Of a DNA stretch of 64,000 nt, positions 1-64,000 are shown in pieces. Below the pieces are notes generated by a model that was given only the letters and a program-made list of their open reading frames with translations, did no database searches and was not told the origin of the DNA. Each line of letters begins with the position of its first letter. Positions within the stretch are counted from its first letter, which is position 1. The position numbers and the translations under genes were made by a program. Origin of the DNA: Glutamicibacter soli (GTDB lineage: Bacteria > Actinomycetota > Actinomycetes > Actinomycetales > Micrococcaceae); NCBI RefSeq assembly GCF_003309065.1, contig NZ_POAF01000002.1, forward strand, positions 186,001 through 250,000, in the 5' to 3' direction.

Positions 1-28
1 GAAGCAGCAGGAATGAACGCTTCTTCAT
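1..28 (-). CDS. 5' end of a secreted or lipoprotein gene (cut by window edge)
   Basis: An ATG on the minus strand at 28 opens a frame that runs off the window after nine codons (MKKRSFLLL). A GAGGA Shine-Dalgarno lies 9 nt upstream of it. The charged MKKR followed by leucines is the start of a signal peptide. The gene follows two lipoprotein genes in the same direction, so it may be a third member of that group. Too little is visible to name it. Confidence 0.45.
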
Positions 29-106
29 GATGTTTTGTCCTCACAGTTGGTGGTGATGGACACAACTCTATTTCACAACCAACTAGAAATAAAACATTTT
101 TACCGC

Positions 107-820
107 TTAGTTGAGCGTTTCTATCTCAGCGAAGGCCTTGTTAATCAATTCGACAGCTTCTGCGGACATCGTTGCCGGCTCGGCGAGCCCGGTCTGGAAA
201 GTGACGATGACGAAGTTGTTGCCCTTCAATGCCTGCACAACTACTGAACTCATTTTTTGTCCACCTCCGACGTCCATCTGGGTGGACATCGTCAGCGACT
301 GGTCGGCGTCGACCTTCAAGGGCAGGATCTGCCGATCGGCGCTCAGCTTTTCGCCGCTTTGTTCCACTGTCACTTTTTCGCAGCCGGAAATGTCATCCAG
401 CATAAGCGCATCGGAAATTTTCTTACGTGTCGCTTCATCCGTAATGGAGAAGACCTGGACCACCTTGCCCAGGCTTTCAGCCGTGACGCTTCCGGTGGCG
501 GAAACCGACGCGGTCAGGTCGGTGACGGTGTATTTTTCCATCTGCTTGGCGCATTTTTCCGGGGTGATTCCGGAGGTCGAGCCCATGCCCTTGGCCATTT
601 GAAGCTGCTGTTGCATGGTCTCGTTTCCGACGACCGTCAGCGAGGGATCCTCCCCCAACAGGGTCCTGACCACCGTTTCAACCTGCCCTGCATCCAGGTT
701 CCCGTCCTGCGACTGGGTCTGGGCCTGCTCTGGTTCCGGCTGCGTCTGGCCTGCGGATGAACAACCGGTCAAGGCAAGCGCTGCGGCCAGGGGAAGGAAC
801 CAGAGGAACCGATGTGACAT
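107..820 (-). CDS. Putative lipoprotein, first of a paralogous pair
   Basis: 237 residues. The N-terminus is a lipoprotein signal peptide with lipobox LTGC (Cys about residue 20), followed by a Gln/Glu/Pro-rich linker. The start is supported by an AAGGA 9 nt before the ATG. The mature domain has two cysteines (in PEKC and SGCEK) that could form a disulfide. It resembles the next gene upstream in length, in both cysteine positions and in the C-terminal end (..LIN..F.EIETLN versus ..VDKLIEQLN). The overall pattern recalls PknH-sensor-like extracellular domains of actinobacterial lipoproteins, but I cannot assign a family. Predicted location: outer face of the membrane. Function unknown. Confidence 0.8.
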   Translation of the reverse strand: MSHRFLWFLPLAAALALTGCSSAGQTQPEPEQAQTQSQDGNLDAGQVETVVRTLLGEDPSLTVVGNETMQQQLQMAKGMGSTSGITPEKCAKQMEKYTVTDLTASVSATGSVTAESLGKVVQVFSITDEATRKKISDALMLDDISGCEKVTVEQSGEKLSADRQILPLKVDADQSLTMSTQMDVGGGQKMSSVVVQALKGNNFVIVTFQTGLAEPATMSAEAVELINKAFAEIETLN

Positions 821-869
821 GAAGTATTTTCCTTATGTTTTGGTGTCGGGGACGGATTTCAGCTCTGCG

Positions 870-1556
870 TCAGTTCAGCTGCTCGATGAGCTTGTCTACG
901 GTTTCGGCAGCGGCTGCCAGATGTTCCGGCATCGTGGCCCCGTTGGTATCCTGCTGGACGCCAAGCAGGATATTCGCGGTGGCGGCGCGGACTACCAGCT
1001 GCTGGGAGGTCTTCTTGCCGTCGCTGCCGGTGACAACGTACCCCTCGGTGAGTTTCGCTGTGCTCTGGACCGATTGCTTGGCCAGATGGAAGGCGCGGGA
1101 TTCGCCATCGACCTTGACCGAGTAACGAGAGCAGTCCGCGCTGGCGGCCGCCTGCGCGTCCCACTGGGATTTGAGGGTTTCGGAATCAGGGTACACGGCG
1201 ACGGTGATCAGCCGGTCCCCCGCTTCGACGGCGCCCATCACTGAATTCTGCAGCTGCTCGGCGATGGGGGCGGCGAAGGTGATTCCGCATTTGCTGGGGT
1301 TCACCTCCACGTCTTCAAGCCATTGCTGCGCCTTGGGAATCATCGAGCGCAGCTGGGCGTCGGTGATCACCGTGGCCCCCGGCTGGTCGCCGGCGAACTG
1401 GTTGAGCGCCTCTTCCAGCTGCTGGGCGTTGCGTTCAATGGCAGGGCCCAGTGAATCATTGGTGTCCGACGGCGCCGGGGCGCTGCAGGAGGCCATCACG
1501 AGCGCGACGACGGCCAGGGATGCCGCCCGCAGAATTTGTGGTCGATGCGCCAGCAC
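870..1556 (-). CDS. Putative lipoprotein, second of a paralogous pair
   Basis: 228 residues from a GTG start. It has an N-terminal hydrophobic signal with lipobox VMASC. The mature part carries a cysteine in NPSKC and another in ADCSRY, at about the same places as the cysteines of the neighbouring lipoprotein 50 bp downstream, and both end in a hydrophobic-acidic helix finishing LN. They look like a tandem duplication that has diverged strongly. No catalytic motif is visible. It is probably co-transcribed with the downstream lipoprotein genes. Function unknown. Confidence 0.78.
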   Translation of the reverse strand: MLAHRPQILRAASLAVVALVMASCSAPAPSDTNDSLGPAIERNAQQLEEALNQFAGDQPGATVITDAQLRSMIPKAQQWLEDVEVNPSKCGITFAAPIAEQLQNSVMGAVEAGDRLITVAVYPDSETLKSQWDAQAAASADCSRYSVKVDGESRAFHLAKQSVQSTAKLTEGYVVTGSDGKKTSQQLVVRAATANILLGVQQDTNGATMPEHLAAAAETVDKLIEQLN

Positions 1557-1652
1557 TTCACTTCCCGTCGTTTACAGAGACTGCAATCGAGTCTATGGGA
1601 TGGACCGGGGCAAGTGCGGGATGCCGGATGCCGGCCCCGTTCCCGGTTCGGC

Positions 1653-2549
1653 CTAGAACAAGACCGTTGCGAAGGTTCCAACCTGGGTGAAACCGACCTT
1701 CAGGTAGGTGCGTACCGCCGCCTCGTTGAAGTCGTTGACGTACAGGCTGACGATCGGCGCTTGCTGAAGGGCGTAGTCAACAGTCGATGCCATATACCCA
1801 GCGGCCAGCGAGTGGCCCCGGTACATCGGGTTGATCCAGACGCCTTGGATCTGCGCGACCTGTTCGGTGACGGTTCCCAGGTCGGCCTTGAAAACGATGT
1901 GCCCCATCTCGTCCGTGTCAATCAGGGTGTGGCCCTGGCGGATGAGTTGGCGAACGCGGCCCCGGTAGAAGCTGCCGCCGTTTTCCAGCGGCGAATACCC
2001 GAGTTCCTCTTCGAACATGGCTGCGCTGGCAGGCAGGACCTTGTCGAACTCCGCGGGCTGGGCCACGCGCAGACGACGGCGCTGGATGCCTTCGGGGTTG
2101 GTTCGGATCTCCATCAGCGGCTGGTTGCGGCGCACGTCGAATATCGGCTGCGGCCCGTCCTGAAGCACCTCGTGCATGGCAAGCACGGTGGATGCCGGAC
2201 CGAAGATGGAGGCGAAGCGCTGGCGCGTGGCCAGCGCCATCAGCGCGTATTCGTGGGCGTGATCGTCCGGCATGGCGGTGGGCGCCATGTTGGCGCCCAC
2301 CCAGCATGCGGACAGCAGGCCTTCTTCACCGTCGACCCCCAGCACGTGGGCGAACCCGTCCGGCACTGCCGAGCGGTGCAATTCCACTTGGGACCTGGTG
2401 AAGATGTTGGCCACGGGGTCACGGTCGAGCAGCTCGATGAGGGCCGCAGTGTCCCTGCGGCCCAAGATGCGCGGTTGTCCCTCGTCGACTCGTCGGCCAG
2501 ATCTAGCTGACGGAGACCACTGGAGAACCCGCGGCAGGATTCTCGTCAT
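1653..2549 (-). CDS. GNAT N-acetyltransferase with DUF4081-type N-terminal domain
   Basis: The N-terminal part ([19 protein letters not shown]) matches the DUF4081 region of actinobacterial GNAT proteins. The C-terminal half is a GNAT fold, with the acetyl-CoA region around [16 protein letters not shown] and the terminal [10 protein letters not shown] strand. In Mycobacterium tuberculosis the same gene type (Rv2867c) follows gcpE/ispG, and it does so here. The start is uncertain. ATG at 2549 overlaps the 3' end of ispG by 47 bp behind a distant GAGG. TTG at 2465 would begin just before the conserved domain. The frame stays open further upstream to 2591. Substrate unknown. Confidence 0.85.
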
Positions 2550-3669
2550 CGCCCAAGTCCATTTCCTCGGCCAAGCGGTTGGCTTCTGCAATCAGGGTTT
2601 CCACGATCTGGTCCTCGGGCACGGTCTTGATGACCTCGCCCTTGACGAAGATCTGGCCCTTGCCGTTGCCGGAGGCTACGCCAAGGTCTGCATCGCGGGC
2701 TTCGCCCGGACCATTGACGACGCAGCCCATCACGGCCACGCGCAGCGGAACAGTCATGCCTTCAAGCCCGGCGGTCACTTCGTCGGCCAGGGTGTAGACG
2801 TCGACCTGGGCGCGGCCGCACGACGGGCAGGAAACGATTTCCAGCTTGCGCGGGCGCAGGTTCAGGGATTCGAGGATCTGGTTGCCGACCTTGACTTCCT
2901 CGACCGGCGGGGCCGAGAGCGAGACGCGGATGGTGTCGCCGATGCCCTTGGACAGCAGCGCACCGAAAGCCGTCGCGGACTTGATGGTGCCCTGGAAGGC
3001 TGGTCCGGCCTCGGTGACGCCCAGGTGCAGCGGCCAGTCGCCGCTTTCTGCCAGCAGTTCGTAGGCGCGGACCATGACCACCGGGTCGTTGTGCTTGACC
3101 GAGATCTTGAAGTCGTGGAATCCATGCTCCTCGAACAGCGAGGCTTCCCAGATGGCGGATTCGACCAGTGCCTCCGGGGTTGCCTTGCCGTACTTGGCCA
3201 GCAGGCGGCGATCCAGCGAGCCGGCGTTGACGCCGATGCGGATCGAGGTGCCGTGGTCCTTGGCGGCCTGGGCGATCTCCTTGACCTGGTCGTCGAACTG
3301 TCGGATGTTGCCCGGGTTCACGCGCACGGCGCCGCACCCGGCCTCGATGGCCGCGTAGACGTACTTTGGCTGGAAGTGGATGTCGGCGATCACCGGGATC
3401 TGCGACTTCATCGTAATGATCTTCAGCGCTTCGGCGTCCTTGTCCGTCGGGCAGGCGACACGCACGATATCGCAGCCCGAAGCGGTCAGCTCTGCAATCT
3501 GCTGCAAGGTGGCGTTGATGTCGTGGGTCTTGGTGGTGGTCATCGACTGAACCGAAATCGGCGAGTCAGACCCCACGCCAACCGACCCGACTTGAATCTG
3601 GCGGGTCTTACGACGTGGAGCGAGAACCGGCGGTGGGGCTGCCGGCATGCCTAGGCTGACCGAAGTCAA
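2503..3669 (-). CDS. ispG: 4-hydroxy-3-methylbut-2-en-1-yl diphosphate synthase (IspG/GcpE)
   Basis: Converts methylerythritol cyclodiphosphate to HMBPP, the penultimate step of the MEP isoprenoid pathway, using a [4Fe-4S] cluster. The usual bacterial landmarks are present: [14 protein letters not shown] near the N-terminus, RVNPGNI, the SCPSCGR CxxC and [11 protein letters not shown], whose cysteines bind the cluster. I chose the TTG at 3669 because a GGAGG sits 6 nt before it and because it gives 388 residues, close to the length and N-terminus I recall for the mycobacterial protein (..SLGMP..P.LAPRR). The in-frame ATG at 3732 would add 21 residues with no counterpart. With dxr in the same window, two MEP steps lie within 5 kb. 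Confidence 0.97.
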
Positions 3670-3748
3670 TGGATGCCTCCGAATGGATTGTGGGTAATAC
3701 TCTCTACCCAAGTATGTCACCGACTCGTTCAAAGCGGTGGTCTATGCG

Positions 3749-3779
3749 AGAAAGGCCACGGAAGAACCGTGGCCTTTCT
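3749..3779 (-). terminator. Terminator downstream of the FMN reductase gene
   Basis: A perfect 13-bp stem (AGAAAGGCCACGG / CCGTGGCCTTTCT) closes a 5-nt loop, with T-rich ends on both strands. It lies between the FMN reductase stop (3822) and the ispG start (3669), so ispG probably has its own promoter after it. Confidence 0.8.
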
Positions 3780-3821
3780 ACTTGTTTGCCGCGCGGGAAT
3801 CCGCTGCGGCGGGGCAGAAAC

Positions 3822-4376
3822 CTAGTTGGCTTCGGCGACGGCCTTGACGCTGTTCAGCACGCCGGCGACCTGCTCGACGACCTCGGCGTCGTCCTTCGGG
3901 TTCAGCTCGGCGAAGCGGACCACCGAGTTCGGGATGGCCATCTTGACGTCTTCCAAGACCTTGGCTCCGGCGATGCCCAGGGCCTTGCGAGCTTCGTCCT
4001 GTGCCCACACGCCGCCGTACTGCCCAAAGGCGGTGCCCACGACCACTGATGGCATGTCCTTGACGGCGCCGGCGCCGAACGGACGGGACAGCCAGTCGAT
4101 GGCGTTCTTCAGGACGGCCGGCATGGTGCCGTTGTACTCGGGGGTGACCAGCATCAGCGCGTCGGCTGCGGTGGCTGCATCGCGCAGTGCCTGCGCCGCG
4201 GCGGGGACGCTGCCTGCCACGTCCTTGTCCTCGTTGTAGAAGGGGATGTTCTCCAGTCCTGCGAACAGTTCGACCTCGACGCCTTCCGGGGCGTTGACGA
4301 CAGTGGCTTCGGCCAACTGCTGATTGGTCGAGCCGCTGCGCAGGGAACCTACGAGAGTGAGGACTTTGGTTGCCAT
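3822..4376 (-). CDS. NAD(P)H-dependent FMN reductase-family protein
   Basis: 184 residues with a flavodoxin-like fold. An N-terminal VLTLVGSLRSGSTNQQL phosphate-binding loop, then PEYNGTMPAVLKNAIDWLSRP, mark the NADPH-dependent FMN reductase / chromate-quinone reductase (ChrR/YieF) family. These cytosolic flavoproteins reduce FMN, quinones or nitro and azo compounds. The ATG at 4376 is preferred over a TTG two codons earlier because AGGAG lies 7 nt before the ATG and only about 1 nt before the TTG. The gene stands alone behind its own terminator and interrupts the ispG-rseP synteny. The physiological substrate cannot be deduced. Confidence 0.9.
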   Translation of the reverse strand: MATKVLTLVGSLRSGSTNQQLAEATVVNAPEGVEVELFAGLENIPFYNEDKDVAGSVPAAAQALRDAATAADALMLVTPEYNGTMPAVLKNAIDWLSRPFGAGAVKDMPSVVVGTAFGQYGGVWAQDEARKALGIAGAKVLEDVKMAIPNSVVRFAELNPKDDAEVVEQVAGVLNSVKAVAEAN

Positions 4377-4500
4377 GGGCAATACTCCTAAAGAAGGGGA
4401 AAGTTAGAAAGCTGACGCTTCATCTACATTCAACCCGCAGGCAACCCGGATCCATTCCCCGATTTCCGGTGATCTGGCTCACTGGCGGAGGATGCCGCAT

Positions 4501-4923
4501 CTAGTCCATGGGCGGGCGGCGGCGCAGCTGCTTGGTCGCTGAGCGATTCGACTTGGTCTCCAGCCGGCGGCGCTGGGAACCCCTGGTGGGTTTGGTGGCC
4601 CGGCGCTGCGGCGGGTCGGGCCGCAACGCGGCGGCCACCAGCTCGGCCAGCTTCTGCTGGGCATTCTGCCGGTTGCGCCACTGCGAACGTTCCTGGGCCG
4701 AGGCGACCACGAGCATCCCGCCGGTCAGCCGGGAGGACAGCTTGTCCAGCAGCCGCTGCCGCTGCCAGGGCGAGAGCGCCCTGGACCCGGCGATGGACCA
4801 CGACAGTTCCACCCGGCTGTCCGAGGTATTCACGTGCTGGCCGCCGGGCCCGGAAGAGCGGCTGAAGTGCCAGGACAGCTCGGCGGCCGGGATCACCAGC
4901 GAACGGGAAATGTGCAGGTCCAT
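4501..4923 (-). CDS. arfB: Ribosome rescue hydrolase ArfB (YaeJ-type)
   Basis: 140 residues. The N-terminal domain holds the release-factor catalytic loop SSGPGGQHVNTSDSRVEL, with the GGQ at about residues 27-29. The C-terminal tail is strongly basic (RRATKPTRGSQRRRLETK..), as in ArfB/ICT1 proteins, where the tail enters the empty mRNA channel of a stalled ribosome and the GGQ domain hydrolyses the peptidyl-tRNA. The codon-recognition domains of RF1/RF2 are absent, and the length fits the family. It is a backup or partner to trans-translation. Confidence 0.95.
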   Translation of the reverse strand: MDLHISRSLVIPAAELSWHFSRSSGPGGQHVNTSDSRVELSWSIAGSRALSPWQRQRLLDKLSSRLTGGMLVVASAQERSQWRNRQNAQQKLAELVAAALRPDPPQRRATKPTRGSQRRRLETKSNRSATKQLRRRPPMD

Positions 4924-5023
4924 CTCCCCAGTCTCCCACGGGCAAACGCAGGCCGGCGCCCGCTGCGCAAGCTGCGCAGTGCAGGCGCCGGGCAGGCGCC
5001 GGGCGGGCGTGGAATGGCGGCTT

Positions 5024-5323
5024 CTAGGAAGCGAAGTCCTTGAGCAGGCCGGTCACCGGGTTCCACTCGGTGATGATGCGCTGCGCCAGGGCACCGGTGG
5101 TGCTGAACGGGTCCTGCTCCAGCACCTCGACGAGCGCTGCCTCAGACTGCGCGGCCAGGATCAGCAAGGCGCCGTCGTTGACCGGCGTCGGGCCTGAAGC
5201 CAGCAGCTGCACCGGTCCGTCGCCCACAAAACCTCCGAGGAACTCCCGGTGGGCCGGGCGGTGCTCGTTGCGCAGCTGCGCGGAGTTCTCGGCGTATACG
5301 TATTCAACAGCAAAAACAGTCAT
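5024..5323 (-). CDS. YCII-related domain protein
   Basis: 99 residues that begin MTVFAVEYVYAENSAQLRNEHRPAHREFL and continue with a GPVQLLASGPTPVNDGALLIL core. This is the ferredoxin-like alpha-beta pattern of YciI/YCII proteins, with the conserved RPAH.EFL histidine region and the DPF motif near the C-terminus. These small cytosolic proteins are structurally related to muconolactone isomerase-type enzymes; most have no known reaction. It lies just after rseP in the same direction and may be read through from it. Confidence 0.85.
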   Translation of the reverse strand: MTVFAVEYVYAENSAQLRNEHRPAHREFLGGFVGDGPVQLLASGPTPVNDGALLILAAQSEAALVEVLEQDPFSTTGALAQRIITEWNPVTGLLKDFAS

Positions 5324-5346
5324 GGGTTCAGCTTAAATCCTTGCGC

Positions 5347-6702
5347 CTAGAACAACTGAATCGGCTTGAAGATGTCCGCGTATATTAAGAGGCCGCCCAT
5401 CGCCAGCATGGCCACGACCACCACATAGGTCAGCGGCAGCATCTTGATGGTGTCCACCGGCTTGACGTTCTTGATGTTGAAGATTCGGGCGACGGTGCGC
5501 TTCAGTCCGTCGTAGAGCGCGCCGACCACGTGGCCGCCGTCCAGCGGCAGCAGCGGGATCAGGTTGAATGCGAACAGCGCGAGGTTCAGCCCGCCGGCCA
5601 GCGAGAGCAGCGTGGCGAACTTGTCCCCCACGGAGATCGAGTCTTCCGCGCTGATTTCCCCGGCAATCCGCCCGACCCCCACGATGGACACCGGGCCGTT
5701 CGGGTCCCGCTCCTCGCTGCCGAAGGCCGCCCGAGCGACATCGCCCATGCGCTGCGGCAGGTGCAGGATCACGTTGCCGATGTTGGCCAGCTGGGTGCCC
5801 ACCACGCCGGGCACCTCGCGCAGCGGCTGGGGCAGGTTCTCCACGGTGGAGCTCATGCCCACGAAGCCGACCTTGGCCATTTCGTATTCGCCGTCCGCGC
5901 CCTTCACCGGGTAGCCGTTGGCGTCGGTGACGGGGCGGTCGGTCAGGTAGGGGGTCATCGTGGTGCTGCGGCTGGTGCCGTCGCGGGTGTACTCCAGGGA
6001 CACCGGCTGGCCCGGGTTCTCGCGGATGACGTCGGTGAGCTTGTTCCACTCCCCCTGCGCCACGGCGATGCCGTTCACCGAGGTGATGGTGTCGCCGGGC
6101 AGCAGCCCCGCCTCGTAGGCGGGAGCGGCCGGGTCCGAGGCCGAGCATTCGGTCTGGTCGGCGTTCTCCGCGGTGGCGATGCACTTGTAGACCTCGGAAA
6201 CCGTGGTCGTGGTGGTGGCGATGCCGAAGCTGGTGAGCACGATGCCGATCAGCACGAAGCCGATCACCAGGTTCATGAACGGTCCGCCGAGCATGATGAT
6301 GATCCGCTTGTAGGTGGGCAGCTGGTAGAACATCCGGCCTTCGTCTTCGGGCTTGACGTTCTCGTTGGCCTGCGAGCGCGCGTCATCGACCATCTGGCCG
6401 AACACGCGTTGGAACAGGTTCGGTTTCTTCCGCGGCGTCCCCGCCTCGCCTTCGGCGGCCGGGCGCGGCGGGTACATGCCGACCATGGAGATGTAGCCGC
6501 CCAGCGGCAGCATCTTGATGCCGTACTGGGTTTCCCCGCGCTTGAAGGAGAACAGGGTCTTGCCGAAGCCGATCATGTACTGCGGCACCCGCAGCCCGAA
6601 CAGCTTGGCCGGCACCAGGTGCCCGACCTCGTGCAACGCAATGGAGACCCCGATGGCCAGCACCATGAAGACCACTCCGAGGATGAACAGCACGGTGCTC
6701 AT
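5347..6702 (-). CDS. rseP: Site-2 intramembrane zinc metalloprotease (RseP/Rip1 family)
   Basis: 451 residues. The first transmembrane helix carries HEVGH (residues 24-28), the zinc-binding HExxH. A PDZ domain lies mid-protein ([16 protein letters not shown]). The second catalytic motif [12 protein letters not shown] supplies the third zinc ligand (Asp), and a last hydrophobic helix closes the protein. The family cleaves anti-sigma factors and other membrane proteins within the membrane; the M. tuberculosis homologue Rip1 lies between dxr and gcpE as here. The ATG overlaps the dxr stop by 4 bp (ATGA), showing translational coupling and fixing the start. Confidence 0.96.
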
Positions 6703-7913
6703 GCGCCGGCCCCCAGGATCTTCGATGCGCGGGCGCGAGCCCACTTGTCGGTCTCGAGCACCACTTCCACGCTGGGCTCCGCGTTGACCGGGGTGTAGTC
6801 ATCCAGCGCGCGCTCGATGGTCTCCACGATGTCGGTGAAGCGGATCTTCCCGTCGTGGAATGCATCCACCGCGACCTCGTTCGCGGCGTTGTACACGGCC
6901 ATGTGGGTTCCGGAGGCCGCGGCGGCCTGCTTGGCGAGCTTCACCGCGGTGAACACCGACTCGTCCAGCGGGTCGAAGGTCCAGCTGGAGGCGGTGGAGA
7001 AGTCGCAGGCCGTGGCGGCGCCGGCCACGCGGTGCGGCCAGTTGATGCCCAGCGCGATGGGAAGGCGCATATCCGGGGGCGAGGCCTGGGCGATGACCGA
7101 TCCGTCGATGAACTCGACCATGGAGTGGATGATCGACTGGCGGTGCACCACCGGCTCGATCCGGTCCAGCGGCACGTCGAAGAGCAGGTGCGCTTCGATG
7201 ACTTCCAGTGCCTTGTTGACCATGGTGGCTGAGTTGGTGGTCACCACGCGGCCCATGTCCCAGGTCGGGTGGGCCATGGCCTGCTGCGGGGTGACATCGC
7301 GAAGCTGGTCGTAGCTATAGCCGAAGAACGGCCCGCCGGAAGCGGTGACGATGAGCTTGGCCACCTCGTCAGGGGTGCCCGAGCGCAGCGCCTGGGCCAG
7401 GGCCGAGTGCTCGGAGTCGACCGGGGCGATCTGCCCCGGTGCGGCGAACTGCTTGACCACCTGGCCTCCGATGATCAATGATTCCTTGTTGGCCAGCGCC
7501 AGCAGGTGCCCTGCCTTCAGCGCGGCGATGGTCGGCTCCAGGCCGATAGCGCCGGTGATGCCGTTGAGCACCACGTCGGCGTCCGCGAACCCGGCGACCT
7601 CGGTGGCGGCCCGCGGGCCGGCGAACAGCTCGGGCGCGTAGCCGTGCACCGAGGCCTCCTGCGCGGCCGCGGCGATCGCGTCGGCGAGCTCCTGCGTGGA
7701 ATCCACGGCGCTGCCCACCACGGCAGGGCGGAACTTCACCGCCTGGCGCGCCAGCAGCTCCAGGTTGTAGCCGCCGCTGAGCGCGGCGACGCTGAACTGC
7801 TCCGGCGCGTTGTCGATGACATCCAGCCCCTGGGTGCCGATGGACCCGGTGGAACCGATCAACGTGACGCGGCGCGGCCGCCCTGGTTCGGGAGAAAAAT
7901 CTTTGGTGCTCAC
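6699..7913 (-). CDS. dxr: 1-deoxy-D-xylulose 5-phosphate reductoisomerase
   Basis: First committed enzyme of the MEP pathway: it rearranges and reduces DXP to 2-C-methyl-D-erythritol 4-phosphate with NADPH and a divalent metal. 404 residues from a GTG start. The NADPH loop GSTGSIG is at residues 20-26, the NKESLIIGG motif follows, the metal- and substrate-binding SEHSAL comes next, and [10 protein letters not shown] with PPDMRLPI form the flexible catalytic loop region. It heads a coupled pair with the site-2 protease gene. Confidence 0.97.
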
Positions 7914-7973
7914 CCATCCATTATGGTTCTTCTAACTGTGAGGTCCCAAAGAGCGCCGCCTCCGCGCCGGCGC

Positions 7974-9128
7974 TCACAGCCCCAGGCTGCGGGCAATCAG
8001 CAGCTGCTGCACCTGGGTGGTTCCCTCCCCGATTTCAAGGATCTTGGAGTCCCGGTAGTGCCTGGCCACCAGGGATTCGTTCATGAAACCGTAGCCGCCG
8101 AAAATCTGAGTGGCGTCCCGGGCGTTGTCCATGGCCGCCTCGCTGCCCACCAGCTTGGCGTGCGCGGCCTCCACCTTGAAGTCCTTGCCCGCCAGCATCT
8201 TCGCCGCCGCCGCGTAGTAGGCCAGGCGCGCCAGATGCACGCGGGTGGCCATGCGGGCCAGCATGAACGAGATTCCCTGGTTCTTGCCGATCGGGGTGCC
8301 GAAGGTCGTGCGGGTCTTGGCATATGCCACCGCCTCGTCCAGGCATCCCTGGGCTGCGCCCGTGGCCAGGGCGGCGATGGCGATGCGCCCCTCGTCGAGG
8401 ATCTCCAGGAAGTAGGAATAGCCGCGCCCCTGCTCGCCGAGCAGGTTCTCCTGCGGCACCCGGGCGCCGTCGAAGTGCAGCGCATGGGTGTCGCTGGCCC
8501 TCCAGCCGACCTTGTCATAGGCGGGAGCGACGGTGAACCCCTGGGTGCCCGAGGGGACGATAATAGCCGAGATCTGCTTCTCTCCGGTGGATTCGTCCAT
8601 GCCGGTCACCGCGGTGACCGTGACCAGGGAGGTGATATCCGTACCGGAGTTCGTGATGAATTCCTTGCCCCCGTCGATCACCCATTCGCCGCCCTCGAGC
8701 CGGGCGCGGGTCAGCGCTGCCGAGGCATCGGATCCCGCCCCGGGCTCGGTCAGCCCGAAGCCGGCCAGCTTTTCCCCGGCCGCCAGTTCCGGAAGCCAGG
8801 TCAGCTTCTGCTCCTGGCTGCCGAAGCGGTACAGCGGCATGGCGCCCAGCGACACCCCGGCTTCCAGGGTGATGGCCACCGACTGGTCCACCTTGCCCAG
8901 TTCCTCCAGCGCGAGGGCCAGGTGGAAGTAGTCGCCGCCCGAGCCGCCGTATTCCTCGGAAATCGGAAGCCCGAACAAGCCCAGTTCACCCATCTGCTTC
9001 ACGATGTCATAGGGGAAGGTCTTGTTGGCGTCGTTGGCCGCGCTCTGCGGGGCCACGACCTGTTGGGCGAAGTCGCGAACGAGGTTTACCAGGTCCTGGT
9101 ATTGCTCATCGAGTTCCAGATCAAGCAT
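7974..9128 (-). CDS. Acyl-CoA dehydrogenase
   Basis: 384 residues; an FAD-dependent enzyme that oxidises acyl-CoA to 2-enoyl-CoA and passes electrons to ETF. Visible are the FAD/substrate segments GFGLTEPGAGSDAS and GGKEFITNSG, GGYGFMNE near the C-terminus, and the catalytic Glu in LEIGEGTTQ. The start at 9128 has GGAGA just upstream; the frame stays open 58 codons earlier, but those codons do not match the family. Sequences of this type include short/branched-chain and isovaleryl/isobutyryl-CoA dehydrogenases, and the bkd operon elsewhere in the window makes a branched-chain substrate plausible. It is divergent from a TetR gene, probably its regulator. Confidence 0.93.
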   Translation of the reverse strand: MLDLELDEQYQDLVNLVRDFAQQVVAPQSAANDANKTFPYDIVKQMGELGLFGLPISEEYGGSGGDYFHLALALEELGKVDQSVAITLEAGVSLGAMPLYRFGSQEQKLTWLPELAAGEKLAGFGLTEPGAGSDASAALTRARLEGGEWVIDGGKEFITNSGTDITSLVTVTAVTGMDESTGEKQISAIIVPSGTQGFTVAPAYDKVGWRASDTHALHFDGARVPQENLLGEQGRGYSYFLEILDEGRIAIAALATGAAQGCLDEAVAYAKTRTTFGTPIGKNQGISFMLARMATRVHLARLAYYAAAAKMLAGKDFKVEAAHAKLVGSEAAMDNARDATQIFGGYGFMNESLVARHYRDSKILEIGEGTTQVQQLLIARSLGL

Positions 9129-9245
9129 GAGGCTCTCTCTCCATCGGGGTTCCCCATCCAGCTGCGCGGTGTGCCGGCACTGGATGACGGGTCGTGTCGC
9201 CCTGAGGCCAGCATTACTTGGCCGCTCACACCCAAGGCGCGTATG

Positions 9246-9261
9246 GTTAATATTCGTTAAC
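9246..9261. promoter_or_regulatory. Inverted repeat, possible operator, acyl-CoA dehydrogenase/TetR intergenic region
   Basis: Arms GTTAA and TTAAC are separated by 6 bp (gttaatattcgttaac). It lies about 117 bp before the dehydrogenase start, in the shared control region of the two divergent genes. The arms are short, so chance is possible. Confidence 0.35.
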
Positions 9262-9296
9262 TGATCGCCGATATTTTTTAGTATCAGCCACATTTT

Positions 9297-9310
9297 TGAC
9301 ACTAGTGGCA
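9297..9310. promoter_or_regulatory. Near-perfect palindrome, likely TetR operator
   Basis: TGACACTAGTGGCA is a 14-bp palindrome with one mismatched pair around the core CACTAGTG. It sits 53 bp before the TetR start and between the two divergent genes, the expected place for an autoregulatory TetR operator. Confidence 0.5.
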
Positions 9311-9362
9311 GGCATCACAGTTGTCCATAGTCGGGGTCGGCATTCGCAAGGAGATGATGCCT

Positions 9363-9977
9363 GTGGCAAGGTACCAGCCGCTGCATGAGCCAACGGACCG
9401 CGAGCGCGCCAAGGCCGAACGCCGAGAGGCGCTGCTGCGCGAGGCAACCCGCCTGTTCGCCCAGCACGGCTACGCCGGGGTGTCGCTGGAAGACCTGGGC
9501 GCCGCGTGCGGCATCTCGGGCCCGGCGGTCTACCGCCACTTCGCCGGCAAGCAGGCGGTGCTCATCGCCCTGCTGGTGGACATGTCCAAGGACATCCACG
9601 ACGGCGGGCAGGCCGCGGCCGAGGCCGGCGGCGAGCCGATCGAGGTGCTCTCCCGGCTGGTGGATTTCCACACCGATTTTTCGCTCTCGCGCCCCGACAT
9701 CCTGCAGGTGCAGGACCGGGACCTGAAATCGCTGCCCAAGGCCGAGCTGGCGCTGGTGCGCAAGCTGCAGAACTCCTATATCGCGCTGTGGACCGCGCAG
9801 CTGGCCAAGCTGCATCCCAGGGACTCGGCGCAGTCGCACCGCTTCCGCGCGCACGCGGTGTTCGGCCTGCTGAACTCCACCGCGCATTCGGCGCACAATC
9901 CGCGCACCAAAAAGTCGGGATTAAAGCCGCTGCTGTCCAATATGGCGCTTGCGGCGCTGACTTCACCGGTAACCTAG
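9363..9977 (+). CDS. TetR-family transcriptional regulator
   Basis: 204 residues from the GTG at 9363, chosen because AAGGAG lies 9 nt upstream; two ATG codons overlap that Shine-Dalgarno and are unlikely starts. The N-terminal helix-turn-helix is clear (EALLREATRLFAQHGYAGVSLEDLGAACGISGPAVYRHFAGK). The C-terminal ligand domain is helical with no recognisable ligand motif. It is divergent from an acyl-CoA dehydrogenase, so an acyl-CoA or related metabolite is a plausible effector. In actinobacteria such pairs often control fatty-acid or branched-chain amino-acid catabolism. Confidence 0.93.
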   Translation: MARYQPLHEPTDRERAKAERREALLREATRLFAQHGYAGVSLEDLGAACGISGPAVYRHFAGKQAVLIALLVDMSKDIHDGGQAAAEAGGEPIEVLSRLVDFHTDFSLSRPDILQVQDRDLKSLPKAELALVRKLQNSYIALWTAQLAKLHPRDSAQSHRFRAHAVFGLLNSTAHSAHNPRTKKSGLKPLLSNMALAALTSPVT

Positions 9978-10044
9978 TTCTAAGCCCTTGCTCTTTGAAG
10001 CCTGCCAACCGGCACGCTTCCCACCCGATCGAAAGGCCTTTGCC

Positions 10045-10506
10045 GTGCAGCTACGTGAGGTCCGCGCTTCCGACTTGGACGCATTCTTCGCTCACCAGCA
10101 GGAACCAGAAGCGAATCTGATGGCCGCTTACCAGGCGCGCAATCCTGCTGATCGTTCGGTGTTCGACCACCACTGGAACCAGATCCTGAACGATCCCACG
10201 GTGCTGGTGCGCACCATCGAGCACGAAGGCGAAGTCGCCGGCTCGATCCTGGTCTTCGACGGCGAAGCCCCCGAGATCAACTTCTGGACCTCCACCAAGT
10301 TCTGGGGCAAGGGCATCACCACCAGCGCGGTGGATGCGTTCCTGGCCGAGTTCACCAAGCGCCCGTTGATGGCCCACGTGGTGCAGGACAACCTCGGCTC
10401 CATCAAGGTCCTTGAGCGCCGCGGCTTCAAGACCGTGGGCACCGAGCAGATCTTCTCCAACGCCCGCGCAGAAGTCGTCACCGAGAACGTCATGCAGCTG
10501 GACTAG
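10045..10506 (+). CDS. GNAT-family N-acetyltransferase (RimJ/RimL-like)
   Basis: 153 residues. The N-terminal LREVRASDLDAFFAHQQEPEANLMA, the central EINFWTSTKFWGKGITTSAVDAFL acetyl-CoA loop and the C-terminal VVQDNLGSIKVLERRGFKTVG are typical of RimJ/RimL-type GNAT acetyltransferases. The GTG at 10045 has GAAAGG 8 nt before it; the upstream extension from 9988 has no support. Substrate (protein N-terminus or small molecule) unknown. It is followed by a very strong terminator. Confidence 0.9.
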   Translation: MQLREVRASDLDAFFAHQQEPEANLMAAYQARNPADRSVFDHHWNQILNDPTVLVRTIEHEGEVAGSILVFDGEAPEINFWTSTKFWGKGITTSAVDAFLAEFTKRPLMAHVVQDNLGSIKVLERRGFKTVGTEQIFSNARAEVVTENVMQLD

Positions 10507-10521
10507 CGGCGCCAAGCATTG

Positions 10522-10564
10522 ATGCACTGAGCCGGTTCCCTTTGCGGGAACCGGCTCAGTGCAT
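10522..10564. terminator. Strong convergent (bidirectional) terminator
   Basis: A perfect 19-bp stem, with the inner arm GAGCCGGTTCCC pairing to GGGAACCGGCTC, closes a 5-nt loop (tttgc). It lies between the GNAT gene on the plus strand and the peptide-transport ATPase gene ending at 10597 on the minus strand. U-tracts are poor, as often in high-GC bacteria. Confidence 0.85.
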
Positions 10565-10596
10565 TGTCGGGGCGAATCGCCGTGCCCCGGCCGGCG

Positions 10597-12288
10597 CTAC
10601 CTGGTGGCGTTCAGCGTCCGCCAGGCCTCGCGGCGGACCGCCTGCTCATGAGGATCCGGCACCGGAGCGGCCGCCAGCAGGCGACGGGTGTAGTCGTGCT
10701 GCGGGGCGTGCAGCACGGTCTTGACCTTGCCCTGCTCCACCGCACGGCCTGACTGCATGACCACCACGTAGTCGGCGAGCATGTCCACCACTGCCAGGTC
10801 GTGGCTGACGAACAGGCAGGCGAAGTTGAAGTCCCGCTGCAGGTCCTGGAGCATTTCCAGCACCACCGCCTGCACCGAGACATCCAGCGCGCTGGTGGGC
10901 TCGTCGGCAATCAGCAGTTCCGGGTTCATCGTCAGCGCGCGGGCGATGCACACACGCTGGCGCTGGCCGCCGGAGAGCTCGTGCGGATAGCGGTTGACCA
11001 CGCTGCGCGGCAGCTTCACCGCGTCCAGCAGCTCCATGGCGCGCTGGATGCGGCTGGCCTTGGTGCCCTCCTTGTGCACCACCATCGGCTCCGTGATGCA
11101 TTCGCCGATCGGGAACCTCGGGTTCAGCGAGGCGGCGGGATCTTGGAAGATCACGCCGATCGACTTGCGCACCTTGCGCGCTTCGCGCGGCGACAGCTTG
11201 GGCAGGTTGTGCCCCTGCACCGAGAGCGTGCCTTCGGCGACCGGAAGCAGGCCGATCACCGCCTTGGCTACGGTCGATTTGCCGGATCCGGACTCGCCCA
11301 CGATGCCCAGCACCTCGCCCTTGGCCACGTCGAAGCTTACGCCCTGAACGGCCCTGAACTTGGTGCCGCGCATGTCGTATTCCAGCACCAGGTCCTTGGC
11401 TTCAAGCACCAGCTCGCGGCCCGCGGAGGCGGTCTGCTCGGCGTGGGCGGCGTTCGCGTCGATCACCACCGGCGAAAGCTTCGGCACCGCCGACAGCAGG
11501 CGCTGGGTGTACTCGTGCTGCGGATGCAGCATCACCTGCTCCACGGTGCCGGTCTCCACCAGATTGCCCTGGAACATCACGGCCACCTGGTCCGCCATGT
11601 CCGCCACTACACCCATGTTGTGGGTGATCAGCAGGATGCCGGTGTTCAGCCGGTCCTTGAGCTCACGCAAAAGGTCGAGGATCTCGGCTTGCACCGTCAC
11701 GTCCAGCGCGGTGGTCGGCTCGTCGGCGATGATGACCTTCGGGTCGCAGGAGATCGCCATGGCAATCACGATGCGCTGACGCTGGCCGCCGGAGAACTGG
11801 TGCGGGTACTGCTTGATGCGCTTGGCCGGGTCGGGAATGCCGACCAGGGTCAGCAGCTCCACGGCGCGGGCGGTGGCTTCCTTGCCGTAGGCGATGCCGT
11901 GCAGTTCCAGCGCCTCGGTCAGCTGGCGCTCGATGGTCAGCACCGGATTCAGCGCGGTCATCGGCTCCTGGAAGACCATGGCGATGTCGGTGGCGCGCAT
12001 CTTGCGCATCTTCCCGGCTTCCAGGCCCACCACGTTCACGTTGCCCACCTTGGCCACGCCCGAGACGTTAGCGTTCTCAGGCAGCAGGCCCATGGCGGCG
12101 GTGGAGGTCACCGACTTGCCGGAGCCGGACTCGCCGACCAGCGCGACCACTTCGCCGGGCTTCACTGCCAGCGACAGCCCCTTGACCGCGTGCACGTCGG
12201 GGCCCGCGGTCTCGAACGTGACCTGCAGGTTGTTGAAGCTCAGCGCGTAGCCCCCGGCAGAGTCATTGGTTGGTGCGGCGTGGCTCAT
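10597..12288 (-). CDS. Peptide ABC transporter, fused double ATPase (DppD-DppF type)
   Basis: 563 residues made of two complete ATP-binding cassettes. Each has Walker A (GESGSGKS), the signature (LSGGQRQR or FSGGQRQR) and Walker B (LLIADEPTSALD / VIIADEPTTALD). The first half resembles OppD/DppD and the second OppF/DppF, and each half is followed by the short oligopeptide-transporter C-terminal extension (..P.H.YT..LL). It powers uptake by the upstream permeases. AAGGAG precedes the ATG, which overlaps the permease stop by 4 bp. It is the last gene of the operon dppA-dppB-dppC-dppDF. Confidence 0.95.
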   Translation of the reverse strand: MSHAAPTNDSAGGYALSFNNLQVTFETAGPDVHAVKGLSLAVKPGEVVALVGESGSGKSVTSTAAMGLLPENANVSGVAKVGNVNVVGLEAGKMRKMRATDIAMVFQEPMTALNPVLTIERQLTEALELHGIAYGKEATARAVELLTLVGIPDPAKRIKQYPHQFSGGQRQRIVIAMAISCDPKVIIADEPTTALDVTVQAEILDLLRELKDRLNTGILLITHNMGVVADMADQVAVMFQGNLVETGTVEQVMLHPQHEYTQRLLSAVPKLSPVVIDANAAHAEQTASAGRELVLEAKDLVLEYDMRGTKFRAVQGVSFDVAKGEVLGIVGESGSGKSTVAKAVIGLLPVAEGTLSVQGHNLPKLSPREARKVRKSIGVIFQDPAASLNPRFPIGECITEPMVVHKEGTKASRIQRAMELLDAVKLPRSVVNRYPHELSGGQRQRVCIARALTMNPELLIADEPTSALDVSVQAVVLEMLQDLQRDFNFACLFVSHDLAVVDMLADYVVVMQSGRAVEQGKVKTVLHAPQHDYTRRLLAAAPVPDPHEQAVRREAWRTLNATR

Positions 12289-13340
12289 GGCTTCTCCTTG
12301 CGGGTTGGCATGGCAAACAGGCCCGCGCGGCGGCGGCGCTTGCCACTGTGGCGTGGGTCGAAGGCATCTCGCAGGCCGTCGCCCAGGAAGTTCACCGACA
12401 GGGCGATGGCCACGATGGTCATGCCCGGCCACCAGAACAGCCACGGCCGGGTGGTGAACGCGTTCTGGTACTGGCTGATCAGCAGGCCCAGCGAGGATTC
12501 CGGAGGCTGGACCCCGAAGCCCAGGAAGGACAGCGAGGATTCCAGCAGGATCGCCCCGGCGATCAGGAAGGTCGAGTTCACCACGATCACGCCGATGGTG
12601 TTGGGCAGCAGGTGCTTGAAAATCACCCGCGAGGTCTTGGAGCCCATGGCCTGGGCCGCGGAGACGAATTCGCGTTCACGCAGCGACAGGATGTCGCCGC
12701 GCACCAGGCGCGCCATGCCGGTCCAGGACACCAGTCCCAGCATGAGCGCCAGCAGGATGATCGAGCTGGATCCGCGCCCGGCGATCTGGCCCAAGACCGC
12801 GGCCAGCACCAGCAGCGGGATGACGATGAACAGGTCGGTGATGCGCATCAGCGCCTCGTCGATCCAGCCGCGGAAATATCCGGCCAGCGCGCCGACGACT
12901 GCGCCGATCGCGGTGGCCACCAGCCCGACGACCACGCCGATGATGATGGACTTCTGCGTCCCGTTCATGACCAGGGCGAAGTAGTCCTTGCCGATGGAGT
13001 CCTGGCCGAAGGGGTGCTCGCCGATCTGGATGCCCGAGCCGCCGAGCCAGGTGGGCAGCAGCGACAAGGTGGGCTTGCCGCCGTTGACCACGGCGCCGGC
13101 GTCGAGGTAGCTCTGTTTCCACCAGCCGGGAATCGGCCCGTAGCCGATCGAGGTGAATGCCAGCAAAGTGATCAGCACGAGGACGATCGCGGAAATCATG
13201 GCCGGCTTGTGGCGCAGGAAGCGTTCCAGGACGATCCGCGACTGGCTCTTGGAAGTTTCGGTCGAGACAGCGAGTTTGGCGTCTTCGACCTCTGCAATGG
13301 ATGTCAGGTTCCCTGGCATCTTGTCGTTTGTGTTACTCAT
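12285..13340 (-). CDS. Peptide ABC transporter permease, DppC/OppC type
   Basis: 351 residues. A 45-residue cytoplasmic N-terminus and the first membrane helix (AMISAIVLVLITLLAF) are followed by an extracytoplasmic loop, then a five-helix permease domain. The EAA-type loop (EREFVSAAQAMGSKTSRVIFKHLLPN) contacts the ATPase. The C-terminus GDGLRDAFDPR is characteristic of OppC/DppC. It pairs with the DppB-type permease just upstream (17 bp gap) and overlaps the ATPase gene by 4 bp. Confidence 0.94.
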   Translation of the reverse strand: MSNTNDKMPGNLTSIAEVEDAKLAVSTETSKSQSRIVLERFLRHKPAMISAIVLVLITLLAFTSIGYGPIPGWWKQSYLDAGAVVNGGKPTLSLLPTWLGGSGIQIGEHPFGQDSIGKDYFALVMNGTQKSIIIGVVVGLVATAIGAVVGALAGYFRGWIDEALMRITDLFIVIPLLVLAAVLGQIAGRGSSSIILLALMLGLVSWTGMARLVRGDILSLREREFVSAAQAMGSKTSRVIFKHLLPNTIGVIVVNSTFLIAGAILLESSLSFLGFGVQPPESSLGLLISQYQNAFTTRPWLFWWPGMTIVAIALSVNFLGDGLRDAFDPRHSGKRRRRAGLFAMPTRKEKP

Positions 13341-13357
13341 CGAATGTCCTTAGTTTC

Positions 13358-14875
13358 CTAGACCCGGATCCGCGGATCGAGAATCGCGTACACAATGTCT
13401 GCCAGGAGGTTGAACAGCACCGCTGCGGTGCCGGTGACCAGGAAGAATGCCATGACCGGTGCGGGGTCCACCGCATGCAGCCCGGTATTGAACAGGTCTC
13501 CCATGCCCTTCCAGCCGAACACCGTCTCGGTTACCACAGCGCCGCCGATCAGGCCGGCGAAGTCGAAGGCCGCGATGGTGGCGATCGGGATCAGCGCGTT
13601 GCGGAATGCATGGCGGAAGATCACGGTGCGTTCGCTCAAGCCTTTGGAGCGTGCGGTGCGGATGTAGTCCTGCTGCTGCACTTCCAGCATCGATGAGCGG
13701 GTGTAGCGCGAGTAGCTTGCCAGCGAGATGATGGCCAGCACGATGGTTGGCAGCAGCAGCTGGGTGGCGTTGTCCAGGAAATGGTCCCAGAAGCCGCCTT
13801 CAAGGTTCGCGGTGGAGGAACCGATGGTTGCGATGGGGCGTCCCTTGAGGTCCAGGAAGCCAGGCCACGCGCGGAAGATGTGGTCCAGCACGGTTAGGCC
13901 GGCGCCGACCAGGCCGACGGTCACCGAAACGCCCATGGCGGCCTTGGACAGGCGGCCCCCCATGAGCTTGCCGATCAGGCCCGGAATGACCACGGCCAGG
14001 ATGGCACCGCCCAGCAGCAGCCATCCGTTCGGTTCCGCCAGGAGCCAGAAGGTCGCGTAGTACATGCCCAGCACTAGCACCGCGGTGATCAAGGCCGGGT
14101 ACAGCACGCGCTTTTCCTTGAGCCCGACGCTCATGGCGGTGGCGGACAGCGCCAGCAGCACCGTCAGCACGATGATGACTGCCGGTCCCATCTGCGGGAA
14201 ACGGTAGAAGTTCAGCCACACGCTGTACTGCAGCAGCAGCGGCACGAAGATGGCAGTGGCCAGGAAGGTGATGCCGCGGCGCTTGAGCGAACCGGCCAGC
14301 AGCATCTGCAGGACCAGACCTGCGACCACGCCGATCAGGATGCTGGTGCCCAGTGAGATCTGGGGGTTCTCCAGCCAGTTGTTGTAGCCGATGGCCATGT
14401 ATTCCTTGAGCAGCACCGCGGCCCAGAACACCGGCAGGGAGAAGAACAGGAAGGTCAGGAAGGTGACGAGGTAGTCGAGACCCGAGTACTGGCGCACGGC
14501 GGTCAGCACGCCGATGGCGATGCCCAGGATGGCTGCGATGACTGTTGCCAGCAGCACCAGTCGCAGGGTTGATGATGCGGCGTTGGCCAGCAGGTCCGTG
14601 ACCTCGATGCCGTTGATATTGCGGCCCAGGTCGCAGGCGCCCACGAAGCACTTGGAAACACCGGTCAGCCAGGTCAGGTACCGCAGGTACCAGGGCTGTT
14701 CCAGGTTCATGTATTCGGTGCGCTGCTGCATCAGGTACTCGCGGTTTTCCGCGTTGCTTTCACGCAGATCGCCGAGCGGGTCGCCGGAATTAATGACCAG
14801 GATATAGAGCAGCAGCGATGCGGCTAACAGCACGCCGGCGGCCGACCCCAGTCTCTTCAGGATGAATTTCAACAC
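13358..14875 (-). CDS. Peptide ABC transporter permease, DppB/OppB type, with large central insertion
   Basis: 505 residues from the GTG at 14875 (start MLKFILKRLGSAAGVLL, typical of DppB, with GAGGA about 10 nt upstream). An ATG 22 codons earlier lies inside the terminator of the preceding gene. DppB proteins are usually about 310-340 residues. Here an extra stretch of roughly 170-190 residues, rich in hydrophobic helices (GTSILIGVVAGLVLQML to VSVTVGLVGAGLTVL), lies between the first helices of the permease domain and its conserved EAA loop (QQQDYIRTARSKGLSERTVIFRHAFRNALIP). The C-terminus YAILDPRIRV is standard. The insert probably adds several membrane helices; its role is unknown. Confidence 0.93.
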   Translation of the reverse strand: MLKFILKRLGSAAGVLLAASLLLYILVINSGDPLGDLRESNAENREYLMQQRTEYMNLEQPWYLRYLTWLTGVSKCFVGACDLGRNINGIEVTDLLANAASSTLRLVLLATVIAAILGIAIGVLTAVRQYSGLDYLVTFLTFLFFSLPVFWAAVLLKEYMAIGYNNWLENPQISLGTSILIGVVAGLVLQMLLAGSLKRRGITFLATAIFVPLLLQYSVWLNFYRFPQMGPAVIIVLTVLLALSATAMSVGLKEKRVLYPALITAVLVLGMYYATFWLLAEPNGWLLLGGAILAVVIPGLIGKLMGGRLSKAAMGVSVTVGLVGAGLTVLDHIFRAWPGFLDLKGRPIATIGSSTANLEGGFWDHFLDNATQLLLPTIVLAIISLASYSRYTRSSMLEVQQQDYIRTARSKGLSERTVIFRHAFRNALIPIATIAAFDFAGLIGGAVVTETVFGWKGMGDLFNTGLHAVDPAPVMAFFLVTGTAAVLFNLLADIVYAILDPRIRV

Positions 14876-14943
14876 GGTACTAACGTCCTCTTTCTTCTCG
14901 CCTTGTGGCGCTCCCGCCTCCGCGATGTTGGAGCCGGACACGA

Positions 14944-14973
14944 CGCGGGGCCCGATGATGATCGGGCCCCGCG
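14944..14973 (-). terminator. Hairpin between the binding-protein and permease genes
   Basis: A perfect 13-bp stem (CGCGGGGCCCGAT / ATCGGGCCCCGCG) has a 4-nt loop. It lies 42 bp after the binding-protein gene and before the permease gene. Such partial terminators commonly raise binding-protein expression above that of the membrane parts and protect the 5' mRNA. Confidence 0.7.
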
Positions 14974-15014
14974 GGCGCTCACAGCTGGTGTATGCGTTTG
15001 TCTAGGCCCAAGGC

Positions 15015-16817
15015 CTACTCAGCACGCATCCACTGCTCGGCGTTCCAGACGATGCCGTTCTGGGTTGCCGTGTGGCGGACATTCTGGATGTCTGCGCCCG
15101 AGGCGCTCAGACCCGGGTGGGCGAACATCGGGATGCCGAACAGGTCATCCCACAGCAGCTTCTCGATCTTCTTGGTCTGCTCCGCGTGGACTGCCGGGTC
15201 CAGCGAGGTGGCCAGGGTCTCCCACGCGGCGTCGACCTCAGCATTCGAGTACTTGCCGTAGTTCTGCGGCTTGCCTGTCGCGTAGATGTTCTGGCCGGAT
15301 GTGATCTGGCCCGAACCGGCCCACGCGAACAGTGCTACCTCGTAGTCGCCGCGCTCCTGGGTTCCGCCCGGTGCGAAGAACTTCGGGTCGCCTGCATCCA
15401 CGATCTCGAAGCCCGCCTTGTCGCACGAGGACTTGATCTGCGCGACCTCGTTGGTGCGGCGTTCGTTCGGCGCCGAGTAGCCGATGCGCACCTTGGTGCC
15501 GACTGCGTCCTGTTCCTCGAGGATCTTCTTGGCACCCTCGATGTCGACCTGGTCGTAGCGTCCGTCATAGGCTGCTGCCACGGTGTCCGCGTAGTTCTCC
15601 TGGAACGGGAAGACTTCGCGCAGGTTCATGACCTGAGCCTCAGGGTTCAGCGGCTTGATCAGGTTGTCGACGATTTCCTGGCGCGGAACGCACATGGCGA
15701 AGGCCTTGCGCAGCTCCAGATTGGTCATCGTGTTGCCCTTGACGAAGTTGAAGTCCAGGTGCTCCCAGGTCAGGGTGTCACCCTGCTGGATGTTGACGGC
15801 GCTGCCCAGCCCCTTGAGCTGTTCCAGGGTATCGACGGTCGGCTGTGGGCCAATGACGTCGAGGTCCTTGTTCTGCAGTGCCTGGACCATGCCGGAATCG
15901 GCAAGGAAGCGGAAGTTCAGTTCCTTGGTTGCCGCCGGGGTGCCGTAGTAGTTCTCATTGGCGGTCAGGGTGACTGACTCGCCAGCCTTCCACGAGCTGA
16001 GCTTGTATGGGCCAGAAACCGGAATGTCTGCTTCGTCAGGAAGGGTGCCCGGCTTGGTGGTCCAGCCTTCGTTCCAGAACTTTGCGGCCTTCTCAAGCTT
16101 CTTGGAGTCGCCATCGCGAACGGCAGCGACGAACTCTTCGGTGCTCAGGCCGCCCTTCTTGGCCACGACGTGGGCCGGGTGCAGCATCCAGGTCTGGATC
16201 TGCCAGTCCGGATCCGGGGCCTTGAACTCAACGGTGAACTCCTTGCCCGCAGGATCGCCCTGAGGGCCCTTCGGGACGGTATCGCCGAGGTCGGTGGAGA
16301 CCGAGTTGAACAGCGGCTTGTCCTTTGATCCCGAATTCAGGTTCAGGTTCTGAGTAGCCCACGCGAGTACCGCGTCGGCGGTGGTGATGTCGGTGCCATC
16401 GGACCACTTGGCGTTGTCTGCGATGGTGTACTTGATGGTCAGCGGGTCGTCGCTGATCTTCTCGAAGCTTCCCAGGTCCTCATTCGGGTAGATCTTCCCG
16501 TCGGTACCGAAGTAGACGAAGCTCGCGAACATCCGGTCGGTAATGCCGGAGTTGTAGGTGGAGTAGGTCTGCGGCGTGTTGCCGTTGTAGCTGATGAATT
16601 CAGGGGCGCCGATGGAAACCTTGATGGCTCCATCCTTGGTCGCGATGTCGCCCAGGTCCGCCAGACCGGTAGTGGTCGCCTCTGCGCCGGCGTTGCCCCC
16701 GCCTGCGGATTCGCTGGCCGATGGGCTGGTTTCGCTTCCGCCTGGGGCACATGCAGACAGCGCCAGTGCCATCGCTGCGCCTACGACGACTGCCTTCGAA
16801 ACGCGTTGGAACCGCAT
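15015..16817 (-). CDS. Peptide ABC transporter substrate-binding lipoprotein (DppA/OppA, SBP family 5)
   Basis: 600 residues. The signal peptide has lipobox ALSAC, then a Ser/Gly/Ala-rich linker, then an SBP_bac_5 domain: KWSDGTDITTADAVLAW is the typical early motif, SGPYKLSSWKAGESVTLTANENYYG the middle one, and NLELRKAFAMCVPRQEIVDN follows. Extracellular lipid-anchored receptor for di- or oligopeptides. AAGGAGG lies 4 nt before the ATG. It is the first gene of the operon, behind a Crp/GlxR-like site. Confidence 0.95.
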   Translation of the reverse strand: MRFQRVSKAVVVGAAMALALSACAPGGSETSPSASESAGGGNAGAEATTTGLADLGDIATKDGAIKVSIGAPEFISYNGNTPQTYSTYNSGITDRMFASFVYFGTDGKIYPNEDLGSFEKISDDPLTIKYTIADNAKWSDGTDITTADAVLAWATQNLNLNSGSKDKPLFNSVSTDLGDTVPKGPQGDPAGKEFTVEFKAPDPDWQIQTWMLHPAHVVAKKGGLSTEEFVAAVRDGDSKKLEKAAKFWNEGWTTKPGTLPDEADIPVSGPYKLSSWKAGESVTLTANENYYGTPAATKELNFRFLADSGMVQALQNKDLDVIGPQPTVDTLEQLKGLGSAVNIQQGDTLTWEHLDFNFVKGNTMTNLELRKAFAMCVPRQEIVDNLIKPLNPEAQVMNLREVFPFQENYADTVAAAYDGRYDQVDIEGAKKILEEQDAVGTKVRIGYSAPNERRTNEVAQIKSSCDKAGFEIVDAGDPKFFAPGGTQERGDYEVALFAWAGSGQITSGQNIYATGKPQNYGKYSNAEVDAAWETLATSLDPAVHAEQTKKIEKLLWDDLFGIPMFAHPGLSASGADIQNVRHTATQNGIVWNAEQWMRAE

Positions 16818-17217
16818 TTCGCCTCCTTGAGATCTTCGATTGATACGAGTTCTGAAACTTCCGAATCAGTGTGGATCAAGTCACACCCGATCCAATGAGC
16901 AATAGACTAACGGGAATTTCCGGTCTTGGATATAGAAAGACTCGCTTCAGATAGTCACGGGAAGGCCACGAAAAGTTAATGCAGGATTTCGCATGTTACC
17001 GGCGAGTTAATGCGAGTTGCCTCACATCCGCAAGATTTCAAGGGTTTCTTTCAGATTGGGAAAAATCAACCAGATGCGCAGCTGAGTCCAAGTCTTGCCC
17101 TGGAGTCGTTTATAACAGTTTGGTAACGCCGGAAGATTCCCGTAATAATCTCAAGCAAATCTTGAATATCGATGTCCTCGCACGTCATCAAAGCAGGCAT
17201 GCATGTCATCAAAACTG
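16818..17217. other. Non-coding interval with promoter region of the first peptide operon
   Basis: A 400-bp AT-richer interval between two minus-strand operons. The part nearest 16817 must hold the dppA promoter and the Crp/GlxR-like site at 16870. I see no convincing gene in the rest: the short open frames have no ribosome-binding site and no family pattern. Confidence 0.6.
16870..16885. promoter_or_regulatory. Crp/GlxR-like binding site upstream of dppA
   Basis: TGTGGATCAAGTCACA matches the Crp/GlxR consensus TGTGA-N6-TCACA at 9 of 10 positions. It is centred 60 bp before the dppA start codon. The assignment rests on the motif only. Confidence 0.5.
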
Positions 17218-17257
17218 AAAAGAACGCCGCAACCGGTATCGGTTGCGGCGTTCTTTT
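17218..17257 (-). terminator. Terminator of the second peptide operon
   Basis: A perfect 18-bp stem including A/T ends (AAAAGAACGCCGCAACCG / CGGTTGCGGCGTTCTTTT) with a 4-nt loop, 18 bp after the ATPase stop. Read on the minus strand the stem ends in TTCTTTT. Confidence 0.92.
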
Positions 17258-17275
17258 CGGCGTGCTCAGCGTCGG

Positions 17276-18919
<1,644 letters not shown>

Positions 18920-18922
18920 GGG

Positions 18923-19933
18923 CTAGGCTCCCTTCCGGGCCTTGGGATCCAGTGCGTCGCGCACTGCATCGCCGAGCATGATGAAGCTCAAGACAGTTAC
19001 TGAAAGGAACAGTGCTGGCCACATCAGCATCATCGGATTGCTGCGAAGCTGGGTCTGGGCGGTGGCAATGTCGTTGCCCCAGCTCATGATATCCGGCGGC
19101 AAGCCAACGCCCAGGAAGGACAGGGTTGCCTCGGCAACGATGTATACACCGAGATTCACGGTCGCAACCACGATGATCGGAGCGATCGAGTTCGGCAGCA
19201 CGTGCTTGACCAACGACTTGAACTTGGACAGGCCCAGCGAGCGCGAAGCCTTGACGAAGTCCGCATTGCGCGCCTCGATGACGGCACCACGGGTGATGCG
19301 GGCCAGCTGCGGCCAGCCGAAGATGGCCAACGTGATGATCACCGTCCAGACGCTCTTGTTGTCTCGGAAGGCAGGCAGCTGCATGACGATGATTGCACCG
19401 AGGATCAGCGGCAGGGCGAAGAAAATGTCGCCCAAGCGAGCCAGGATGGTGTCGATCCAGCCTCCGTAGAAGCCTGCCAGCGCACCGATGGTGCCGCCAA
19501 CGATGATTACGATCAAGGTCGTGAAGATGCCGACTAGGAGGGAAGCACGCGTGCCGTAGATGACGCGGGAGTAGATGTCGCAACCTTGGAGGTTGAAGCC
19601 CATGATGTGGCCTTCACGCCCCGGCTCGTTCGAATTTTCCAGCGCGCAATACGTGGGGTCTTGCGACGTGAACCACTGAGGGAACGCTGCAACGATGATG
19701 ACAGCGAGAATCAGGATTGCGGAAATGATGAACAAAGGCTGCTTGCGCAGCGAGCGCCAGGCCTCGGCCCACATGGACAGCGGCTTGCCCGTCTCCTTGA
19801 CGGAGTCGACTGCCTGCAGAGGCGTCTCGTCCAACGGAGCCACATAGTGCTCGATCTTGTACTTGGAGACCTTGCCAGCTCGGCGGTTGACGGGCAGGCC
19901 GGCCTCGGAATTGAAGTTCTGGTTCTCAGGCAT
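18923..19933 (-). CDS. Peptide ABC transporter permease, OppC type (second system)
   Basis: 336 residues. A long cytoplasmic N-terminus (about 65 residues), the helix LFIISAILILAVIIVAAF, a periplasmic-side loop with two cysteines, and then the five-helix permease domain with EAA loop NADFVKASRSLGLSKFKSLVKHVLPN and the C-terminal GDAVRDALDPKARKGA. The ATG at 19933 overlaps the end of the upstream permease by 8 bp, so translation is coupled; six codons further upstream are open but lie inside that gene. Confidence 0.93.
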   Translation of the reverse strand: MPENQNFNSEAGLPVNRRAGKVSKYKIEHYVAPLDETPLQAVDSVKETGKPLSMWAEAWRSLRKQPLFIISAILILAVIIVAAFPQWFTSQDPTYCALENSNEPGREGHIMGFNLQGCDIYSRVIYGTRASLLVGIFTTLIVIIVGGTIGALAGFYGGWIDTILARLGDIFFALPLILGAIIVMQLPAFRDNKSVWTVIITLAIFGWPQLARITRGAVIEARNADFVKASRSLGLSKFKSLVKHVLPNSIAPIIVVATVNLGVYIVAEATLSFLGVGLPPDIMSWGNDIATAQTQLRSNPMMLMWPALFLSVTVLSFIMLGDAVRDALDPKARKGA

Positions 19934-20852
19934 AACGGATCCTAGGGTCAAGCAGGGCGTACAGCATATCCACGATCAAGTTGGCGATCACGAACACGAT
20001 CACCAGGACACCGACCACGGCGACAACGGTGGGCGTCTCGCCCTTGAGGATCGCTCGGTACAAAAGGTTTCCGACACCGGGGACGTTGAAGATACCCTCG
20101 GTCACGATGGCGCCGCCCATGAGCGATCCGAGGTCGGCACCAAGGAAGGTCACCACGGGAATCAGCGAGTTGCGCAGGACGTGGACACGCACCACACGGT
20201 TGCGGCTCAATCCCTTGGCCGTAGCGGTACGCACATAGTCCGCGCTCTTGTTCTCGATCACGGAGGTACGGGTCAAGCGGATCACGTAGGCCAGCGAAAC
20301 CAAGCCCAGAACCATGGCGGGGAGAATCAGCTCGCTCCACGTGCCGGCACCGGAGACAGTGGGTTTGGCCCATTCAAGCTTCACACCGATCACGAACTGC
20401 AGCACGAAGCCGAGCACGAAGGTCGGAACCGCGATGACGATCAGCGAAGCAACCAGAATGGTCGAATCAAAGAACTTGCCCTTGCGCATACCGGCGATCA
20501 CGCCGAAGATGATGCCGAAAACGCCTTCGATCAACAATGCCAGGATCGCCAAACGGGCGGTCACTGGGAAAGCCCGTCCAAGCAGGTCGGCCACAGGCTG
20601 GCCAGAGAAGGACATGCCGAGATCGAAGGTCACCAGATTCTTCAGGTAGAGCCCGTACTGGATCCAGAATGGCTGGTCAAGATTGTATTGTGCGCGAAGC
20701 GCTGCTTCGGTCGCAGGCGTCATCGGCTTGCCACCGGATAGTGCCGCGATCGGGTCACCCGGGGTCGCAAAAACCAGGAAGTACACCAGCAACGTGGCTC
20801 CGATGAATACCGGAATCAGCTGCGCAATGCGCTTGAGGGTAAAACTTAACAT
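19926..20852 (-). CDS. Peptide ABC transporter permease, OppB type (second system)
   Basis: 308 residues, the normal length for OppB/DppB, unlike its 505-residue counterpart in the first operon. It starts MLSFTLKRIAQLIPVFIGATLLVYFL, has the extracytoplasmic loop with LRAQYNLDQPFWIQYGLYL, the EAA loop SADYVRTATAKGLSRNRVVRVHVLRN, and ends YALLDPRIRYA. With the OppC-type partner it forms the membrane channel. Confidence 0.95.
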   Translation of the reverse strand: MLSFTLKRIAQLIPVFIGATLLVYFLVFATPGDPIAALSGGKPMTPATEAALRAQYNLDQPFWIQYGLYLKNLVTFDLGMSFSGQPVADLLGRAFPVTARLAILALLIEGVFGIIFGVIAGMRKGKFFDSTILVASLIVIAVPTFVLGFVLQFVIGVKLEWAKPTVSGAGTWSELILPAMVLGLVSLAYVIRLTRTSVIENKSADYVRTATAKGLSRNRVVRVHVLRNSLIPVVTFLGADLGSLMGGAIVTEGIFNVPGVGNLLYRAILKGETPTVVAVVGVLVIVFVIANLIVDMLYALLDPRIRYA

Positions 20853-20958
20853 GCTTGCATCTCACCTCGAGACACCAGAGGGCGCTTGGCCATTATTTTC
20901 CTCTTTCCGTCGGAGATTATCCGACGTTACTTTTTTGCGAGGCAGGACAGACACGCCA

Positions 20959-20990
20959 AAGGGAGACCCTAGTTGTTGCGGGTCTCCCTT
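20959..20990 (-). terminator. Hairpin between binding-protein and permease genes (second system)
   Basis: An 11-bp stem (AAGGGAGACCC / GGGTCTCCCTT) with a 10-nt loop, 53 bp after the binding-protein stop. As in the first operon, it probably acts as a partial terminator or mRNA-stabilising element. Confidence 0.7.
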
Positions 20991-21042
20991 GACGTTGTTC
21001 CCAGCTATTCGAGCCTTTGATCAGGCTAAACGCTGAACGTAA

Positions 21043-22689
21043 TTACTTGCCGGCGATCTCGTTGTACAGCGGGACACCGTTCCAGCCGAATTCGACGTTG
21101 GAGACGTTTTCGCTCCAGCCGCCCTGAACAGCCTGGTACCACAGCGGGATGGCCGGAAGGTCCTTCATCAGGATTTCCTGGGCCTGGTTGAAGATCTCGG
21201 CACCTGCAGCAGGATCGGTCGCTGCCAAGCCTTCCTTCAGCTTGGCGTCGAACTCCTTGTTCGAGTAGTCGCCATCGTTGGAGCCTGCGCCGGTGCCGTA
21301 GAGGGCGCCGAGGAAGTTGTACAGCGATGGGTAGTCGGCCTGCCAGCCGGTACGGAAGCCGCCGGTCATCTTGCGCTCGGTGACCTGCTCACGCAGTTCC
21401 TTGAAGGAGCTGTATGGTTTGGCTACGGCGTTGATGCCCAGGTTGTTCTTCAGCTGGTTGACAACAGCCTCGACGTATTCCTTGTTGCCGGCGCCGTCAA
21501 CGTTGTAGCCGATGGACAGTTCTGCATCTGCATCCCACTTCGAAATGGCATCTGCGTCGGCCCAGGCCTTCTTGGCGGCCTCGGCGTTGAAAGTCAGCAC
21601 TTCACTGCCTGGAATGCTGTCGGAGTAGCCGTCGATTACCGGTGCGGTGAAGTCCTTGGCGATGACCTTGCCGCCCTGGTACACCTTGTCGATGACCAGC
21701 TGGCGGTCGATAGCCTGCGAGATAGCGGCACGACGCAGGTTGCCCTCTTCGCCCTGCTTGAAGTGATCCAGGTAGCCCGGGATGGTGATGGTCGCGTTGC
21801 CTGCGTAAGGCGAGTTGACCGAACGGTCACCCAAGTCACTCTGGTACGAAGCCAGCTGGCTTGGCGGAACCTGATCCAGGACATCCAAGTTGCCGGAAAT
21901 GAGATCCTGGTATGCCGAGTCAGTCGACTGGTATACCTTGAAGTCGATTCCGCCGTTCTGGGCCTTGCGTGGACCGTCGTACTTCTCGTTGACTTCCAGC
22001 TTCAGGTTGACGTCGTGGTTCCACTCGGCCAGCGTGTATGGACCGTTGCCGACCGGCTTTTCGCCGAAGGCCTTGGGATCCTCGAACGCTGCTTCAGGAA
22101 GCGGGAAGAAGGCGGTGTAGCCAAGTCGCAGCGGGAAGTCGGACTCAGGCTGCGAGAGCTCTACGGTGAAGGTGGTGTCATCCACGACCTTCAGGCCCTC
22201 CATGGTGTCCTTCTTGGCGTTCTCTGCGCTAACTTCCTTGTAGCCCTTGATGGACTCGAAGAAGTAGGAGTTCAGCTGTGCGTTCTTTGCAGCGGCGCCG
22301 AAGTTCCAGGCGTCCACGAACGAAGCAGCGGTCACTGGCGAGCCATCGGAGAAAGTCTGGCCGGACTTGATCTTGATGGTGTAGTTCTGGGAGTCGGTGG
22401 TTTCGATCGACTCGGCCAGCTCATTCTGGGTCTTGCCATCGGCGGTGTAGCTCACCAGGCCGGTGAAGATCAGATCCATGACGCGGCCGCCACCAACTTC
22501 GTTGGTGTTGGCCGGCAGCAGGCCGTTCTGCGGTTCGGTGGTGTTTGCCGAAACGACGTATGAAGTGTCGCCTGCCTGGGCGTCGCCGTTACCCTCAGGG
22601 GTTTCAGACGAGCCGCCGCCACATGCCGACAGGGTCAATGCCAGGGCCGCGGACAGAGCTACGGCCTTCGATGCGTGCGAGATTCGCAT
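21043..22689 (-). CDS. Oligopeptide ABC transporter substrate-binding lipoprotein (second system)
   Basis: 548 residues. The signal peptide has lipobox LSAC, followed by GGGSSETPEGNG, then an SBP_bac_5 domain: QTFSDGSPVTAASFVDAWNFG, GNGPYTLAEWNHDVNLKLEVNEKYDGP and AISQAIDRQLVIDKVYQGG are typical of OppA-type proteins. The ATG at 22689 follows GAGGAG at 7 nt; a TTG five codons earlier would overlap that site. It differs clearly from the binding protein at 15015, so the two systems probably prefer different peptides. Confidence 0.95.
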   Translation of the reverse strand: MRISHASKAVALSAALALTLSACGGGSSETPEGNGDAQAGDTSYVVSANTTEPQNGLLPANTNEVGGGRVMDLIFTGLVSYTADGKTQNELAESIETTDSQNYTIKIKSGQTFSDGSPVTAASFVDAWNFGAAAKNAQLNSYFFESIKGYKEVSAENAKKDTMEGLKVVDDTTFTVELSQPESDFPLRLGYTAFFPLPEAAFEDPKAFGEKPVGNGPYTLAEWNHDVNLKLEVNEKYDGPRKAQNGGIDFKVYQSTDSAYQDLISGNLDVLDQVPPSQLASYQSDLGDRSVNSPYAGNATITIPGYLDHFKQGEEGNLRRAAISQAIDRQLVIDKVYQGGKVIAKDFTAPVIDGYSDSIPGSEVLTFNAEAAKKAWADADAISKWDADAELSIGYNVDGAGNKEYVEAVVNQLKNNLGINAVAKPYSSFKELREQVTERKMTGGFRTGWQADYPSLYNFLGALYGTGAGSNDGDYSNKEFDAKLKEGLAATDPAAGAEIFNQAQEILMKDLPAIPLWYQAVQGGWSENVSNVEFGWNGVPLYNEIAGK

Positions 22690-22743
22690 CCTTCTTCTCC
22701 TCAACAGTTCGTTGCTGCTTCCGCAATTCGCGGAGCCGTGCGG

Positions 22744-22759
22744 TATAGCGTGAGCTATA
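22744..22759. promoter_or_regulatory. Inverted repeat upstream of the second binding-protein gene
   Basis: TATAGC-gtga-GCTATA, 6-bp perfect arms with a 4-bp spacer, 55 bp before the binding-protein start. It could be an operator or a 5' UTR hairpin. Confidence 0.35.
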
Positions 22760-22849
22760 GCACTTAGTGAATGAGATTACATCAAAGATTGCGAAACAAC
22801 CAATGAATAATCGTGAAAGTAGTGCTTGATAATCTTTTAGTCACTCAAA

Positions 22850-22868
22850 CTTATAATATGATTACAAG
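22850..22868. promoter_or_regulatory. AT-rich imperfect palindrome
   Basis: CTTATAATATGATTACAAG: 8-bp arms with one mismatch around a 3-bp centre. It lies between the 3' end of the E2 gene and the promoter region of the second peptide operon. The surrounding 80 bp are unusually AT-rich. It could be a regulator site; no obvious terminator for the bkd operon was found here. Confidence 0.3.
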
Positions 22869-22885
22869 TCAAAGGTTAGACGTAA

Positions 22886-24223
22886 TCAAAGAAAAAAGTT
22901 CATCATTCCGGGATCCTCAAGGACCGCACCGATACCGGCAAGTAACTCGCTGGCTTCCTTGCCATCCACGACCCGGTGGTCGAACGACAAGGCCAGCGTT
23001 GAAGTATGCCGTAGTGCTACTTCCCCTCGGTACTCCCAAGGCCTAGGCTTGACTTGGCCTAAGGCGAGAATCCCTGTCTGCCCCGGAGGCAGAATAGGTG
23101 TACCGGCATCGACGCCGAACACCCCAACGTTAGTGATTGAAAAAGTACCGCCGGTCAGCTGGGACGCCGTCAGGGTGCCGGCCCGCGCATGGTCGATGAG
23201 CTCAGTCAATTCAGCGGCCAACAATGTTAGTGGCTTATTCTGCGCCTGTTTGAGCACGGGGACAAGCAGTCCGCGGTCGCTGGCGACCGCCATACCGAGA
23301 TTCACGTCCGCGAATTGGATAATTTCATCGTTCTCGCCGTCCCAGCGCGCATTGACGCTCGGGAAGTTCAGCAGCAGGCGTGAAACCACCAGTGCCGTCA
23401 GCGACGTGATGTTCAGTTTCAGGTCCCTGAATTCGCGGCGGGCACGGAGCTTGTCGATCAGCTCCAACGACTTCGTGACATCGACCGTCAAGAACTCGGT
23501 GGCATGCGGCGCCGTGAATGCCGACTGCACCATGGCATTGGCGGTGGCCCGTCGCATGGCGCTGATCTTCACCCGCTTCTGCCCATCCACGGCAGCCGGC
23601 TCGCCCGCAACAGGCCGCGGTTCTACAGCGGGTGCCGCGGGAGAACTGACCAGAGCTTCAATATCCCGGCGCAGCACCAGGCCATCGGGCCCGCTGCCTT
23701 TCACCTCGGCGATGTCGATGCCGTGGTCTCGGGCAAGCTTGCGGACCGGGGGCGTGCTGCGTGCCACGGTGGCCCGCGCCGCTTCGGGCACCGCGGCAGC
23801 ACTTGCAGCAGCAGACCCCTCGGCGGCAACGGTCTTGCCGCGGCCGCGGCGAGCCGGACGCTTGCCGCTGGCCGCCGGAGCGCCGTAGCCCACCAGCGTC
23901 GGAGTCCGCTCGGCGGCGCCCTCCTTCTCCCCCGGGACTTCAGCTCCTGGCTGTGCACCGCCCTTGCCGTCCAGGTCCACAGGCTTGTCGTCGAAGGTCA
24001 CCAGGGGGCCTCCCACGGGAACTACCTGGCCCTCGTCGGCATGCAGCTTCTGCACGATGCCAGCGAAGGGCGAGGGAAGCTCAACCACTGCCTTGGCGGT
24101 TTCCACTTCGGCAATGATCTGGTTCAGGCTGACGTGCTCGCCGACCTTGATTTTCCAGTTCAGCACCTCGGACTCGGTCAGTCCTTCGCCGAGATCCGGC
24201 AGCTTGAAGGTTTGGGCGGTCAT
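22886..24223 (-). CDS. bkdC: Branched-chain 2-oxoacid dehydrogenase E2 (dihydrolipoamide acyltransferase)
   Basis: 445 residues. An N-terminal lipoyl domain has the lysine in VETAKAVVE at about residue 44. A proline/alanine/arginine-rich linker and an E3-binding domain follow (VRKLARDHGIDIAEVKGSGPDGLVLRRDI). The C-terminal acyltransferase domain carries SFDHRVVDG with the catalytic His and Asp. It is the core of the complex and transfers the acyl group to CoA. The ATG shares one base with the E1-beta stop (TGATG). Substrate class is inferred from the E1 subunits and the Lrp-type regulator; pyruvate cannot be fully excluded. No E3 gene is in this operon. Confidence 0.92.
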   Translation of the reverse strand: MTAQTFKLPDLGEGLTESEVLNWKIKVGEHVSLNQIIAEVETAKAVVELPSPFAGIVQKLHADEGQVVPVGGPLVTFDDKPVDLDGKGGAQPGAEVPGEKEGAAERTPTLVGYGAPAASGKRPARRGRGKTVAAEGSAAASAAAVPEAARATVARSTPPVRKLARDHGIDIAEVKGSGPDGLVLRRDIEALVSSPAAPAVEPRPVAGEPAAVDGQKRVKISAMRRATANAMVQSAFTAPHATEFLTVDVTKSLELIDKLRARREFRDLKLNITSLTALVVSRLLLNFPSVNARWDGENDEIIQFADVNLGMAVASDRGLLVPVLKQAQNKPLTLLAAELTELIDHARAGTLTASQLTGGTFSITNVGVFGVDAGTPILPPGQTGILALGQVKPRPWEYRGEVALRHTSTLALSFDHRVVDGKEASELLAGIGAVLEDPGMMNFFL

Positions 24224-25224
24224 CACTTGGCAGCTCCTTCGGTTGCCTCGTGGTGGCGCATCACGGTGTCGACCGCATGCATCACCCTGTCGAGATCAGG
24301 CAGGTGGTGGCTTTCAAGCCGGGATGGCGGGTAGGGGACGTCGAAGCCCGTGACCCGCAGCGGGGCGTGCTCCAGGTAGTCGAAGCAGCTCTCGGTGATC
24401 TGGGCGCAGATCTCGGCCCCCATCCCGCTGGTGCGGCTGGCCTCGTGCACCACCACGAGCTTGCCGGTGCGCTTCACCGATTCGGCAACGGTGTCGATAT
24501 CCAGCGGGTCCAGGCTGCGCAGGTCGATGACTTCCAGGCCGACGCCTTCGTCTTCCGCCGCCTGCGCCGCGTCCATGAGCGTGTAGGTGGTCGGGCCGTA
24601 TCCAACGACAGTGACGTCGTCGCCTTCGCGCAGCACCTTGGCCTTCGGCGAGGAGTCGCTCTCCGGCGTAGCCAGCTCGACCTCAGCCTTTTCGTGGTAG
24701 CGGCGCTTGGGCTCGAAATAGATCACCGGATCATCGCTCGCGATGGCCTGACGCAGCATTGTGTAGGCGTCCTGCACGCTGGACGGCGCGAAAACACGCA
24801 GCCCGGCGGTGTGGGCGAAGTAGGCTTCCGGGGATTCGCTGTGGTGCTCGGGCGAGCCGATGCCGCCGCCGTAGGGAATCCGCACGGTCACGGGCATCTT
24901 CACCCGGCCGCGCGAGCGGTAGTGCAGCTTGGCCAGCTGGGAGACCAGCTGGTCGAAGGCCGGATAGGTGAACCCGTCGAATTGGATCTCCACCACCGGC
25001 CGGTAGCCGCGGTAGGCCAAGCCGATGGCGGCGCCCACGATCCCGGATTCGGCCAGCGGGGTGTCGACGACCCGGTGCTCGCCGAAGTCCTTCTTCAGGC
25101 CATCGGTGACGCGGAAGACCCCGCCGAGGGTTCCGATGTCCTCGCCGAGCAGGACCACTTTCTCGTCCTCAGTCAGCGCATCGCGCAGCGACTGGTTCAG
25201 CGCCTTGAGCATGGTGGTGGCCAT
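24223..25224 (-). CDS. bkdB: Branched-chain 2-oxoacid dehydrogenase E1 beta subunit
   Basis: 333 residues. VVLLGEDIGTLGGVFRVTDGL near the N-terminus, then RVVDTPLAESGIVGAAIGLAYRGYRPVVEIQF, and later VIYFEPKRRYH, match E1-beta transketolase-type subunits. The C-terminal GKLVVVHEASRTSGMGAEI belongs to the transketolase C domain. It combines with E1 alpha to form the thiamine-diphosphate active site that decarboxylates the keto acids from Leu, Ile and Val. It overlaps both neighbours by TGATG junctions. Confidence 0.94.
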   Translation of the reverse strand: MATTMLKALNQSLRDALTEDEKVVLLGEDIGTLGGVFRVTDGLKKDFGEHRVVDTPLAESGIVGAAIGLAYRGYRPVVEIQFDGFTYPAFDQLVSQLAKLHYRSRGRVKMPVTVRIPYGGGIGSPEHHSESPEAYFAHTAGLRVFAPSSVQDAYTMLRQAIASDDPVIYFEPKRRYHEKAEVELATPESDSSPKAKVLREGDDVTVVGYGPTTYTLMDAAQAAEDEGVGLEVIDLRSLDPLDIDTVAESVKRTGKLVVVHEASRTSGMGAEICAQITESCFDYLEHAPLRVTGFDVPYPPSRLESHHLPDLDRVMHAVDTVMRHHEATEGAAK

Positions 25225-26333
25225 CAGTGCCCCTCCTCCTCAAACTCCGACAGGTAGCTGAGGTAGCCCTCGCGTGCCCGGGTGCTGGGCTCGTGCGCCT
25301 CGGAATAGACATTGTCGAACAGCTCGCCCACCGCGGGGTCAGGCATCGCGGTGATGGCGGCGCGCAGCTGCGCGGCCAGGTCGTCGGCGGCGTTCTGCGC
25401 GCGCTGCTCATAGGACTGGACGTCGGCGCCGATCACGTGCAGGTACTTGACCAGCCGGTCGATCGGGTCCTTGGCCTTCCACTTCTGAAGCTCTTCATCC
25501 TTGCGGTACCGCGTCGGATCATCGGCGGTGGTGTGCGAACCCATGCGGTAGGTGACGGCTTCGACGAATGTCGGGCCCAGCCCGTTGCGGCAGTGCGCCA
25601 AGGCGGCTTGGGTCGCGGCGTAGACGGCCAGGATGTCGTTGCCGTCAACACGCCAAGTCTTCAATCCGAAGCCGTGGGCCCGGTCGGCGATCTGGGTGCG
25701 GCTCTGCAGCGCCACCGGCTCGGAAATGGCCCACTGGTTGTTCTGGCAGAAGAACAGCACCGGCGCCTGGTAGCTGGCGGCGAAGACCATGGCCTCGCTG
25801 ACGTCGCCCTGGCTGGTGGCGCCATCACCGAAGTAGGTGATGGCCACGTCGTCGGTTCCGTCGAACTTGATGCCCATGCCGTAGCCGGCGGCGTGCAGGG
25901 TCTGCGCACCGATCACGATCTGCTGGCAGGCGATGTTGACCTCGTTGGGGTTCCACCCGCTGGACTGTGCCCCGCGCCAGACGCTGAGGAGGTCCTCGGC
26001 CTTAACACCCCGGGCCCAGGCCACGCCGTGCTCGCGGTAGGAAGGGAAGATGAAATCAGAATCGCGGGCGGCGCGCACCGAACCGATCTGCGCAGCCTCC
26101 TGGCCGAGCAGAGGGGCCCACAGGCCCAGTTCGCCCTGGCGCTGCAAGGCGGTCGCCTCGTGATCCAGCCGCCGCAGGACAACCATGTCCCGCAGAAAAT
26201 CCGCCAAGTCCGACTCGGTCAGCTTGGCAACGTAATGGTCTAGTTCTCGGTCCGGGACCCGTTCCCCGGCGACGTTCAGCAGCTGGTGCGTAGGTATGCA
26301 CTCCGCGGCTACATCGATGTGCTTGGTGGACAC
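25224..26333 (-). CDS. bkdA: Branched-chain 2-oxoacid dehydrogenase E1 alpha subunit
   Basis: 369 residues from the GTG at 26333, with TAAGG 9 nt upstream; an ATG three codons earlier touches that site directly. The thiamine-diphosphate motif runs from GDGATSQGD to the NNQWAIS about 30 residues later. RYRKDEELQKWKAKDPIDRL is the conserved region after the phosphorylation loop of E1 alpha proteins. SHTTADDPTRYR favours branched-chain rather than pyruvate specificity. First gene of the E1a-E1b-E2 operon, divergent from an Lrp/AsnC regulator. Confidence 0.93.
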   Translation of the reverse strand: MSTKHIDVAAECIPTHQLLNVAGERVPDRELDHYVAKLTESDLADFLRDMVVLRRLDHEATALQRQGELGLWAPLLGQEAAQIGSVRAARDSDFIFPSYREHGVAWARGVKAEDLLSVWRGAQSSGWNPNEVNIACQQIVIGAQTLHAAGYGMGIKFDGTDDVAITYFGDGATSQGDVSEAMVFAASYQAPVLFFCQNNQWAISEPVALQSRTQIADRAHGFGLKTWRVDGNDILAVYAATQAALAHCRNGLGPTFVEAVTYRMGSHTTADDPTRYRKDEELQKWKAKDPIDRLVKYLHVIGADVQSYEQRAQNAADDLAAQLRAAITAMPDPAVGELFDNVYSEAHEPSTRAREGYLSYLSEFEEEGH

Positions 26334-26393
26334 GATCAGCATCCTTACTCTCGCGTAGTCGGTGCCCGAGGCAGTTTCACACTTCAGGCTTAA

Positions 26394-26409
26394 TGTGATG
26401 CTACTCACG
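26394..26409. promoter_or_regulatory. Crp/GlxR-like site between bkdA and its regulator
   Basis: TGTGATGCTACTCACG matches TGTGA-N6-TCACA at 9 of 10 positions. It is centred about 68 bp before the bkdA start and 91 bp before the regulator start, so it could act on either promoter. Motif evidence only. Confidence 0.45.
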
Positions 26410-26479
26410 CAACGCAGATTGCACAATGGCCAGATTCGAATTCGGGCAAAACGCACTGTCCGCCCTCCGGTATCGGTGC

Positions 26480-26492
26480 TAACGTGCTCATT
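26480..26492 (+). promoter_or_regulatory. -10 element for a possibly leaderless Lrp-type regulator mRNA
   Basis: TAACGT (26480-26485) fits the actinobacterial -10 pattern TANNNT and ends 7 nt before the ATG at 26493, so transcription would start at or next to the start codon. No Shine-Dalgarno is visible before that ATG. The -35 region is weak. Confidence 0.45.
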
Positions 26493-26984
26493 ATGCAGCT
26501 ACTTGACCAGACGGACCGCCGCATCCTGCTTGCCCTGTCCACCGCCGCCAAGCGGACCGCCTCAGCCGTGGCAACCACCTTGGGCCTGGGCCGCAATACC
26601 GTGCAGACCCGCATCACCCGATTGGAGAACGAGGTCCTCGATTCGCTCGACCGGCGCATCCCCGCGAAGTCGCTGGGTTACGGGCTGCTCTCATTCGTCG
26701 AGCTTCATGTGGACCAACGCCATTTGGAGGACATCGCGGCCAAGCTGGAACAGATCCCTGAGGTGCTCGAGGCGCACGGACTGACCGGCTCGGCGGACAT
26801 CCTGGTCCGGGTCGCCGCCAAGGACGCCGAAGAACTTTTCCGGGTCCACGGCCAGCTGCTGCATATCGAAGGGGTCAACCGGGCCGATTCGGCGCTGTCG
26901 ATGGCGGAGCTGGTCCCCTACCGCACCACGCGGTTGCTGGAGCATTCGCTGGCAGACGGGCCTGCGCGCAAGCAACCTGCATGA
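26493..26984 (+). CDS. Lrp/AsnC-family transcriptional regulator
   Basis: 163 residues. An N-terminal winged helix-turn-helix (LLDQTDRRILLALSTAAKRTASAVATTLGLGRNTVQTRITRLE) is followed by an AsnC ligand-binding (RAM-type) domain containing EVLEAHGLTGSADILVRVAAKDAEELF. Lrp/AsnC proteins bind amino acids, and BkdR-type members activate branched-chain keto-acid dehydrogenase operons. The divergent position next to bkdABC supports that role. Starts at ATG 26493 or GTG 26484 are both possible; neither has a ribosome-binding site. Confidence 0.92.
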   Translation: MQLLDQTDRRILLALSTAAKRTASAVATTLGLGRNTVQTRITRLENEVLDSLDRRIPAKSLGYGLLSFVELHVDQRHLEDIAAKLEQIPEVLEAHGLTGSADILVRVAAKDAEELFRVHGQLLHIEGVNRADSALSMAELVPYRTTRLLEHSLADGPARKQPA

Positions 26985-26995
26985 GCAACGGCACA

Positions 26996-27045
26996 AAGCC
27001 TCCCTGCGGCGCGGGCGCGATCGCGCGGGCGCAGCAGGGAGGCTT
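26996..27045. terminator. Convergent terminator after the Lrp-type regulator
   Basis: A 12-bp outer stem (AAGCCTCCCTGC / GCAGGGAGGCTT) encloses a second self-complementary core (GCGCGATCGCGC). It lies between the plus-strand regulator (stop 26984) and the minus-strand glycosyltransferase (stop 27063) and can serve both. Confidence 0.85.
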
Positions 27046-27062
27046 CACAAAGGTCCGGAGGG

Positions 27063-28346
27063 CTACCTGCCGACCGACACGACGCCGGAGCGATCGAGTT
27101 TGTTCCAGTTCGCAGGCTTGTTGGTGATCTCCTTGAACAGTGCGCTGAGCATCGTCAGCCCGATCAAGACGGAGTAGATCGGCCAAAGCGGAATCGTCCA
27201 CAGGTGGCGCAGATCCGCCGCCGCGCGATTCAGCGCGATGGCGTAGATGGCCAGTGCAATCGAGACAAGAATGCCGAGCCACGCGAGGAAAGCCCACACG
27301 CCATCGCCAATCGGGTTGCTTCCCAGCAGGAACATCACCGGGATCGACAAGAGAACCAGGAGCTGGATCACCGGCATGGCGACCATGTTGAAGGTGTTGA
27401 AGACGAGGAAGAAGCCGAAGGCTCCGAAACGCGGATTTCCGTGCATGGACTTGTGGATCTTGATGGTTTGCAGCAGTCCGCGCGCCCACCGTACGCGCTG
27501 CTTCCACAACCCGCGCAGGGTTGACGGAGATTCCGCGTAGACCAGGGCCCGCGGCGCGAAGTTCACCTGGTATCCGGCCTTGTGGATGCGCCACGTCAGT
27601 TCGAGGTCCTCGCCGATAATCCGCTCATCCAAATTGCCGGCCACGTTCAAGGCGGAGCGCAGGAACGCACCGGAATTGCCGGACACGATGGGCAGGCAGC
27701 CGATGAGCGCCAAGGCGCGGCGCACGACGCCGGTACCCAGGTGCGAGATGACGGTGAGCAGGCGGGTCTGCACGGTATTCAGGTTGACCGGGCGGTCGTC
27801 CCCGCACACCGCGCCGATGCTGGGGTGGTTGAATCCCTTGAGCATCTCGTTGATGGTCTCCTCGCCGAACACGCCGTCGGCATCGACGAAGAGCACTACC
27901 TCGCCGTCGCTGGCCGCGAACCCGCGATTGAGCGCCGCGCCCTTTCCCGCATTTGGCTGGGAAATGCTGGAGACCCGGTGGTCCTTCGCCGCCCATTCAT
28001 CCATGATCCTGGCGGTGCCGTCAGTCGACCCGTCGTCAACGAGGATCACCTCGAAATCCTCGTAGTTGCTGCGCAGGATCGACTCCACGCAGTTGGAGAT
28101 GACCACTTCCTCGTTGTATCCGGGCACCACGATGCTCACGCGCGGACGGGATTCGAAGACCAGCTGCTTGTTGTTCTTGGCGCGGCGGCGCTCGCGGGCG
28201 ACAAACGCCAGCGACATGGGAATGAAGCAGAGCTTGACCAAACCCATTCCGAGGATCAGCCCGCCGCCGACCATGAACAGCCCCACGACCACCATGCCGA
28301 TGGGCGTCGTGATCCCGTCAAAGAAACCATTCAGGAATTCGGTCAT
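27063..28346 (-). CDS. Processive family 2 glycosyltransferase, membrane bound
   Basis: 427 residues. An N-terminal membrane segment (about 15-40) precedes a GT2 catalytic domain with VDDGSTDG (103-110), the metal-binding DADG (155-158), GEDLEL (245-250, general base) and QRVRW (283-287). That last motif marks processive synthases such as PgaC/IcaA, hyaluronan and cellulose synthases. At least three C-terminal membrane helices follow (VAMPVIQLLVLLSIPVMFLL, GVWAFLAWLGILVSIALAIYAI, IYSVLIGLTMLSALF). It probably makes and exports a beta-linked polymer from a nucleotide sugar. It is the last gene of a three-gene unit and overlaps the ATP-grasp gene by 4 bp. Product unknown. Confidence 0.9.
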   Translation of the reverse strand: MTEFLNGFFDGITTPIGMVVVGLFMVGGGLILGMGLVKLCFIPMSLAFVARERRRAKNNKQLVFESRPRVSIVVPGYNEEVVISNCVESILRSNYEDFEVILVDDGSTDGTARIMDEWAAKDHRVSSISQPNAGKGAALNRGFAASDGEVVLFVDADGVFGEETINEMLKGFNHPSIGAVCGDDRPVNLNTVQTRLLTVISHLGTGVVRRALALIGCLPIVSGNSGAFLRSALNVAGNLDERIIGEDLELTWRIHKAGYQVNFAPRALVYAESPSTLRGLWKQRVRWARGLLQTIKIHKSMHGNPRFGAFGFFLVFNTFNMVAMPVIQLLVLLSIPVMFLLGSNPIGDGVWAFLAWLGILVSIALAIYAIALNRAAADLRHLWTIPLWPIYSVLIGLTMLSALFKEITNKPANWNKLDRSGVVSVGR

Positions 28347-29236
28347 GGCCTGCCCCCGGCGGCTGCTAGTGCGCGGGACGATGCGCGCAGCACGGTGGAC
28401 AGCAGCTCGGGAGCCTGCCGGGAGTTCGCCCCGAAGCGGGCGTTGATTTCCAGCACCACCGGCTGGCCGTTGGCGAGGCGGCGGATGTCGAGGTCGGCCT
28501 GGTATTCCAGGCCCACCGCGCGCACCGCGTCCAGTGCGATCTGCTGCACGTCCACGGCTTCATCAGCTGCCACGCGCTCGGTCGACACCGCGTTGCCCAC
28601 AACTCCCTGCTTGAGCTCGGTCTTGCGGACGACCACTGCCAGGTCGTTCTCGCCGTTGCCGTTGAAGACCATCGGCGCGAATTCTTCCCCGCTGGCGAAT
28701 TCCTGCAGGACCCATGAATCATCCAGCGCGGAGAAATCCAGATCGCTGTGGTTCCCCACCACGCCGACCCCGCGGCCGCCCCGGGCGATTCGCGGCTTGA
28801 CGATCAGTGGACGGCCGAGCGCCTCGAAGGCCGCATCCAGGTTCTCGAAGCTGCTTGGAAGCGCCGAGCGCGGGACCGGCACCCCGGCCGCTGCCAGGAC
28901 CTGCATGGTCAGCCACTTGTCGTGGGCGGTGGATACGGCTTCCGGCGATCCGATCATGACGGTGCATCCAGCCAGCTCGGCGCCGGCAGCCGCCACGGCG
29001 GGAAGCTCGTCGCTGACCGTGGGAATCAGCACGTCGATATGGTGCTCGCGGATGATCTCGGCCAAGCGGCCGATCATCGACGGGTCGCTGGCCGCCGGGA
29101 CCTTCTCGATGACCGCGTAGTACTCATTGGCAGTGCTGTCCATGTCGGCGCCGATGACGGTGAAATCGCTTGAGGCAAGCTGCGCCCCGAGGGCTCGGCC
29201 GGCTGGTCCGTTCGCTCCGGTAAACAGGATTCGCAT
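28343..29236 (-). CDS. ATP-grasp domain ligase-like protein
   Basis: 297 residues. The N-terminus MRILFTGANGPAGRALGAQL is a nucleotide-binding-like fold as in carbamoyl-phosphate-synthase-like ATP-grasp proteins. The ATP-grasp core has RPLIVKPRIARGGRGVGVV (the flexible glycine loop) and the metal-binding end VVLEINARFGANS (Glu and Asn ligands). Such enzymes join a carboxylate to an amine or thiol through an acyl phosphate. The gene lies between a glycosyltransferase and a PIG-L deacetylase, overlapping the first by 4 bp and directly abutting the second. An amine freed by the deacetylase is therefore a possible acceptor, but this is inference. Confidence 0.85.
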   Translation of the reverse strand: MRILFTGANGPAGRALGAQLASSDFTVIGADMDSTANEYYAVIEKVPAASDPSMIGRLAEIIREHHIDVLIPTVSDELPAVAAAGAELAGCTVMIGSPEAVSTAHDKWLTMQVLAAAGVPVPRSALPSSFENLDAAFEALGRPLIVKPRIARGGRGVGVVGNHSDLDFSALDDSWVLQEFASGEEFAPMVFNGNGENDLAVVVRKTELKQGVVGNAVSTERVAADEAVDVQQIALDAVRAVGLEYQADLDIRRLANGQPVVLEINARFGANSRQAPELLSTVLRASSRALAAAGGRP

Positions 29237-30154
29237 TTAGAACACTCCAATCGCGGAACCGAGCAGGCGCACTGGCTCGAATCCCTCGGCATACTTCGTT
29301 TTGGCCTGGTTGCCGCGGAAAGCGGCAATACCCTTGAGATTCTCTTCGGTCATGTAGGGCTTGCCCTTCTGGTCGGCGTGCTGAGCCACCGCATGGACCT
29401 TGACGCCGATGTAGTCGGCTACGTCGATGAACACGGCAGGATTGAACTTCCTGGTGACCGACGGGCTCTCAAAGCACAGGATCGACGAATGCCGGCGGGC
29501 CGCACGGAGGGTGGCGAAATGCACAGCATGGTGGTCCTGGTGCTGGTCGTGCTCGGAATGCGTGAAAATCAGGTCGGGATTCAGGACCGTCACCCGTTCT
29601 TCAATGGCCTGGACCATCTCGTTCGTTGAATCGGACAGCTTGGTATCCGGAAGGCTGTGAGTGACCATGCTCTTGGCTCCCATGAAACGGGCTCCGCGCA
29701 TCGCCTCGTTTTCGCGAACGGCTTCGTCACCTCCGACCGCGCCGTTGCTCATCACCAGCACGTGAACTTCGTGTCCCGTATCGGCCAGCTTGGCCAGGGT
29801 GGCACCGCAGGCAATTTCAAGGTCGTCGGGATGGGCGCCGATCGCCAAGACAACCCGCTGCTGCGATTGCGGAACGACGGGCACGATCTGGTTGGTGATC
29901 GCGAAGATCGCCATGCCGAAGGCGAAGACGAGGGTGACCTGGATTGCCATTTCGCGCAATGGCTCCGACTGCCATGGGCCGCTGGCCACGAGCAGGTTGA
30001 CCATGGCCAGGACTATGGATCCCACGACCAGTACCGCGATGAGTTGCGAACCGCGGCGGAAACGCCGCTTGAGATGCTTGCGCTGGCTTGGAAGCGCGAA
30101 GACGAGTGCTGCCGAAAGGCTCAAGGCAGCAGAAATTACAGATGACCATGGCAT
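29237..30154 (-). CDS. Membrane-anchored PIG-L family deacetylase
   Basis: 305 residues from ATG 30154 (GGGGGAAA upstream). Three predicted membrane helices come first (about 4-20, 37-57, 70-92), with a basic KHLKRRFRRG loop between the first two. That loop predicts a cytoplasmic catalytic domain. The catalytic domain carries the zinc motif AHPDDLE (His at about 108) and the distal HSEHDQHQDHHAVH. PIG-L enzymes remove N-acetyl groups from GlcNAc-type substrates, such as GlcNAc-inositol in mycothiol synthesis or GlcNAc lipids. The membrane anchor is not part of the soluble MshB type. First gene of the three-gene unit with the ATP-grasp and GT2 genes. Confidence 0.88.
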   Translation of the reverse strand: MPWSSVISAALSLSAALVFALPSQRKHLKRRFRRGSQLIAVLVVGSIVLAMVNLLVASGPWQSEPLREMAIQVTLVFAFGMAIFAITNQIVPVVPQSQQRVVLAIGAHPDDLEIACGATLAKLADTGHEVHVLVMSNGAVGGDEAVRENEAMRGARFMGAKSMVTHSLPDTKLSDSTNEMVQAIEERVTVLNPDLIFTHSEHDQHQDHHAVHFATLRAARRHSSILCFESPSVTRKFNPAVFIDVADYIGVKVHAVAQHADQKGKPYMTEENLKGIAAFRGNQAKTKYAEGFEPVRLLGSAIGVF

Positions 30155-30889
30155 AAGCCGATTTCCCCCAAAAAGTCGGCGCACCAAATAACCAGAAAAG
30201 CAGTTAGCTGCTTGTCCGGAAATCACAAACAATGACTTAAGACTTCACGATCCCCATCGCAAAGACTCTTGCTCATGAAAAGGTACGCGTATTGATAATT
30301 CCCCTAGATCAATACTTGGTGCAGTTCTCGACATTTACGTCGCAACTTGCAAATTCAAGGTACCTGATTCGTGCATCCAGGCAAAACTTCTTCCACGACT
30401 TCGCGCATCGCCACTCGAAATCCACGAACTTTCAAGGCTCCACCCCACTCGCTCGAACTGCGGCTTCACGTGCAGTTGGGCGAACGTAGATGCTGCCTTC
30501 CGCGCCGTAATTCCGGCCTTCAATCCCTGGCCGCGGCCATGAAATCACCGCTGGCGCAGAAGTTCCGAGCTAGCAGGAAAGTCATTAATCCGCGTCTCCA
30601 AGTCCCCAAAAATTTCGTTCGGAACGTTGAAAATCCTCGCGTAACAATGTGTCTTTTTCGCAATCAGCGACCCCTCCACGCGCTTGCGTCCATGGATTTC
30701 CCCGTCCGGAAAGTCGCGTCACCGGGTCTGCCGAGCACCTGACTGCCGGGTCGCCCGACTGTCCCGGGCCAGCGCTTGGCAAGGCCGGCAGGAACACCCA
30801 ATCCGCCGTATCCGAGGTGGCTGCTCCGCCCTCAGGCAGGTCGATGCATGACACCGCGCAGCGGCGCGCCACAGCATGGCGGCTCAGAA
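30155..30889. other. Long non-coding interval upstream of the PIG-L unit
   Basis: About 730 bp without a gene I can support. The first 450 bp are clearly AT-richer than the neighbouring genes and must contain the promoter of the PIG-L/ATP-grasp/GT2 unit and a strong inverted repeat at 30289. Short frames in all directions lack ribosome-binding sites and family patterns. The rest, up to the symporter terminator, is GC-rich and looks like decayed or intergenic sequence. Confidence 0.55.
30289..30315. promoter_or_regulatory. Perfect 8-bp inverted repeat, candidate operator
   Basis: GTATTGAT and ATCAATAC are exact inverted copies separated by 11 bp (aattcccctag). The repeat lies 135 bp upstream of the PIG-L start in an AT-rich stretch. 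The 19-bp centre-to-centre spacing (two helical turns) suits a dimeric regulator better than a terminator. Confidence 0.45.
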
Positions 30890-30930
30890 ATGCGGACGGG
30901 ACCAGCCTGAGTGGCTGATCCCGTCCGCAT
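30890..30930 (-). terminator. Terminator of the symporter operon
   Basis: A 12-bp outer stem (ATGCGGACGGGA / TCCCGTCCGCAT) and an inner CAGCC/GGCTG stem with TGAG loop. It starts 31 bp after the symporter stop; a short TTT follows on the minus strand. Confidence 0.82.
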
Positions 30931-30960
30931 CGGTTTTCCGCTAGGTGATTGAGCAGAAGG

Positions 30961-32583
30961 CTAGTGGTCGACTGCCTTCTCTGCACCGACACCGGTCAGC
31001 GAGCGAACTTCCATTTCCGCCGCCTTCTTGGGATCCTCGCTTCCCGGATCGGTGATCGAGCCCAGCCAGCCGAGCAGGAATGCCAGCGGGATGGAGACGA
31101 GGCCCGGGTTGGCCAGCGGGAAGATCGAGATATCGATGCTCGGGATCATCGAGGTTGCCGCACCGGAGAAGACCGGCGAGAAGATGATCAGCAGGATGGC
31201 CGAGCCCAGGCCACCGTACATCGACCAGACTGCACCGCGGGTCTTGAAGCCCTTCCAGAACAGCGAGTAGAGGATGGTCGGAAGGTTGGCCGAGGCAGCT
31301 ACCGCGAAGGCCAGCGCCACCAGGAAGGCGACGTTCTGGCCCTGGGCACCGATGCCGCCGGCGATCGCGAAGACGCCGATGACCAGTACGGTGCGACGGG
31401 CAACCTTCATTTCCTTCTCCGGGGTGCTCTTGCCCTTGGAGATGACCGATGCGTAGACATCGTGGGCGAAGGAAGCAGCTGCGGTGATGGTCAGGCCGGC
31501 TACCACCGCCAGGATGGTTGCGAAGGCCACCGCGGAGATCAGGCCCAGCAGCAGCGTGCCGCCCAGTTCGTAGGCCAGCAGCGGGGCTGCGGAGTTCACG
31601 CCGCCCGGGGCGGCCTTGATCTTGTCCGGGCCGATCAGGGCGCCGGCGCCGAAGCCGAGGACCAGGGTGAACAGGTAGAAGGCACCGATCAGCCAGATGG
31701 CCCAGACGACCGACTTGCGGGCTTCCTTGGCGGTTGGCACGGTGTAAAAGCGCATCAGCACGTGCGGCAAACCTGCGGTGCCGAGCACCAAGGCCAGGGC
31801 CAGGGAGATGAAGTCGAGCTTTGAGGTTTCGGACTTGCCATACTGCATGCCCGGGTTCAGGATCTCAGGGTTGCCAGCCACTTCGGCGGCCTTGCCTAGC
31901 AGCTCGGAGAAGTTGAATCCGAACATGGCCAGGGTCCACACGGTCATGATCAGGGCGCCGGCGATGAGCAGGCAGGCCTTGATGATCTGCACCCAGGTGG
32001 TGCCCTTCATGCCGCCGACCAGGACGTATAGGATCATCAGCGCGCCGACGATGACGATCACCAGCGACTGGCCTGCCTTGGAGTCGATGCCCAGCAGCAG
32101 GGACACCAGTGCGCCGGCGCCGGCCATTTGCGCCAGCAGGTAGAACACGCACACCGCGAGGGTGGAGATCGCCGCGGCGATGCGCACAGGACGCTGCTTC
32201 AGGCGGAAGGAAAGCACATCGGCCATGGTGAACTTGCCGGTGTTGCGCAGCAGCTCGGCCACGAGCAGCAGGGCAACCAGCCAGGCCACGAGGAAGCCGA
32301 TGGAGTACAGGAAGCCGTCGTAGCCGTTGATGGCGATGGCGCCGACGATGCCCAGGAAGGATGCCGCCGACAGGTAGTCGCCGGCGATGGCGGTGCCATT
32401 CTGGGTTCCGGTGAAGGAGCGTCCGCCGGCGTAGTAGTCAGCGGCGGTCTTGTTGTTCTTGCTGGCTCGGAGCACGATCACCAGGGTGACGCCGACGAAG
32501 GCGACGAAGATGGCGATGTTCACCAGCGGGTTGCCGACAGTGGTCTTCTCAGCCGCCGCCGCAAGGATGGTTAGGTTGTTCAC
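30961..32583 (-). CDS. Sodium:solute symporter, acetate/monocarboxylate type (ActP/MctC-like)
   Basis: 540 residues with about 13 membrane helices. SSS-family landmarks are AADYYAGGRSFTGTQNGTAIAGDYLSAASFLG near the N-terminus, GTAGLPHVLMRFYTVPTAKEARKS in the middle, and VAGLTITAAASFAHDVYA. This set is typical of ActP (acetate, glyoxylate) and the corynebacterial MctC (acetate, propionate, pyruvate). It overlaps the DUF485 gene upstream by 4 bp, the common two-gene arrangement. Probable role: uptake of short carboxylates with a cation. It is divergent from a LytS-type kinase. Confidence 0.92.
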   Translation of the reverse strand: MNNLTILAAAAEKTTVGNPLVNIAIFVAFVGVTLVIVLRASKNNKTAADYYAGGRSFTGTQNGTAIAGDYLSAASFLGIVGAIAINGYDGFLYSIGFLVAWLVALLLVAELLRNTGKFTMADVLSFRLKQRPVRIAAAISTLAVCVFYLLAQMAGAGALVSLLLGIDSKAGQSLVIVIVGALMILYVLVGGMKGTTWVQIIKACLLIAGALIMTVWTLAMFGFNFSELLGKAAEVAGNPEILNPGMQYGKSETSKLDFISLALALVLGTAGLPHVLMRFYTVPTAKEARKSVVWAIWLIGAFYLFTLVLGFGAGALIGPDKIKAAPGGVNSAAPLLAYELGGTLLLGLISAVAFATILAVVAGLTITAAASFAHDVYASVISKGKSTPEKEMKVARRTVLVIGVFAIAGGIGAQGQNVAFLVALAFAVAASANLPTILYSLFWKGFKTRGAVWSMYGGLGSAILLIIFSPVFSGAATSMIPSIDISIFPLANPGLVSIPLAFLLGWLGSITDPGSEDPKKAAEMEVRSLTGVGAEKAVDH

Positions 32584-32927
32584 TGATCTGCTCCCTGGTT
32601 CTCCAGACGCTCACGGATCTTGGTGGCCTTCGGATCGAGCTTCTTGTTGGAGAAGCTCACGTAGGCTGCGGTGATGGCGAAGGTGGACACGAACTGCAGC
32701 AGGCCCAGGACGATGCCCATGTTGATGTTGCCCAGGACCTTGATGGACATGAAGTCGTGGAAGTAATCGGCCAAAAGAACGTAGGCGAAATACCAGACCA
32801 GGAAGAAGATAGCCATGGGGAATACGAAGCTACGGTGGGTGCGGCGCAGTTCCTGGAATTCCTCCGACTTGCTCTCCGCCACGAAATCAATGTCGTCTTC
32901 GACATTGTGGTGGGGATTGGCACTCAT
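32580..32927 (-). CDS. DUF485 small membrane protein, symporter partner
   Basis: 115 residues with two membrane helices (SFVFPMAIFFLVWYFAYVLLADY and VLGLLQFVSTFAITAAYVSF) and the F.EL...HR.F..P conserved DUF485 start. AAGGAGGG is 4 nt before the ATG. DUF485 proteins (YjcH in E. coli) are encoded with acetate-type symporters and are thought to assist them; the role is not established. Leads the operon with the symporter gene. Confidence 0.92.
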   Translation of the reverse strand: MSANPHHNVEDDIDFVAESKSEEFQELRRTHRSFVFPMAIFFLVWYFAYVLLADYFHDFMSIKVLGNINMGIVLGLLQFVSTFAITAAYVSFSNKKLDPKATKIRERLENQGADQ

Positions 32928-32968
32928 GATGCCCTCCTTGTGCGGGTGGTTGGATGATTGAAACCTGA

Positions 32969-32984
32969 TGTGATGCAAGGCACA
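32969..32984. promoter_or_regulatory. Crp/GlxR-like site, proximal to the DUF485-symporter operon
   Basis: TGTGATGCAAGGCACA matches TGTGA-N6-TCACA at 9 of 10 positions, centred 49 bp before the DUF485 start. A second such site lies 23 bp away. Confidence 0.5.
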
Positions 32985-32991
32985 TCTCGAC

Positions 32992-33007
32992 TGTGACTAA
33001 GTTCACT
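32992..33007. promoter_or_regulatory. Second Crp/GlxR-like site in the symporter/LytS intergenic region
   Basis: TGTGACTAAGTTCACT matches the consensus at 9 of 10 positions. The two site centres are 23 bp apart, about two helical turns, so two dimers could bind the same face of the DNA. Confidence 0.5.
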
Positions 33008-33138
33008 ATCTGCGAAAGTTCCGTCCCCGACTAGGGGTTTGGGCCCAGCCATGGCTCAGCGGAGCAAAACCTGCGCCCAACGGCACATCTATCGACGACA
33101 AGCGGTCGGGCAACGGGTTGTGACCTTAGGATTGATGT

Positions 33139-34320
33139 ATGTCCCCAGCCCTGCAGATCACCCTCATCGTCACCATCGTGACGGTCGGCATTGCCGTCAT
33201 CGGGTATTTCGGATTCAAGATCTCCCGCTCAACCAAGGAGATGGGCACCGACGCGGAGGAAGCGACCTTCACCACCCTGCACCACATGTCCGTCGCCGTT
33301 CCCCACCTGGAACGGGGGCTGACAGTGGAAGGAGCCGCGAAGAGCGCCAAGGCGCTGCGCAGGCTGCTGAACTGCCCGGTCCTGCTGATCTCCGACACCC
33401 GCCACATCCTTGCCACGGATGCCGGCATCGAATTCACCGCGGATCTCGAAGAGCAAGCTTCGGAAGCATTCAGCACCGCGCTGGCCACCGGCAAAACGCA
33501 GGTGAAGCGGCTCTCCGGCCAGGATTTCGTGGCCGCCCCGATCATGGTGGGAAACCAGCCGGTGGGTACGGTGACCGCCCTGACCCCGCGTGCCGGGGCT
33601 GGATTCGTCCGCGCCGTCTCGGAGGTGGCGGTTTTCGTCTCCGCCCAGGTCTCCACCGCGCAATTGGATGAGAACAAGGCGATGCTGCTCGAAGCGCAGA
33701 TGCGGGCCCTGCGCGCGCAGATTTCGCCCCACTTCATCTACAACTCGCTGAACGCCATCGCCTCGTTCATCAACACGGATCCAGCCCGCGCCCGCGAGCT
33801 GGTGATCGAATTCGCTGACTTCACCCGCTATTCCTTCCGCCGCCGTGGGGAATTCACCACCCTGGCCGAGGAGCTGGAGGCCATCGACCGCTACCTGCTG
33901 CTGGAAAAGGCCCGCTTCGGCGACCGCATCAAGGTGTCTTTGCAGATCGCCCCGGAAGTGCTCTCGACCAGGATCCCGTTCCTCTCGTTGCAACCGCTGG
34001 TGGAAAACGCGGTTCGCCACGGCCTGGAAGCCAGGCCCGACGGCGGGGTTATTTCCATCACCGCTACCGAGGACGGGATGCACGCGGTCATCAGCGTGGA
34101 AGACGACGGCGTGGGCATGGATCCGGAGCAGCTGTCCAGCGTGCTGGCAGGCACCACGGTCAACATGCATGTGGGTCTGCGCAACGTTGACGTGCGGCTT
34201 CGCCAGCTCTACGGCAATTCGAACGGGCTGATCATCGACACCGCGCCAGGCGCAGGTACGCAGATCACCTTGCGCATCCCGAAGTTCCTGGCTCCGGGCA
34301 CGGCATCGATCGACGAATGA
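33139..34320 (+). CDS. LytS-family sensor histidine kinase
   Basis: 393 residues. One N-terminal membrane helix (5-25), a GAF-like sensor region (about 45-170, with VLLISDTRHILATDAG), then a His_kinase domain: RAQISPHFIYNSLNAI with phospho-acceptor His198, N-box PLVENAVRHGLE (Asn290), and the ATP-lid glycines VEDDGVGM. The single anchor and cytosolic GAF suggest sensing of an intracellular signal rather than an external one. AGGA precedes the ATG. It is followed by its LytTR regulator and a symporter, so carboxylate sensing is likely; E. coli BtsS/BtsR with the pyruvate transporter BtsT is the closest known logic. Confidence 0.92.
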   Translation: MSPALQITLIVTIVTVGIAVIGYFGFKISRSTKEMGTDAEEATFTTLHHMSVAVPHLERGLTVEGAAKSAKALRRLLNCPVLLISDTRHILATDAGIEFTADLEEQASEAFSTALATGKTQVKRLSGQDFVAAPIMVGNQPVGTVTALTPRAGAGFVRAVSEVAVFVSAQVSTAQLDENKAMLLEAQMRALRAQISPHFIYNSLNAIASFINTDPARARELVIEFADFTRYSFRRRGEFTTLAEELEAIDRYLLLEKARFGDRIKVSLQIAPEVLSTRIPFLSLQPLVENAVRHGLEARPDGGVISITATEDGMHAVISVEDDGVGMDPEQLSSVLAGTTVNMHVGLRNVDVRLRQLYGNSNGLIIDTAPGAGTQITLRIPKFLAPGTASIDE

Positions 34321-34357
34321 ATTCCATGGGTCCCGAAGGCAAACACAACAGAAACGA

Positions 34358-34369
34358 TAGAATCAACTC
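34358..34369 (+). promoter_or_regulatory. -10 element directly before the LytTR regulator gene (leaderless?)
   Basis: TAGAAT (34358-34363) fits the -10 consensus well and ends 6 nt before the ATG at 34370; no Shine-Dalgarno is visible there. Transcription would begin about at the start codon, giving a leaderless mRNA in addition to read-through from the kinase gene. The -35 is weak. Confidence 0.45.
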
Positions 34370-35086
34370 ATGATTAATGTGGTTGTCGCCGACGACGAAC
34401 TTCCGGCAGTGGAAGAGATCGCGTTCCTCCTGAGCCAGGACTCCCGAATCGGGAAAATCCATCGCGCAACCTCTGGCGCCGCGGCGTTGAAAGCGCTGGA
34501 GGAAAACGAAGTGGACGCGCTCTTCCTCGACATCCACATGCCCGCGCTCTCCGGCCTTGATATCGCACGGGTCATCTCCCGCTTCGCCAACCCGCCGCTG
34601 GTGGTCTTCGTGACCGCCGACGAGGACCAGGCCTTGGAAGCCTTCGAGCTCGCCGCGGTCGACTACGTGCTCAAGCCCATCCGCCCGCAGCGCTTGGCCG
34701 AGTCCGTGCGCCGCCTGTGCGAGCTCGTGGAGGAAGCCCCCGCCAAACCCGAAATGATCACCGTGGACCAGGGCGGCATCACCAAGCTCATCCCCCGCGG
34801 CGACATCGCCTACGTCCAGGCCCAGGGGGACTACGCGCGCCTGCATACCAAGGACTCCAGCTATCTGATCCGCGTCCCGTTGAATGATCTGGAGCAGCAA
34901 TGGGCGGAGTCTGGTTACGTGCGCATCCACCGCTCCTACCTGGTGAGCATGGACAAGATCGAAAACGTCCGGCTGCAGACCGGCAAGGCGGCCGTGCTGG
35001 TCAACGGGACCGAGCTGCCGATCTCCCGGCGCGCCCTGCCCTACTTGCGCGAGCGCCTGGCCGCCAACCGCGTCCGCCCGCTCTAG
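34370..35086 (+). CDS. LytTR-family response regulator
   Basis: 238 residues. Receiver domain with acidic pair Asp8/Asp9, phospho-acceptor Asp54 (LFLDIHMP), Thr82 and Lys102 (VLKPIRP). A LytTR DNA-binding domain follows from about residue 125 (IAYVQAQGDYARLHT .. YVRIHRSYLVSMDKIENV). LytTR regulators bind paired short repeats about one turn apart. Partner of the kinase 49 bp upstream; 15 bp before the small membrane protein and second symporter, which it probably controls. Confidence 0.95.
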   Translation: MINVVVADDELPAVEEIAFLLSQDSRIGKIHRATSGAAALKALEENEVDALFLDIHMPALSGLDIARVISRFANPPLVVFVTADEDQALEAFELAAVDYVLKPIRPQRLAESVRRLCELVEEAPAKPEMITVDQGGITKLIPRGDIAYVQAQGDYARLHTKDSSYLIRVPLNDLEQQWAESGYVRIHRSYLVSMDKIENVRLQTGKAAVLVNGTELPISRRALPYLRERLAANRVRPL

Positions 35087-35101
35087 GCCCGGCGTGATTC
35101 C

Positions 35102-35494
35102 GTGAAGCGCGACTCCCCGGAGGCTCCCCTGCCTGGACGCTTTGCCCAGCAGCGTCCGCAGCGGGTACGCGTCCAGGCTCCCCAGAATGCCTCGCTGACC
35201 GTTTCCGCGGTCAAGCCGGAACATACGGCCCAGGAATTCTACGTCCAGCAGTTGATCCGCTCCCAGTTGCGGCTGGCCTGCGCCGTGGCCGCAGGGCTGC
35301 TGACCATGCTCGTGGGTATCAGTGCGCTGCTGGCCCTCTGGCCGACGGTCTATGAATTCACTTTGTGGCATATACCCCTGCCATGGTGGATTCTCGGGGT
35401 GGGGATCTATCCGCTGATCATCGTGGCCGGCATGCTGTTCAACGGCGCGGCGGCCCGCAATGAAAAACGCTACCGGAGCATCAGCCGTGATTAA
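35102..35494 (+). CDS. Small two-helix membrane protein, probable symporter partner (DUF485-like position)
   Basis: 130 residues from a GTG start. About 50 residues of basic/proline-rich N-terminus are followed by EFYVQQLIRSQLRLACAVAAGLLTMLVGISALLALW and a second helix PWWILGVGIYPLIIVAGMLF, then RNEKRY. Size, two helices and position directly before a sodium:solute symporter parallel the DUF485 protein of the divergent operon. The DUF485 consensus is not obvious, so I treat it as a functional analogue only. Its stop overlaps the symporter start by 8 bp. Confidence 0.8.
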   Translation: MKRDSPEAPLPGRFAQQRPQRVRVQAPQNASLTVSAVKPEHTAQEFYVQQLIRSQLRLACAVAAGLLTMLVGISALLALWPTVYEFTLWHIPLPWWILGVGIYPLIIVAGMLFNGAAARNEKRYRSISRD

Positions 35495-36962
35495 TCTGCT
35501 TTCAGCCCTGGCCTTGGTGGTGGTCTGCGTGACCACCATGCTGATCGCCTTCCACGGGCTGCGCCTGTCGCGCACCACCAGCGATTTCTACGTGGCCAGC
35601 CGCACCGTGCGCCCGTGGTGGAACGCCTCGGCCATCGGCGGCGAATACCTGTCGGCCGCCTCTTTCCTGGGTGTGGCCGGGCTGATCGTGCTCTCCGGCC
35701 AGTCCGGGCTCTGGTTCCCCATCGGGTACACGGCTGGCTACCTGATGCTGCTGCTGTTCGTCGCCGCGCCGCTGCGCCGCTCGCAGGCCTATACCATCCC
35801 CGACTTCGCCCAGATCCGCTTCGAGGAATCCAAGTCGCTGCGCAAGATCACCACCTACCTGGTGGTGGTGATCTGCTGGCTGTACATCGTCCCGCAGATG
35901 CATGGGGCGGCCCTGACCCTATCGATCGCCACCGGGCTGCCCGGATGGCTCGGACCGGTGATCGTGGCTGCGGTCGTGTGCATCACGGTGGTCTCCGGCG
36001 GCATGCGCTCGGTGACCTTCGTCCAGGCTTTCCAGTACTGGTTCAAGCTGGCAGCGCTCGTGGTCCCCACGATCTTCCTGCTCTTCCAGGTGATCCCAGA
36101 GCAGTCCAGCACCGCGCGCCTCGACAGCATCGCGACCCAGCTGGAATCGGTGGCCGGGCTGAACCTGTACGAGACCATCTCCATCATCCTCGCGCTGCTC
36201 TTCGGCACCCTGGGCCTTCCCCACGTGCTGGTGCGCTTCTACACCAACCCCACCGGGCAGGCCGCACGTTCCACTACCGTGATCGTGCTGGGCTTGCTCT
36301 CGGTGTTTTACCTGCTGCCCACCACCCTCGGCGTGCTGGGTCTGCTCTACGCCCCGCAGCTGGGCGGCAACGCGGAGACCGACGCCACGGTGCTCCTGCT
36401 GCCCTCGGCGGTGCTGGACGGGTTCCTGGGCGACTCGCTGACCGCGATCGTGGTCGGCGGCGCCTTCGCCGCGTTCCTGTCCACCACCTCCGGGCTAGTG
36501 GTCTCGCTGGCCGGGGCGCTGTCCCAGGAATTCTTCGCCGGGACCGTGCGGGGCTTCCGCATCTCCACCGTGCTGGCCACCGCCCTGCCGGTGTTCATCG
36601 CGGTGGTGACCAGCTCGCTGGCGCTGGCCGGAGCGATCGGCAACGTCTTCGCTTTCACCGCCTCGACCATCTGCCCGCTGCTGCTGCTGGGCATCTGGTG
36701 GCGCTCGCTGACCGCCCGCGGAGCCATTGCCGGCATGCTGACCGGCGCGGCCGCCTGCGGCCTGGCACTGATGATTTCCAGCCTGCTGCCCGAGGTCGAC
36801 ACCCTCTGGTTCCACATGCTGCGCCAGCCGGCTGCCTGGAGCGTCCCGCTGGCCTTCGTGGTCATGATCGCGGTCTCCCGCGCCACCGCGCGCAGCGTCC
36901 CCGCCAATGCGGACCGCATCATGGCCCGGCTGCACGTTCCGGACCGCGACTCCGCCTTCTGA
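35487..36962 (+). CDS. Sodium:solute symporter (second, LytTR-linked)
   Basis: 491 residues from GTG 35487 (GGAG 8 nt before it; an ATG nine codons earlier lies deeper in the upstream gene). About 13 helices. SSS motifs: SDFYVASRTVRPWWNASAIGGEYLSAASFLG, GTLGLPHVLVRFYTNPTGQAARS, STTSGLVVSLAGALSQEF. It is clearly homologous to the symporter at 30961 but shorter at the C-terminus and diverged in the periplasmic loops. Encoded behind a LytS/LytTR pair, so it is probably induced by its own substrate; a monocarboxylate such as pyruvate or acetate is likely. Confidence 0.92.
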   Translation: MINLLSALALVVVCVTTMLIAFHGLRLSRTTSDFYVASRTVRPWWNASAIGGEYLSAASFLGVAGLIVLSGQSGLWFPIGYTAGYLMLLLFVAAPLRRSQAYTIPDFAQIRFEESKSLRKITTYLVVVICWLYIVPQMHGAALTLSIATGLPGWLGPVIVAAVVCITVVSGGMRSVTFVQAFQYWFKLAALVVPTIFLLFQVIPEQSSTARLDSIATQLESVAGLNLYETISIILALLFGTLGLPHVLVRFYTNPTGQAARSTTVIVLGLLSVFYLLPTTLGVLGLLYAPQLGGNAETDATVLLLPSAVLDGFLGDSLTAIVVGGAFAAFLSTTSGLVVSLAGALSQEFFAGTVRGFRISTVLATALPVFIAVVTSSLALAGAIGNVFAFTASTICPLLLLGIWWRSLTARGAIAGMLTGAAACGLALMISSLLPEVDTLWFHMLRQPAAWSVPLAFVVMIAVSRATARSVPANADRIMARLHVPDRDSAF

Positions 36963-37002
36963 TCCACCGCCCACCAGCACGTGGAGTGTGCAGAGACGCA
37001 CA

Positions 37003-37045
37003 AGGCCGCCGGCCGCCGGGGAATAACCCGGGCAGGCGGCGGCCT
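37003..37045. terminator. Convergent terminator after the second symporter
   Basis: AGGCCGCCG pairs with CGGCGGCCT, enclosing a smaller CCGGG/CCCGG stem. It lies between the plus-strand symporter stop (36962) and the minus-strand DivIVA-repeat gene (stop 37062). Confidence 0.75.
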
Positions 37046-37061
37046 GTGAAGCTGCGCGGTG

Positions 37062-37634
37062 CTAGTCGATCGAGGCCATCAGCTCGACCACGCGGTCGAG
37101 GAACGCGTCGACCTGCGACTCCTCGTAGCCGTCGGTTCCGGTGGACGAGCGGAACTCCACGCGGCGCACGGTGTCCACTGACATCGGCACGTCCTTCTCG
37201 AAGTAGTCGATCAGCTGGTCGCACAAGCGGTCCACGTCTTCGACGTTGTAGCTCGAAGCGTTGGTGCGCGAGGGGCGGCGGAAGCGCTCCCCCTTGGCAC
37301 GGTGCAGTCGCCCGCGCAGGATCGCCGCCAGGCGGCCTACCTGCTGCAGCCAGACTTCCTCGCCCTGGTGGGCGATCAGGTCGTCGCGCTCGCGCTTGGC
37401 GAAGACGTCTTCCAGCCGGTCCAGCGCGCCGTCGACCTCGCGGGCCTGGTAGCCGCCCTTCTGCGGGGCGAAGGTCGTGCGGCGGATCAGGTGGCTGGTG
37501 ACCACGCTGTCGTCGTTGCCCCCGCCGTTGAAGGTGGCACGGGCGCGGCTGAGGAACGCATCAACCTGCTTGACGTTGTAGCCGAATTCCGAATCCGGGA
37601 CCCGGGAAAACGGAGCATCTTGCTGCTGCGACAC
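37062..37634 (-). CDS. Protein with four DivIVA-type (DivI1A) repeats
   Basis: 190 residues. The short DivIVA membrane-binding motif occurs four times: FGYNVKQVDAFL (17-28), GGYQAREVDGAL (60-71), SSYNVEDVDRLC (127-138) and DGYEESQVDAFL (168-179). In classic DivIVA/Wag31 one such motif precedes a long coiled coil; here there is no long coiled coil. Family members of this repeat type are common in actinobacteria but have no established role. Membrane or pole association is inferred from the motif. It lies next to cdsA. Confidence 0.85.
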   Translation of the reverse strand: MSQQQDAPFSRVPDSEFGYNVKQVDAFLSRARATFNGGGNDDSVVTSHLIRRTTFAPQKGGYQAREVDGALDRLEDVFAKRERDDLIAHQGEEVWLQQVGRLAAILRGRLHRAKGERFRRPSRTNASSYNVEDVDRLCDQLIDYFEKDVPMSVDTVRRVEFRSSTGTDGYEESQVDAFLDRVVELMASID

Positions 37635-37785
37635 GACTGATCCTTCTTCTCTCGATAAAGTCAGGGGCGGATCGAGGTGATCCGCGATCCCTAGTTATTC
37701 TATGGCGTGAGCCAAGGCATGGGTTAAAAGCCACACCGGCGGGCGTCATCCATGGGAAAGGATCACACCGCGCCGGTGCTGCGGC

Positions 37786-39039
37786 CTATGACAGGGAAAC
37801 ACTCCATGTCAGCAAGTGGGAGATCAGGTAGCCCAACGGGACGACGAAGACCACCGAGTCCAGCCGGTCCATGATGCCGCCATGGCCCGGCAGCAGGTTG
37901 CTCATGTCCTTGATGCCCAGCTCGCGCTTGATCATGGATTCGGAGAAGTCTCCCGTGGTTGCCGCGATCGTGGTGAAGAACGCCAGGATCACGCCGGTCC
38001 ACCATGGCATGTCCAGCCAGAAGTGCATGGCCAGGGCGCCGACCGCCATGGATCCAAGCATCGAGCCGGCGAAGCCCTCCCAGGACTTCTTGGGCGATAT
38101 CTTCGGGGCCATGGGATGCTTGCCGAACAGCACCCCGACGATATAGCCGAAGGTGTCGTTGCTGACCGCCAGCAGCAGGATCGTTGCGATCAGCCACTGG
38201 CCGTTGGGCTCCTCGAGGATCAGCAGCGCGAAGGACAGCAGCAGCGGGACCCAGCTGATGATGAACACGCTGCTCATCACCGAGGCCGCGGCCCCCTTCA
38301 GCCCCTCCGTCAACCGCACCAGCAGCGCGATGACCAGGCAGATCATGTAGGTGAAGCCCATGGCTTCCAGCCCGCCCCAGATCGCGCTGATCGGAAGCAT
38401 CGCCGAGGCGAGGAAGAGCGGAACCAGCGGGACCGAGGTCTTGGCGTGGGTGGTCGCACGGGCGACTTCCCAGCTGCCCACCCCGGCCAGGGCCACAATC
38501 AGTCCGACCAGCAGAGGCTCGTAGAGGAACAGGCCCGCGAGCACCAGTCCGAGCATGAGCAGTCCGACGCCGATGGCGGCCGGCAGGTTGCGCCCGGCCC
38601 GGGACTTCTTGGGCTCGGCCGGCGCGCCGACCAGCAGTTCGGTCGGGATCGAGGCCCGGGCGGCGTCCGGTTCACCGGTTTCAGCCAGGTCCTCGGACTC
38701 GCTGACCGGAGGGGGCTCGGCAGGACCTTCGACCTTGAGTTCCTCGGGAGGAACCGGAGAGCGGTCCTCCGCGGTGAAAGCCGCCTTGGCGCGCTGTTTG
38801 GCCTGCTGCGAGTCCACCGCGGCGCTCGCGGCTGGCATCCCCGGTTCAATCACCGGCTGCGGCGGGCCTGCGTCCTCGGGTTCGCGCGCGGCAGGCTTCT
38901 TGCCGCGGCGCTTGGCTTCCTTCTGCTGGGCTTCGTGCAGGGCTCTCGCCTCGCGGCGGGTCAGGGGTTTGGCTTCACCGGATGCCACTGAGGGCACCGC
39001 CGAAGCCGTGCCCTCAGTGTGATCTGTCGAGCCTGGCAT
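37786..39039 (-). CDS. cdsA: Phosphatidate cytidylyltransferase with long N-terminal extension
   Basis: 417 residues. The C-terminal part carries the CdsA signature SMIKRELGIKDMSNLLPGHGG followed by IMDRLDS, within multiple membrane helices. It makes CDP-diacylglycerol from phosphatidate and CTP for phospholipid synthesis. Residues 1 to about 150 are a charged, alanine/proline-rich, probably disordered cytoplasmic extension (KPLTRREARALHEAQQKEAKRRGKK..) not present in E. coli CdsA. The start shares one base with the frr stop (TAATG). Gene order pyrH-frr-cdsA is the common bacterial one. Confidence 0.95.
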   Translation of the reverse strand: MPGSTDHTEGTASAVPSVASGEAKPLTRREARALHEAQQKEAKRRGKKPAAREPEDAGPPQPVIEPGMPAASAAVDSQQAKQRAKAAFTAEDRSPVPPEELKVEGPAEPPPVSESEDLAETGEPDAARASIPTELLVGAPAEPKKSRAGRNLPAAIGVGLLMLGLVLAGLFLYEPLLVGLIVALAGVGSWEVARATTHAKTSVPLVPLFLASAMLPISAIWGGLEAMGFTYMICLVIALLVRLTEGLKGAAASVMSSVFIISWVPLLLSFALLILEEPNGQWLIATILLLAVSNDTFGYIVGVLFGKHPMAPKISPKKSWEGFAGSMLGSMAVGALAMHFWLDMPWWTGVILAFFTTIAATTGDFSESMIKRELGIKDMSNLLPGHGGIMDRLDSVVFVVPLGYLISHLLTWSVSLS

Positions 39040-39596
39040 TAGACTTCCAGCAGCTCGGCTTCTTTGTTCTTCAGAATCTCGTCGACTGCGTCAACGTGCT
39101 TCTTGGTCAGTGCGTCCAGGTCCTTTTCACCGCGGTTGCCCTCGTCCTCGCCGATCTCGCCGTCCTTGACGAACTTGTCGATGGCGTCCTTGGCCTTGCG
39201 GCGCAGGTTTCGCAGTGCAACGCGGGCATCCTCGCCCTTGGCGCGGGCCAGCTTGACGTACTCCTTGCGGCGCTCCTCGGTCAGCACCGGAAGGGTCACG
39301 CGGATCATCTTGCCGTCGCTCGACGGGTTGGCGCCGACCTCTGGATCACCCAGCGCCTTTTCGATCTCGCGCAGGGCGGTCACGTCGAACGGGGTGATGG
39401 TGATGGTGCGGGCCTCTGGCACGGCGAAGGAAGCCAGCTGCTGCAGCGGGGTCGGCGAGCCGTAGTAGTCCACCATGACCTTCGAGTACATGCCAGGGTG
39501 TGCACGGCCGGTGCGGATCGTGGCGAAGTCTTCCTTCGCGGCCTCAATGGTGCGGTCCATCTTTTCGGCGGTTTCCGCCAGGGTTTCGTCAATCAC
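39039..39596 (-). CDS. frr: Ribosome recycling factor
   Basis: 185 residues, the normal length. MIDETLAETAEKMDRTIEAAKEDFATIRTGRAHPGM, SPTPLQQLAS, PFDVTALREIEKAL and the basic RVALRNLRRKAKDAIDK are the typical segments. With EF-G it splits the post-termination ribosome. Sits in the conserved run tsf-pyrH-frr-cdsA; its stop is fused to the cdsA start. Confidence 0.98.
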   Translation of the reverse strand: MIDETLAETAEKMDRTIEAAKEDFATIRTGRAHPGMYSKVMVDYYGSPTPLQQLASFAVPEARTITITPFDVTALREIEKALGDPEVGANPSSDGKMIRVTLPVLTEERRKEYVKLARAKGEDARVALRNLRRKAKDAIDKFVKDGEIGEDEGNRGEKDLDALTKKHVDAVDEILKNKEAELLEV

Positions 39597-39673
39597 CGGT
39601 ACTCCTCAAGTACTCATTGCTGTTTCCACCAAGGGAAAATAAATCTAGAACAATCCTATGCCACGTTCACCGC

Positions 39674-40396
39674 TTATGCGGTGACGGTGGTGCCGATTCG
39701 CTCGCCGCGGATGGCGCGGGTGACATTGCCCTCACCTTCCATGCCGAAGACCAGCATGTCCAGCTTGTTGTCCTGGCACATGGTCATGGCGGTCTGGTCC
39801 ATCACGCGGATGTTCTTGACCAGCGCCTCGGTGTAGGTCAGCGTGTCGAGCTTGGTGGCGGTCGGGTCGGTCTTGGGATCGGCGGTATACACGCCGTCCA
39901 CGCCCGACTTGGCCATCAGCACCTCGTCGGCGTCGACTTCCAGGGCGCGCTGGGCCGCGACGGTGTCGGTGGAGAAGTACGGCAGTCCGGCGCCCGCGCC
40001 GAAGATGACCACGCGGTCCTTTTCCATGTGGCGGATTGCGCGGCGCGGGATGTAGTTCTCCGCGACCTGGGCCATGGCGATGGCCGACTGCACGCGGGTC
40101 TCGACGCCGCACTGCTCCAGGAAGTCCTGCAGGGCCAGGCAGTTCATCACGGTGCCGAGCATACCCATGTAGTCTGCGCGGGAGCGGTCCATGCCCGAAG
40201 CCGACAGCTCGGCGCCGCGGAAGAAGTTGCCGCCGCCGACGACGATCGCCACCTCGACCTCGCCCACAGTCTGGGCAATCTGCTCGGCGATGCCGCGCAC
40301 GGTCTTCGGGTCGACGCCCACCTTGCCGCCGCCGAAAACTTCTCCTGAGAGCTTGAGCAGTACGCGGCGACGCTTGGTTTCTGGGCTGGTTGACAT
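39674..40396 (-). CDS. pyrH: Uridylate kinase
   Basis: 240 residues from ATG 40396 (AGGAG 9 nt upstream). An amino-acid-kinase fold with [36 protein letters not shown] and [14 protein letters not shown]. It phosphorylates UMP to UDP and is a hexameric, GTP/UTP-regulated enzyme in bacteria. The frame stays open upstream to 40495, but that part overlaps the tsf terminator. Confidence 0.97.
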
Positions 40397-40474
40397 GGGG
40401 TCTAACTCCTGCAGTTGGTAATTCTGTGGTGAGGGGATCATCCCGAGTCCCAAGCTACCTTGAGATCCGGGCTC

Positions 40475-40529
40475 GAGAAAAGGGAGGCGAGTCACCGAGT
40501 GTATGCTCGGTGCCCACCTCCCTTTTCTC
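40475..40529 (-). terminator. Terminator between tsf and pyrH
   Basis: A 13-bp outer stem (GAGAAAAGGGAGG / CCTCCCTTTTCTC) encloses a second 7-bp stem (CACCGAG / CTCGGTG). It lies 60 bp after tsf. Its A/T-rich outer pairs resemble an intrinsic terminator in either direction. Confidence 0.85.
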
Positions 40530-40588
40530 TAGTGCGGCCGGCTAGCGGCCGCGAACACATTTCGTGCGATTGCCTTCGGCGGTGAAGC

Positions 40589-41425
40589 TTAGGCGCCTAC
40601 GCGGAAACGAGCGAAGGCCTCAGCCTTGGTGCCGGCCTCTTCGAGAACCGAACCAACGGACTTCTTGGCATCCTTGGCGAAGGCCTGGTCAACCAGGACA
40701 AGCTCCTTGAAGAAGCCGGTCAGGCGGCCTTCAACGATCTTGGTCAGGGCGGCCTCTGGCTTGCCTTCGGCGCGAGCGGTCTCGTCAGCGATGCGGCGCT
40801 CGTCGGCAACCTTGTCTGCTGGAACCTCGTCGCGGGTCAGGTAGGTCGGTGCCATTGCGGCGGTGTGCACTGCAACGTCGTGGGCCACGGCAGCAGCAGC
40901 TTCCGAAGCGGAGTCGACAGCCAGCAGCACGCCAACCTGGGCAGGCAGGTCCTTGCTGGTCTTGTGCAGGTAAGCAGCAACGTGCTCGCCCTCAACGCGT
41001 GCTACGCGGCGGACAACAACCTTCTCGCCGAGGATTGCGCCCTCTTCGATGACGGTGTCGCCAACGGTCTTGCCGTCAACCTCGAAAGCCAGCAGGGTCT
41101 CGACGTCGGCTGCGCCCGAGGCGACAGCTGCGTCCAGGACCTTGTTGGCCAGGGTGATGAACTTGTCGTTCTTGGCAACGAAGTCGGTCTCGCAGTTGAT
41201 CTCGATCATGACGCCGGCCTTGCCCTCGACCTTGGCGGCAACCAGGCCCTCGGCGGTCGAGCGGCCTTCGCGCTTGGTAGCGCCCTTCAGGCCCTTGACG
41301 CGGATGATCTCGATGGCCTTCTCGGCGTCGCCGTTGGCCTCGTCCAGAGCCTTCTTAACGTCCATCATGCCGGCGCCGGTGCGCTCGCGCAGTGCCTTGA
41401 TATCAGCAGCGGTGTAGTTTGCCAC
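40589..41425 (-). CDS. tsf: Elongation factor Ts
   Basis: 278 residues. MANYTAADIKALRERTGAGMMDVKKAL is the universal EF-Ts start (TDFVAKN follows in the core), which fixes the GTG at 41425; an ATG four codons earlier is in frame. It is the guanine-nucleotide exchange factor for EF-Tu. Downstream partner of rpsB, separated by an unusual double hairpin. Confidence 0.98.
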   Translation of the reverse strand: MANYTAADIKALRERTGAGMMDVKKALDEANGDAEKAIEIIRVKGLKGATKREGRSTAEGLVAAKVEGKAGVMIEINCETDFVAKNDKFITLANKVLDAAVASGAADVETLLAFEVDGKTVGDTVIEEGAILGEKVVVRRVARVEGEHVAAYLHKTSKDLPAQVGVLLAVDSASEAAAAVAHDVAVHTAAMAPTYLTRDEVPADKVADERRIADETARAEGKPEAALTKIVEGRLTGFFKELVLVDQAFAKDAKKSVGSVLEEAGTKAEAFARFRVGA

Positions 41426-41463
41426 GTGCAATCCCATTCAGCTAGGAGTTTCAAGTTAGTTTG

Positions 41464-41501
41464 CTCGTGGGACGGGTCGGATACCCAACCCGTCCCACGA
41501 G
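41464..41501 (-). terminator. Hairpin 2 in the rpsB-tsf spacer
   Basis: A perfect 14-bp stem (CTCGTGGGACGGGT / ACCCGTCCCACGAG) with a 10-nt loop. It starts 39 bp before the tsf start codon, with no T-run after it on the minus strand, so it may be a processing or attenuation element rather than a full terminator. Confidence 0.7.
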
Positions 41502-41505
41502 AGTG

Positions 41506-41550
41506 TGGAGTTTCCCTTCACAGCACGCTAGTGCCTAAAGGGAAACTCCA
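41506..41550 (-). terminator. Hairpin 1 in the rpsB-tsf spacer
   Basis: A perfect 13-bp stem (TGGAGTTTCCCTT / AAGGGAAACTCCA) with a 19-nt loop containing a smaller GCAC..GTGC stem. It lies 17 bp after the rpsB stop and only 4 bp from the next hairpin. Confidence 0.72.
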
Positions 41551-41566
41551 GAAGTCACGGAAGTGA

Positions 41567-42382
41567 CTACTTGGCTTCTGGAGCCTCGGTCTCGGCAGCA
41601 GCCTCGGCCTTGGCCTTCTCGCCCTCGAGCAGCTCGCGCTCCCACTCAGCCAGTGGCTCAGCGGCGCCCTCGGTCTTGCCTGCAGCCTTGTTGTTCTTGG
41701 CAATCAGGCCCTCTGCCACTGCGTCGGCAACAACGCGGGTCAGCAGGTTGACGGAGCGGATGGCGTCGTCGTTACCCGGGATCGGGTAGGTGACTTCGTC
41801 AGGATCGCAGTTGGTGTCCAGGATGGCGACAACAGGGATGCCCAGCTTCTGAGCTTCGTCGATTGCCAGGTGTTCCTTCTTGGTGTCAACGATCCAGATA
41901 GCCGACGGGGTGCGGGTCAGGTTGCGGATACCACCGAGGTTGTTCTGCAGCTTGGTCAGCTCGCGCTTCAGCAGCAGCAGTTCCTTCTTGGTGTGGCCCG
42001 AACCGGCAACGTCGTCGAAGTTGATCTCTTCCAGTTCCTTCATGCGCTGAACGCGCTTGGAGACGGTCTGGAAGTTGGTCAGCATACCGCCGAGCCAGCG
42101 CTGGTTCACGTATGGCTGGCCAACGCGGTTAGCCTGCTCGGCAATTGCTTCCTGAGCCTGCTTCTTGGTGCCGACGAACAGCACCGAGCCGCCGTGTGCA
42201 ACGGTCTGCTTGACGAAGTCGTAGGCGCGGTCGATGAACGACAGCGACTGCTGCAGGTCGATGATGTAGATGCCGTTGCGCTCGGTCAGGATGAAACGCT
42301 TCATCTTCGGGTTCCAGCGACGGGTCTGGTGGCCGAAGTGTACGCCGCTGTTCAGCAGCTCTCGCATGGTTACGACTGGCAT
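41567..42382 (-). CDS. rpsB: 30S ribosomal protein S2
   Basis: 271 residues. It begins [31 protein letters not shown], and the conserved [13 protein letters not shown] and [20 protein letters not shown] follow; the C-terminal Ala/Glu-rich tail is typical of actinobacteria. AAAGGAG lies 7 nt before the ATG. Heads the rpsB-tsf unit and has a long structured leader. Confidence 0.98.
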
Positions 42383-42776
42383 GTCGCAACTCCTTTCAGC
42401 AGTAGCGGACCGGGCGCACGAACGCCCGCGGTAACTGCCCTAGTTGTTTGGGTTGTTGCAGATGTACATTGTGAACATCCGCCCTGGCATGAACCCCGGA
42501 ATGCTTGGCATTCCGCACGCCGTCCACCGATTCTCTCGGACCACTGGAACGGCCGGCTTCCCCGCTTGCGCGAGGAAGAACTTCATGCGCGAAGTCAATT
42601 TCCTGCCCGGAGCATCCGATTTTGGACACACCTCTGACAGAAAACTGCACTTTTCAGTGTACTACACCCCCAGGGGCCGCTTCGCCCGAGAGCAAGGTGA
42701 TCTAGCGCCCACCGCGCTGCCCACAATCAGCGGTGAATCCAACACCGGTCGGCCCGGGGCATCGCAGGGTGGATCC
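42383..42776. other. Intergenic region: rpsB leader/promoter and M23 gene promoter
   Basis: 394 bp between the divergent rpsB and M23 genes. On the rpsB side it can fold: CGGAATGC-ttg-GCATTCCG at 42497-42515 (8-bp perfect stem) and GATGT..ACATC nearby. The conserved S2 protein often represses its own mRNA through the leader, so a regulatory leader is plausible. I found no convincing gene or clear -35/-10 pair. Confidence 0.5.
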
Positions 42777-43304
42777 ATGAAACCCCTTCGAGTACTCGCA
42801 CTGATCCAACTGCTGATTTTGGGCATCATGCTGACTGCCGCGGGCACATCTGGCAACACGGCCGCACAAGGCTCCTTGCCCACAGCCGCCGCCCGCCCGG
42901 GATGGCAATGGCCGCTGGCCGGCGAGCCCGCAATCCTGACCCCGTTCGACAAGCCCGAACAGAAATGGCTCGCCGGGCACCGCGGTGTGGACCTGCGGGC
43001 AGCCGAGGACACAAGCGTGCTGGCACCCCACCGGGGAAAGGTCGCGTTCCGTTCCACGGTCGTGGACCGACCAGTGCTTGTGATCGACCACGGCTCTGGT
43101 TTTGTCACCAGCCTGGAACCTGTCAGCAGCGAGCTCGCGGCCGGCGCCTGGATCGAGGCGGGAGACAACGTCGGAACCGTGGCCACCGGAGCGCATTGCT
43201 CGAAGCGTTGCCTGCACTGGGGTGTCCGACTCGATGGCGAATACATTGATCCGGCGCTGCTTATCAGGGATCTGCGGCCATCGATCCTGTTGCCTTTGCA
43301 TTAG
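42777..43304 (+). CDS. Secreted M23-family peptidase-like protein
   Basis: 175 residues. A signal peptide (MKPLRVLALIQLLILGIMLTA) is followed by an M23 domain: GHRGVDLRA supplies His and Asp ligands and CLHWGVRLDG the second zinc motif, in which the usual HLHW/HxH appears as CLHWG. Loss of the first His of HxH may leave it non-catalytic or unusual. ATG 42777 has AGGGTGG just upstream; the frame is open much earlier but without a signal. Role: cell-wall cleavage or binding outside the membrane. Divergent from rpsB. Confidence 0.88.
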   Translation: MKPLRVLALIQLLILGIMLTAAGTSGNTAAQGSLPTAAARPGWQWPLAGEPAILTPFDKPEQKWLAGHRGVDLRAAEDTSVLAPHRGKVAFRSTVVDRPVLVIDHGSGFVTSLEPVSSELAAGAWIEAGDNVGTVATGAHCSKRCLHWGVRLDGEYIDPALLIRDLRPSILLPLH

Positions 43305-43361
43305 GCTTGCGCCGTTTCAACAGGACTGCAGGCAATTCACTGAAGACTTGAAACCGAAAAA

Positions 43362-43397
43362 TCGCCCGGCGATCTGCTGGCGCAGATCACCGGGCGA
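43362..43397 (-). terminator. Terminator shared by tRNA-Ile and the M23 gene
   Basis: A 16-bp stem with one mismatch (TCGCCCGGCGATCTGC / GCAGATCACCGGGCGA) and a 4-nt loop. On the minus strand it is followed by TTTTTCGG, so it terminates the tRNA transcript; it can also stop the convergent M23 mRNA. Confidence 0.85.
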
Positions 43398-43406
43398 CCC
43401 GAGATG

Positions 43407-43480
<74 letters not shown>

Positions 43481-43578
43481 ATCCGCGAGCTTTCCTGAAG
43501 TTTCAGGGGAAGCACACTCGAAATATTCTAGGGCATCACCAGCCCAAACGCCGATTCGGCGCACGGGCCCGAACCCAA

Positions 43579-44760
43579 TTAGTGCATGGTCACCTTGTGT
43601 CCGCGGTACAGGGCTTCAAAGGCATTCATTGTTTTCTCCTGCGCATGGTTCAGCACCTTGCGGTGCCCAGCCTTGCCCAGCTTGGCCCGGCCAGCTTCGT
43701 CGAGCTGCAGGACCTTCTCCAGCTTCTTTGCAAGGTCTTGCCGGTCGCCCGGGGTGAACATGTAGCCGTTGACGCCCTCATCTACCAGGTGCGGCAGGGC
43801 CATGGCGTTGGCCAGCACCACGGGCTTGGACGCGGACAGCGCCTCCAAGGTCACCAGCGACTGCAGTTCTGCGGTGCCCGGCTGGCAGAACACGTCGCAG
43901 CGCAGGTAGGCCTTGCGCAATTCCTCGTCCGATACATGGCCCAGGAATCGCACCCTGTCGCTGACCTTCTGCTCGGCCGCGATGCGTTCCAGGTTCTTGC
44001 GCTGCTCTCCGCCTCCGACAATCTCGAGAATCGCGTTCGGCACCGAGTGCATCAGCGGCAGTGCTTCAATCAACTCGTTGATGTTCTTTTCCACGGCCAG
44101 GCGGCCTGCGAAGAGAATGGTCGGCTCCGCGTTCTTGGAGACGGTCTCCCCTGCAGCCAGTTCGTAGTTCCCGACCTCGATCCCGTTGGACAGCGGAAGG
44201 ACGTCCTTGAGCCGGGCTCGTTCGCGCATGGCCTTCGCGGCCAGTGGCGTCGGTGTGGTGACGGCTTCGGCGCGGCCGAAGATCTTTCCCATGTCCCGCC
44301 ACGAGTTGTGCGCGACGATCTTCTTGAACCAGACCGGGAACGGGAGGAATGGATCCAGGTTCTCGGGCATGAAGTGATTCGTCGCGATGGAGCGGACCTT
44401 GTTCTTCCGCGCCCAGGCGATGGTGTGCTGGCCGATCATGTAATGGCTTTGCGCATGCACTACGTCAGGCTTGATCTCCGCCAGCAGCTTATCGATCTGC
44501 CGATTGACCTCCCACGGGAAAACGATGCGGAAATAATCGTGGGTCGGCACGGAGTGCGACTTCAGCCGGTGGACGATGGCCTCGTCGCGAACCTCGGTGT
44601 AGGTCCGGCCGGACTCGCCGCGCGCGGCCAAAACGTGGACCCGGTGTCCGCGTTCGTGCATGGCCGTAGCCAGGCGGTAGCAGAACATGGCGGCGCCGTT
44701 GACATCCGGCGGGTAGGTATCGGCGGCGATGACGATGGTCAGCGGTTTATCCTCGGCCAC
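43579..44760 (-). CDS. Glycosyltransferase family 4
   Basis: 393 residues from GTG 44760, chosen because AAAGG is 6 nt upstream; two in-frame ATGs (44766, 44796) lack a spaced ribosome site. The N-terminal domain begins PLTIVIAADTYPPDVNGAAMFCYRLATAMHERGHRVHVL; the C-terminal GT-B half has PTILFAGRLAVEKNINELIEAL and the E-x7-E loop GTAELQSLVTLEALSASKPVV. It resembles diacylglycerol glucosyltransferases and mycobacterial mannosyltransferases, so a membrane glycolipid acceptor is plausible but unproven. Follows a DMT-type transporter gene. Confidence 0.9.
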   Translation of the reverse strand: MAEDKPLTIVIAADTYPPDVNGAAMFCYRLATAMHERGHRVHVLAARGESGRTYTEVRDEAIVHRLKSHSVPTHDYFRIVFPWEVNRQIDKLLAEIKPDVVHAQSHYMIGQHTIAWARKNKVRSIATNHFMPENLDPFLPFPVWFKKIVAHNSWRDMGKIFGRAEAVTTPTPLAAKAMRERARLKDVLPLSNGIEVGNYELAAGETVSKNAEPTILFAGRLAVEKNINELIEALPLMHSVPNAILEIVGGGEQRKNLERIAAEQKVSDRVRFLGHVSDEELRKAYLRCDVFCQPGTAELQSLVTLEALSASKPVVLANAMALPHLVDEGVNGYMFTPGDRQDLAKKLEKVLQLDEAGRAKLGKAGHRKVLNHAQEKTMNAFEALYRGHKVTMH

Positions 44761-44815
44761 AAGCATCCTTTGTCGTTCAACATGTACAGATTCCATTGCG
44801 TGCTGCGAAGCACTG

Positions 44816-45736
44816 CTATTCTTGTTCGCCCTGCGGGCTCTTCCTGCCCTGCGCTGCATGCTTGGCCCGCCGTTCGATGACGTCGGGATGGTGCCTGGAC
44901 AGGGCCACCACGCCGATGATTGCCAAAATGCCGGCAACCAGCATGGCCAGCGAGATCAATACCGGAACATCCGGCCGGAGCTCTCCGAGGATGATCACGC
45001 CGATGGCAATGCCGATGATCGGGTCGATGACGGTCAGTCCCGCGATGACCAGATCAGGAGGCCCCTTGGAGTAGGCCTTCTGCACGAAATACGAGCCGAT
45101 CAAGCCTGCGACGACCACGGAGAGTCCGGCGAGCCACGGCAGCTTGGACAGGCTGGAGTCCCCCAGATCCAGGACTGCCACGGCAATCATGCGTACCAGC
45201 ACGGCGACGAACCCGAACAGGATTCCAGCGCCGGCGATGTAGAAGAAGGCCCCGAGCTTTTTGTGGAACAGCACGGTGCACAGGGCCACCGCAACCACCA
45301 CGCAGGCGAGGATGAATTCGATCAGGTGGGCTTCGGCCTGCGTCATGCTCTGGTTGGTATTCGTCACCATGATGGCCATGAGCACGAAGCCCACCGAGCC
45401 GACCATGCAACTGGCGATTGCCAGTACCGTGGGCCGGTTCATCGTCAGGTCGGATTCCCTGGCATTGACCAAGGCGGTGATGACCAAGGCGATGGCGCCG
45501 ATCGGCTGCACGACCGTCAGCGGAGCGTTCGCCAGTGCGAAGACATTCAGCGCCATGCCCAGGACCATCAGGAGCAATCCGCTCATCCAGCGTCCGTTGG
45601 ACACGAGCTTGCTGATGTTCCCGATCTTCAGGTCGAGCCCGCCCACTGAATTGCGCACGGCCATGGCCTGGAAATGCGCACCGAAGGCAAGGCAAAAGGC
45701 ACTGCATAGAGCCGCTGTAATAGCGATCCAAACCAT
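44816..45736 (-). CDS. DMT-superfamily transporter (NIPA/EamA-like)
   Basis: 306 residues, about nine or ten membrane helices arranged as two repeats (for example LTVVQPIGAIALVITALVNAR and ERGDLVIAGLTVIDPIIGIAIGV-like GPPDLVIAG..). The helix ends NAPLTVVQPIG and DPIIGIAIGVIILGE are typical of the drug/metabolite superfamily and NIPA-like proteins. Substrate unknown. AAAGG lies 7 nt before the ATG. The next gene in the same direction is the GT4 gene, 55 bp away, so it could move a glycosylation precursor. Confidence 0.85.
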   Translation of the reverse strand: MVWIAITAALCSAFCLAFGAHFQAMAVRNSVGGLDLKIGNISKLVSNGRWMSGLLLMVLGMALNVFALANAPLTVVQPIGAIALVITALVNARESDLTMNRPTVLAIASCMVGSVGFVLMAIMVTNTNQSMTQAEAHLIEFILACVVVAVALCTVLFHKKLGAFFYIAGAGILFGFVAVLVRMIAVAVLDLGDSSLSKLPWLAGLSVVVAGLIGSYFVQKAYSKGPPDLVIAGLTVIDPIIGIAIGVIILGELRPDVPVLISLAMLVAGILAIIGVVALSRHHPDVIERRAKHAAQGRKSPQGEQE

Positions 45737-45805
45737 GTCAGTGCCTTTCTGGCCTTGTTGTTTTCATGCCGCGAGGCGTTGCGTGTCCGCCCTGGGCATC
45801 AAAGC

Positions 45806-46648
45806 CTAGGAGCGCTTGAAGAGCTTGCGGATCACAACCGCCAAGGCGGTTGCCGATCCTGCTGCTACGACGAGAGGTTTGGCTTTTTCCATGCGTTCTG
45901 CAGCGGCTCTGTCGGACTCCGATAGGTCTTCACCGGCAGTGGATGACGGGCGAACGAAGCTGCGTGCCTTGGCGGCGGCATTGCTGACGCGCTCACCGGT
46001 GCTCTCAGCGAAGTGGCGCACCTTGTCGACCTTGGCCAACGGAACCTGGATGCTTTCGCCGAGGTTGTCGCGCAGGGCCTGGATCTGGCGGCGGCGCCGC
46101 TTCGTGCGCAGGATGAGCTCGTCGGCGCTTGGTGCCGGAGGCTTCGGCTCGCTGGGCTTGGAGTCCTTGCCTTCGGCGTCTTCGGACTTCTTCTTCAGCG
46201 GTTCGTCCAAGGTGCTGACGTCGAAGTTGCTGCCGTCCTTGAGAACACCGATATCGTGGCGGATGCCGCGGATCGCTGCTTCAGGCTTGAGCGGCATGGC
46301 CTTCTTGATCTTGCGGTATCCGACGAGTCCCAGAATTGCGGCAAGGATCAGGAAGAATCCGGCCAAGATCAGCGCTGCTGCCCAGCCGGGGAGCCAAATT
46401 GCCAGTACGTTGATCAACGTGACCACGGCGGCAATGCCGAAAAGCAGGACGAGGACCAAGGCCGCGCCTGCCATGGCGCCGGCCATGCCCAGGCTGATGC
46501 CCTTGCTTTTGAGCAAGGTTGTCGCGAGCTTGAGTTCGTCCGAGATCTGCTGCGGAACAAGTTCCTTGAGGCCTTCAACTTGCGCTTTGGCACTCTTGAC
46601 GCTCGACTTCAGACTTTCATCAGTCTGCGTCGATTCAGCTTCAGACAT
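45806..46648 (-). CDS. Phage-holin-family (DUF1469-like) membrane protein
   Basis: 280 residues. The N-terminal amphipathic helix SVKSAKAQVEGLKELVPQQISDELKLATTLLKSKGISLGMAG and two membrane helices (AGAALVLVLLFGIAAVVTLINVLAIWL and AALILAGFFLILAAILGLVGYRKIKK) match the phage holin / DUF1469 family of actinobacterial membrane proteins. A charged, disordered middle with KKKSEDAEGKDSKPSEPKPP and a final short helix before KRS follow. Despite the family name there is no phage context; the function is unknown. Confidence 0.82.
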   Translation of the reverse strand: MSEAESTQTDESLKSSVKSAKAQVEGLKELVPQQISDELKLATTLLKSKGISLGMAGAMAGAALVLVLLFGIAAVVTLINVLAIWLPGWAAALILAGFFLILAAILGLVGYRKIKKAMPLKPEAAIRGIRHDIGVLKDGSNFDVSTLDEPLKKKSEDAEGKDSKPSEPKPPAPSADELILRTKRRRRQIQALRDNLGESIQVPLAKVDKVRHFAESTGERVSNAAAKARSFVRPSSTAGEDLSESDRAAAERMEKAKPLVVAAGSATALAVVIRKLFKRS

Positions 46649-46878
46649 GGTTTCTCCATATTCTTGATCGCCGGATAACCGGTAGTACTCACGCTAGCAC
46701 TCCAGTTGTCGCGGGCGACTCAGTCTTCAGGCGTAATACTCATGGCTCGATCTCATGCCACGGGTGTATCTGTTCTCGTTCGAAAGTCTATCGCCTGAAA
46801 CCGGCTGACTATAAGCGATGCAAAAATTTGTGCGTGCCCTGACCAGTACCTGAGCACTTCTGTCTACGAAAAAGAGAA

Positions 46879-46909
46879 ACCTCCCAATCACCACAGGCGA
46901 TTGGGAGGT
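46879..46909 (-). terminator. Terminator of tRNA-Asn copy 1
   Basis: 11-bp stem ACCTCCCAATC / GATTGGGAGGT with a 9-nt loop, followed on the minus strand by TTTCTCTTTTTC. Nine bp after the tRNA. Confidence 0.9.
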
Positions 46910-46917
46910 CTATTTCG

Positions 46918-46990
46918 CTCCTCCAACTGGACTTGAACCAGTAACCCTTCGATTAACAGTCGAATGCTCTGCCAATTGAGCTATGGAGGA
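46918..46990 (-). tRNA. tRNA-Asn (GTT), copy 1
   Basis: 73 nt: acceptor TCCTCCA/TGGAGGA, anticodon arm TTCGA-CTGTTAA-TCGAA, T arm ACTGG-TTCAAGT-CCAGT, discriminator G. CCA is not encoded. Identical to the copy at 60119. Confidence 0.97.
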
Positions 46991-47004
46991 TTGCAACGAG
47001 ATAT

Positions 47005-47034
47005 ACTTTATCACTGGCCAAGCCGGGTTTTCAA
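47005..47034 (-). promoter_or_regulatory. Promoter of tRNA-Asn copy 1
   Basis: On the minus strand -35 TTGAAA (47029-47034), 18-bp spacer, -10 TAAAGT (47005-47010), then 14 nt to the tRNA. The TAAAGT and the following ATATCTCGTTGCAA are shared with the second copy. Confidence 0.65.
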
Positions 47035-47086
47035 ATCGGCGGCGCCCCCGCGCCCGAGGGGTATTTTCGCCTTGAATTTCCGGGTT

Positions 47087-48202
47087 TCACCGCTTGGATC
47101 GGAAAGCTTTTCCCGCGTTCCCCCTCAACTTTGCCCTGTGATTTGAAGCATATTCCGCGAGCTCGATCAACTGGCGGGCAGAGCGCTCCCAGGAATAATT
47201 TTCTGCGCGCAGCACCGCGAGTCGCGAATACCGGCTCCAAGTCTCATGATCCGCCAACCGGCGCACTTGCTCCGCAAAACCTCGGGGGTCGTCTGGTGCG
47301 GCAAAGAGGGCTGCATCATCCGCGACCTCCCGGAAGATCGGCATGTCGGTGGCGACCACCGGAGTTCCCATGCTCATGGCTTCAACCAGCGGCAGCCCAT
47401 AGCCCTCTTCACGCGACAAGGTCACCAAGGCGGTGCATTCTCCCAAGAGTTTTTCGTATTCCTGGTCGCTGACGCCGTCATGGAAGATGACCTTTGCCCC
47501 CTCGGGCATCTGTTGCTCAAGTTCGCTGCGGCGCTGCTCGGCGATTCCGCTCAGCAGGTGCAGTTCGAAGTCGGGCAAGAATGCCATGCCGGCAAGCAGC
47601 GTCTCGACGTTTTTGTATTCCATGAATGAACCCATGTACAGCAGGGTCTTCTTGGGCTCGGCAGTTTCCGAGCGCCGAGCGAAGGTTCCACTGGGCGCAT
47701 TCGAGACCAATCCAATGTGCTTGCGCGTCAGGTTGTGCTTGCGCATCAGGGAGGCTGTCGTATTGGAGACCGTGGCCACCGCATCTGCCCGATTCAGGAG
47801 CCAGCGCTGCGGCCAATACACCTGGTGGAAGAGGAACCAGCCGAGCCGGATCGGAGCCGGCAGGAATTTCGGGGCATGGGGATGCGAATAATAGATCAGG
47901 TCATGCAGGGTCAGGATTACCGGGTATTTGCGACCGAAGGTTCCCATGGTCTGCATCGGCGAGAACACGACGTCGGGGTTCAGCTTGTTGACCTGCAACG
48001 CCACCAGCGGCTCCAGTGCGCTGGTTGGGGATGACACCTTCAAGTAGGGCACCTCCGGCAGCATCGGCAGTTGCCTTGGATCGTTGACCAGCATCGTGAC
48101 CTCGGCCAGCTCGGAGGCCGCCGCGATCAGCCCTGCCGTGAAACGGCTGATCCCATCGTGGTGGGTAATGCGGGTATATCGGGCATCGATCACGAGTTTC
48201 AC
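47087..48202 (-). CDS. Glycosyltransferase family 4 (mannosyltransferase-like)
   Basis: 371 residues, GT-B fold. It starts MKLVIDARYTRITHHDGISRFTAGLI, the donor-site loop is SREEGYGLPLVEAMSMGTPVVATD (E-x7-E) and KTLLYMGSFMEYKNVETLLAGM is the typical first strand of the C-terminal domain. It resembles WbaZ/MtfA-type mannosyltransferases of cell-surface polysaccharides. No other polysaccharide gene adjoins it. Acceptor unknown. Confidence 0.9.
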   Translation of the reverse strand: MKLVIDARYTRITHHDGISRFTAGLIAAASELAEVTMLVNDPRQLPMLPEVPYLKVSSPTSALEPLVALQVNKLNPDVVFSPMQTMGTFGRKYPVILTLHDLIYYSHPHAPKFLPAPIRLGWFLFHQVYWPQRWLLNRADAVATVSNTTASLMRKHNLTRKHIGLVSNAPSGTFARRSETAEPKKTLLYMGSFMEYKNVETLLAGMAFLPDFELHLLSGIAEQRRSELEQQMPEGAKVIFHDGVSDQEYEKLLGECTALVTLSREEGYGLPLVEAMSMGTPVVATDMPIFREVADDAALFAAPDDPRGFAEQVRRLADHETWSRYSRLAVLRAENYSWERSARQLIELAEYASNHRAKLRGNAGKAFRSKR

Positions 48203-48253
48203 GAGGTGAGTCGCCTTTGTCGTTGGCAGCGTATGGGAAGTTAAGCCTATCCG

Positions 48254-49519
48254 CTACGGTTCGGGGACTTCTTCATCGACAGACGGATCCTGCGCACGCC
48301 GGCCCGCCATGGCGAGCGACAGGTAGCAAACCAATCCCAGGACGTTCGCCAGTACCCAGGCGCCCAAGGCCGCGCGAATTCCGAAGACCGCGCCGATCCC
48401 TCCACCCAGCAGGCCTCCGAGCGGCACGACGCCGAAGGTGAACAAACGACGTGCGCTGGTCACGCGCCCCAGCAGCTGTTCCGGGGTAATCTCAGCCACC
48501 CACGTTGCCATTGACACATTGAACACCAAGATGAGCACGCCCCATCCTGCGGCATGTACCACGAGCAGAATGATGGCCAGCGGCGGCGCAGCGAATCCGG
48601 CGGCAAGCACCACCCCCGATAAGACAATTTGTCCAGCGATGGTCGGCAAGGCGAGCTCGCGTGGCGTAAACTTTTCGGCCAACCGCGGTGCCAGCAGGGC
48701 ACCTGCCAGCCCGGAGAGCCCGCCCAGCGCCGCATACAGGCCGAACCCTGCAGCGCCCAGCCCCAGCTCATTGATGATAAAAAGTCCTTCGACGGCGGAG
48801 CCGATCGCCAGTCCAAAATTGGAGAACGCGACGCTCAAGGTCAGCGCCTTGAGTACCGGGCTGTCCCACACGTATCGCAAACCGGCGGCGAAGGCCCCCT
48901 GTCGCGAAGCGCTTCCCACGGCTTCAGTCTCGGTTGGACGCGTAGCTGTCTTCCCCCGGACCGCGCACGAGGTGCCGAAGGCCGCGAGCAGTAGGGCCGC
49001 GGCGGCAGCCAGCAACGGCGGAGCGCCCAAAAGCGCGAACAGCGTTCCCGCAGCTGCAGGAATGATGATGCTCAAGGCCTGGTCGGCGGCGGCCAGCCGC
49101 GCAATGAGCCTGGCCATCGATGTCCGCTCATCGGCCAGCGCCGGGGCGGCGGCCGCTTGCGATGTTTCGCTGAAAACGTTGCAGAAGCCCAGAAGTGTCG
49201 CCAAGACCAGCACCAGCGCGACGCTCAGCGCCCCGGCGGCGCTGAGGATCAACAGGCACCCCATGAGCGCGACTTTGGCTCCGAGACCAAGCCGCAGAAC
49301 CTGCAATGGCCCGAGCCGATCGACCAAATATCCAGCTGGGAGCGTGGCCGCCACGAACGCCAGCGTTCCCAGGGCGTTGAGCAGACCCATGTCGAAGGCG
49401 TCGGCTGCCAACGTAGAAATGAAGAGCAGTTCCACGGTGAAATCACCAAGATTTCTGCCGGCGGCGTCCGCAGCATTCGAGCGCAGCAACATTCGTTGCG
49501 ACTTGTGCAGATCAGGCAT
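48254..49519 (-). CDS. MFS transporter, exporter-like (possible siderophore exporter)
   Basis: 421 residues, 12 predicted helices, with the short MFS loop motif YLVDRLGPLQVLRLG after helix 2 (a shortened D-x-x-GRR type) and a long helix-rich C-half. It resembles enterobactin-exporter (EntS)-type MFS proteins. ATG 49519 has AAGGAGGG 5 nt upstream. Divergent from the siderophore operon that starts 330 bp away, so export of that siderophore is the most economical guess. I see no iron box on its own side. Confidence 0.85.
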   Translation of the reverse strand: MPDLHKSQRMLLRSNAADAAGRNLGDFTVELLFISTLAADAFDMGLLNALGTLAFVAATLPAGYLVDRLGPLQVLRLGLGAKVALMGCLLILSAAGALSVALVLVLATLLGFCNVFSETSQAAAAPALADERTSMARLIARLAAADQALSIIIPAAAGTLFALLGAPPLLAAAAALLLAAFGTSCAVRGKTATRPTETEAVGSASRQGAFAAGLRYVWDSPVLKALTLSVAFSNFGLAIGSAVEGLFIINELGLGAAGFGLYAALGGLSGLAGALLAPRLAEKFTPRELALPTIAGQIVLSGVVLAAGFAAPPLAIILLVVHAAGWGVLILVFNVSMATWVAEITPEQLLGRVTSARRLFTFGVVPLGGLLGGGIGAVFGIRAALGAWVLANVLGLVCYLSLAMAGRRAQDPSVDEEVPEP

Positions 49520-49852
49520 GCGGACCCTCCTTTGGTTACTGAAACTTACCAATCAAGGTGCCATTTTTGCCCCTCATGCAAGTCGATCGATTAGCTCAAA
49601 GTTTCAAGTTGACCGATTCGGCGGAAAACACTCCGTTACCGGCGCCGAGTCGGGCGCACGGAGCACTGAAACCACCAAGTCAAACGGGTGAGAAACCTGC
49701 TCCCATACCACAGAATGCTGGCCGACGACCCCTGCGTCACGAAACTTTCTATTCGAGTTACCCGGTTTGCATTAACTAATTATCCTATGCTGTTAATAGT
49801 TTTCGTTAGGTAAGCCTGACCATACATATCCGCCAAGCTGAGGAGCATACAC
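49520..49852. other. Intergenic region between MFS exporter and siderophore operon
   Basis: 333 bp with no gene. It holds the siderophore promoter and the iron box near 49806, with TTTGCA-like and TTAATA-like elements just upstream (49766-49797) that could be the -35/-10. No second iron box was found in the half next to the MFS gene. Confidence 0.6.
49806..49824. promoter_or_regulatory. DtxR/IdeR/DmdR iron box in front of desA
   Basis: TTAGGTAAGCCTGACCATA matches the actinobacterial iron-box consensus TTAGGTTAGGCTAACCTAA at 14 of 19 positions. It lies 28 bp before the desA start, where a bound repressor would block transcription when iron is sufficient. Confidence 0.8.
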
Positions 49853-51373
49853 ATGGGTACGCCAATGCCTTCCATGCAAAGAGTCACCGTCGATTCGCCG
49901 CCCGGCGACAGCTCGCTGTTATGCGCGCAGACCGCGGCGCAATTCGAAACCGAGACCGCCCGCGTAGTGAGCCATGTGGCCGCGCAGCTATCCACCGTGG
50001 CCTCTCCCGCCACCGGCGCAACCCCAGATCAACTCCGGCCGGCCATCGAGGCGGTGGACCTGAACAGCCCGCTGGGCAATCTCACCGAGGCCTTGGAGGA
50101 AATCCAGCATCTCTACTTGCGCGATGCGATCTACTTCCACGACACCCGTTACGCCGCCCATCTGAACTGCCCCGTGGCCATCCCCGCGGCAGCCATCGAG
50201 GCAGTGGTCACCAGCGTGAATACGTCGATGGACACCTTCGATCAAAGCGCCGGGGCAACCCTGATCGAACGCAAGCTCGTGGACTGGACCGCAGGCCTCA
50301 TCGGCTTCGATGTCCAGGGCGCGGATGGGATCTTCACCTCCGGCGGCACCCAATCCAACCTCCAAGCCATGCTGATCGCCCGGAACATCGCGGCCTCCAA
50401 GCTGGGCGGTCCGCTGCCCCACCGCCTGTCGAGGCTCCGGATCTACTGCTCTGCCGATGCCCATTTCTCCATCCGCGATGCCGCCATGCTGCTCGGCCTG
50501 GGCAGCGAGGCAGCCGTAGCGATTCCCACCGACTCCCTGCACCGCATGGATCCAGCCGCCCTGCGCCGGCAGATCGATGCGGATCTGCAGGCAGGGCTGC
50601 AGCCGATGAGCATCAGCGCAACGGCCGGCACCACCGACTTCGGCGCCATCGATCCACTGCTCGAACTGCGGCGCATCGCCTCGGAGCACGGAACCTGGCT
50701 GCATGTCGACGCCGCCTACGGGTGCGGCTTGCTGATCTCCCGGCACCACCGCAGCCGTCTAGCCGGCATCGAATCCGCGGACTCCGTGACGGTGGACTAC
50801 CACAAGTCGTTCTTCCAGCCCATCGGATCCAGCGCGCTCATTTTGGCCCGCGGCCGGGATTTCGGTTCCATCGCCCATTACGCCGAGTACCTCAATCCGC
50901 GCTCCGAAGCCGCTGGCAGCGCCAACCAAGTGGACAAGTCCCTGCAGACCACGCGCCGCTTCGATGCCCTGAAGCTATGGACGACGCTGCGCACGCTGGG
51001 CGCAGACCGGCTGGGATCCATGTTCGACCAGGTGATCGAGCTGGCGGAGATGGCCGAGCGCGAGGTGGCCCTGCGCGACGAGCTGCGGCTGGCCGCCCCG
51101 GTGCAGCTGAGCACGCTGGTCTTCGCCTTCAACCAACCGCATCTTTCCTTGCCGCAGGCGCAGAAGAACCAGCTCGCCGACCAGATCCGCCACCGGCTCT
51201 ATGCCTCCGGCGAAGCCATGATCGCCGCCACCACCCACCACGGCGAGCGCCTGCTAAAGCTCACCTTGTTGAACCCGAACACGTCCCTGTCCGATATCAG
51301 CGCCATCCTCGATGCCATCTGCAAGGCAGGACGCGAAGTACTTTCCGATTTCGAAGCTGGAGTATCACTGTGA
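49853..51373 (+). CDS. desA: PLP-dependent lysine/diamine-forming decarboxylase (DesA/DfoJ type)
   Basis: 506 residues, group II (glutamate/DOPA decarboxylase-like) fold. Visible are GGTQSNLQAM, the PLP-stacking region, HVDAAYGCG (Asp that holds the pyridine nitrogen) and VDYHKSFFQP with the Schiff-base Lys at residue 318. In the desferrioxamine pathway it turns lysine into cadaverine. AGGAG precedes the ATG. Behind an iron box and overlapping desB by 4 bp (GTGA). Related enzymes decarboxylate 2,4-diaminobutyrate or aspartate, but the following genes favour lysine. Confidence 0.92.
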   Translation: MGTPMPSMQRVTVDSPPGDSSLLCAQTAAQFETETARVVSHVAAQLSTVASPATGATPDQLRPAIEAVDLNSPLGNLTEALEEIQHLYLRDAIYFHDTRYAAHLNCPVAIPAAAIEAVVTSVNTSMDTFDQSAGATLIERKLVDWTAGLIGFDVQGADGIFTSGGTQSNLQAMLIARNIAASKLGGPLPHRLSRLRIYCSADAHFSIRDAAMLLGLGSEAAVAIPTDSLHRMDPAALRRQIDADLQAGLQPMSISATAGTTDFGAIDPLLELRRIASEHGTWLHVDAAYGCGLLISRHHRSRLAGIESADSVTVDYHKSFFQPIGSSALILARGRDFGSIAHYAEYLNPRSEAAGSANQVDKSLQTTRRFDALKLWTTLRTLGADRLGSMFDQVIELAEMAEREVALRDELRLAAPVQLSTLVFAFNQPHLSLPQAQKNQLADQIRHRLYASGEAMIAATTHHGERLLKLTLLNPNTSLSDISAILDAICKAGREVLSDFEAGVSL

Positions 51374-52680
51374 AGCATTTTGACGTCATTGCCATCGGGG
51401 CCGGCCCCTTCAACCTCGGTCTGGCAGCGCTGGCCGAACCGCTGGACCAGCTGAGCCTGGCCGTTTTCGAAGCCCGGGAAACTATCAGCTGGCACCCGGG
51501 CATGATGCTGCCCGGGACCCACCTCCAGGTCCCCTTCATGGCCGATCTGGTTACCATGGCGGATCCCACCAGCCGGTTCTCGTTCCTGAACTACCTCAAG
51601 CAGCAGGGCCGCATCTACCCGTTCTACATCCGCGAAGACTTCTATGCCCTGCGCTCCGAGTACAGCGCCTACCTCGCCTGGGCCGCCGGGGAACTGGCCA
51701 GCGTCCACCTGGGCCACCGGGTGCTGGCGGTCGAGCACTCCGCGGGCAGCTACCGCCTCTCCGTGCTCAGCGCCGGGGGCGTTGACGAATTCAGCTGCGA
51801 CAAGCTGGTGCTCGGCACCGGTTCCCAGCCCTACCTCCCGCCGGTGCTCGGCGAGGGCGCCGCGGCCCGCGCCGTCCATTCGAGCGATTACCTGAGCCAT
51901 CGCGACCGCCTGCTGCAGCCGCGCACGGCACGCCCGCACGTGACCACCGTGCTGGGCAGCGGGCAGAGCGCGGCCGAGATCTTCCTGGACCTGCTGCGCA
52001 ACCTGCCGGACGAAGACCACCTCATCTGGGCGACCCGTTCGGAACGCTACTTCCCGCTGGAATACACCAAGCTGACCTTGGAGATGACTTCGCCGGAATA
52101 CATCGACCATTTCCATGCGCTGCCCCAGGAGTCGCGCGACCAGCTGGCCGCCGAACAAAAGGGGCTCTACAAGGGCATCAACGCGGACCTGGTTAACGAG
52201 ATCTACGACGAGATCTACGAACGCAGCGTGGCCGGCCGCCCCGACGTCCATTTGCGCACCGGGTGCGCCGCCACCGACATCCAGCTGCGGCCCGAAGGCC
52301 TGGCCGTGAAGCTGCGCCACGAACGCACGGCGCAGGATTTGTCTTTCGTCACCGACGAGCTGGTGATGGCCACCGGCTACAAGAGCCAGCTGCCCGATTT
52401 CCTGACCGGAATCAGCTCTCGGATCAACACCCTGCCCGACGGGCGGCTGGACGTTGACCGGGAGTACGGGATCGGTGAAGACATTTTCGTGCAGAACGCC
52501 GAGCTGCACACCCACGGGTTCACCGCCCCCGATCTGGGGATGGGCGCCTACCGCAATTCGGTGCTGCTCAACCGGATCACCAGGAGCACCGCCTACCCGG
52601 TGGAAGAACGCATCGCCTTCCAGCGCTTCGGCGCCGCGTCCCTCGACACCCTGCCCACCGCAACGGCCACCCACGCCTAG
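51370..52680 (+). CDS. desB: Diamine (cadaverine) N-monooxygenase, DesB type
   Basis: 436 residues from GTG 51370. Flavin N-hydroxylase (lysine/ornithine N-monooxygenase family): GAGPFNLGLA (FAD, near residue 10), PGMMLPGTHLQVPFMADLV, GSGQSAAEIFLDLL (NADPH) and the C-terminal ATGYKSQLPDFL. It forms N-hydroxycadaverine, the hydroxamate precursor. In Erwinia-type operons DfoA is the matching enzyme. The 4-bp overlap with desA couples translation. Confidence 0.93.
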   Translation: MKHFDVIAIGAGPFNLGLAALAEPLDQLSLAVFEARETISWHPGMMLPGTHLQVPFMADLVTMADPTSRFSFLNYLKQQGRIYPFYIREDFYALRSEYSAYLAWAAGELASVHLGHRVLAVEHSAGSYRLSVLSAGGVDEFSCDKLVLGTGSQPYLPPVLGEGAAARAVHSSDYLSHRDRLLQPRTARPHVTTVLGSGQSAAEIFLDLLRNLPDEDHLIWATRSERYFPLEYTKLTLEMTSPEYIDHFHALPQESRDQLAAEQKGLYKGINADLVNEIYDEIYERSVAGRPDVHLRTGCAATDIQLRPEGLAVKLRHERTAQDLSFVTDELVMATGYKSQLPDFLTGISSRINTLPDGRLDVDREYGIGEDIFVQNAELHTHGFTAPDLGMGAYRNSVLLNRITRSTAYPVEERIAFQRFGAASLDTLPTATATHA

Positions 52681-52688
52681 GAGCACCC

Positions 52689-55031
52689 ATGACTTTTAAA
52701 TTCCGAACCGTCAGCCTGCCGCACGACACGCAGCTGCTGCATTCCTGGATCGCCACCGAGCACGCGGCGTTCTGGGGAATGCGCCACGCCACCGCTGCAC
52801 AGGTGGAGTCGGCCTACGCGCAGCTGCTGGACACGCCGCGCTACCAAGTGCTGCTGGGACTGGAGCACCAGGATCCCCGCTTCCTGGTGGAACTCTACGA
52901 TCCGCTGGAGTCCCCGCTGGCCGGTGCCTACCGCCACATTCCCGGCGATCTCGGTCTGCATTTCCTGGCCCCGGCCGCCACCGCACCCGAAGCGGGGTTC
53001 ACCTACCGTGCCCTGGCCGCCGCCGTGCAGCAGGGCTTCGACGATCCGCGGGTGCAGCGGATCATCGTCGAACCGGACCTGCGCAACAAGTCGATCCATG
53101 CGCTCAATGCCAGGGTGGGCTTCAGGCCCGTTGGCCCGGTGCGGCTGGCCGAGGCGGACGGCGGCACCAAGCATGCGCTGTTGTCGATCATCACCCGCGC
53201 TGAATTCGAACAGGCCACCGGTGCGGTACTGACCGGTACCGTGCTGTCCCCCGAGCGCTGGGAACGCGCCAACCGCCATGTGCTGGCCAAGGCGCTGGGC
53301 GAATTCAGCCATGAACGGCTGCTGGAACCAGCAGAGCACGGCGAGCAGTGGTACAGCCTGCACAAGGACGGGCACCGCTACCGGTTCACCGCCGGGCGGT
53401 ACCGGATGAACCACTGGCTGGTGCAGCCGTCCTCGATCATCCACGAACGCTTCGCTGACGGTTCCTGGCAGCCGGCCGGGGTCGACGTGCTCGATTTCGT
53501 CACGCTCTACCGCCAGGAGCTCACCCTGAGCGAAGCGCAGCTGCCCACCTACCTGGAAGAGCTCTCCTCGACGCTCAGCAGCCACTGCTACAAGCAGTTG
53601 CAGGCCTCGCACTCCAGCGCGCAGCTGGCACAGTTCGCCGGCACTGCAGCGCAGTCGTTCCAGCGGATCGAAGCGGCTATGACCGAAGGACATCCATGCT
53701 TCGTCGCCAACAACGGGCGCATGGGATTGGGCCGCGCAGACTACCTGCGCTACGCCCCGGAGACGGGAACGGCACTGCCCTTGGGCTGGGTCGCGGCCCA
53801 CCGTTCGCGGGCGCATTTCAGCTCGATCGACACCTTGGACTACGATGGCCTGCTGGCCGATGAACTGGACCCGGGCGAACGCGCACGGCTGGAGGGGGTG
53901 CTGGAGCGCGCACTCCGCGACACCGGAGGCACCGCAGCGGACTACATCCTGATGCCGGTGCACCCATGGCAGTGGGAGAACAGGCTGTCCATCACCTTTG
54001 CGAACGACATCGCCGCCCGGAAGCTGATCTGGCTGGGCGCCAGCGCGGATCACTACCAGCCGCAGCAGTCCATCCGCACCTTCTTCAACGTCGATGCCCC
54101 GCAACGGCACTACGTGAAGACAGCCATGTCGATCCTCAACATGGGCTTCATGCGGGGCCTGAGCGCCGAATACATGAAGGCCACCCCGGCGATCAACCAA
54201 TGGCTGGGCGAGCTTTTCGAGAAGGACGCGGTGCTTTCCACCCAGCCGGTGGCGCTGCTGCGCGAAGTCGCCGCGGTGGGATACCGCAACCCCCAGTTCG
54301 AGGCAGCCACCGACGCTTCGGCGGCGCAGCGCAAGATGCTTGCAGCCCTGTGGCGGGAATCCCCTATCGGCGCGCTGGCCGACGGCGAGCGCCTGGCTAC
54401 CATGGCAAGCCTGCTGCACGTCGATGACCAGGGCCGGTCTTTCGCCGCGGCCTTGATCCGCAGCAGCGGCCTGGACCCCGAGCAGTGGTTGGCCGCCTAC
54501 CTTGACGCGTATCTGGTTCCCCTGGTCCACTGCCTGGCCGCCTATGACCTGGTGTTCATGCCGCATGGCGAGAACGTCATCCTGGTGCTCAAGGACGGGG
54601 CGGTGCAGCGGGTGCTGCTCAAGGACCTGGGCGAGGAGATTGCGGTGCTCTCGGACAGGGTTGAACTGCCCGATGAGATCCGCCGGGTACGCACCGGCGG
54701 CGACCCGGTGCTGTCGATCTTCACCGATGTCTTCGATTCGTTCTTCCGCTTCCTCGCGCCGCTGCTGGATGCCGAAGAGGTGCTGGGCGAGGACGACTTC
54801 TGGCGCATTGTCTCCCAGCGCCTGCTGGGCTACCGCAGCGCGTACCCGTTATTCGCCGAGGACTTCGACCGGTTGGGGCTGTTCGCTCAAGCCTTCCCGC
54901 TCTCCTGCCTGAACCGCCTCCAGCTGCGCAACAACCAGCAGATGCTGGATCTTGCGGACCAGTCCGGCGGGCTGCTGTATGCAGGAGAGTTGGAGAACCC
55001 GCTGGCTTCGGCGCTCGTTGCCATGAAGTAG
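52689..55031 (+). CDS. desCD: Fused N-hydroxydiamine acyltransferase and NIS siderophore synthetase (DesC-DesD / DfoC type)
   Basis: 780 residues. Residues 1 to about 185 are a GNAT-like acyltransferase of the RhbD/DesC kind (FWGMRHATAAQVESAYAQ, FTYRALAAAVQQGFDDPRVQRIIVEP, NKSIHALNARVGF). From about 190 an IucA/IucC NIS synthetase follows: EGHPCFVANNGRMGLG (near 335), PVHPWQWENRLS, SIRTFFN..QRHYVKTAMSILNMGFMRGLS, and a C-terminal FhuF-like region with MPHGENVILVLKDG. It succinylates N-hydroxycadaverine, then condenses and may cyclise the units into a desferrioxamine. GGAG lies 6 nt before the ATG. In Streptomyces these are two genes; the fusion matches DfoC. Confidence 0.93.
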   Translation: MTFKFRTVSLPHDTQLLHSWIATEHAAFWGMRHATAAQVESAYAQLLDTPRYQVLLGLEHQDPRFLVELYDPLESPLAGAYRHIPGDLGLHFLAPAATAPEAGFTYRALAAAVQQGFDDPRVQRIIVEPDLRNKSIHALNARVGFRPVGPVRLAEADGGTKHALLSIITRAEFEQATGAVLTGTVLSPERWERANRHVLAKALGEFSHERLLEPAEHGEQWYSLHKDGHRYRFTAGRYRMNHWLVQPSSIIHERFADGSWQPAGVDVLDFVTLYRQELTLSEAQLPTYLEELSSTLSSHCYKQLQASHSSAQLAQFAGTAAQSFQRIEAAMTEGHPCFVANNGRMGLGRADYLRYAPETGTALPLGWVAAHRSRAHFSSIDTLDYDGLLADELDPGERARLEGVLERALRDTGGTAADYILMPVHPWQWENRLSITFANDIAARKLIWLGASADHYQPQQSIRTFFNVDAPQRHYVKTAMSILNMGFMRGLSAEYMKATPAINQWLGELFEKDAVLSTQPVALLREVAAVGYRNPQFEAATDASAAQRKMLAALWRESPIGALADGERLATMASLLHVDDQGRSFAAALIRSSGLDPEQWLAAYLDAYLVPLVHCLAAYDLVFMPHGENVILVLKDGAVQRVLLKDLGEEIAVLSDRVELPDEIRRVRTGGDPVLSIFTDVFDSFFRFLAPLLDAEEVLGEDDFWRIVSQRLLGYRSAYPLFAEDFDRLGLFAQAFPLSCLNRLQLRNNQQMLDLADQSGGLLYAGELENPLASALVAMK

Positions 55032-55087
55032 CCTTCTCTTCTCTACGGGCGCCACGCCGGGACCATGCTATGTTCCGCTGCGGCGCC

Positions 55088-55717
55088 CTACCCGATGCGG
55101 GCGGCGAGGGCGGCGGCTCCGTCGCCCTCGAGCCGGGGGCAGGCTTCGCGCCGCCCGGCCATTGCCATCACCAGATCCAGCAGGCTTCCGCGCACTTCAG
55201 GGCCGGCCCCGGTGGCGAAATCATTGTCCAGCGCAACCAGGGCCAGCCCCTTGACCAGGCCCTTGCTGTTCACCGCGCAATCCTTGGCTGCGAAAAACTC
55301 TGCGACCTCCCGCACCGCCGGGGCCGATGGCTCCAAAGCCAGGTTGTTGGGCCGGGCAATGTCCTGCCCGTGCACCAGCACCTCGCCGAGCAAACCCTGG
55401 CTGGAGCCCAACGGGGCGATGCGGCGGGTGCGGGCCAGGCGATAGCGCGCCAAGGTTTCGGAGAAGTCCCGCCCCAGCTGGCCGGCCAGCAGCCGCGTGT
55501 TGTGCCGGTCGGTGTTGAACCCCGAGCGTGCCATGTTCACCAGCCACCCCGGGGTCGCGGTGGACCCCGCCGCGCTGAGGTGCGCGACCACGTGCTGCAC
55601 GTCCCAGTCCTCGCACAGCGTCGGCAGCTCCCATTGCCCGGGCTGAAGCGCCGCCAGCACGTTGTCCAGGCGCTGGCGTTCCTCATCAATCAACCGCCAT
55701 CTTGCTGCATCGTCCAT
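55088..55717 (-). CDS. Maleylpyruvate isomerase-family (mycothiol-dependent type) protein
   Basis: 209 residues. The N-terminal DinB-like/MDMPI domain has LDNVLAALQPGQWELPTLCEDWDVQHVVAHLS with the metal-binding His residues (QHVVAHL) and a later VHGQDIARP. Members use mycothiol as cofactor or bind metals; this short form lacks the C-terminal domain of some relatives. Reaction unknown. Convergent with the siderophore operon and divergent from the PadR operon. Confidence 0.85.
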   Translation of the reverse strand: MDDAARWRLIDEERQRLDNVLAALQPGQWELPTLCEDWDVQHVVAHLSAAGSTATPGWLVNMARSGFNTDRHNTRLLAGQLGRDFSETLARYRLARTRRIAPLGSSQGLLGEVLVHGQDIARPNNLALEPSAPAVREVAEFFAAKDCAVNSKGLVKGLALVALDNDFATGAGPEVRGSLLDLVMAMAGRREACPRLEGDGAAALAARIG

Positions 55718-55817
55718 GGTTCCCAGCCTAGTTAGTTGTCGGGGTCTTCCGACCGGAAAATTTGTGCGCGCCCAATTCCATGTGGGAACCGCGATTGCCC
55801 TGAACTGGAAAAAACTT

Positions 55818-55885
55818 CACTACTAAGTGTTGCTAATTACCACTACTGAGTTCTACTATCTACCTGTACTCAACATCGCTAAGTA
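55818..55885. promoter_or_regulatory. Promoter with repeated operator-like elements of the PadR operon
   Basis: Two near-identical direct repeats (CACTACTAAGT at 55818, CACTACTGAGT at 55841) are spaced 23 bp apart. An inverted repeat TACTCA-N7-TAAGTA lies at 55867-55885. Between them, TTGCTA (55830) and TACTAT (55854) with an 18-bp spacer could form the promoter. This is what an autoregulated PadR gene would show. Confidence 0.5.
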
Positions 55886-55898
55886 GACAGGAGATGCC

Positions 55899-56234
55899 AT
55901 GGGAACACAGATGACCGAAATGCTGAAAGGCACCCTTGAAGGCATTGTCCTCTCGATCCTCGCTGAACGCCCCGCGTACGGTTACGAGATCACCGCTGAA
56001 CTGCGCGAACGCGGCTTCACCGACATCGCCGAAGGCACCATCTACGCACTGCTGATCCGCATCGAAACCAAGAAGCTCGTCGCGGTGGACAAGGTCCCCT
56101 CCGCCAAGGGGCCGCCGCGCAAGGTCTTCACCCTCAACGATGCAGGCAGGGCCCAGCTCAGGGACTTCTGGTCCACCTGGAACGAGCTGGTCAGCCGCAT
56201 CGACAACCTCCCCCACGAAAGCAAAGGACACTGA
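55899..56234 (+). CDS. PadR-family transcriptional regulator
   Basis: 111 residues. A PadR winged helix: LKGTLEGIVLSILAERPAYGYEITAELRERGFTDIAEGTIYALLIRIETKKLV is the usual block with YGYEI and the GTIY recognition helix region, and a short C-terminal dimerisation helix ends FWSTWNELVSRI. PadR proteins of this size repress efflux operons and release on binding the toxic compound. AGGAG lies upstream. First gene of a four-gene operon with DUF1048, ABC ATPase and permease. Confidence 0.95.
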   Translation: MGTQMTEMLKGTLEGIVLSILAERPAYGYEITAELRERGFTDIAEGTIYALLIRIETKKLVAVDKVPSAKGPPRKVFTLNDAGRAQLRDFWSTWNELVSRIDNLPHESKGH

Positions 56235-56237
56235 ATC

Positions 56238-56609
56238 ATGGCAGCCAAATGGATCGAAATGATGACCGGTTCCCTGGAACAGAAAAAGCAGTACAAGCGC
56301 AACGTCGCGCGGCTGGAGGCACTGGCCTCCCCGTACAAGGAAACTGCCGCCGCGCTGCAGCGCTACTTCCTCTACCAGGGCGGAGTCACCGACGGAGACA
56401 TCCTGGTCGCCATGCTCGGAGACCTGGCCGAGCTCTTCGAGGATGCCGCCGCGGCCGGCACTCCGGTACGCGACATCGTCGGTGAGAACCCGGTGGAATT
56501 CGCCGAGGAATTCACCGCGGCCTACGGAGGCCAGCGCTGGATCGACAAGGAACGCACCCGGCTGATCGAGGCAATCGACCAGGCCGAACGGAAGGAAGAA
56601 GGGCAGTAG
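56238..56609 (+). CDS. DUF1048 family protein
   Basis: 123 residues. MAAKWIEMMTGSLEQKKQYKRNVARLEALASPYKETAAALQRYFLYQGG and EDAAAAGTPVRDIVGENPVEFAEEFTAAY are the standard DUF1048 pattern, a mostly helical, soluble protein. DUF1048 genes regularly follow PadR genes in front of ABC efflux pumps; the function is not known. It begins 3 bp after the PadR stop. Confidence 0.92.
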   Translation: MAAKWIEMMTGSLEQKKQYKRNVARLEALASPYKETAAALQRYFLYQGGVTDGDILVAMLGDLAELFEDAAAAGTPVRDIVGENPVEFAEEFTAAYGGQRWIDKERTRLIEAIDQAERKEEGQ

Positions 56610-56611
56610 CC

Positions 56612-57376
56612 ATGCAGGCAATCGAGGTCCACGGGCTGCGCAAGTCCTACAAGGACCTGCACGTGCTGCGCGGGGTGGACCTGGCAGTGCCCGCCGGAAG
56701 CATCTATGCGCTGCTGGGGTCCAATGGAGCCGGCAAGACCACGCTGGTCCAGATCATCAGCACGCTGTTGTCCGCCGACGCCGGGCAGGTGCGGGTCAAC
56801 GGCTTCGACACCGCGGCCCAGCCCCGCCAGGTGCGCGAGTCGTTGAGCCTGACCGGACAGTTCGCCGCCATCGATGGCGTGCACACCGGCCGGGAAAATC
56901 TGATCCTGCTTGCCAGGCTGCGCCGGGATCCGGACCCGGAGCGGGCAGCCGACGCGCTGCTCGAACGCTTCGACCTCACCGAAGCCGGCGCCCGCCGGCC
57001 CTCGACCTACTCAGGCGGCATGCGCCGGCGGCTTGACCTGGCCATGGGCTTGGTCGGAGGCGCCCCGCTGGTGCTGCTGGATGAGCCGACCACCGGCCTT
57101 GACCCGCAGTCCCGGATCCAGATGTGGAACATCATCCGCGAGCTGGCGGCTTCCGGGACCACCGTGCTGCTGACCACCCAATACCTGGACGAGGCCGAAC
57201 AGCTGGCGGACCGGATCGCCATCCTGCACGACGGCACCATCATCCAGGAAGGCACCCTGGCCGATCTGCGCAAGCTGCTGCCGCCGGCCACGATCGAACA
57301 CGTTCTCAAGGAACCGACGCTGGAAGACATCTTCCTGACCTTCGTCGGCTCCGCCGGCGCCCCGGAAGGAGCCTGA
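56612..57376 (+). CDS. ABC efflux transporter ATPase (DrrA type)
   Basis: 254 residues. Walker A GSNGAGKTT (about 33-41), signature YSGGMRRR, Walker B LVLLDEPTTGLDP, plus H-loop region TTQYLDEAEQLADR as in DrrA-type drug efflux ATPases. Next to a DrrB-like permease and a PadR regulator, so export of an antibiotic-like or other toxic compound is likely. Confidence 0.95.
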   Translation: MQAIEVHGLRKSYKDLHVLRGVDLAVPAGSIYALLGSNGAGKTTLVQIISTLLSADAGQVRVNGFDTAAQPRQVRESLSLTGQFAAIDGVHTGRENLILLARLRRDPDPERAADALLERFDLTEAGARRPSTYSGGMRRRLDLAMGLVGGAPLVLLDEPTTGLDPQSRIQMWNIIRELAASGTTVLLTTQYLDEAEQLADRIAILHDGTIIQEGTLADLRKLLPPATIEHVLKEPTLEDIFLTFVGSAGAPEGA

Positions 57377-57378
57377 TC

Positions 57379-58146
57379 ATGAGCATCGCCGCGCTGCACG
57401 ACACCCGCATTCTCACCGGACGCTCGCTGCGCCACATCCTGCGCAGCCCCGACACCATCATCACCACCGCGATCACCCCGATTGCCATGATGCTGCTGTT
57501 CGTTTTCGTCTTCGGCGGGGCGATCAACACCGGAAGCAGCGAATCCTACGTGAAATACATGCTGCCCGGAATCCTGGCCATCACCATCGCCTCGGGCGTC
57601 GCGTACACCTCCTACCGGCTGTTCCTGGACATGTCCGAGGGCATGATGCTCAGGCTCCGCTCGCTGCCCATCTCCCGCTCGAGCATGCTGTGGGGCCATG
57701 TGCTGACCTCGCTGGCGGCCAACGCCGTCTCCTTGCTGCTGGTCATCGGCGTGGCCTTCCTGGCCGGCTTCCGGCCCCGGGCCACCGTCCTGGACTGGCT
57801 GGCCGCCGCGGCCCTGCTGCTGCTGACAACCCTGGCCTTGACGTGGATCGCGGTTATCGCCGGGCTCAGCGCCAAGACCGTGGACGGGGCCAGCGCGTTC
57901 AGCTACCCGCTGATCCTGCTGCCGTTCATCAGCTCGGCGTTCGTTCCCACCGATTCCATGCCGAGCGCAGTAGCCTGGTTCGCCGAGAACCAGCCGATCA
58001 CCGCCATCGTTGATTCGCTGCGTTCGCTGCTCACCGGGGCCGCTCTGGATGCGTCGATCTGGGTCTCCGTGGCCTGGCTGCTGGGCCTGCTCGCAGCGGC
58101 ATGGGTCGTCTCCCTGTTCGTATTCAGGAGCAAGACCCGCGGCTGA
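57379..58146 (+). CDS. ABC efflux transporter permease (DrrB type)
   Basis: 255 residues, six predicted helices of the ABC-2 type (AITPIAMMLLFVFVFGGAI; GVAYTSYRLF..EGMMLRLRSLPISRSSMLWGHVLTSLAANAVSLLLVIGVAFL; PLILLPFISSAFVPTDSMPSAVAWFAENQPIT). The last segment is the DrrB/ABC-2 signature. AAGGAG is 7 nt before the ATG. Membrane partner of the upstream ATPase. Confidence 0.94.
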   Translation: MSIAALHDTRILTGRSLRHILRSPDTIITTAITPIAMMLLFVFVFGGAINTGSSESYVKYMLPGILAITIASGVAYTSYRLFLDMSEGMMLRLRSLPISRSSMLWGHVLTSLAANAVSLLLVIGVAFLAGFRPRATVLDWLAAAALLLLTTLALTWIAVIAGLSAKTVDGASAFSYPLILLPFISSAFVPTDSMPSAVAWFAENQPITAIVDSLRSLLTGAALDASIWVSVAWLLGLLAAAWVVSLFVFRSKTRG

Positions 58147-58176
58147 GGCCACGAGCGGACGATACGGCCAAAAACA

Positions 58177-58207
58177 AACAGCCGCAGGATTCAATCCTGC
58201 GGCTGTT
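58177..58207. terminator. Convergent terminator after the efflux operon
   Basis: Perfect 13-bp stem AACAGCCGCAGGA / TCCTGCGGCTGTT with loop ttcaa, between the plus-strand permease and the minus-strand DUF4352-type gene. Confidence 0.9.
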
Positions 58208-58221
58208 CGTGCGACCTGGAT

Positions 58222-59043
58222 CTACTTGGTGGCCCAGAGGCCGGACTCGTCCTTGAAGGACAGCGTTTCGGTCACGCGGATCTTGGCGTCCTCGACCGCC
58301 GCGGCAGGCACGTCGAATGCCAGCTGGTAGGAGCCTTCGCCCCCGGCGGTCAGGGTCGGCACATCCGTTGCCGGGTGCTCAGTCACCGCCATGCTGCTCG
58401 TGGTGCTGTAGATGCGCGAATCGGAGCCGACCAGCTCGACCGTCAGGTCGATCCACGGGTCGCCCTCCTCGGCACCGTTGAATTCGGTGGTGAGGTCGAC
58501 CAGCACGTACTGGCCCTCAGGCTTCTCGTTGAACGGATTCGCGGCGGCGATTTCCTTGTCGGCTTCCAGGTTCACCGCATCCACGCTGACCGTGTATTCG
58601 CCGATGCCGGCAGACTGCCCCAGGCCCAGAGCCTGGGCCGGATCCTGCGCCTGTTCCAGCACTTCCTCGGACGCGGCGACTTCGCCGTCACTGGCATCCT
58701 CGATGGTGGCCGACAGCTCGTCCAGCGCCTTCACGTAGGCGGCCTGGGTGGCGAAAACCAGCACGATGGACACGACGGCGATGACGGTCGAGGCGATGCC
58801 CAGTCCCTTGCCGCCGTTCTTCTTGGACGCGATGATCAGCGAGATGACGCTGAGGACCAGGGAGATGAAGCCCAGCACCGCGGCGAAGTTGTTGACGATC
58901 GGCACCCAGCACAGGCACAGTGCAACGATGCCGATGACCAAGGCCGCGACGCCCAGGCCCTTTCCGGCGGACGACTTCGCAACAGGGGCGGGTGCCGGTG
59001 CCGGCATCTGGGGGCCGGGGTCCAGCTGATTTCCAACAGACAT
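58222..59043 (-). CDS. Membrane-anchored protein with DUF4190-like helices and DUF4352-like domain
   Basis: 273 residues. A Pro/Ala-rich cytoplasmic start, then two pairs of hydrophobic helices with small-residue patterns (GLGVAALVIGIVALCLCWVP.. and GLGIASTVIAVVSIVLVF) as in DUF4190 proteins. A beta-rich extracellular domain follows: GEYTVSVDAVNLEA, GQYVLVDLTTEFNG and a VAVPA-type end resemble DUF4352, an immunoglobulin-like fold of Gram-positive surface proteins. Function unknown. It stands alone between two terminators or promoters. Confidence 0.82.
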   Translation of the reverse strand: MSVGNQLDPGPQMPAPAPAPVAKSSAGKGLGVAALVIGIVALCLCWVPIVNNFAAVLGFISLVLSVISLIIASKKNGGKGLGIASTVIAVVSIVLVFATQAAYVKALDELSATIEDASDGEVAASEEVLEQAQDPAQALGLGQSAGIGEYTVSVDAVNLEADKEIAAANPFNEKPEGQYVLVDLTTEFNGAEEGDPWIDLTVELVGSDSRIYSTTSSMAVTEHPATDVPTLTAGGEGSYQLAFDVPAAAVEDAKIRVTETLSFKDESGLWATK

Positions 59044-59239
59044 GAATGATTCCTCGAGTGATGATGGCGCGCTCGGCGCACCGGGTTTCAGCAGCGGCAG
59101 AAGGTGCAGCCCTCCTGCCTGCCGAGGTCTTGAACGACCTGGAATTCATCATTCCAAGGGCAACCTACAGAATGGCCCCACTCGATATTCCCTCCCTTTC
59201 CCCTAGCCAGAGCCTGCCGCCCCGGTGCAGAATGCGGTT

Positions 59240-60061
59240 ATGGGCAACATGACGGATCGTCCCCACGGACTGGAGACCCTGCGCTACGTGCGGCTGATGC
59301 TGCTGGTCGTGCCGTTGCTGCTGATCGTCGCGATTCTCATCTACGCGGTGGTGAACCACCGGATCGAGGACTCGATCAGCTCCTACTACCTCGGACCGGC
59401 CCGGGACCTGTTCGTCGCCATGGTGGTCGCCACCGGCATCCTGCTGGTCGTGTATTCCGGCGCGCCGATGGAGGATCTGGCCCTGAACCTGGCGGGGTTC
59501 TACGCCATGTTCGTCGCGCTGGTTCCCACCCGCTTCGAAGCCTCGCTGGCCCTGCTCGATGAGGCGGGGCGTTCGCGCGCCGTCCTGTCCGTGCGCGTGG
59601 CCATCATCGCGGTGCTCATCGTCACCGCGGTCTTTGCCTATCTGGGCCGGCGGACCCGGCGCTGGCCGAGCCCCGACCTGCTGGGCACGCCGCGGCGGCG
59701 CTTTTTGATGATTTTGTGCGGGCTGCTGCTGGCAGCATTCTTGCTGCTGGTCATCTGGCGGGTTATCGAGGGAACGCACTTCGCCGGCGTCCATATCACC
59801 GCGGCGTTCCTGCTGGTGTGCTCGATGGCTGTGGCCATCGCCAGCCATCTGGGAACCGGGGGCCTGTGCGACGGCGACACCAGCGGTGGACGGCGGACCC
59901 ACTACGCGGCGATCCTCTGGCTGATGGGAGCGGGCCTTGCCGCTTGGCCGGTCCTCGTCTGGCTGGGGGTGCGGCAGGCGGTGTTCATCGTTGAATGGTT
60001 CCAGATCGGGCTGTTCGCCTACTTCTGGTACCTGGAATCGCGCAGGCTCTGGGAGCACTGA
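59240..60061 (+). CDS. Multi-pass membrane protein of unknown function
   Basis: 273 residues, about seven hydrophobic helices (MLLVVPLLLIVAILIYAVV, DLFVAMVVATGILLVVY, VAIIAVLIVTAVFAYL, FLMILCGLLLAAFLLLVI, VHITAAFLLVCSMAVAI, YAAILWLMGAGLAAWPVLV, FQIGLFAYFWYL). The short conserved-looking IEDSISSYYLGPARDLFVA may be the only family mark. The ATG at 59240 has no ribosome-binding site; CAGAAT 6 nt before it suggests a leaderless start. I do not recognise the family with confidence. Confidence 0.8.
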   Translation: MGNMTDRPHGLETLRYVRLMLLVVPLLLIVAILIYAVVNHRIEDSISSYYLGPARDLFVAMVVATGILLVVYSGAPMEDLALNLAGFYAMFVALVPTRFEASLALLDEAGRSRAVLSVRVAIIAVLIVTAVFAYLGRRTRRWPSPDLLGTPRRRFLMILCGLLLAAFLLLVIWRVIEGTHFAGVHITAAFLLVCSMAVAIASHLGTGGLCDGDTSGGRRTHYAAILWLMGAGLAAWPVLVWLGVRQAVFIVEWFQIGLFAYFWYLESRRLWEH

Positions 60062-60075
60062 TTTCCGGGGAAACA

Positions 60076-60112
60076 AAAATCTCCCAGCCGTGTGATACGG
60101 CAGGGAGATTTT
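60076..60112 (-). terminator. Terminator of tRNA-Asn copy 2
   Basis: 10-bp stem AAAATCTCCC / GGGAGATTTT enclosing a CCGT/ACGG inner stem; read on the minus strand it ends in TTTTTGTTT. Seven bp after the tRNA. Confidence 0.9.
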
Positions 60113-60118
60113 CCTTGG

Positions 60119-60191
60119 CTCCTCCAACTGGACTTGAACCAGTAACCCTTCGATTAACAGTCGAATGCTCTGCCAATTGAGCTATGGAGGA
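60119..60191 (-). tRNA. tRNA-Asn (GTT), copy 2
   Basis: 73 nt, identical to the gene at 46918. The 5' flank (ATATCTCGTTGCAA) is also shared, but the terminators differ, so the duplicated unit is the promoter -10 region plus tRNA. Confidence 0.97.
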
Positions 60192-60206
60192 TTGCAACGA
60201 GATATA

Positions 60207-60234
60207 ACTTTACCCGAGGTATTCCCGAATGCAA
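60207..60234 (-). promoter_or_regulatory. Promoter of tRNA-Asn copy 2
   Basis: On the minus strand -35 TTGCAT (60229-60234), 16-bp spacer, -10 TAAAGT (60207-60212), 15 nt before the tRNA. It lies only 10 bp after the dnaG stop. Confidence 0.6.
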
Positions 60235-60244
60235 AATCGGTGCG

Positions 60245-62128
60245 CTAGGTTCCGCGAAGGATCCTCCGGCGCATCTCCAGCTCCATCAATTCCTTGTTGA
60301 TCTGGGAATATTCGTTGCCGTCCGGATCCACCTCGGCGCGCTGCAGCTTGCCGATCAGCTCCGCCTTGCGATGTGTGATTTGAAGCTCAATCAATCCGTT
60401 GATGATATCCGAGCAGTACCGATTCAGGTTGTGCTCGTCCAGCGCCGGAATGATGGTCACCGCAAGCTCGGAGACGAAACTGCGCAGCTGCTCGGGCACC
60501 TCCTCGCGGATGACCTCCACCCAGGAAGCGGCGGAGGCGCCCGCGGTGGAGGCCGCCACGATCCCGTCATGCACCGCGGCGTGGGCAGGGGCCATGAAGC
60601 GCGCCTCGTAGAAGGCCTGCCACTGCTCATCCGCCAGGCGCTGCGGCTGCTGGATGACAACTTCCAGGGCCTGGCGTTCAAGGCGCATCACCGGGTCGCG
60701 GCTGTCCGGGCGCTCGAAGGCGGGCGCCGCCTGGGCTCCCGGCGCGTGGTCCTGGGCGTGTGCCGGGGGCTGTGCCGCGGCGGCGTTGCGCGGCAGCTTG
60801 GCCCGTTTGATGGACGCTGCCACCGACCGGTTGACGTCCTCGTTGTTCATGCCCAGCCAGCCGGCCAGCTCGCGGGCGTAGGCCGGGCGGATCGCCGAGT
60901 CGCGGATCGCCGCGACGATCGGCGCGGTCTGGCGCAGCGCCTGGACGCGCCCCTCCACGGTGTCGAGGTTGAACTTCTTCAGCTCCGCGCGGATGGCGAA
61001 CTCGAACAGCGGGCGCTTGTTCTCGATGAGCTCGCGCACCGCCTCGTCCCCGCGGTGCAGGCGCAGGTCGCAGGGGTCGGCGCCGGTTGGCTCCACGCAC
61101 ACGTAGGTCTGGGCGATGAAGCGCTGGTCCTCCTCGAAGGCGCGCAGCGCCGCCTTCTGACCGGCCGCGTCGCCGTCGAAGGTGAAGATCACCTCGCCGC
61201 CAGTGCCGTCGTCCTGCAGCAGCCGGCGGGAGATCTTGATGTGGTCGGTGCCGAAGGCGGTGCCGCAGGTGGCCACCGCGGTGGTGATGCCGGCCAGGTG
61301 GCAGGCCATGACGTCCGTGTAGCCCTCGACCACCACGATCTGGCGTCCCTTGGAGATCTGCTTCTTGGCCAGGTCCAGCCCGTAGAGCACCTGGGACTTC
61401 TTGTAGAGCTGGGTCTCCGGGGTGTTCAGGTACTTCGGGCCCTGGTCGTCCTCGTAGAGCTTGCGCGCGCCGAAGCCGATGGTCGCCCCCGACAGGTCGC
61501 GGATCGGCCACATGACCCGGCCGCGGAAGCGGTCGTAGATGCCGCGGTTGCCCTCGGAGAACATGCCGGTGAGCTTCAGCTCCTCGTCCACGAAGCCGCG
61601 GCTGCGCAGGTGCTTGAGCAGCCCGTCCCAGCCCTTGGGCGCGTAGCCCACCGAGAAGTGCGCCACCGCCTGCTCGTCGAAGCCGCGGCCGGTGAGGAAC
61701 TCGCGCGCCGCGGCCCCCTCTTGGGTTTCCAGCTGGGCGCGGAAGAACTCCTCGGCGACCTTGTGCGCGTCGACCAGGCGCTGGCGCTTGCCGTAGTCCT
61801 CGCGGCGCGGGCCCGGGCCGCCGTCCTCGTAGTGCAGCTCGTAGTTGATGCGGGCGGCCAGCAGCTCCACGGTCTCGGTGAACGAGGAGTGGTCCATCTT
61901 CTGGATGAAGGCGATGACGTCGCCCGACTCCCCGCAGCCGAAGCAGTGGAAGGTGCCCAGCTGCGGGCGGATGTGGAAGGAGGGGCTGCGCTCGTCGTGG
62001 AACGGGCACAGCCCCTTGAAGGAGCCGATGCCCGCGGATTTGAGCGTGACATAGGATTCGACGACCTCGCGCAGGTCGGTGCGGTTGCGCACCTCGTCGA
62101 TGTCTTCGCGCTTGATCAGCCCTGCCAT
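60245..62128 (-). CDS. dnaG: DNA primase
   Basis: 627 residues. The zinc-binding domain has CPFHDERSPSF and FHCFGCGESGD. The catalytic core has the RNA-polymerase-like GIYDRFRGRVMWPIRD, the Toprim acidic VVVEGYTDVMACHLAG and FTFDGDAAGQKAA. A C-terminal helical DnaB-binding domain follows an Ala/Pro-rich linker (near 460). It makes RNA primers for the replication fork. It follows dgt, 9 bp away, in the order seen in many actinobacteria. Confidence 0.98.
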   Translation of the reverse strand: MAGLIKREDIDEVRNRTDLREVVESYVTLKSAGIGSFKGLCPFHDERSPSFHIRPQLGTFHCFGCGESGDVIAFIQKMDHSSFTETVELLAARINYELHYEDGGPGPRREDYGKRQRLVDAHKVAEEFFRAQLETQEGAAAREFLTGRGFDEQAVAHFSVGYAPKGWDGLLKHLRSRGFVDEELKLTGMFSEGNRGIYDRFRGRVMWPIRDLSGATIGFGARKLYEDDQGPKYLNTPETQLYKKSQVLYGLDLAKKQISKGRQIVVVEGYTDVMACHLAGITTAVATCGTAFGTDHIKISRRLLQDDGTGGEVIFTFDGDAAGQKAALRAFEEDQRFIAQTYVCVEPTGADPCDLRLHRGDEAVRELIENKRPLFEFAIRAELKKFNLDTVEGRVQALRQTAPIVAAIRDSAIRPAYARELAGWLGMNNEDVNRSVAASIKRAKLPRNAAAAQPPAHAQDHAPGAQAAPAFERPDSRDPVMRLERQALEVVIQQPQRLADEQWQAFYEARFMAPAHAAVHDGIVAASTAGASAASWVEVIREEVPEQLRSFVSELAVTIIPALDEHNLNRYCSDIINGLIELQITHRKAELIGKLQRAEVDPDGNEYSQINKELMELEMRRRILRGT

Positions 62129-62137
62129 GATTCCCTT

Positions 62138-63421
62138 CTAAAACAGCGTTGCGTCCGGGGCCTCGCCCTTGACCAGGTAGGAGTGCCACTGGGTGGCCGA
62201 CACGTCGGTGAGCGAGGCAACCTGGTCGATCACCACGCGCAGCTGCGCGTCCGTATCCGCCGCGTCCTCCCAGTCCGCGGCGAAGATGGGCTCAAGGTTG
62301 TCCCGGCCGGTCTCCATCAGCAGCTGGACCAGTTCCGAGAGCAGCGTGCGCTGGTCCTCGTAGAGCGGCTGGCGCCCCTCAGAGGTCATCACGTAGCTGG
62401 CGGCGATGCCCTTCATCACCGCGATCTCGTGCGCGGTGGCTTCCGGGACGATCAGGCTCGCGTTGTAGCGGGTCAGGTGCCCGGTGCCGTAGCGGGCGCG
62501 GGTGGCGTCCATCGCGGCCGCGGCGAAGCGCCCGATGAACTGGCTGGTCATGTCCTTCAGCCCTGCCATGGAGCGGCGCGATCCGTCGAAGTGCGCCACC
62601 CATTCCTGGCTCTGCTCCAGGCGGCGCAGCGCCGCCTCGATGTCCTCTTCCGCAGTGGTGGGCAGGTACCAGTCCTTGGTGACCTGCAGCGCCCGCGCAC
62701 GGGCGGCGTCCTGCTTCAGCCAGCGCAGCTGCAGGTTGCCGCCGACGATGGCATCCTCCACATCATGCACCGAATAGGAGATGTCATCGGCCAGGTCCAT
62801 GACCTGGCCCTCCATGCACACCACGCCGGTTTGGGCCTCGGGCACCGAGCGCAGCCAGTCGAAGACCGGTGCGTCGTCCGCGTAGACCCCGAACTTGCGG
62901 GTGCGTTTCCCGTCGACCTGCGGAGCGTCGGCGCGCAGCCACGGGTACTTGCAGGCAGCGTCCAGCGAGGCGCGCGAGAGGTTCAGCCCGGCCGAGTGGC
63001 CGTTGTGCCTGAAGGTCTTGGTTTCCAGCCGGGTCAGCAGCCGCAGGGTCTGGGCATTGCCCTCGAAGCCGCCGATGCCAGCGGCCAGCTTGTCCAGCGC
63101 CTTCTCGCCGTTGTGCCCGAAGGGCGGGTGGCCCAGGTCGTGGGCCAGGCAGGCGGTGTCCACCACGTCCGGATCGCAGCCCAGCGCGGCGCCCAGCTCG
63201 CGGCCCACCTGGGCCACCTCCAGGGAATGGGTCAGCCGGTTGCGCACGAAGTCGTCCTGGGTCGGGGCGACCACCTGGGTCTTGGCGCTCAGCCGGCGCA
63301 GCGCCGAGGAGTGCAGCACGCGGGCGCGGTCGCGTTCGAAGGCGGTGCGGTAGGACTTCTTGGCCGGCTCGGGCACCCAGCGTTCCGCATCGGCATCGGT
63401 GTATCCGGGGATCTGAGTCAT
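62138..63421 (-). CDS. dgt: Deoxyguanosinetriphosphate triphosphohydrolase-like protein (HD domain)
   Basis: 427 residues. HD-type metal site: RNRLTHSLEVAQVG, CLAHDLGHPPFGHNGE (AHDLGHPPFGH is the family mark) and the later DLADDISYSVHDVEDA. It splits dNTPs into deoxynucleoside and triphosphate. The QVVAPTQDDFVRNRLTH start is typical of bacterial dGTPase-like proteins. Upstream of dnaG, and probably co-transcribed. Confidence 0.97.
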   Translation of the reverse strand: MTQIPGYTDADAERWVPEPAKKSYRTAFERDRARVLHSSALRRLSAKTQVVAPTQDDFVRNRLTHSLEVAQVGRELGAALGCDPDVVDTACLAHDLGHPPFGHNGEKALDKLAAGIGGFEGNAQTLRLLTRLETKTFRHNGHSAGLNLSRASLDAACKYPWLRADAPQVDGKRTRKFGVYADDAPVFDWLRSVPEAQTGVVCMEGQVMDLADDISYSVHDVEDAIVGGNLQLRWLKQDAARARALQVTKDWYLPTTAEEDIEAALRRLEQSQEWVAHFDGSRRSMAGLKDMTSQFIGRFAAAAMDATRARYGTGHLTRYNASLIVPEATAHEIAVMKGIAASYVMTSEGRQPLYEDQRTLLSELVQLLMETGRDNLEPIFAADWEDAADTDAQLRVVIDQVASLTDVSATQWHSYLVKGEAPDATLF

Positions 63422-63486
63422 AGCTCCAAGTCTAGTGACTAATTGGCGGGCCGCCGGGGTTATCCACCGTCGGCGTAGAAGCCGGC

Positions 63487-64000
63487 CTAGCCGCCGGAGA
63501 TGTCCAGCTCGGCGGCCTTGATCATTTCGCGGTGCGCATCGGTCATGGTGCGGGTGTCCAGCCAGCCGTCAGGGACGTGGGTCTTCTTGGGGTGGCCGGC
63601 GCGTCCACGGGTGCCTTCGGCGGCCTCGCCCGGGTACGGCAGGTCCAAATCCAGCTGGTCCAGCAGTTCGCGCAGGCGCGCAAGGGACGGGACCTGGGCC
63701 AGCTGGGAGCGGATCTCCCCGCCCACCGGGTAGCCCTTGAAGTACCAGGCGATGTGCTTGCGGATGTCGCGCATGCCCTTGCCCTCGTCCTCGAAGAACT
63801 CGGCCAGCAGCTCGCCATGGCGGTACACGGTGTCCGCGACCTTGCGCACGCCGGGGCGGATGCGGTCGGCACGGCCCTCGAAGGCCGCCTGCAGGTCGCC
63901 GAAGATCCACGGGCGGCCCTGGCAGCCGCGGCCGACCATGACGCCGGCGGCGCCGGTCTGCTCCACCATCTCGATGGCGTCCTCGGCGCTGAAGATGTCG
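63487..64000 (-). CDS. dusB: tRNA-dihydrouridine synthase, 3' part (cut by window edge)
   Basis: The visible C-terminal 170 residues contain DIFSAEDAIEMVEQTGAAGVMVGRGCQGRPWIFGDL, the end of the flavin-binding barrel (GRGCQGRPW is the DusB mark), and the HIAWYFKGY helical RNA-binding region. It reduces uridines in tRNA with FMN and NADPH. The start lies beyond 64000. Followed by dgt, 65 bp away. Confidence 0.95.
   Translation of the reverse strand, partial: DIFSAEDAIEMVEQTGAAGVMVGRGCQGRPWIFGDLQAAFEGRADRIRPGVRKVADTVYRHGELLAEFFEDEGKGMRDIRKHIAWYFKGYPVGGEIRSQLAQVPSLARLRELLDQLDLDLPYPGEAAEGTRGRAGHPKKTHVPDGWLDTRTMTDAHREMIKAAELDISGG

Follow-up and report, generated by a model that had tools for sequence, protein, structure and literature searches.

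A conserved operon of deacetylase, ligase and glycosyltransferase genes that probably builds a modified cell-surface sugar in Arthrobacter-related soil bacteria

The window, by which we mean the whole 64,000-nucleotide stretch of DNA that was analysed, carries on its minus strand an operon of three genes, encoding a PIG-L family N-deacetylase (29237..30154; 305 aa from its ATG), an ATP-grasp ligase (28343..29236; 297 aa) and a membrane GT2 glycosyltransferase resembling PgaC/IcaA (27063..28346; 427 aa). An earlier, sequence-only reading of this DNA had noted that the three genes abut at one junction (zero bp) and overlap by 4 bp at the other, and the ORF coordinates give the same picture, with 0 bp between the PIG-L and ATP-grasp genes and a 4-bp overlap between the ATP-grasp and GT2 genes; what that reading did not contain is the order of transcription, namely PIG-L, ATP-grasp, GT2. 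A longer PIG-L product starting from a TTG at 30232 is possible, and the ATG start agrees with the ortholog at locus L017. The operon is flanked by an SSF symporter gene on one side and by a convergent Lrp-family gene on the other. The 806-bp upstream region (30155..30960; G+C 0.562) is the presumed site of the operon promoter; a scan of 26900-31100 found no sigma-70-type promoter, and comparison with the upstream region of L017 revealed no clear similarity. The 78-bp gap between GT2 and the Lrp-family gene (26985..27062) contains an inverted repeat, spotted by eye and missing from the terminator scan output, which reads as a terminator common to the two genes. Within the three-gene unit there is no gene for sugar-nucleotide supply or export. 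An Rfam search returned three tRNAs and nothing else, PADLOC anti-phage defence models assigned the three proteins to 0 families, and no relative was found in the viral contigs searched.

Analysis of the deacetylase indicated a match to Pfam PF02585 (3.4e-27; 95.9 bits against a cut-off of 28.2), with the motifs HPDD-E and HQDH located in a catalytic domain that follows the N-terminal membrane segments. The residues H108, P109, D110, D111, E113, H205, D207 and H208, which we take to form the zinc site, are present in all 18 proteins from the loci with a complete trio, one of which (L036) has two copies. The best NCBIfam model is BshB1, at 87.1 bits against a cut-off of 182.5, and the protein also scores below the cut-offs of the other thiol-pathway models (17.2/224.35 bits for MshB, 22.7/277.15 for Mca and 33.1/195.25 for BshB2). 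Hydropathy gives the window protein three N-terminal segments, the first of which is followed by a loop with 7 Lys/Arg; among nine orthologs, the window's included, seven have three segments and two (L017 and L037) have two, and in all nine the first loop carries 5-7 Lys/Arg and the second 0-1. Because the first loop is positively charged, the positive-inside rule predicts that the catalytic domain lies in the cytoplasm. Thus, the membrane-anchored, cytoplasm-facing PIG-L suggested by the sequence-only reading is predicted by hydropathy and loop charge across all nine orthologs.

The glycosyltransferase matches Pfam Glycos_transf_2 (7.3e-34, above the gathering cut-off) as well as Glyco_transf_21 (51.3 bits, cut-off 21.7), and over 248 aa it is 34% identical to E. 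coli PgaC. Its earlier description as PgaC-like holds to the extent that PgaC_IcaA is its top NCBIfam model, at 204.9 bits and thus far below the cut-off of 422.3. The sequence contains DD, DAD (DxD), GED (xED) and QxxRW, with membrane segments near both ends, and fits the motif set of processive-type enzymes, in which DD, DxD, xED and QxxRW are combined with flanking transmembrane segments. The ligase matches Pfam ATP-grasp_3 (1.5e-13; 51.5 bits, cut-off 23.2), has no membrane segment by hydropathy, and retains K107, K147, D248, D250, E263 and N265 at the positions that we assume to be its ATP/Mg residues. Its closest NCBIfam kin are the PRK12767 'carbamoyl phosphate synthase-like' (CarB-like) ATP-grasps, from which it differs in scoring below their cut-off (116 against 218 bits), and in the PDB its profile is best matched by 2pn1, an entry named carbamoylphosphate synthase large subunit. 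It should be noted that none of the three proteins reached an NCBIfam equivalog cut-off, and that the predicted ATP-grasp structure, made from a four-sequence alignment, has a mean pLDDT of 48 and is too poor to use.

The trio is genuine and conserved, and its members belong to known enzyme families. The sequence-only reading had proposed a search for the three genes as neighbours and held that rare adjacency would speak against a system; the search found them together at 17 loci (the window, L010, L012, L017, L018, L019, L033, L035, L036, L037, L138, L139 and L141-L145), and adjacency is not rare where the ATP-grasp occurs, since the trio is complete in 10 of the 14 ATP-grasp-bearing genomes among the 297 of the order. 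Sixteen of the loci have the order PIG-L, ATP-grasp, GT2; at L036 (genome G108) the unit is rearranged, with the ATP-grasp first and the set of PIG-L, GT2 and a fourth gene duplicated. By kinship labels the trio occurs in three families, in Micrococcales, and two of the 17 loci lie on a plasmid of a named Arthrobacter and in Paenarthrobacter histidinolovorans. The recurrence of the trio in other genomes argues that it is no chance neighbourhood.

How scarce the unit appears varies with the sample, as demonstrated by the ATP-grasp, which in the phylum scan of 396 genomes was found only in the window's own genome, against 14 of 297 genomes in the order scan. A search of 58 genomes with the protein, counting the window's own, placed it in 4, all in the window's genus, and profile scans of 295 family genomes found it in 13 (E <= 1e-40), GT2 in 9 (E <= 1e-110), every one of which also has the ATP-grasp, and PIG-L in 14 (E <= 1e-50), including 8 of the 13 ATP-grasp genomes; all three genes are present in 8. 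An ATP-grasp without an orthologous PIG-L in the region occurs at L034, L038, L039, L040, L041 and L140, where absence covers the fetched region for L140 and, for the other five, the fetched regions together with the family scan at E <= 1e-50, assuming the same 295 genomes. Other ATP-grasps found outside the trio are weaker or outlying ones (L146 and L147), two from Levilinea with an adjoining epimerase-like gene (L013 and L014), one from Sinorhizobium that adjoins PHP and oxidoreductase genes (L011), and two weak metagenome-assembled matches (L015 and L016). Conversely, PIG-L orthologs with no ATP-grasp or GT2 match in the fetched regions occur at six loci in five genomes of one other genus, and a sixth genome with PIG-L outside the trio (G306) holds a partial match.

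The genes are also closely coupled. The PIG-L/ATP-grasp junction measures 0-4 bp at all 16 loci of canonical order and the ATP-grasp/GT2 overlap 4 bp at 12 of them (L017, L037, L139 and L143 are not clearly so), values that are biased toward short overlaps by a preference for start codons near the junction. At the 17 complete loci, eight checked ATP-grasp positions are intact throughout, as are the GT2 motifs, which are intact at L140 too. Among the six loci that lack a PIG-L ortholog in the region, the ATP-grasp has substitutions at checked positions in four (L038, L039, L040 and L041) and is intact in two (L034 and L140), and L140 carries another, non-orthologous PIG-L nearby; three of the four GT2s at such loci are damaged, with motifs lost at L039 and L041 and a truncation at L038. 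L146, whose ATP-grasp is more distant, has lost six of these eight. The Fisher values for the residue comparisons ignore kinship, and the p of 0.0017 for ATP-grasp integrity at the 17 complete against the 6 PIG-L-less loci treats related loci as independent; since the four decayed cases belong to one genus, and three of them to a common site, independent decay events are few. The tendency of the ATP-grasp to decay where PIG-L is gone fits one enzyme working on what the other has made, and judged from these residues the three enzymes look interdependent, not strictly so given L034 and L140. The trees of the three genes have the groups window-L017-L035, L010-L012-L033 and L018-L019 in common, some of them below the starred support level, and L036 is placed differently in the PIG-L and ATP-grasp trees.

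At other loci the trio has recurrent neighbours. At 9 of the 17 loci GT2 is followed by the gene for a fourth protein, whose N-terminus, read by eye, is a membrane segment or lipobox in L010, L018, L019, L033 and L037. It has no match in Pfam (three proteins), in NCBIfam (two proteins), in the PDB by profile at E <= 1, or to PgaB; a TIM-barrel hydrolase, guessed at by eye, is not put forward here. Its profile has matches in 10 of the 295 family genomes and none in the window's genome, an empty answer that is on its own no proof of absence. Nine of the 17 loci have a sigma factor gene next to the operon, on its upstream or its downstream side, and these genes form one family. The five members that were tested all have Sigma70_r2 and zf-HC2 matches, with zf-HC2 below the cut-off in L012; at some loci zf-HC2 is accompanied by a long Pro/Thr-rich or Ig-like tail. 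This domain layout resembles the one that passages of PMC5826349 and PMC8999054 describe for ECF52-type sigma factors (SCO4117). Finally, a Big_8-type Ig-domain protein adjoins the operon at 5 of the 17 loci, and in L138 it has a collagen-binding domain over the cut-off. Neither the fourth protein, the sigma factor nor the Big_8 protein is encoded beside the window's operon; next to the trio elsewhere, the ECF sigma factor with zf-HC2 and the Big_8 protein support a surface role.

We propose, with about even confidence, that the operon directs biosynthesis of an amino-sugar conjugate of the cell envelope, with GT2 as its synthase, PIG-L as the deacetylase and the ATP-grasp as the amidating enzyme. 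GT2 would make a GlcNAc-type glycan, from which the membrane-tethered PIG-L, by its predicted topology and presumed substrate, would strip N-acetyl groups on the cytoplasmic side; the soluble ATP-grasp, to judge from its family, would then use ATP to couple a carboxylate, probably an amino acid, onto the freed amine. The order of steps and the acyl donor are those that we infer. Against this proposal weigh the ATP-grasps that occur outside the trio, the intact ATP-grasp residues at L034 and L140, the differing placement of L036 in two of the trees and a unit devoid of supply or export genes. The product would leave the cell, and at many other loci the exported fourth protein, the Ig-domain surface protein or the membrane-anchored ECF sigma factor may handle or sense it. 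As the deacetylase is predicted to face the cytoplasm in place of being exported, tailoring would take place before or during export. In a further version, in our view unlikely, the trio would be an assembly line of the Nod factor kind put together from different enzyme families: GT2 would make a short oligomer of amino sugars, PIG-L would free one amine and the ATP-grasp would cap it with an amino acid or another carboxylate. The resulting aminoacylated oligosaccharide would be displayed or released, and served at many other loci by its own exported processing protein and a surface-sensing sigma factor.

Alternatively, and to our minds doubtful, PIG-L and the ATP-grasp could turn UDP-GlcNAc or its kin into an N-acylated UDP-amino sugar, which GT2 would polymerise and extrude as an exopolysaccharide. 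PgaC-class synthases export the chain during synthesis, and cytoplasmic tailoring would therefore be best placed before polymerisation; the predicted cytoplasmic PIG-L domain, the ATP-grasp without a membrane segment and PgaC_IcaA as the best GT2 model are all consistent with this. However, a nucleotide sugar is soluble, yet PIG-L has membrane segments in all nine orthologs, and the unit is without a nucleotide-sugar gene. A glycolipid might be made instead, a version to which we assign a low probability, if GT2 places one or a few amino sugars on a lipid in the style of GT21 or ceramide glucosyltransferase, PIG-L deacetylates them and the ATP-grasp aminoacylates them. The QxxRW motif is known also from enzymes that transfer just one sugar, so a glycolipid product is possible, and eukaryotic PIG-L deacetylates GlcNAc-PI; the membrane tether of PIG-L and the Glyco_transf_21 match of GT2 (51.3 bits against 21.7) point the same way, whereas PgaC_IcaA as the best match of GT2 (204.9 bits) and a unit with no lipid-acting gene argue against it.

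A small-molecule pathway of the mycothiol or bacillithiol kind, with PIG-L and a ligase and no link to the cell surface, seems very unlikely, as both GT2 and PIG-L are membrane proteins here and the neighbours of the trio at other loci are surface proteins and a sigma factor bound to the membrane; in its favour are the BshB1 model, which gives PIG-L its best NCBIfam score (87.1 bits, cut-off 182.5), and the same logic of PIG-L action followed by amide formation. Least credible of all is that a mobile island gathered unrelated enzymes with no joint pathway: patchy spread, an empty site in a close relative and different sites within one genus would suit it, but the constant gene order and tight junctions at 16 loci in three families, the common tree groups and the joint decay would not.

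Returning to the envelope conjugate that we favour, its nearest known counterparts each share part of the design. The PNAG systems pgaABCD/icaADBC have a GT2 of the same broad family and likewise an N-deacetylase in the unit; however, the PNAG deacetylase is an exported CE4 (NodB-type) enzyme, in contrast to the cytoplasm-facing PIG-L (PF02585) of the window, the ATP-grasp is extra in the trio, PgaD/IcaD and PgaA are absent from the unit at this locus, and GT2 fails the PgaC/IcaA equivalog cut-off (204.9 against 422.3 bits). The Nod factor backbone is built by a membrane GT2, N-deacetylation and an amide bond on the freed amine, the same chemistry as is proposed here; compared with rhizobial nodABC, the trio has PIG-L for NodB and an ATP-grasp for NodA, and its GT2 scores 95 against 550 bits with the NodC model, whose cut-off is not reached. 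Mycothiol and bacillithiol synthesis (MshA-B-C, BshA-B-C), in which the glycosyltransferases are soluble GT4 enzymes and the ligases come from other families, is alike in that PIG-L action precedes ligation to the freed glucosamine amine; the trio differs by its membrane GT2 and its ATP-grasp ligase, and its PIG-L lies under the MshB, Mca and Bsh cut-offs. By analogy, the logic of the trio would be nearer to Nod factor or mycothiol synthesis than to PNAG, although GT2 scores best with PgaC.

Literature searches on the parts of the trio, on PNAG in actinobacteria, on butirosin as an analogue and on ECF sigma factors found no paper that describes the trio by title or abstract; the gene table of PMC4000134 places an ATP-grasp ligase within a glycan cluster, and that table names no deacetylase. 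The trio probably builds a chemically modified cell-surface sugar in Arthrobacter-related soil bacteria, and if this is right it would constitute an undescribed way of amide-linking groups to surface amino sugars in soil actinobacteria. Since the set is small, with three genes and clear catalytic residues, and close strains exist with and without the operon, its product could be identified by comparing envelopes and testing the three enzymes.

Such strains are found within the window's own genus, which carries two operon lineages. Among 18 genomes from this genus, two (the window's own and G008) have the operon at the site between the SSF and Lrp-family genes, three (G001, G004 and G009) have other content there, and in 13 the aligned gene ends are 43-113 bp apart; one of these 13, G017, a close congener with an empty site, has flanking DNA 93% identical to that of the window. 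In G013 and G016 the operon occupies a different site, and all three trees separate their copies from that of the window. Loss of the operon in several species of the genus is the likeliest course of events. G009 has the fourth gene but not the trio, and broken or short pieces of that gene are present in G011, G003 and G002.

The junction between the SSF-symporter and Lrp genes that holds the operon in the window (26955-30961) varies in its contents across the genus, being near-empty in 13 of the 18 genomes compared, occupied by the PIG-L, ATP-grasp and GT2 trio in two and by different genes in the remaining three. By eye, one ORF among these alternative genes resembles a luciferase-like oxidoreductase.

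A conserved fourth protein is encoded 3' of the GT2 gene at nine trio loci (L010, L018, L019, L033, L035, L036, L037, L141 and L143), and searches of Pfam (three proteins), NCBIfam (two proteins) and the PDB (by profile, at E <= 1) returned no match among those tested. Two genomes of the genus carry it differently: G009 encodes the fourth protein without the trio, and in G011 its gene is broken. At five loci (L012, L018, L019, L138 and L142) the operon is adjoined by an ECF sigma factor fused to a zinc finger and a long Pro/Thr-rich or Ig-like tail; these proteins are candidate surface sensors of the operon's product.

Relatives of the trio genes also occur in other arrangements. One genome (L036:9560-17990) carries the ATP-grasp gene followed by a tandem pair of PIG-L, GT2 and fourth-gene sets, and in Levilinea saccharolytica, a member of the Chloroflexota, an ATP-grasp gene whose product is 45% identical to that of the window adjoins an epimerase-like gene (L013:7992-9862), with no PIG-L or GT2 ortholog found within that locus. 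On a Kocuria rosea plasmid (L115:4912-8217), a GT2 that shares 32% identity with the one in the window is annotated as a fusion with a polysaccharide deacetylase, and a chitinase gene adjoins it.

Elsewhere in the window, the segment 49853-55031 contains genes for a PLP-dependent decarboxylase and an acetyltransferase-IucA/IucC-FhuF fusion, as well as a lysine/ornithine N-hydroxylase-like ORF read by eye inside the frame ending at 52680. Judged by its gene content, this region is likely to be an NIS siderophore cluster.
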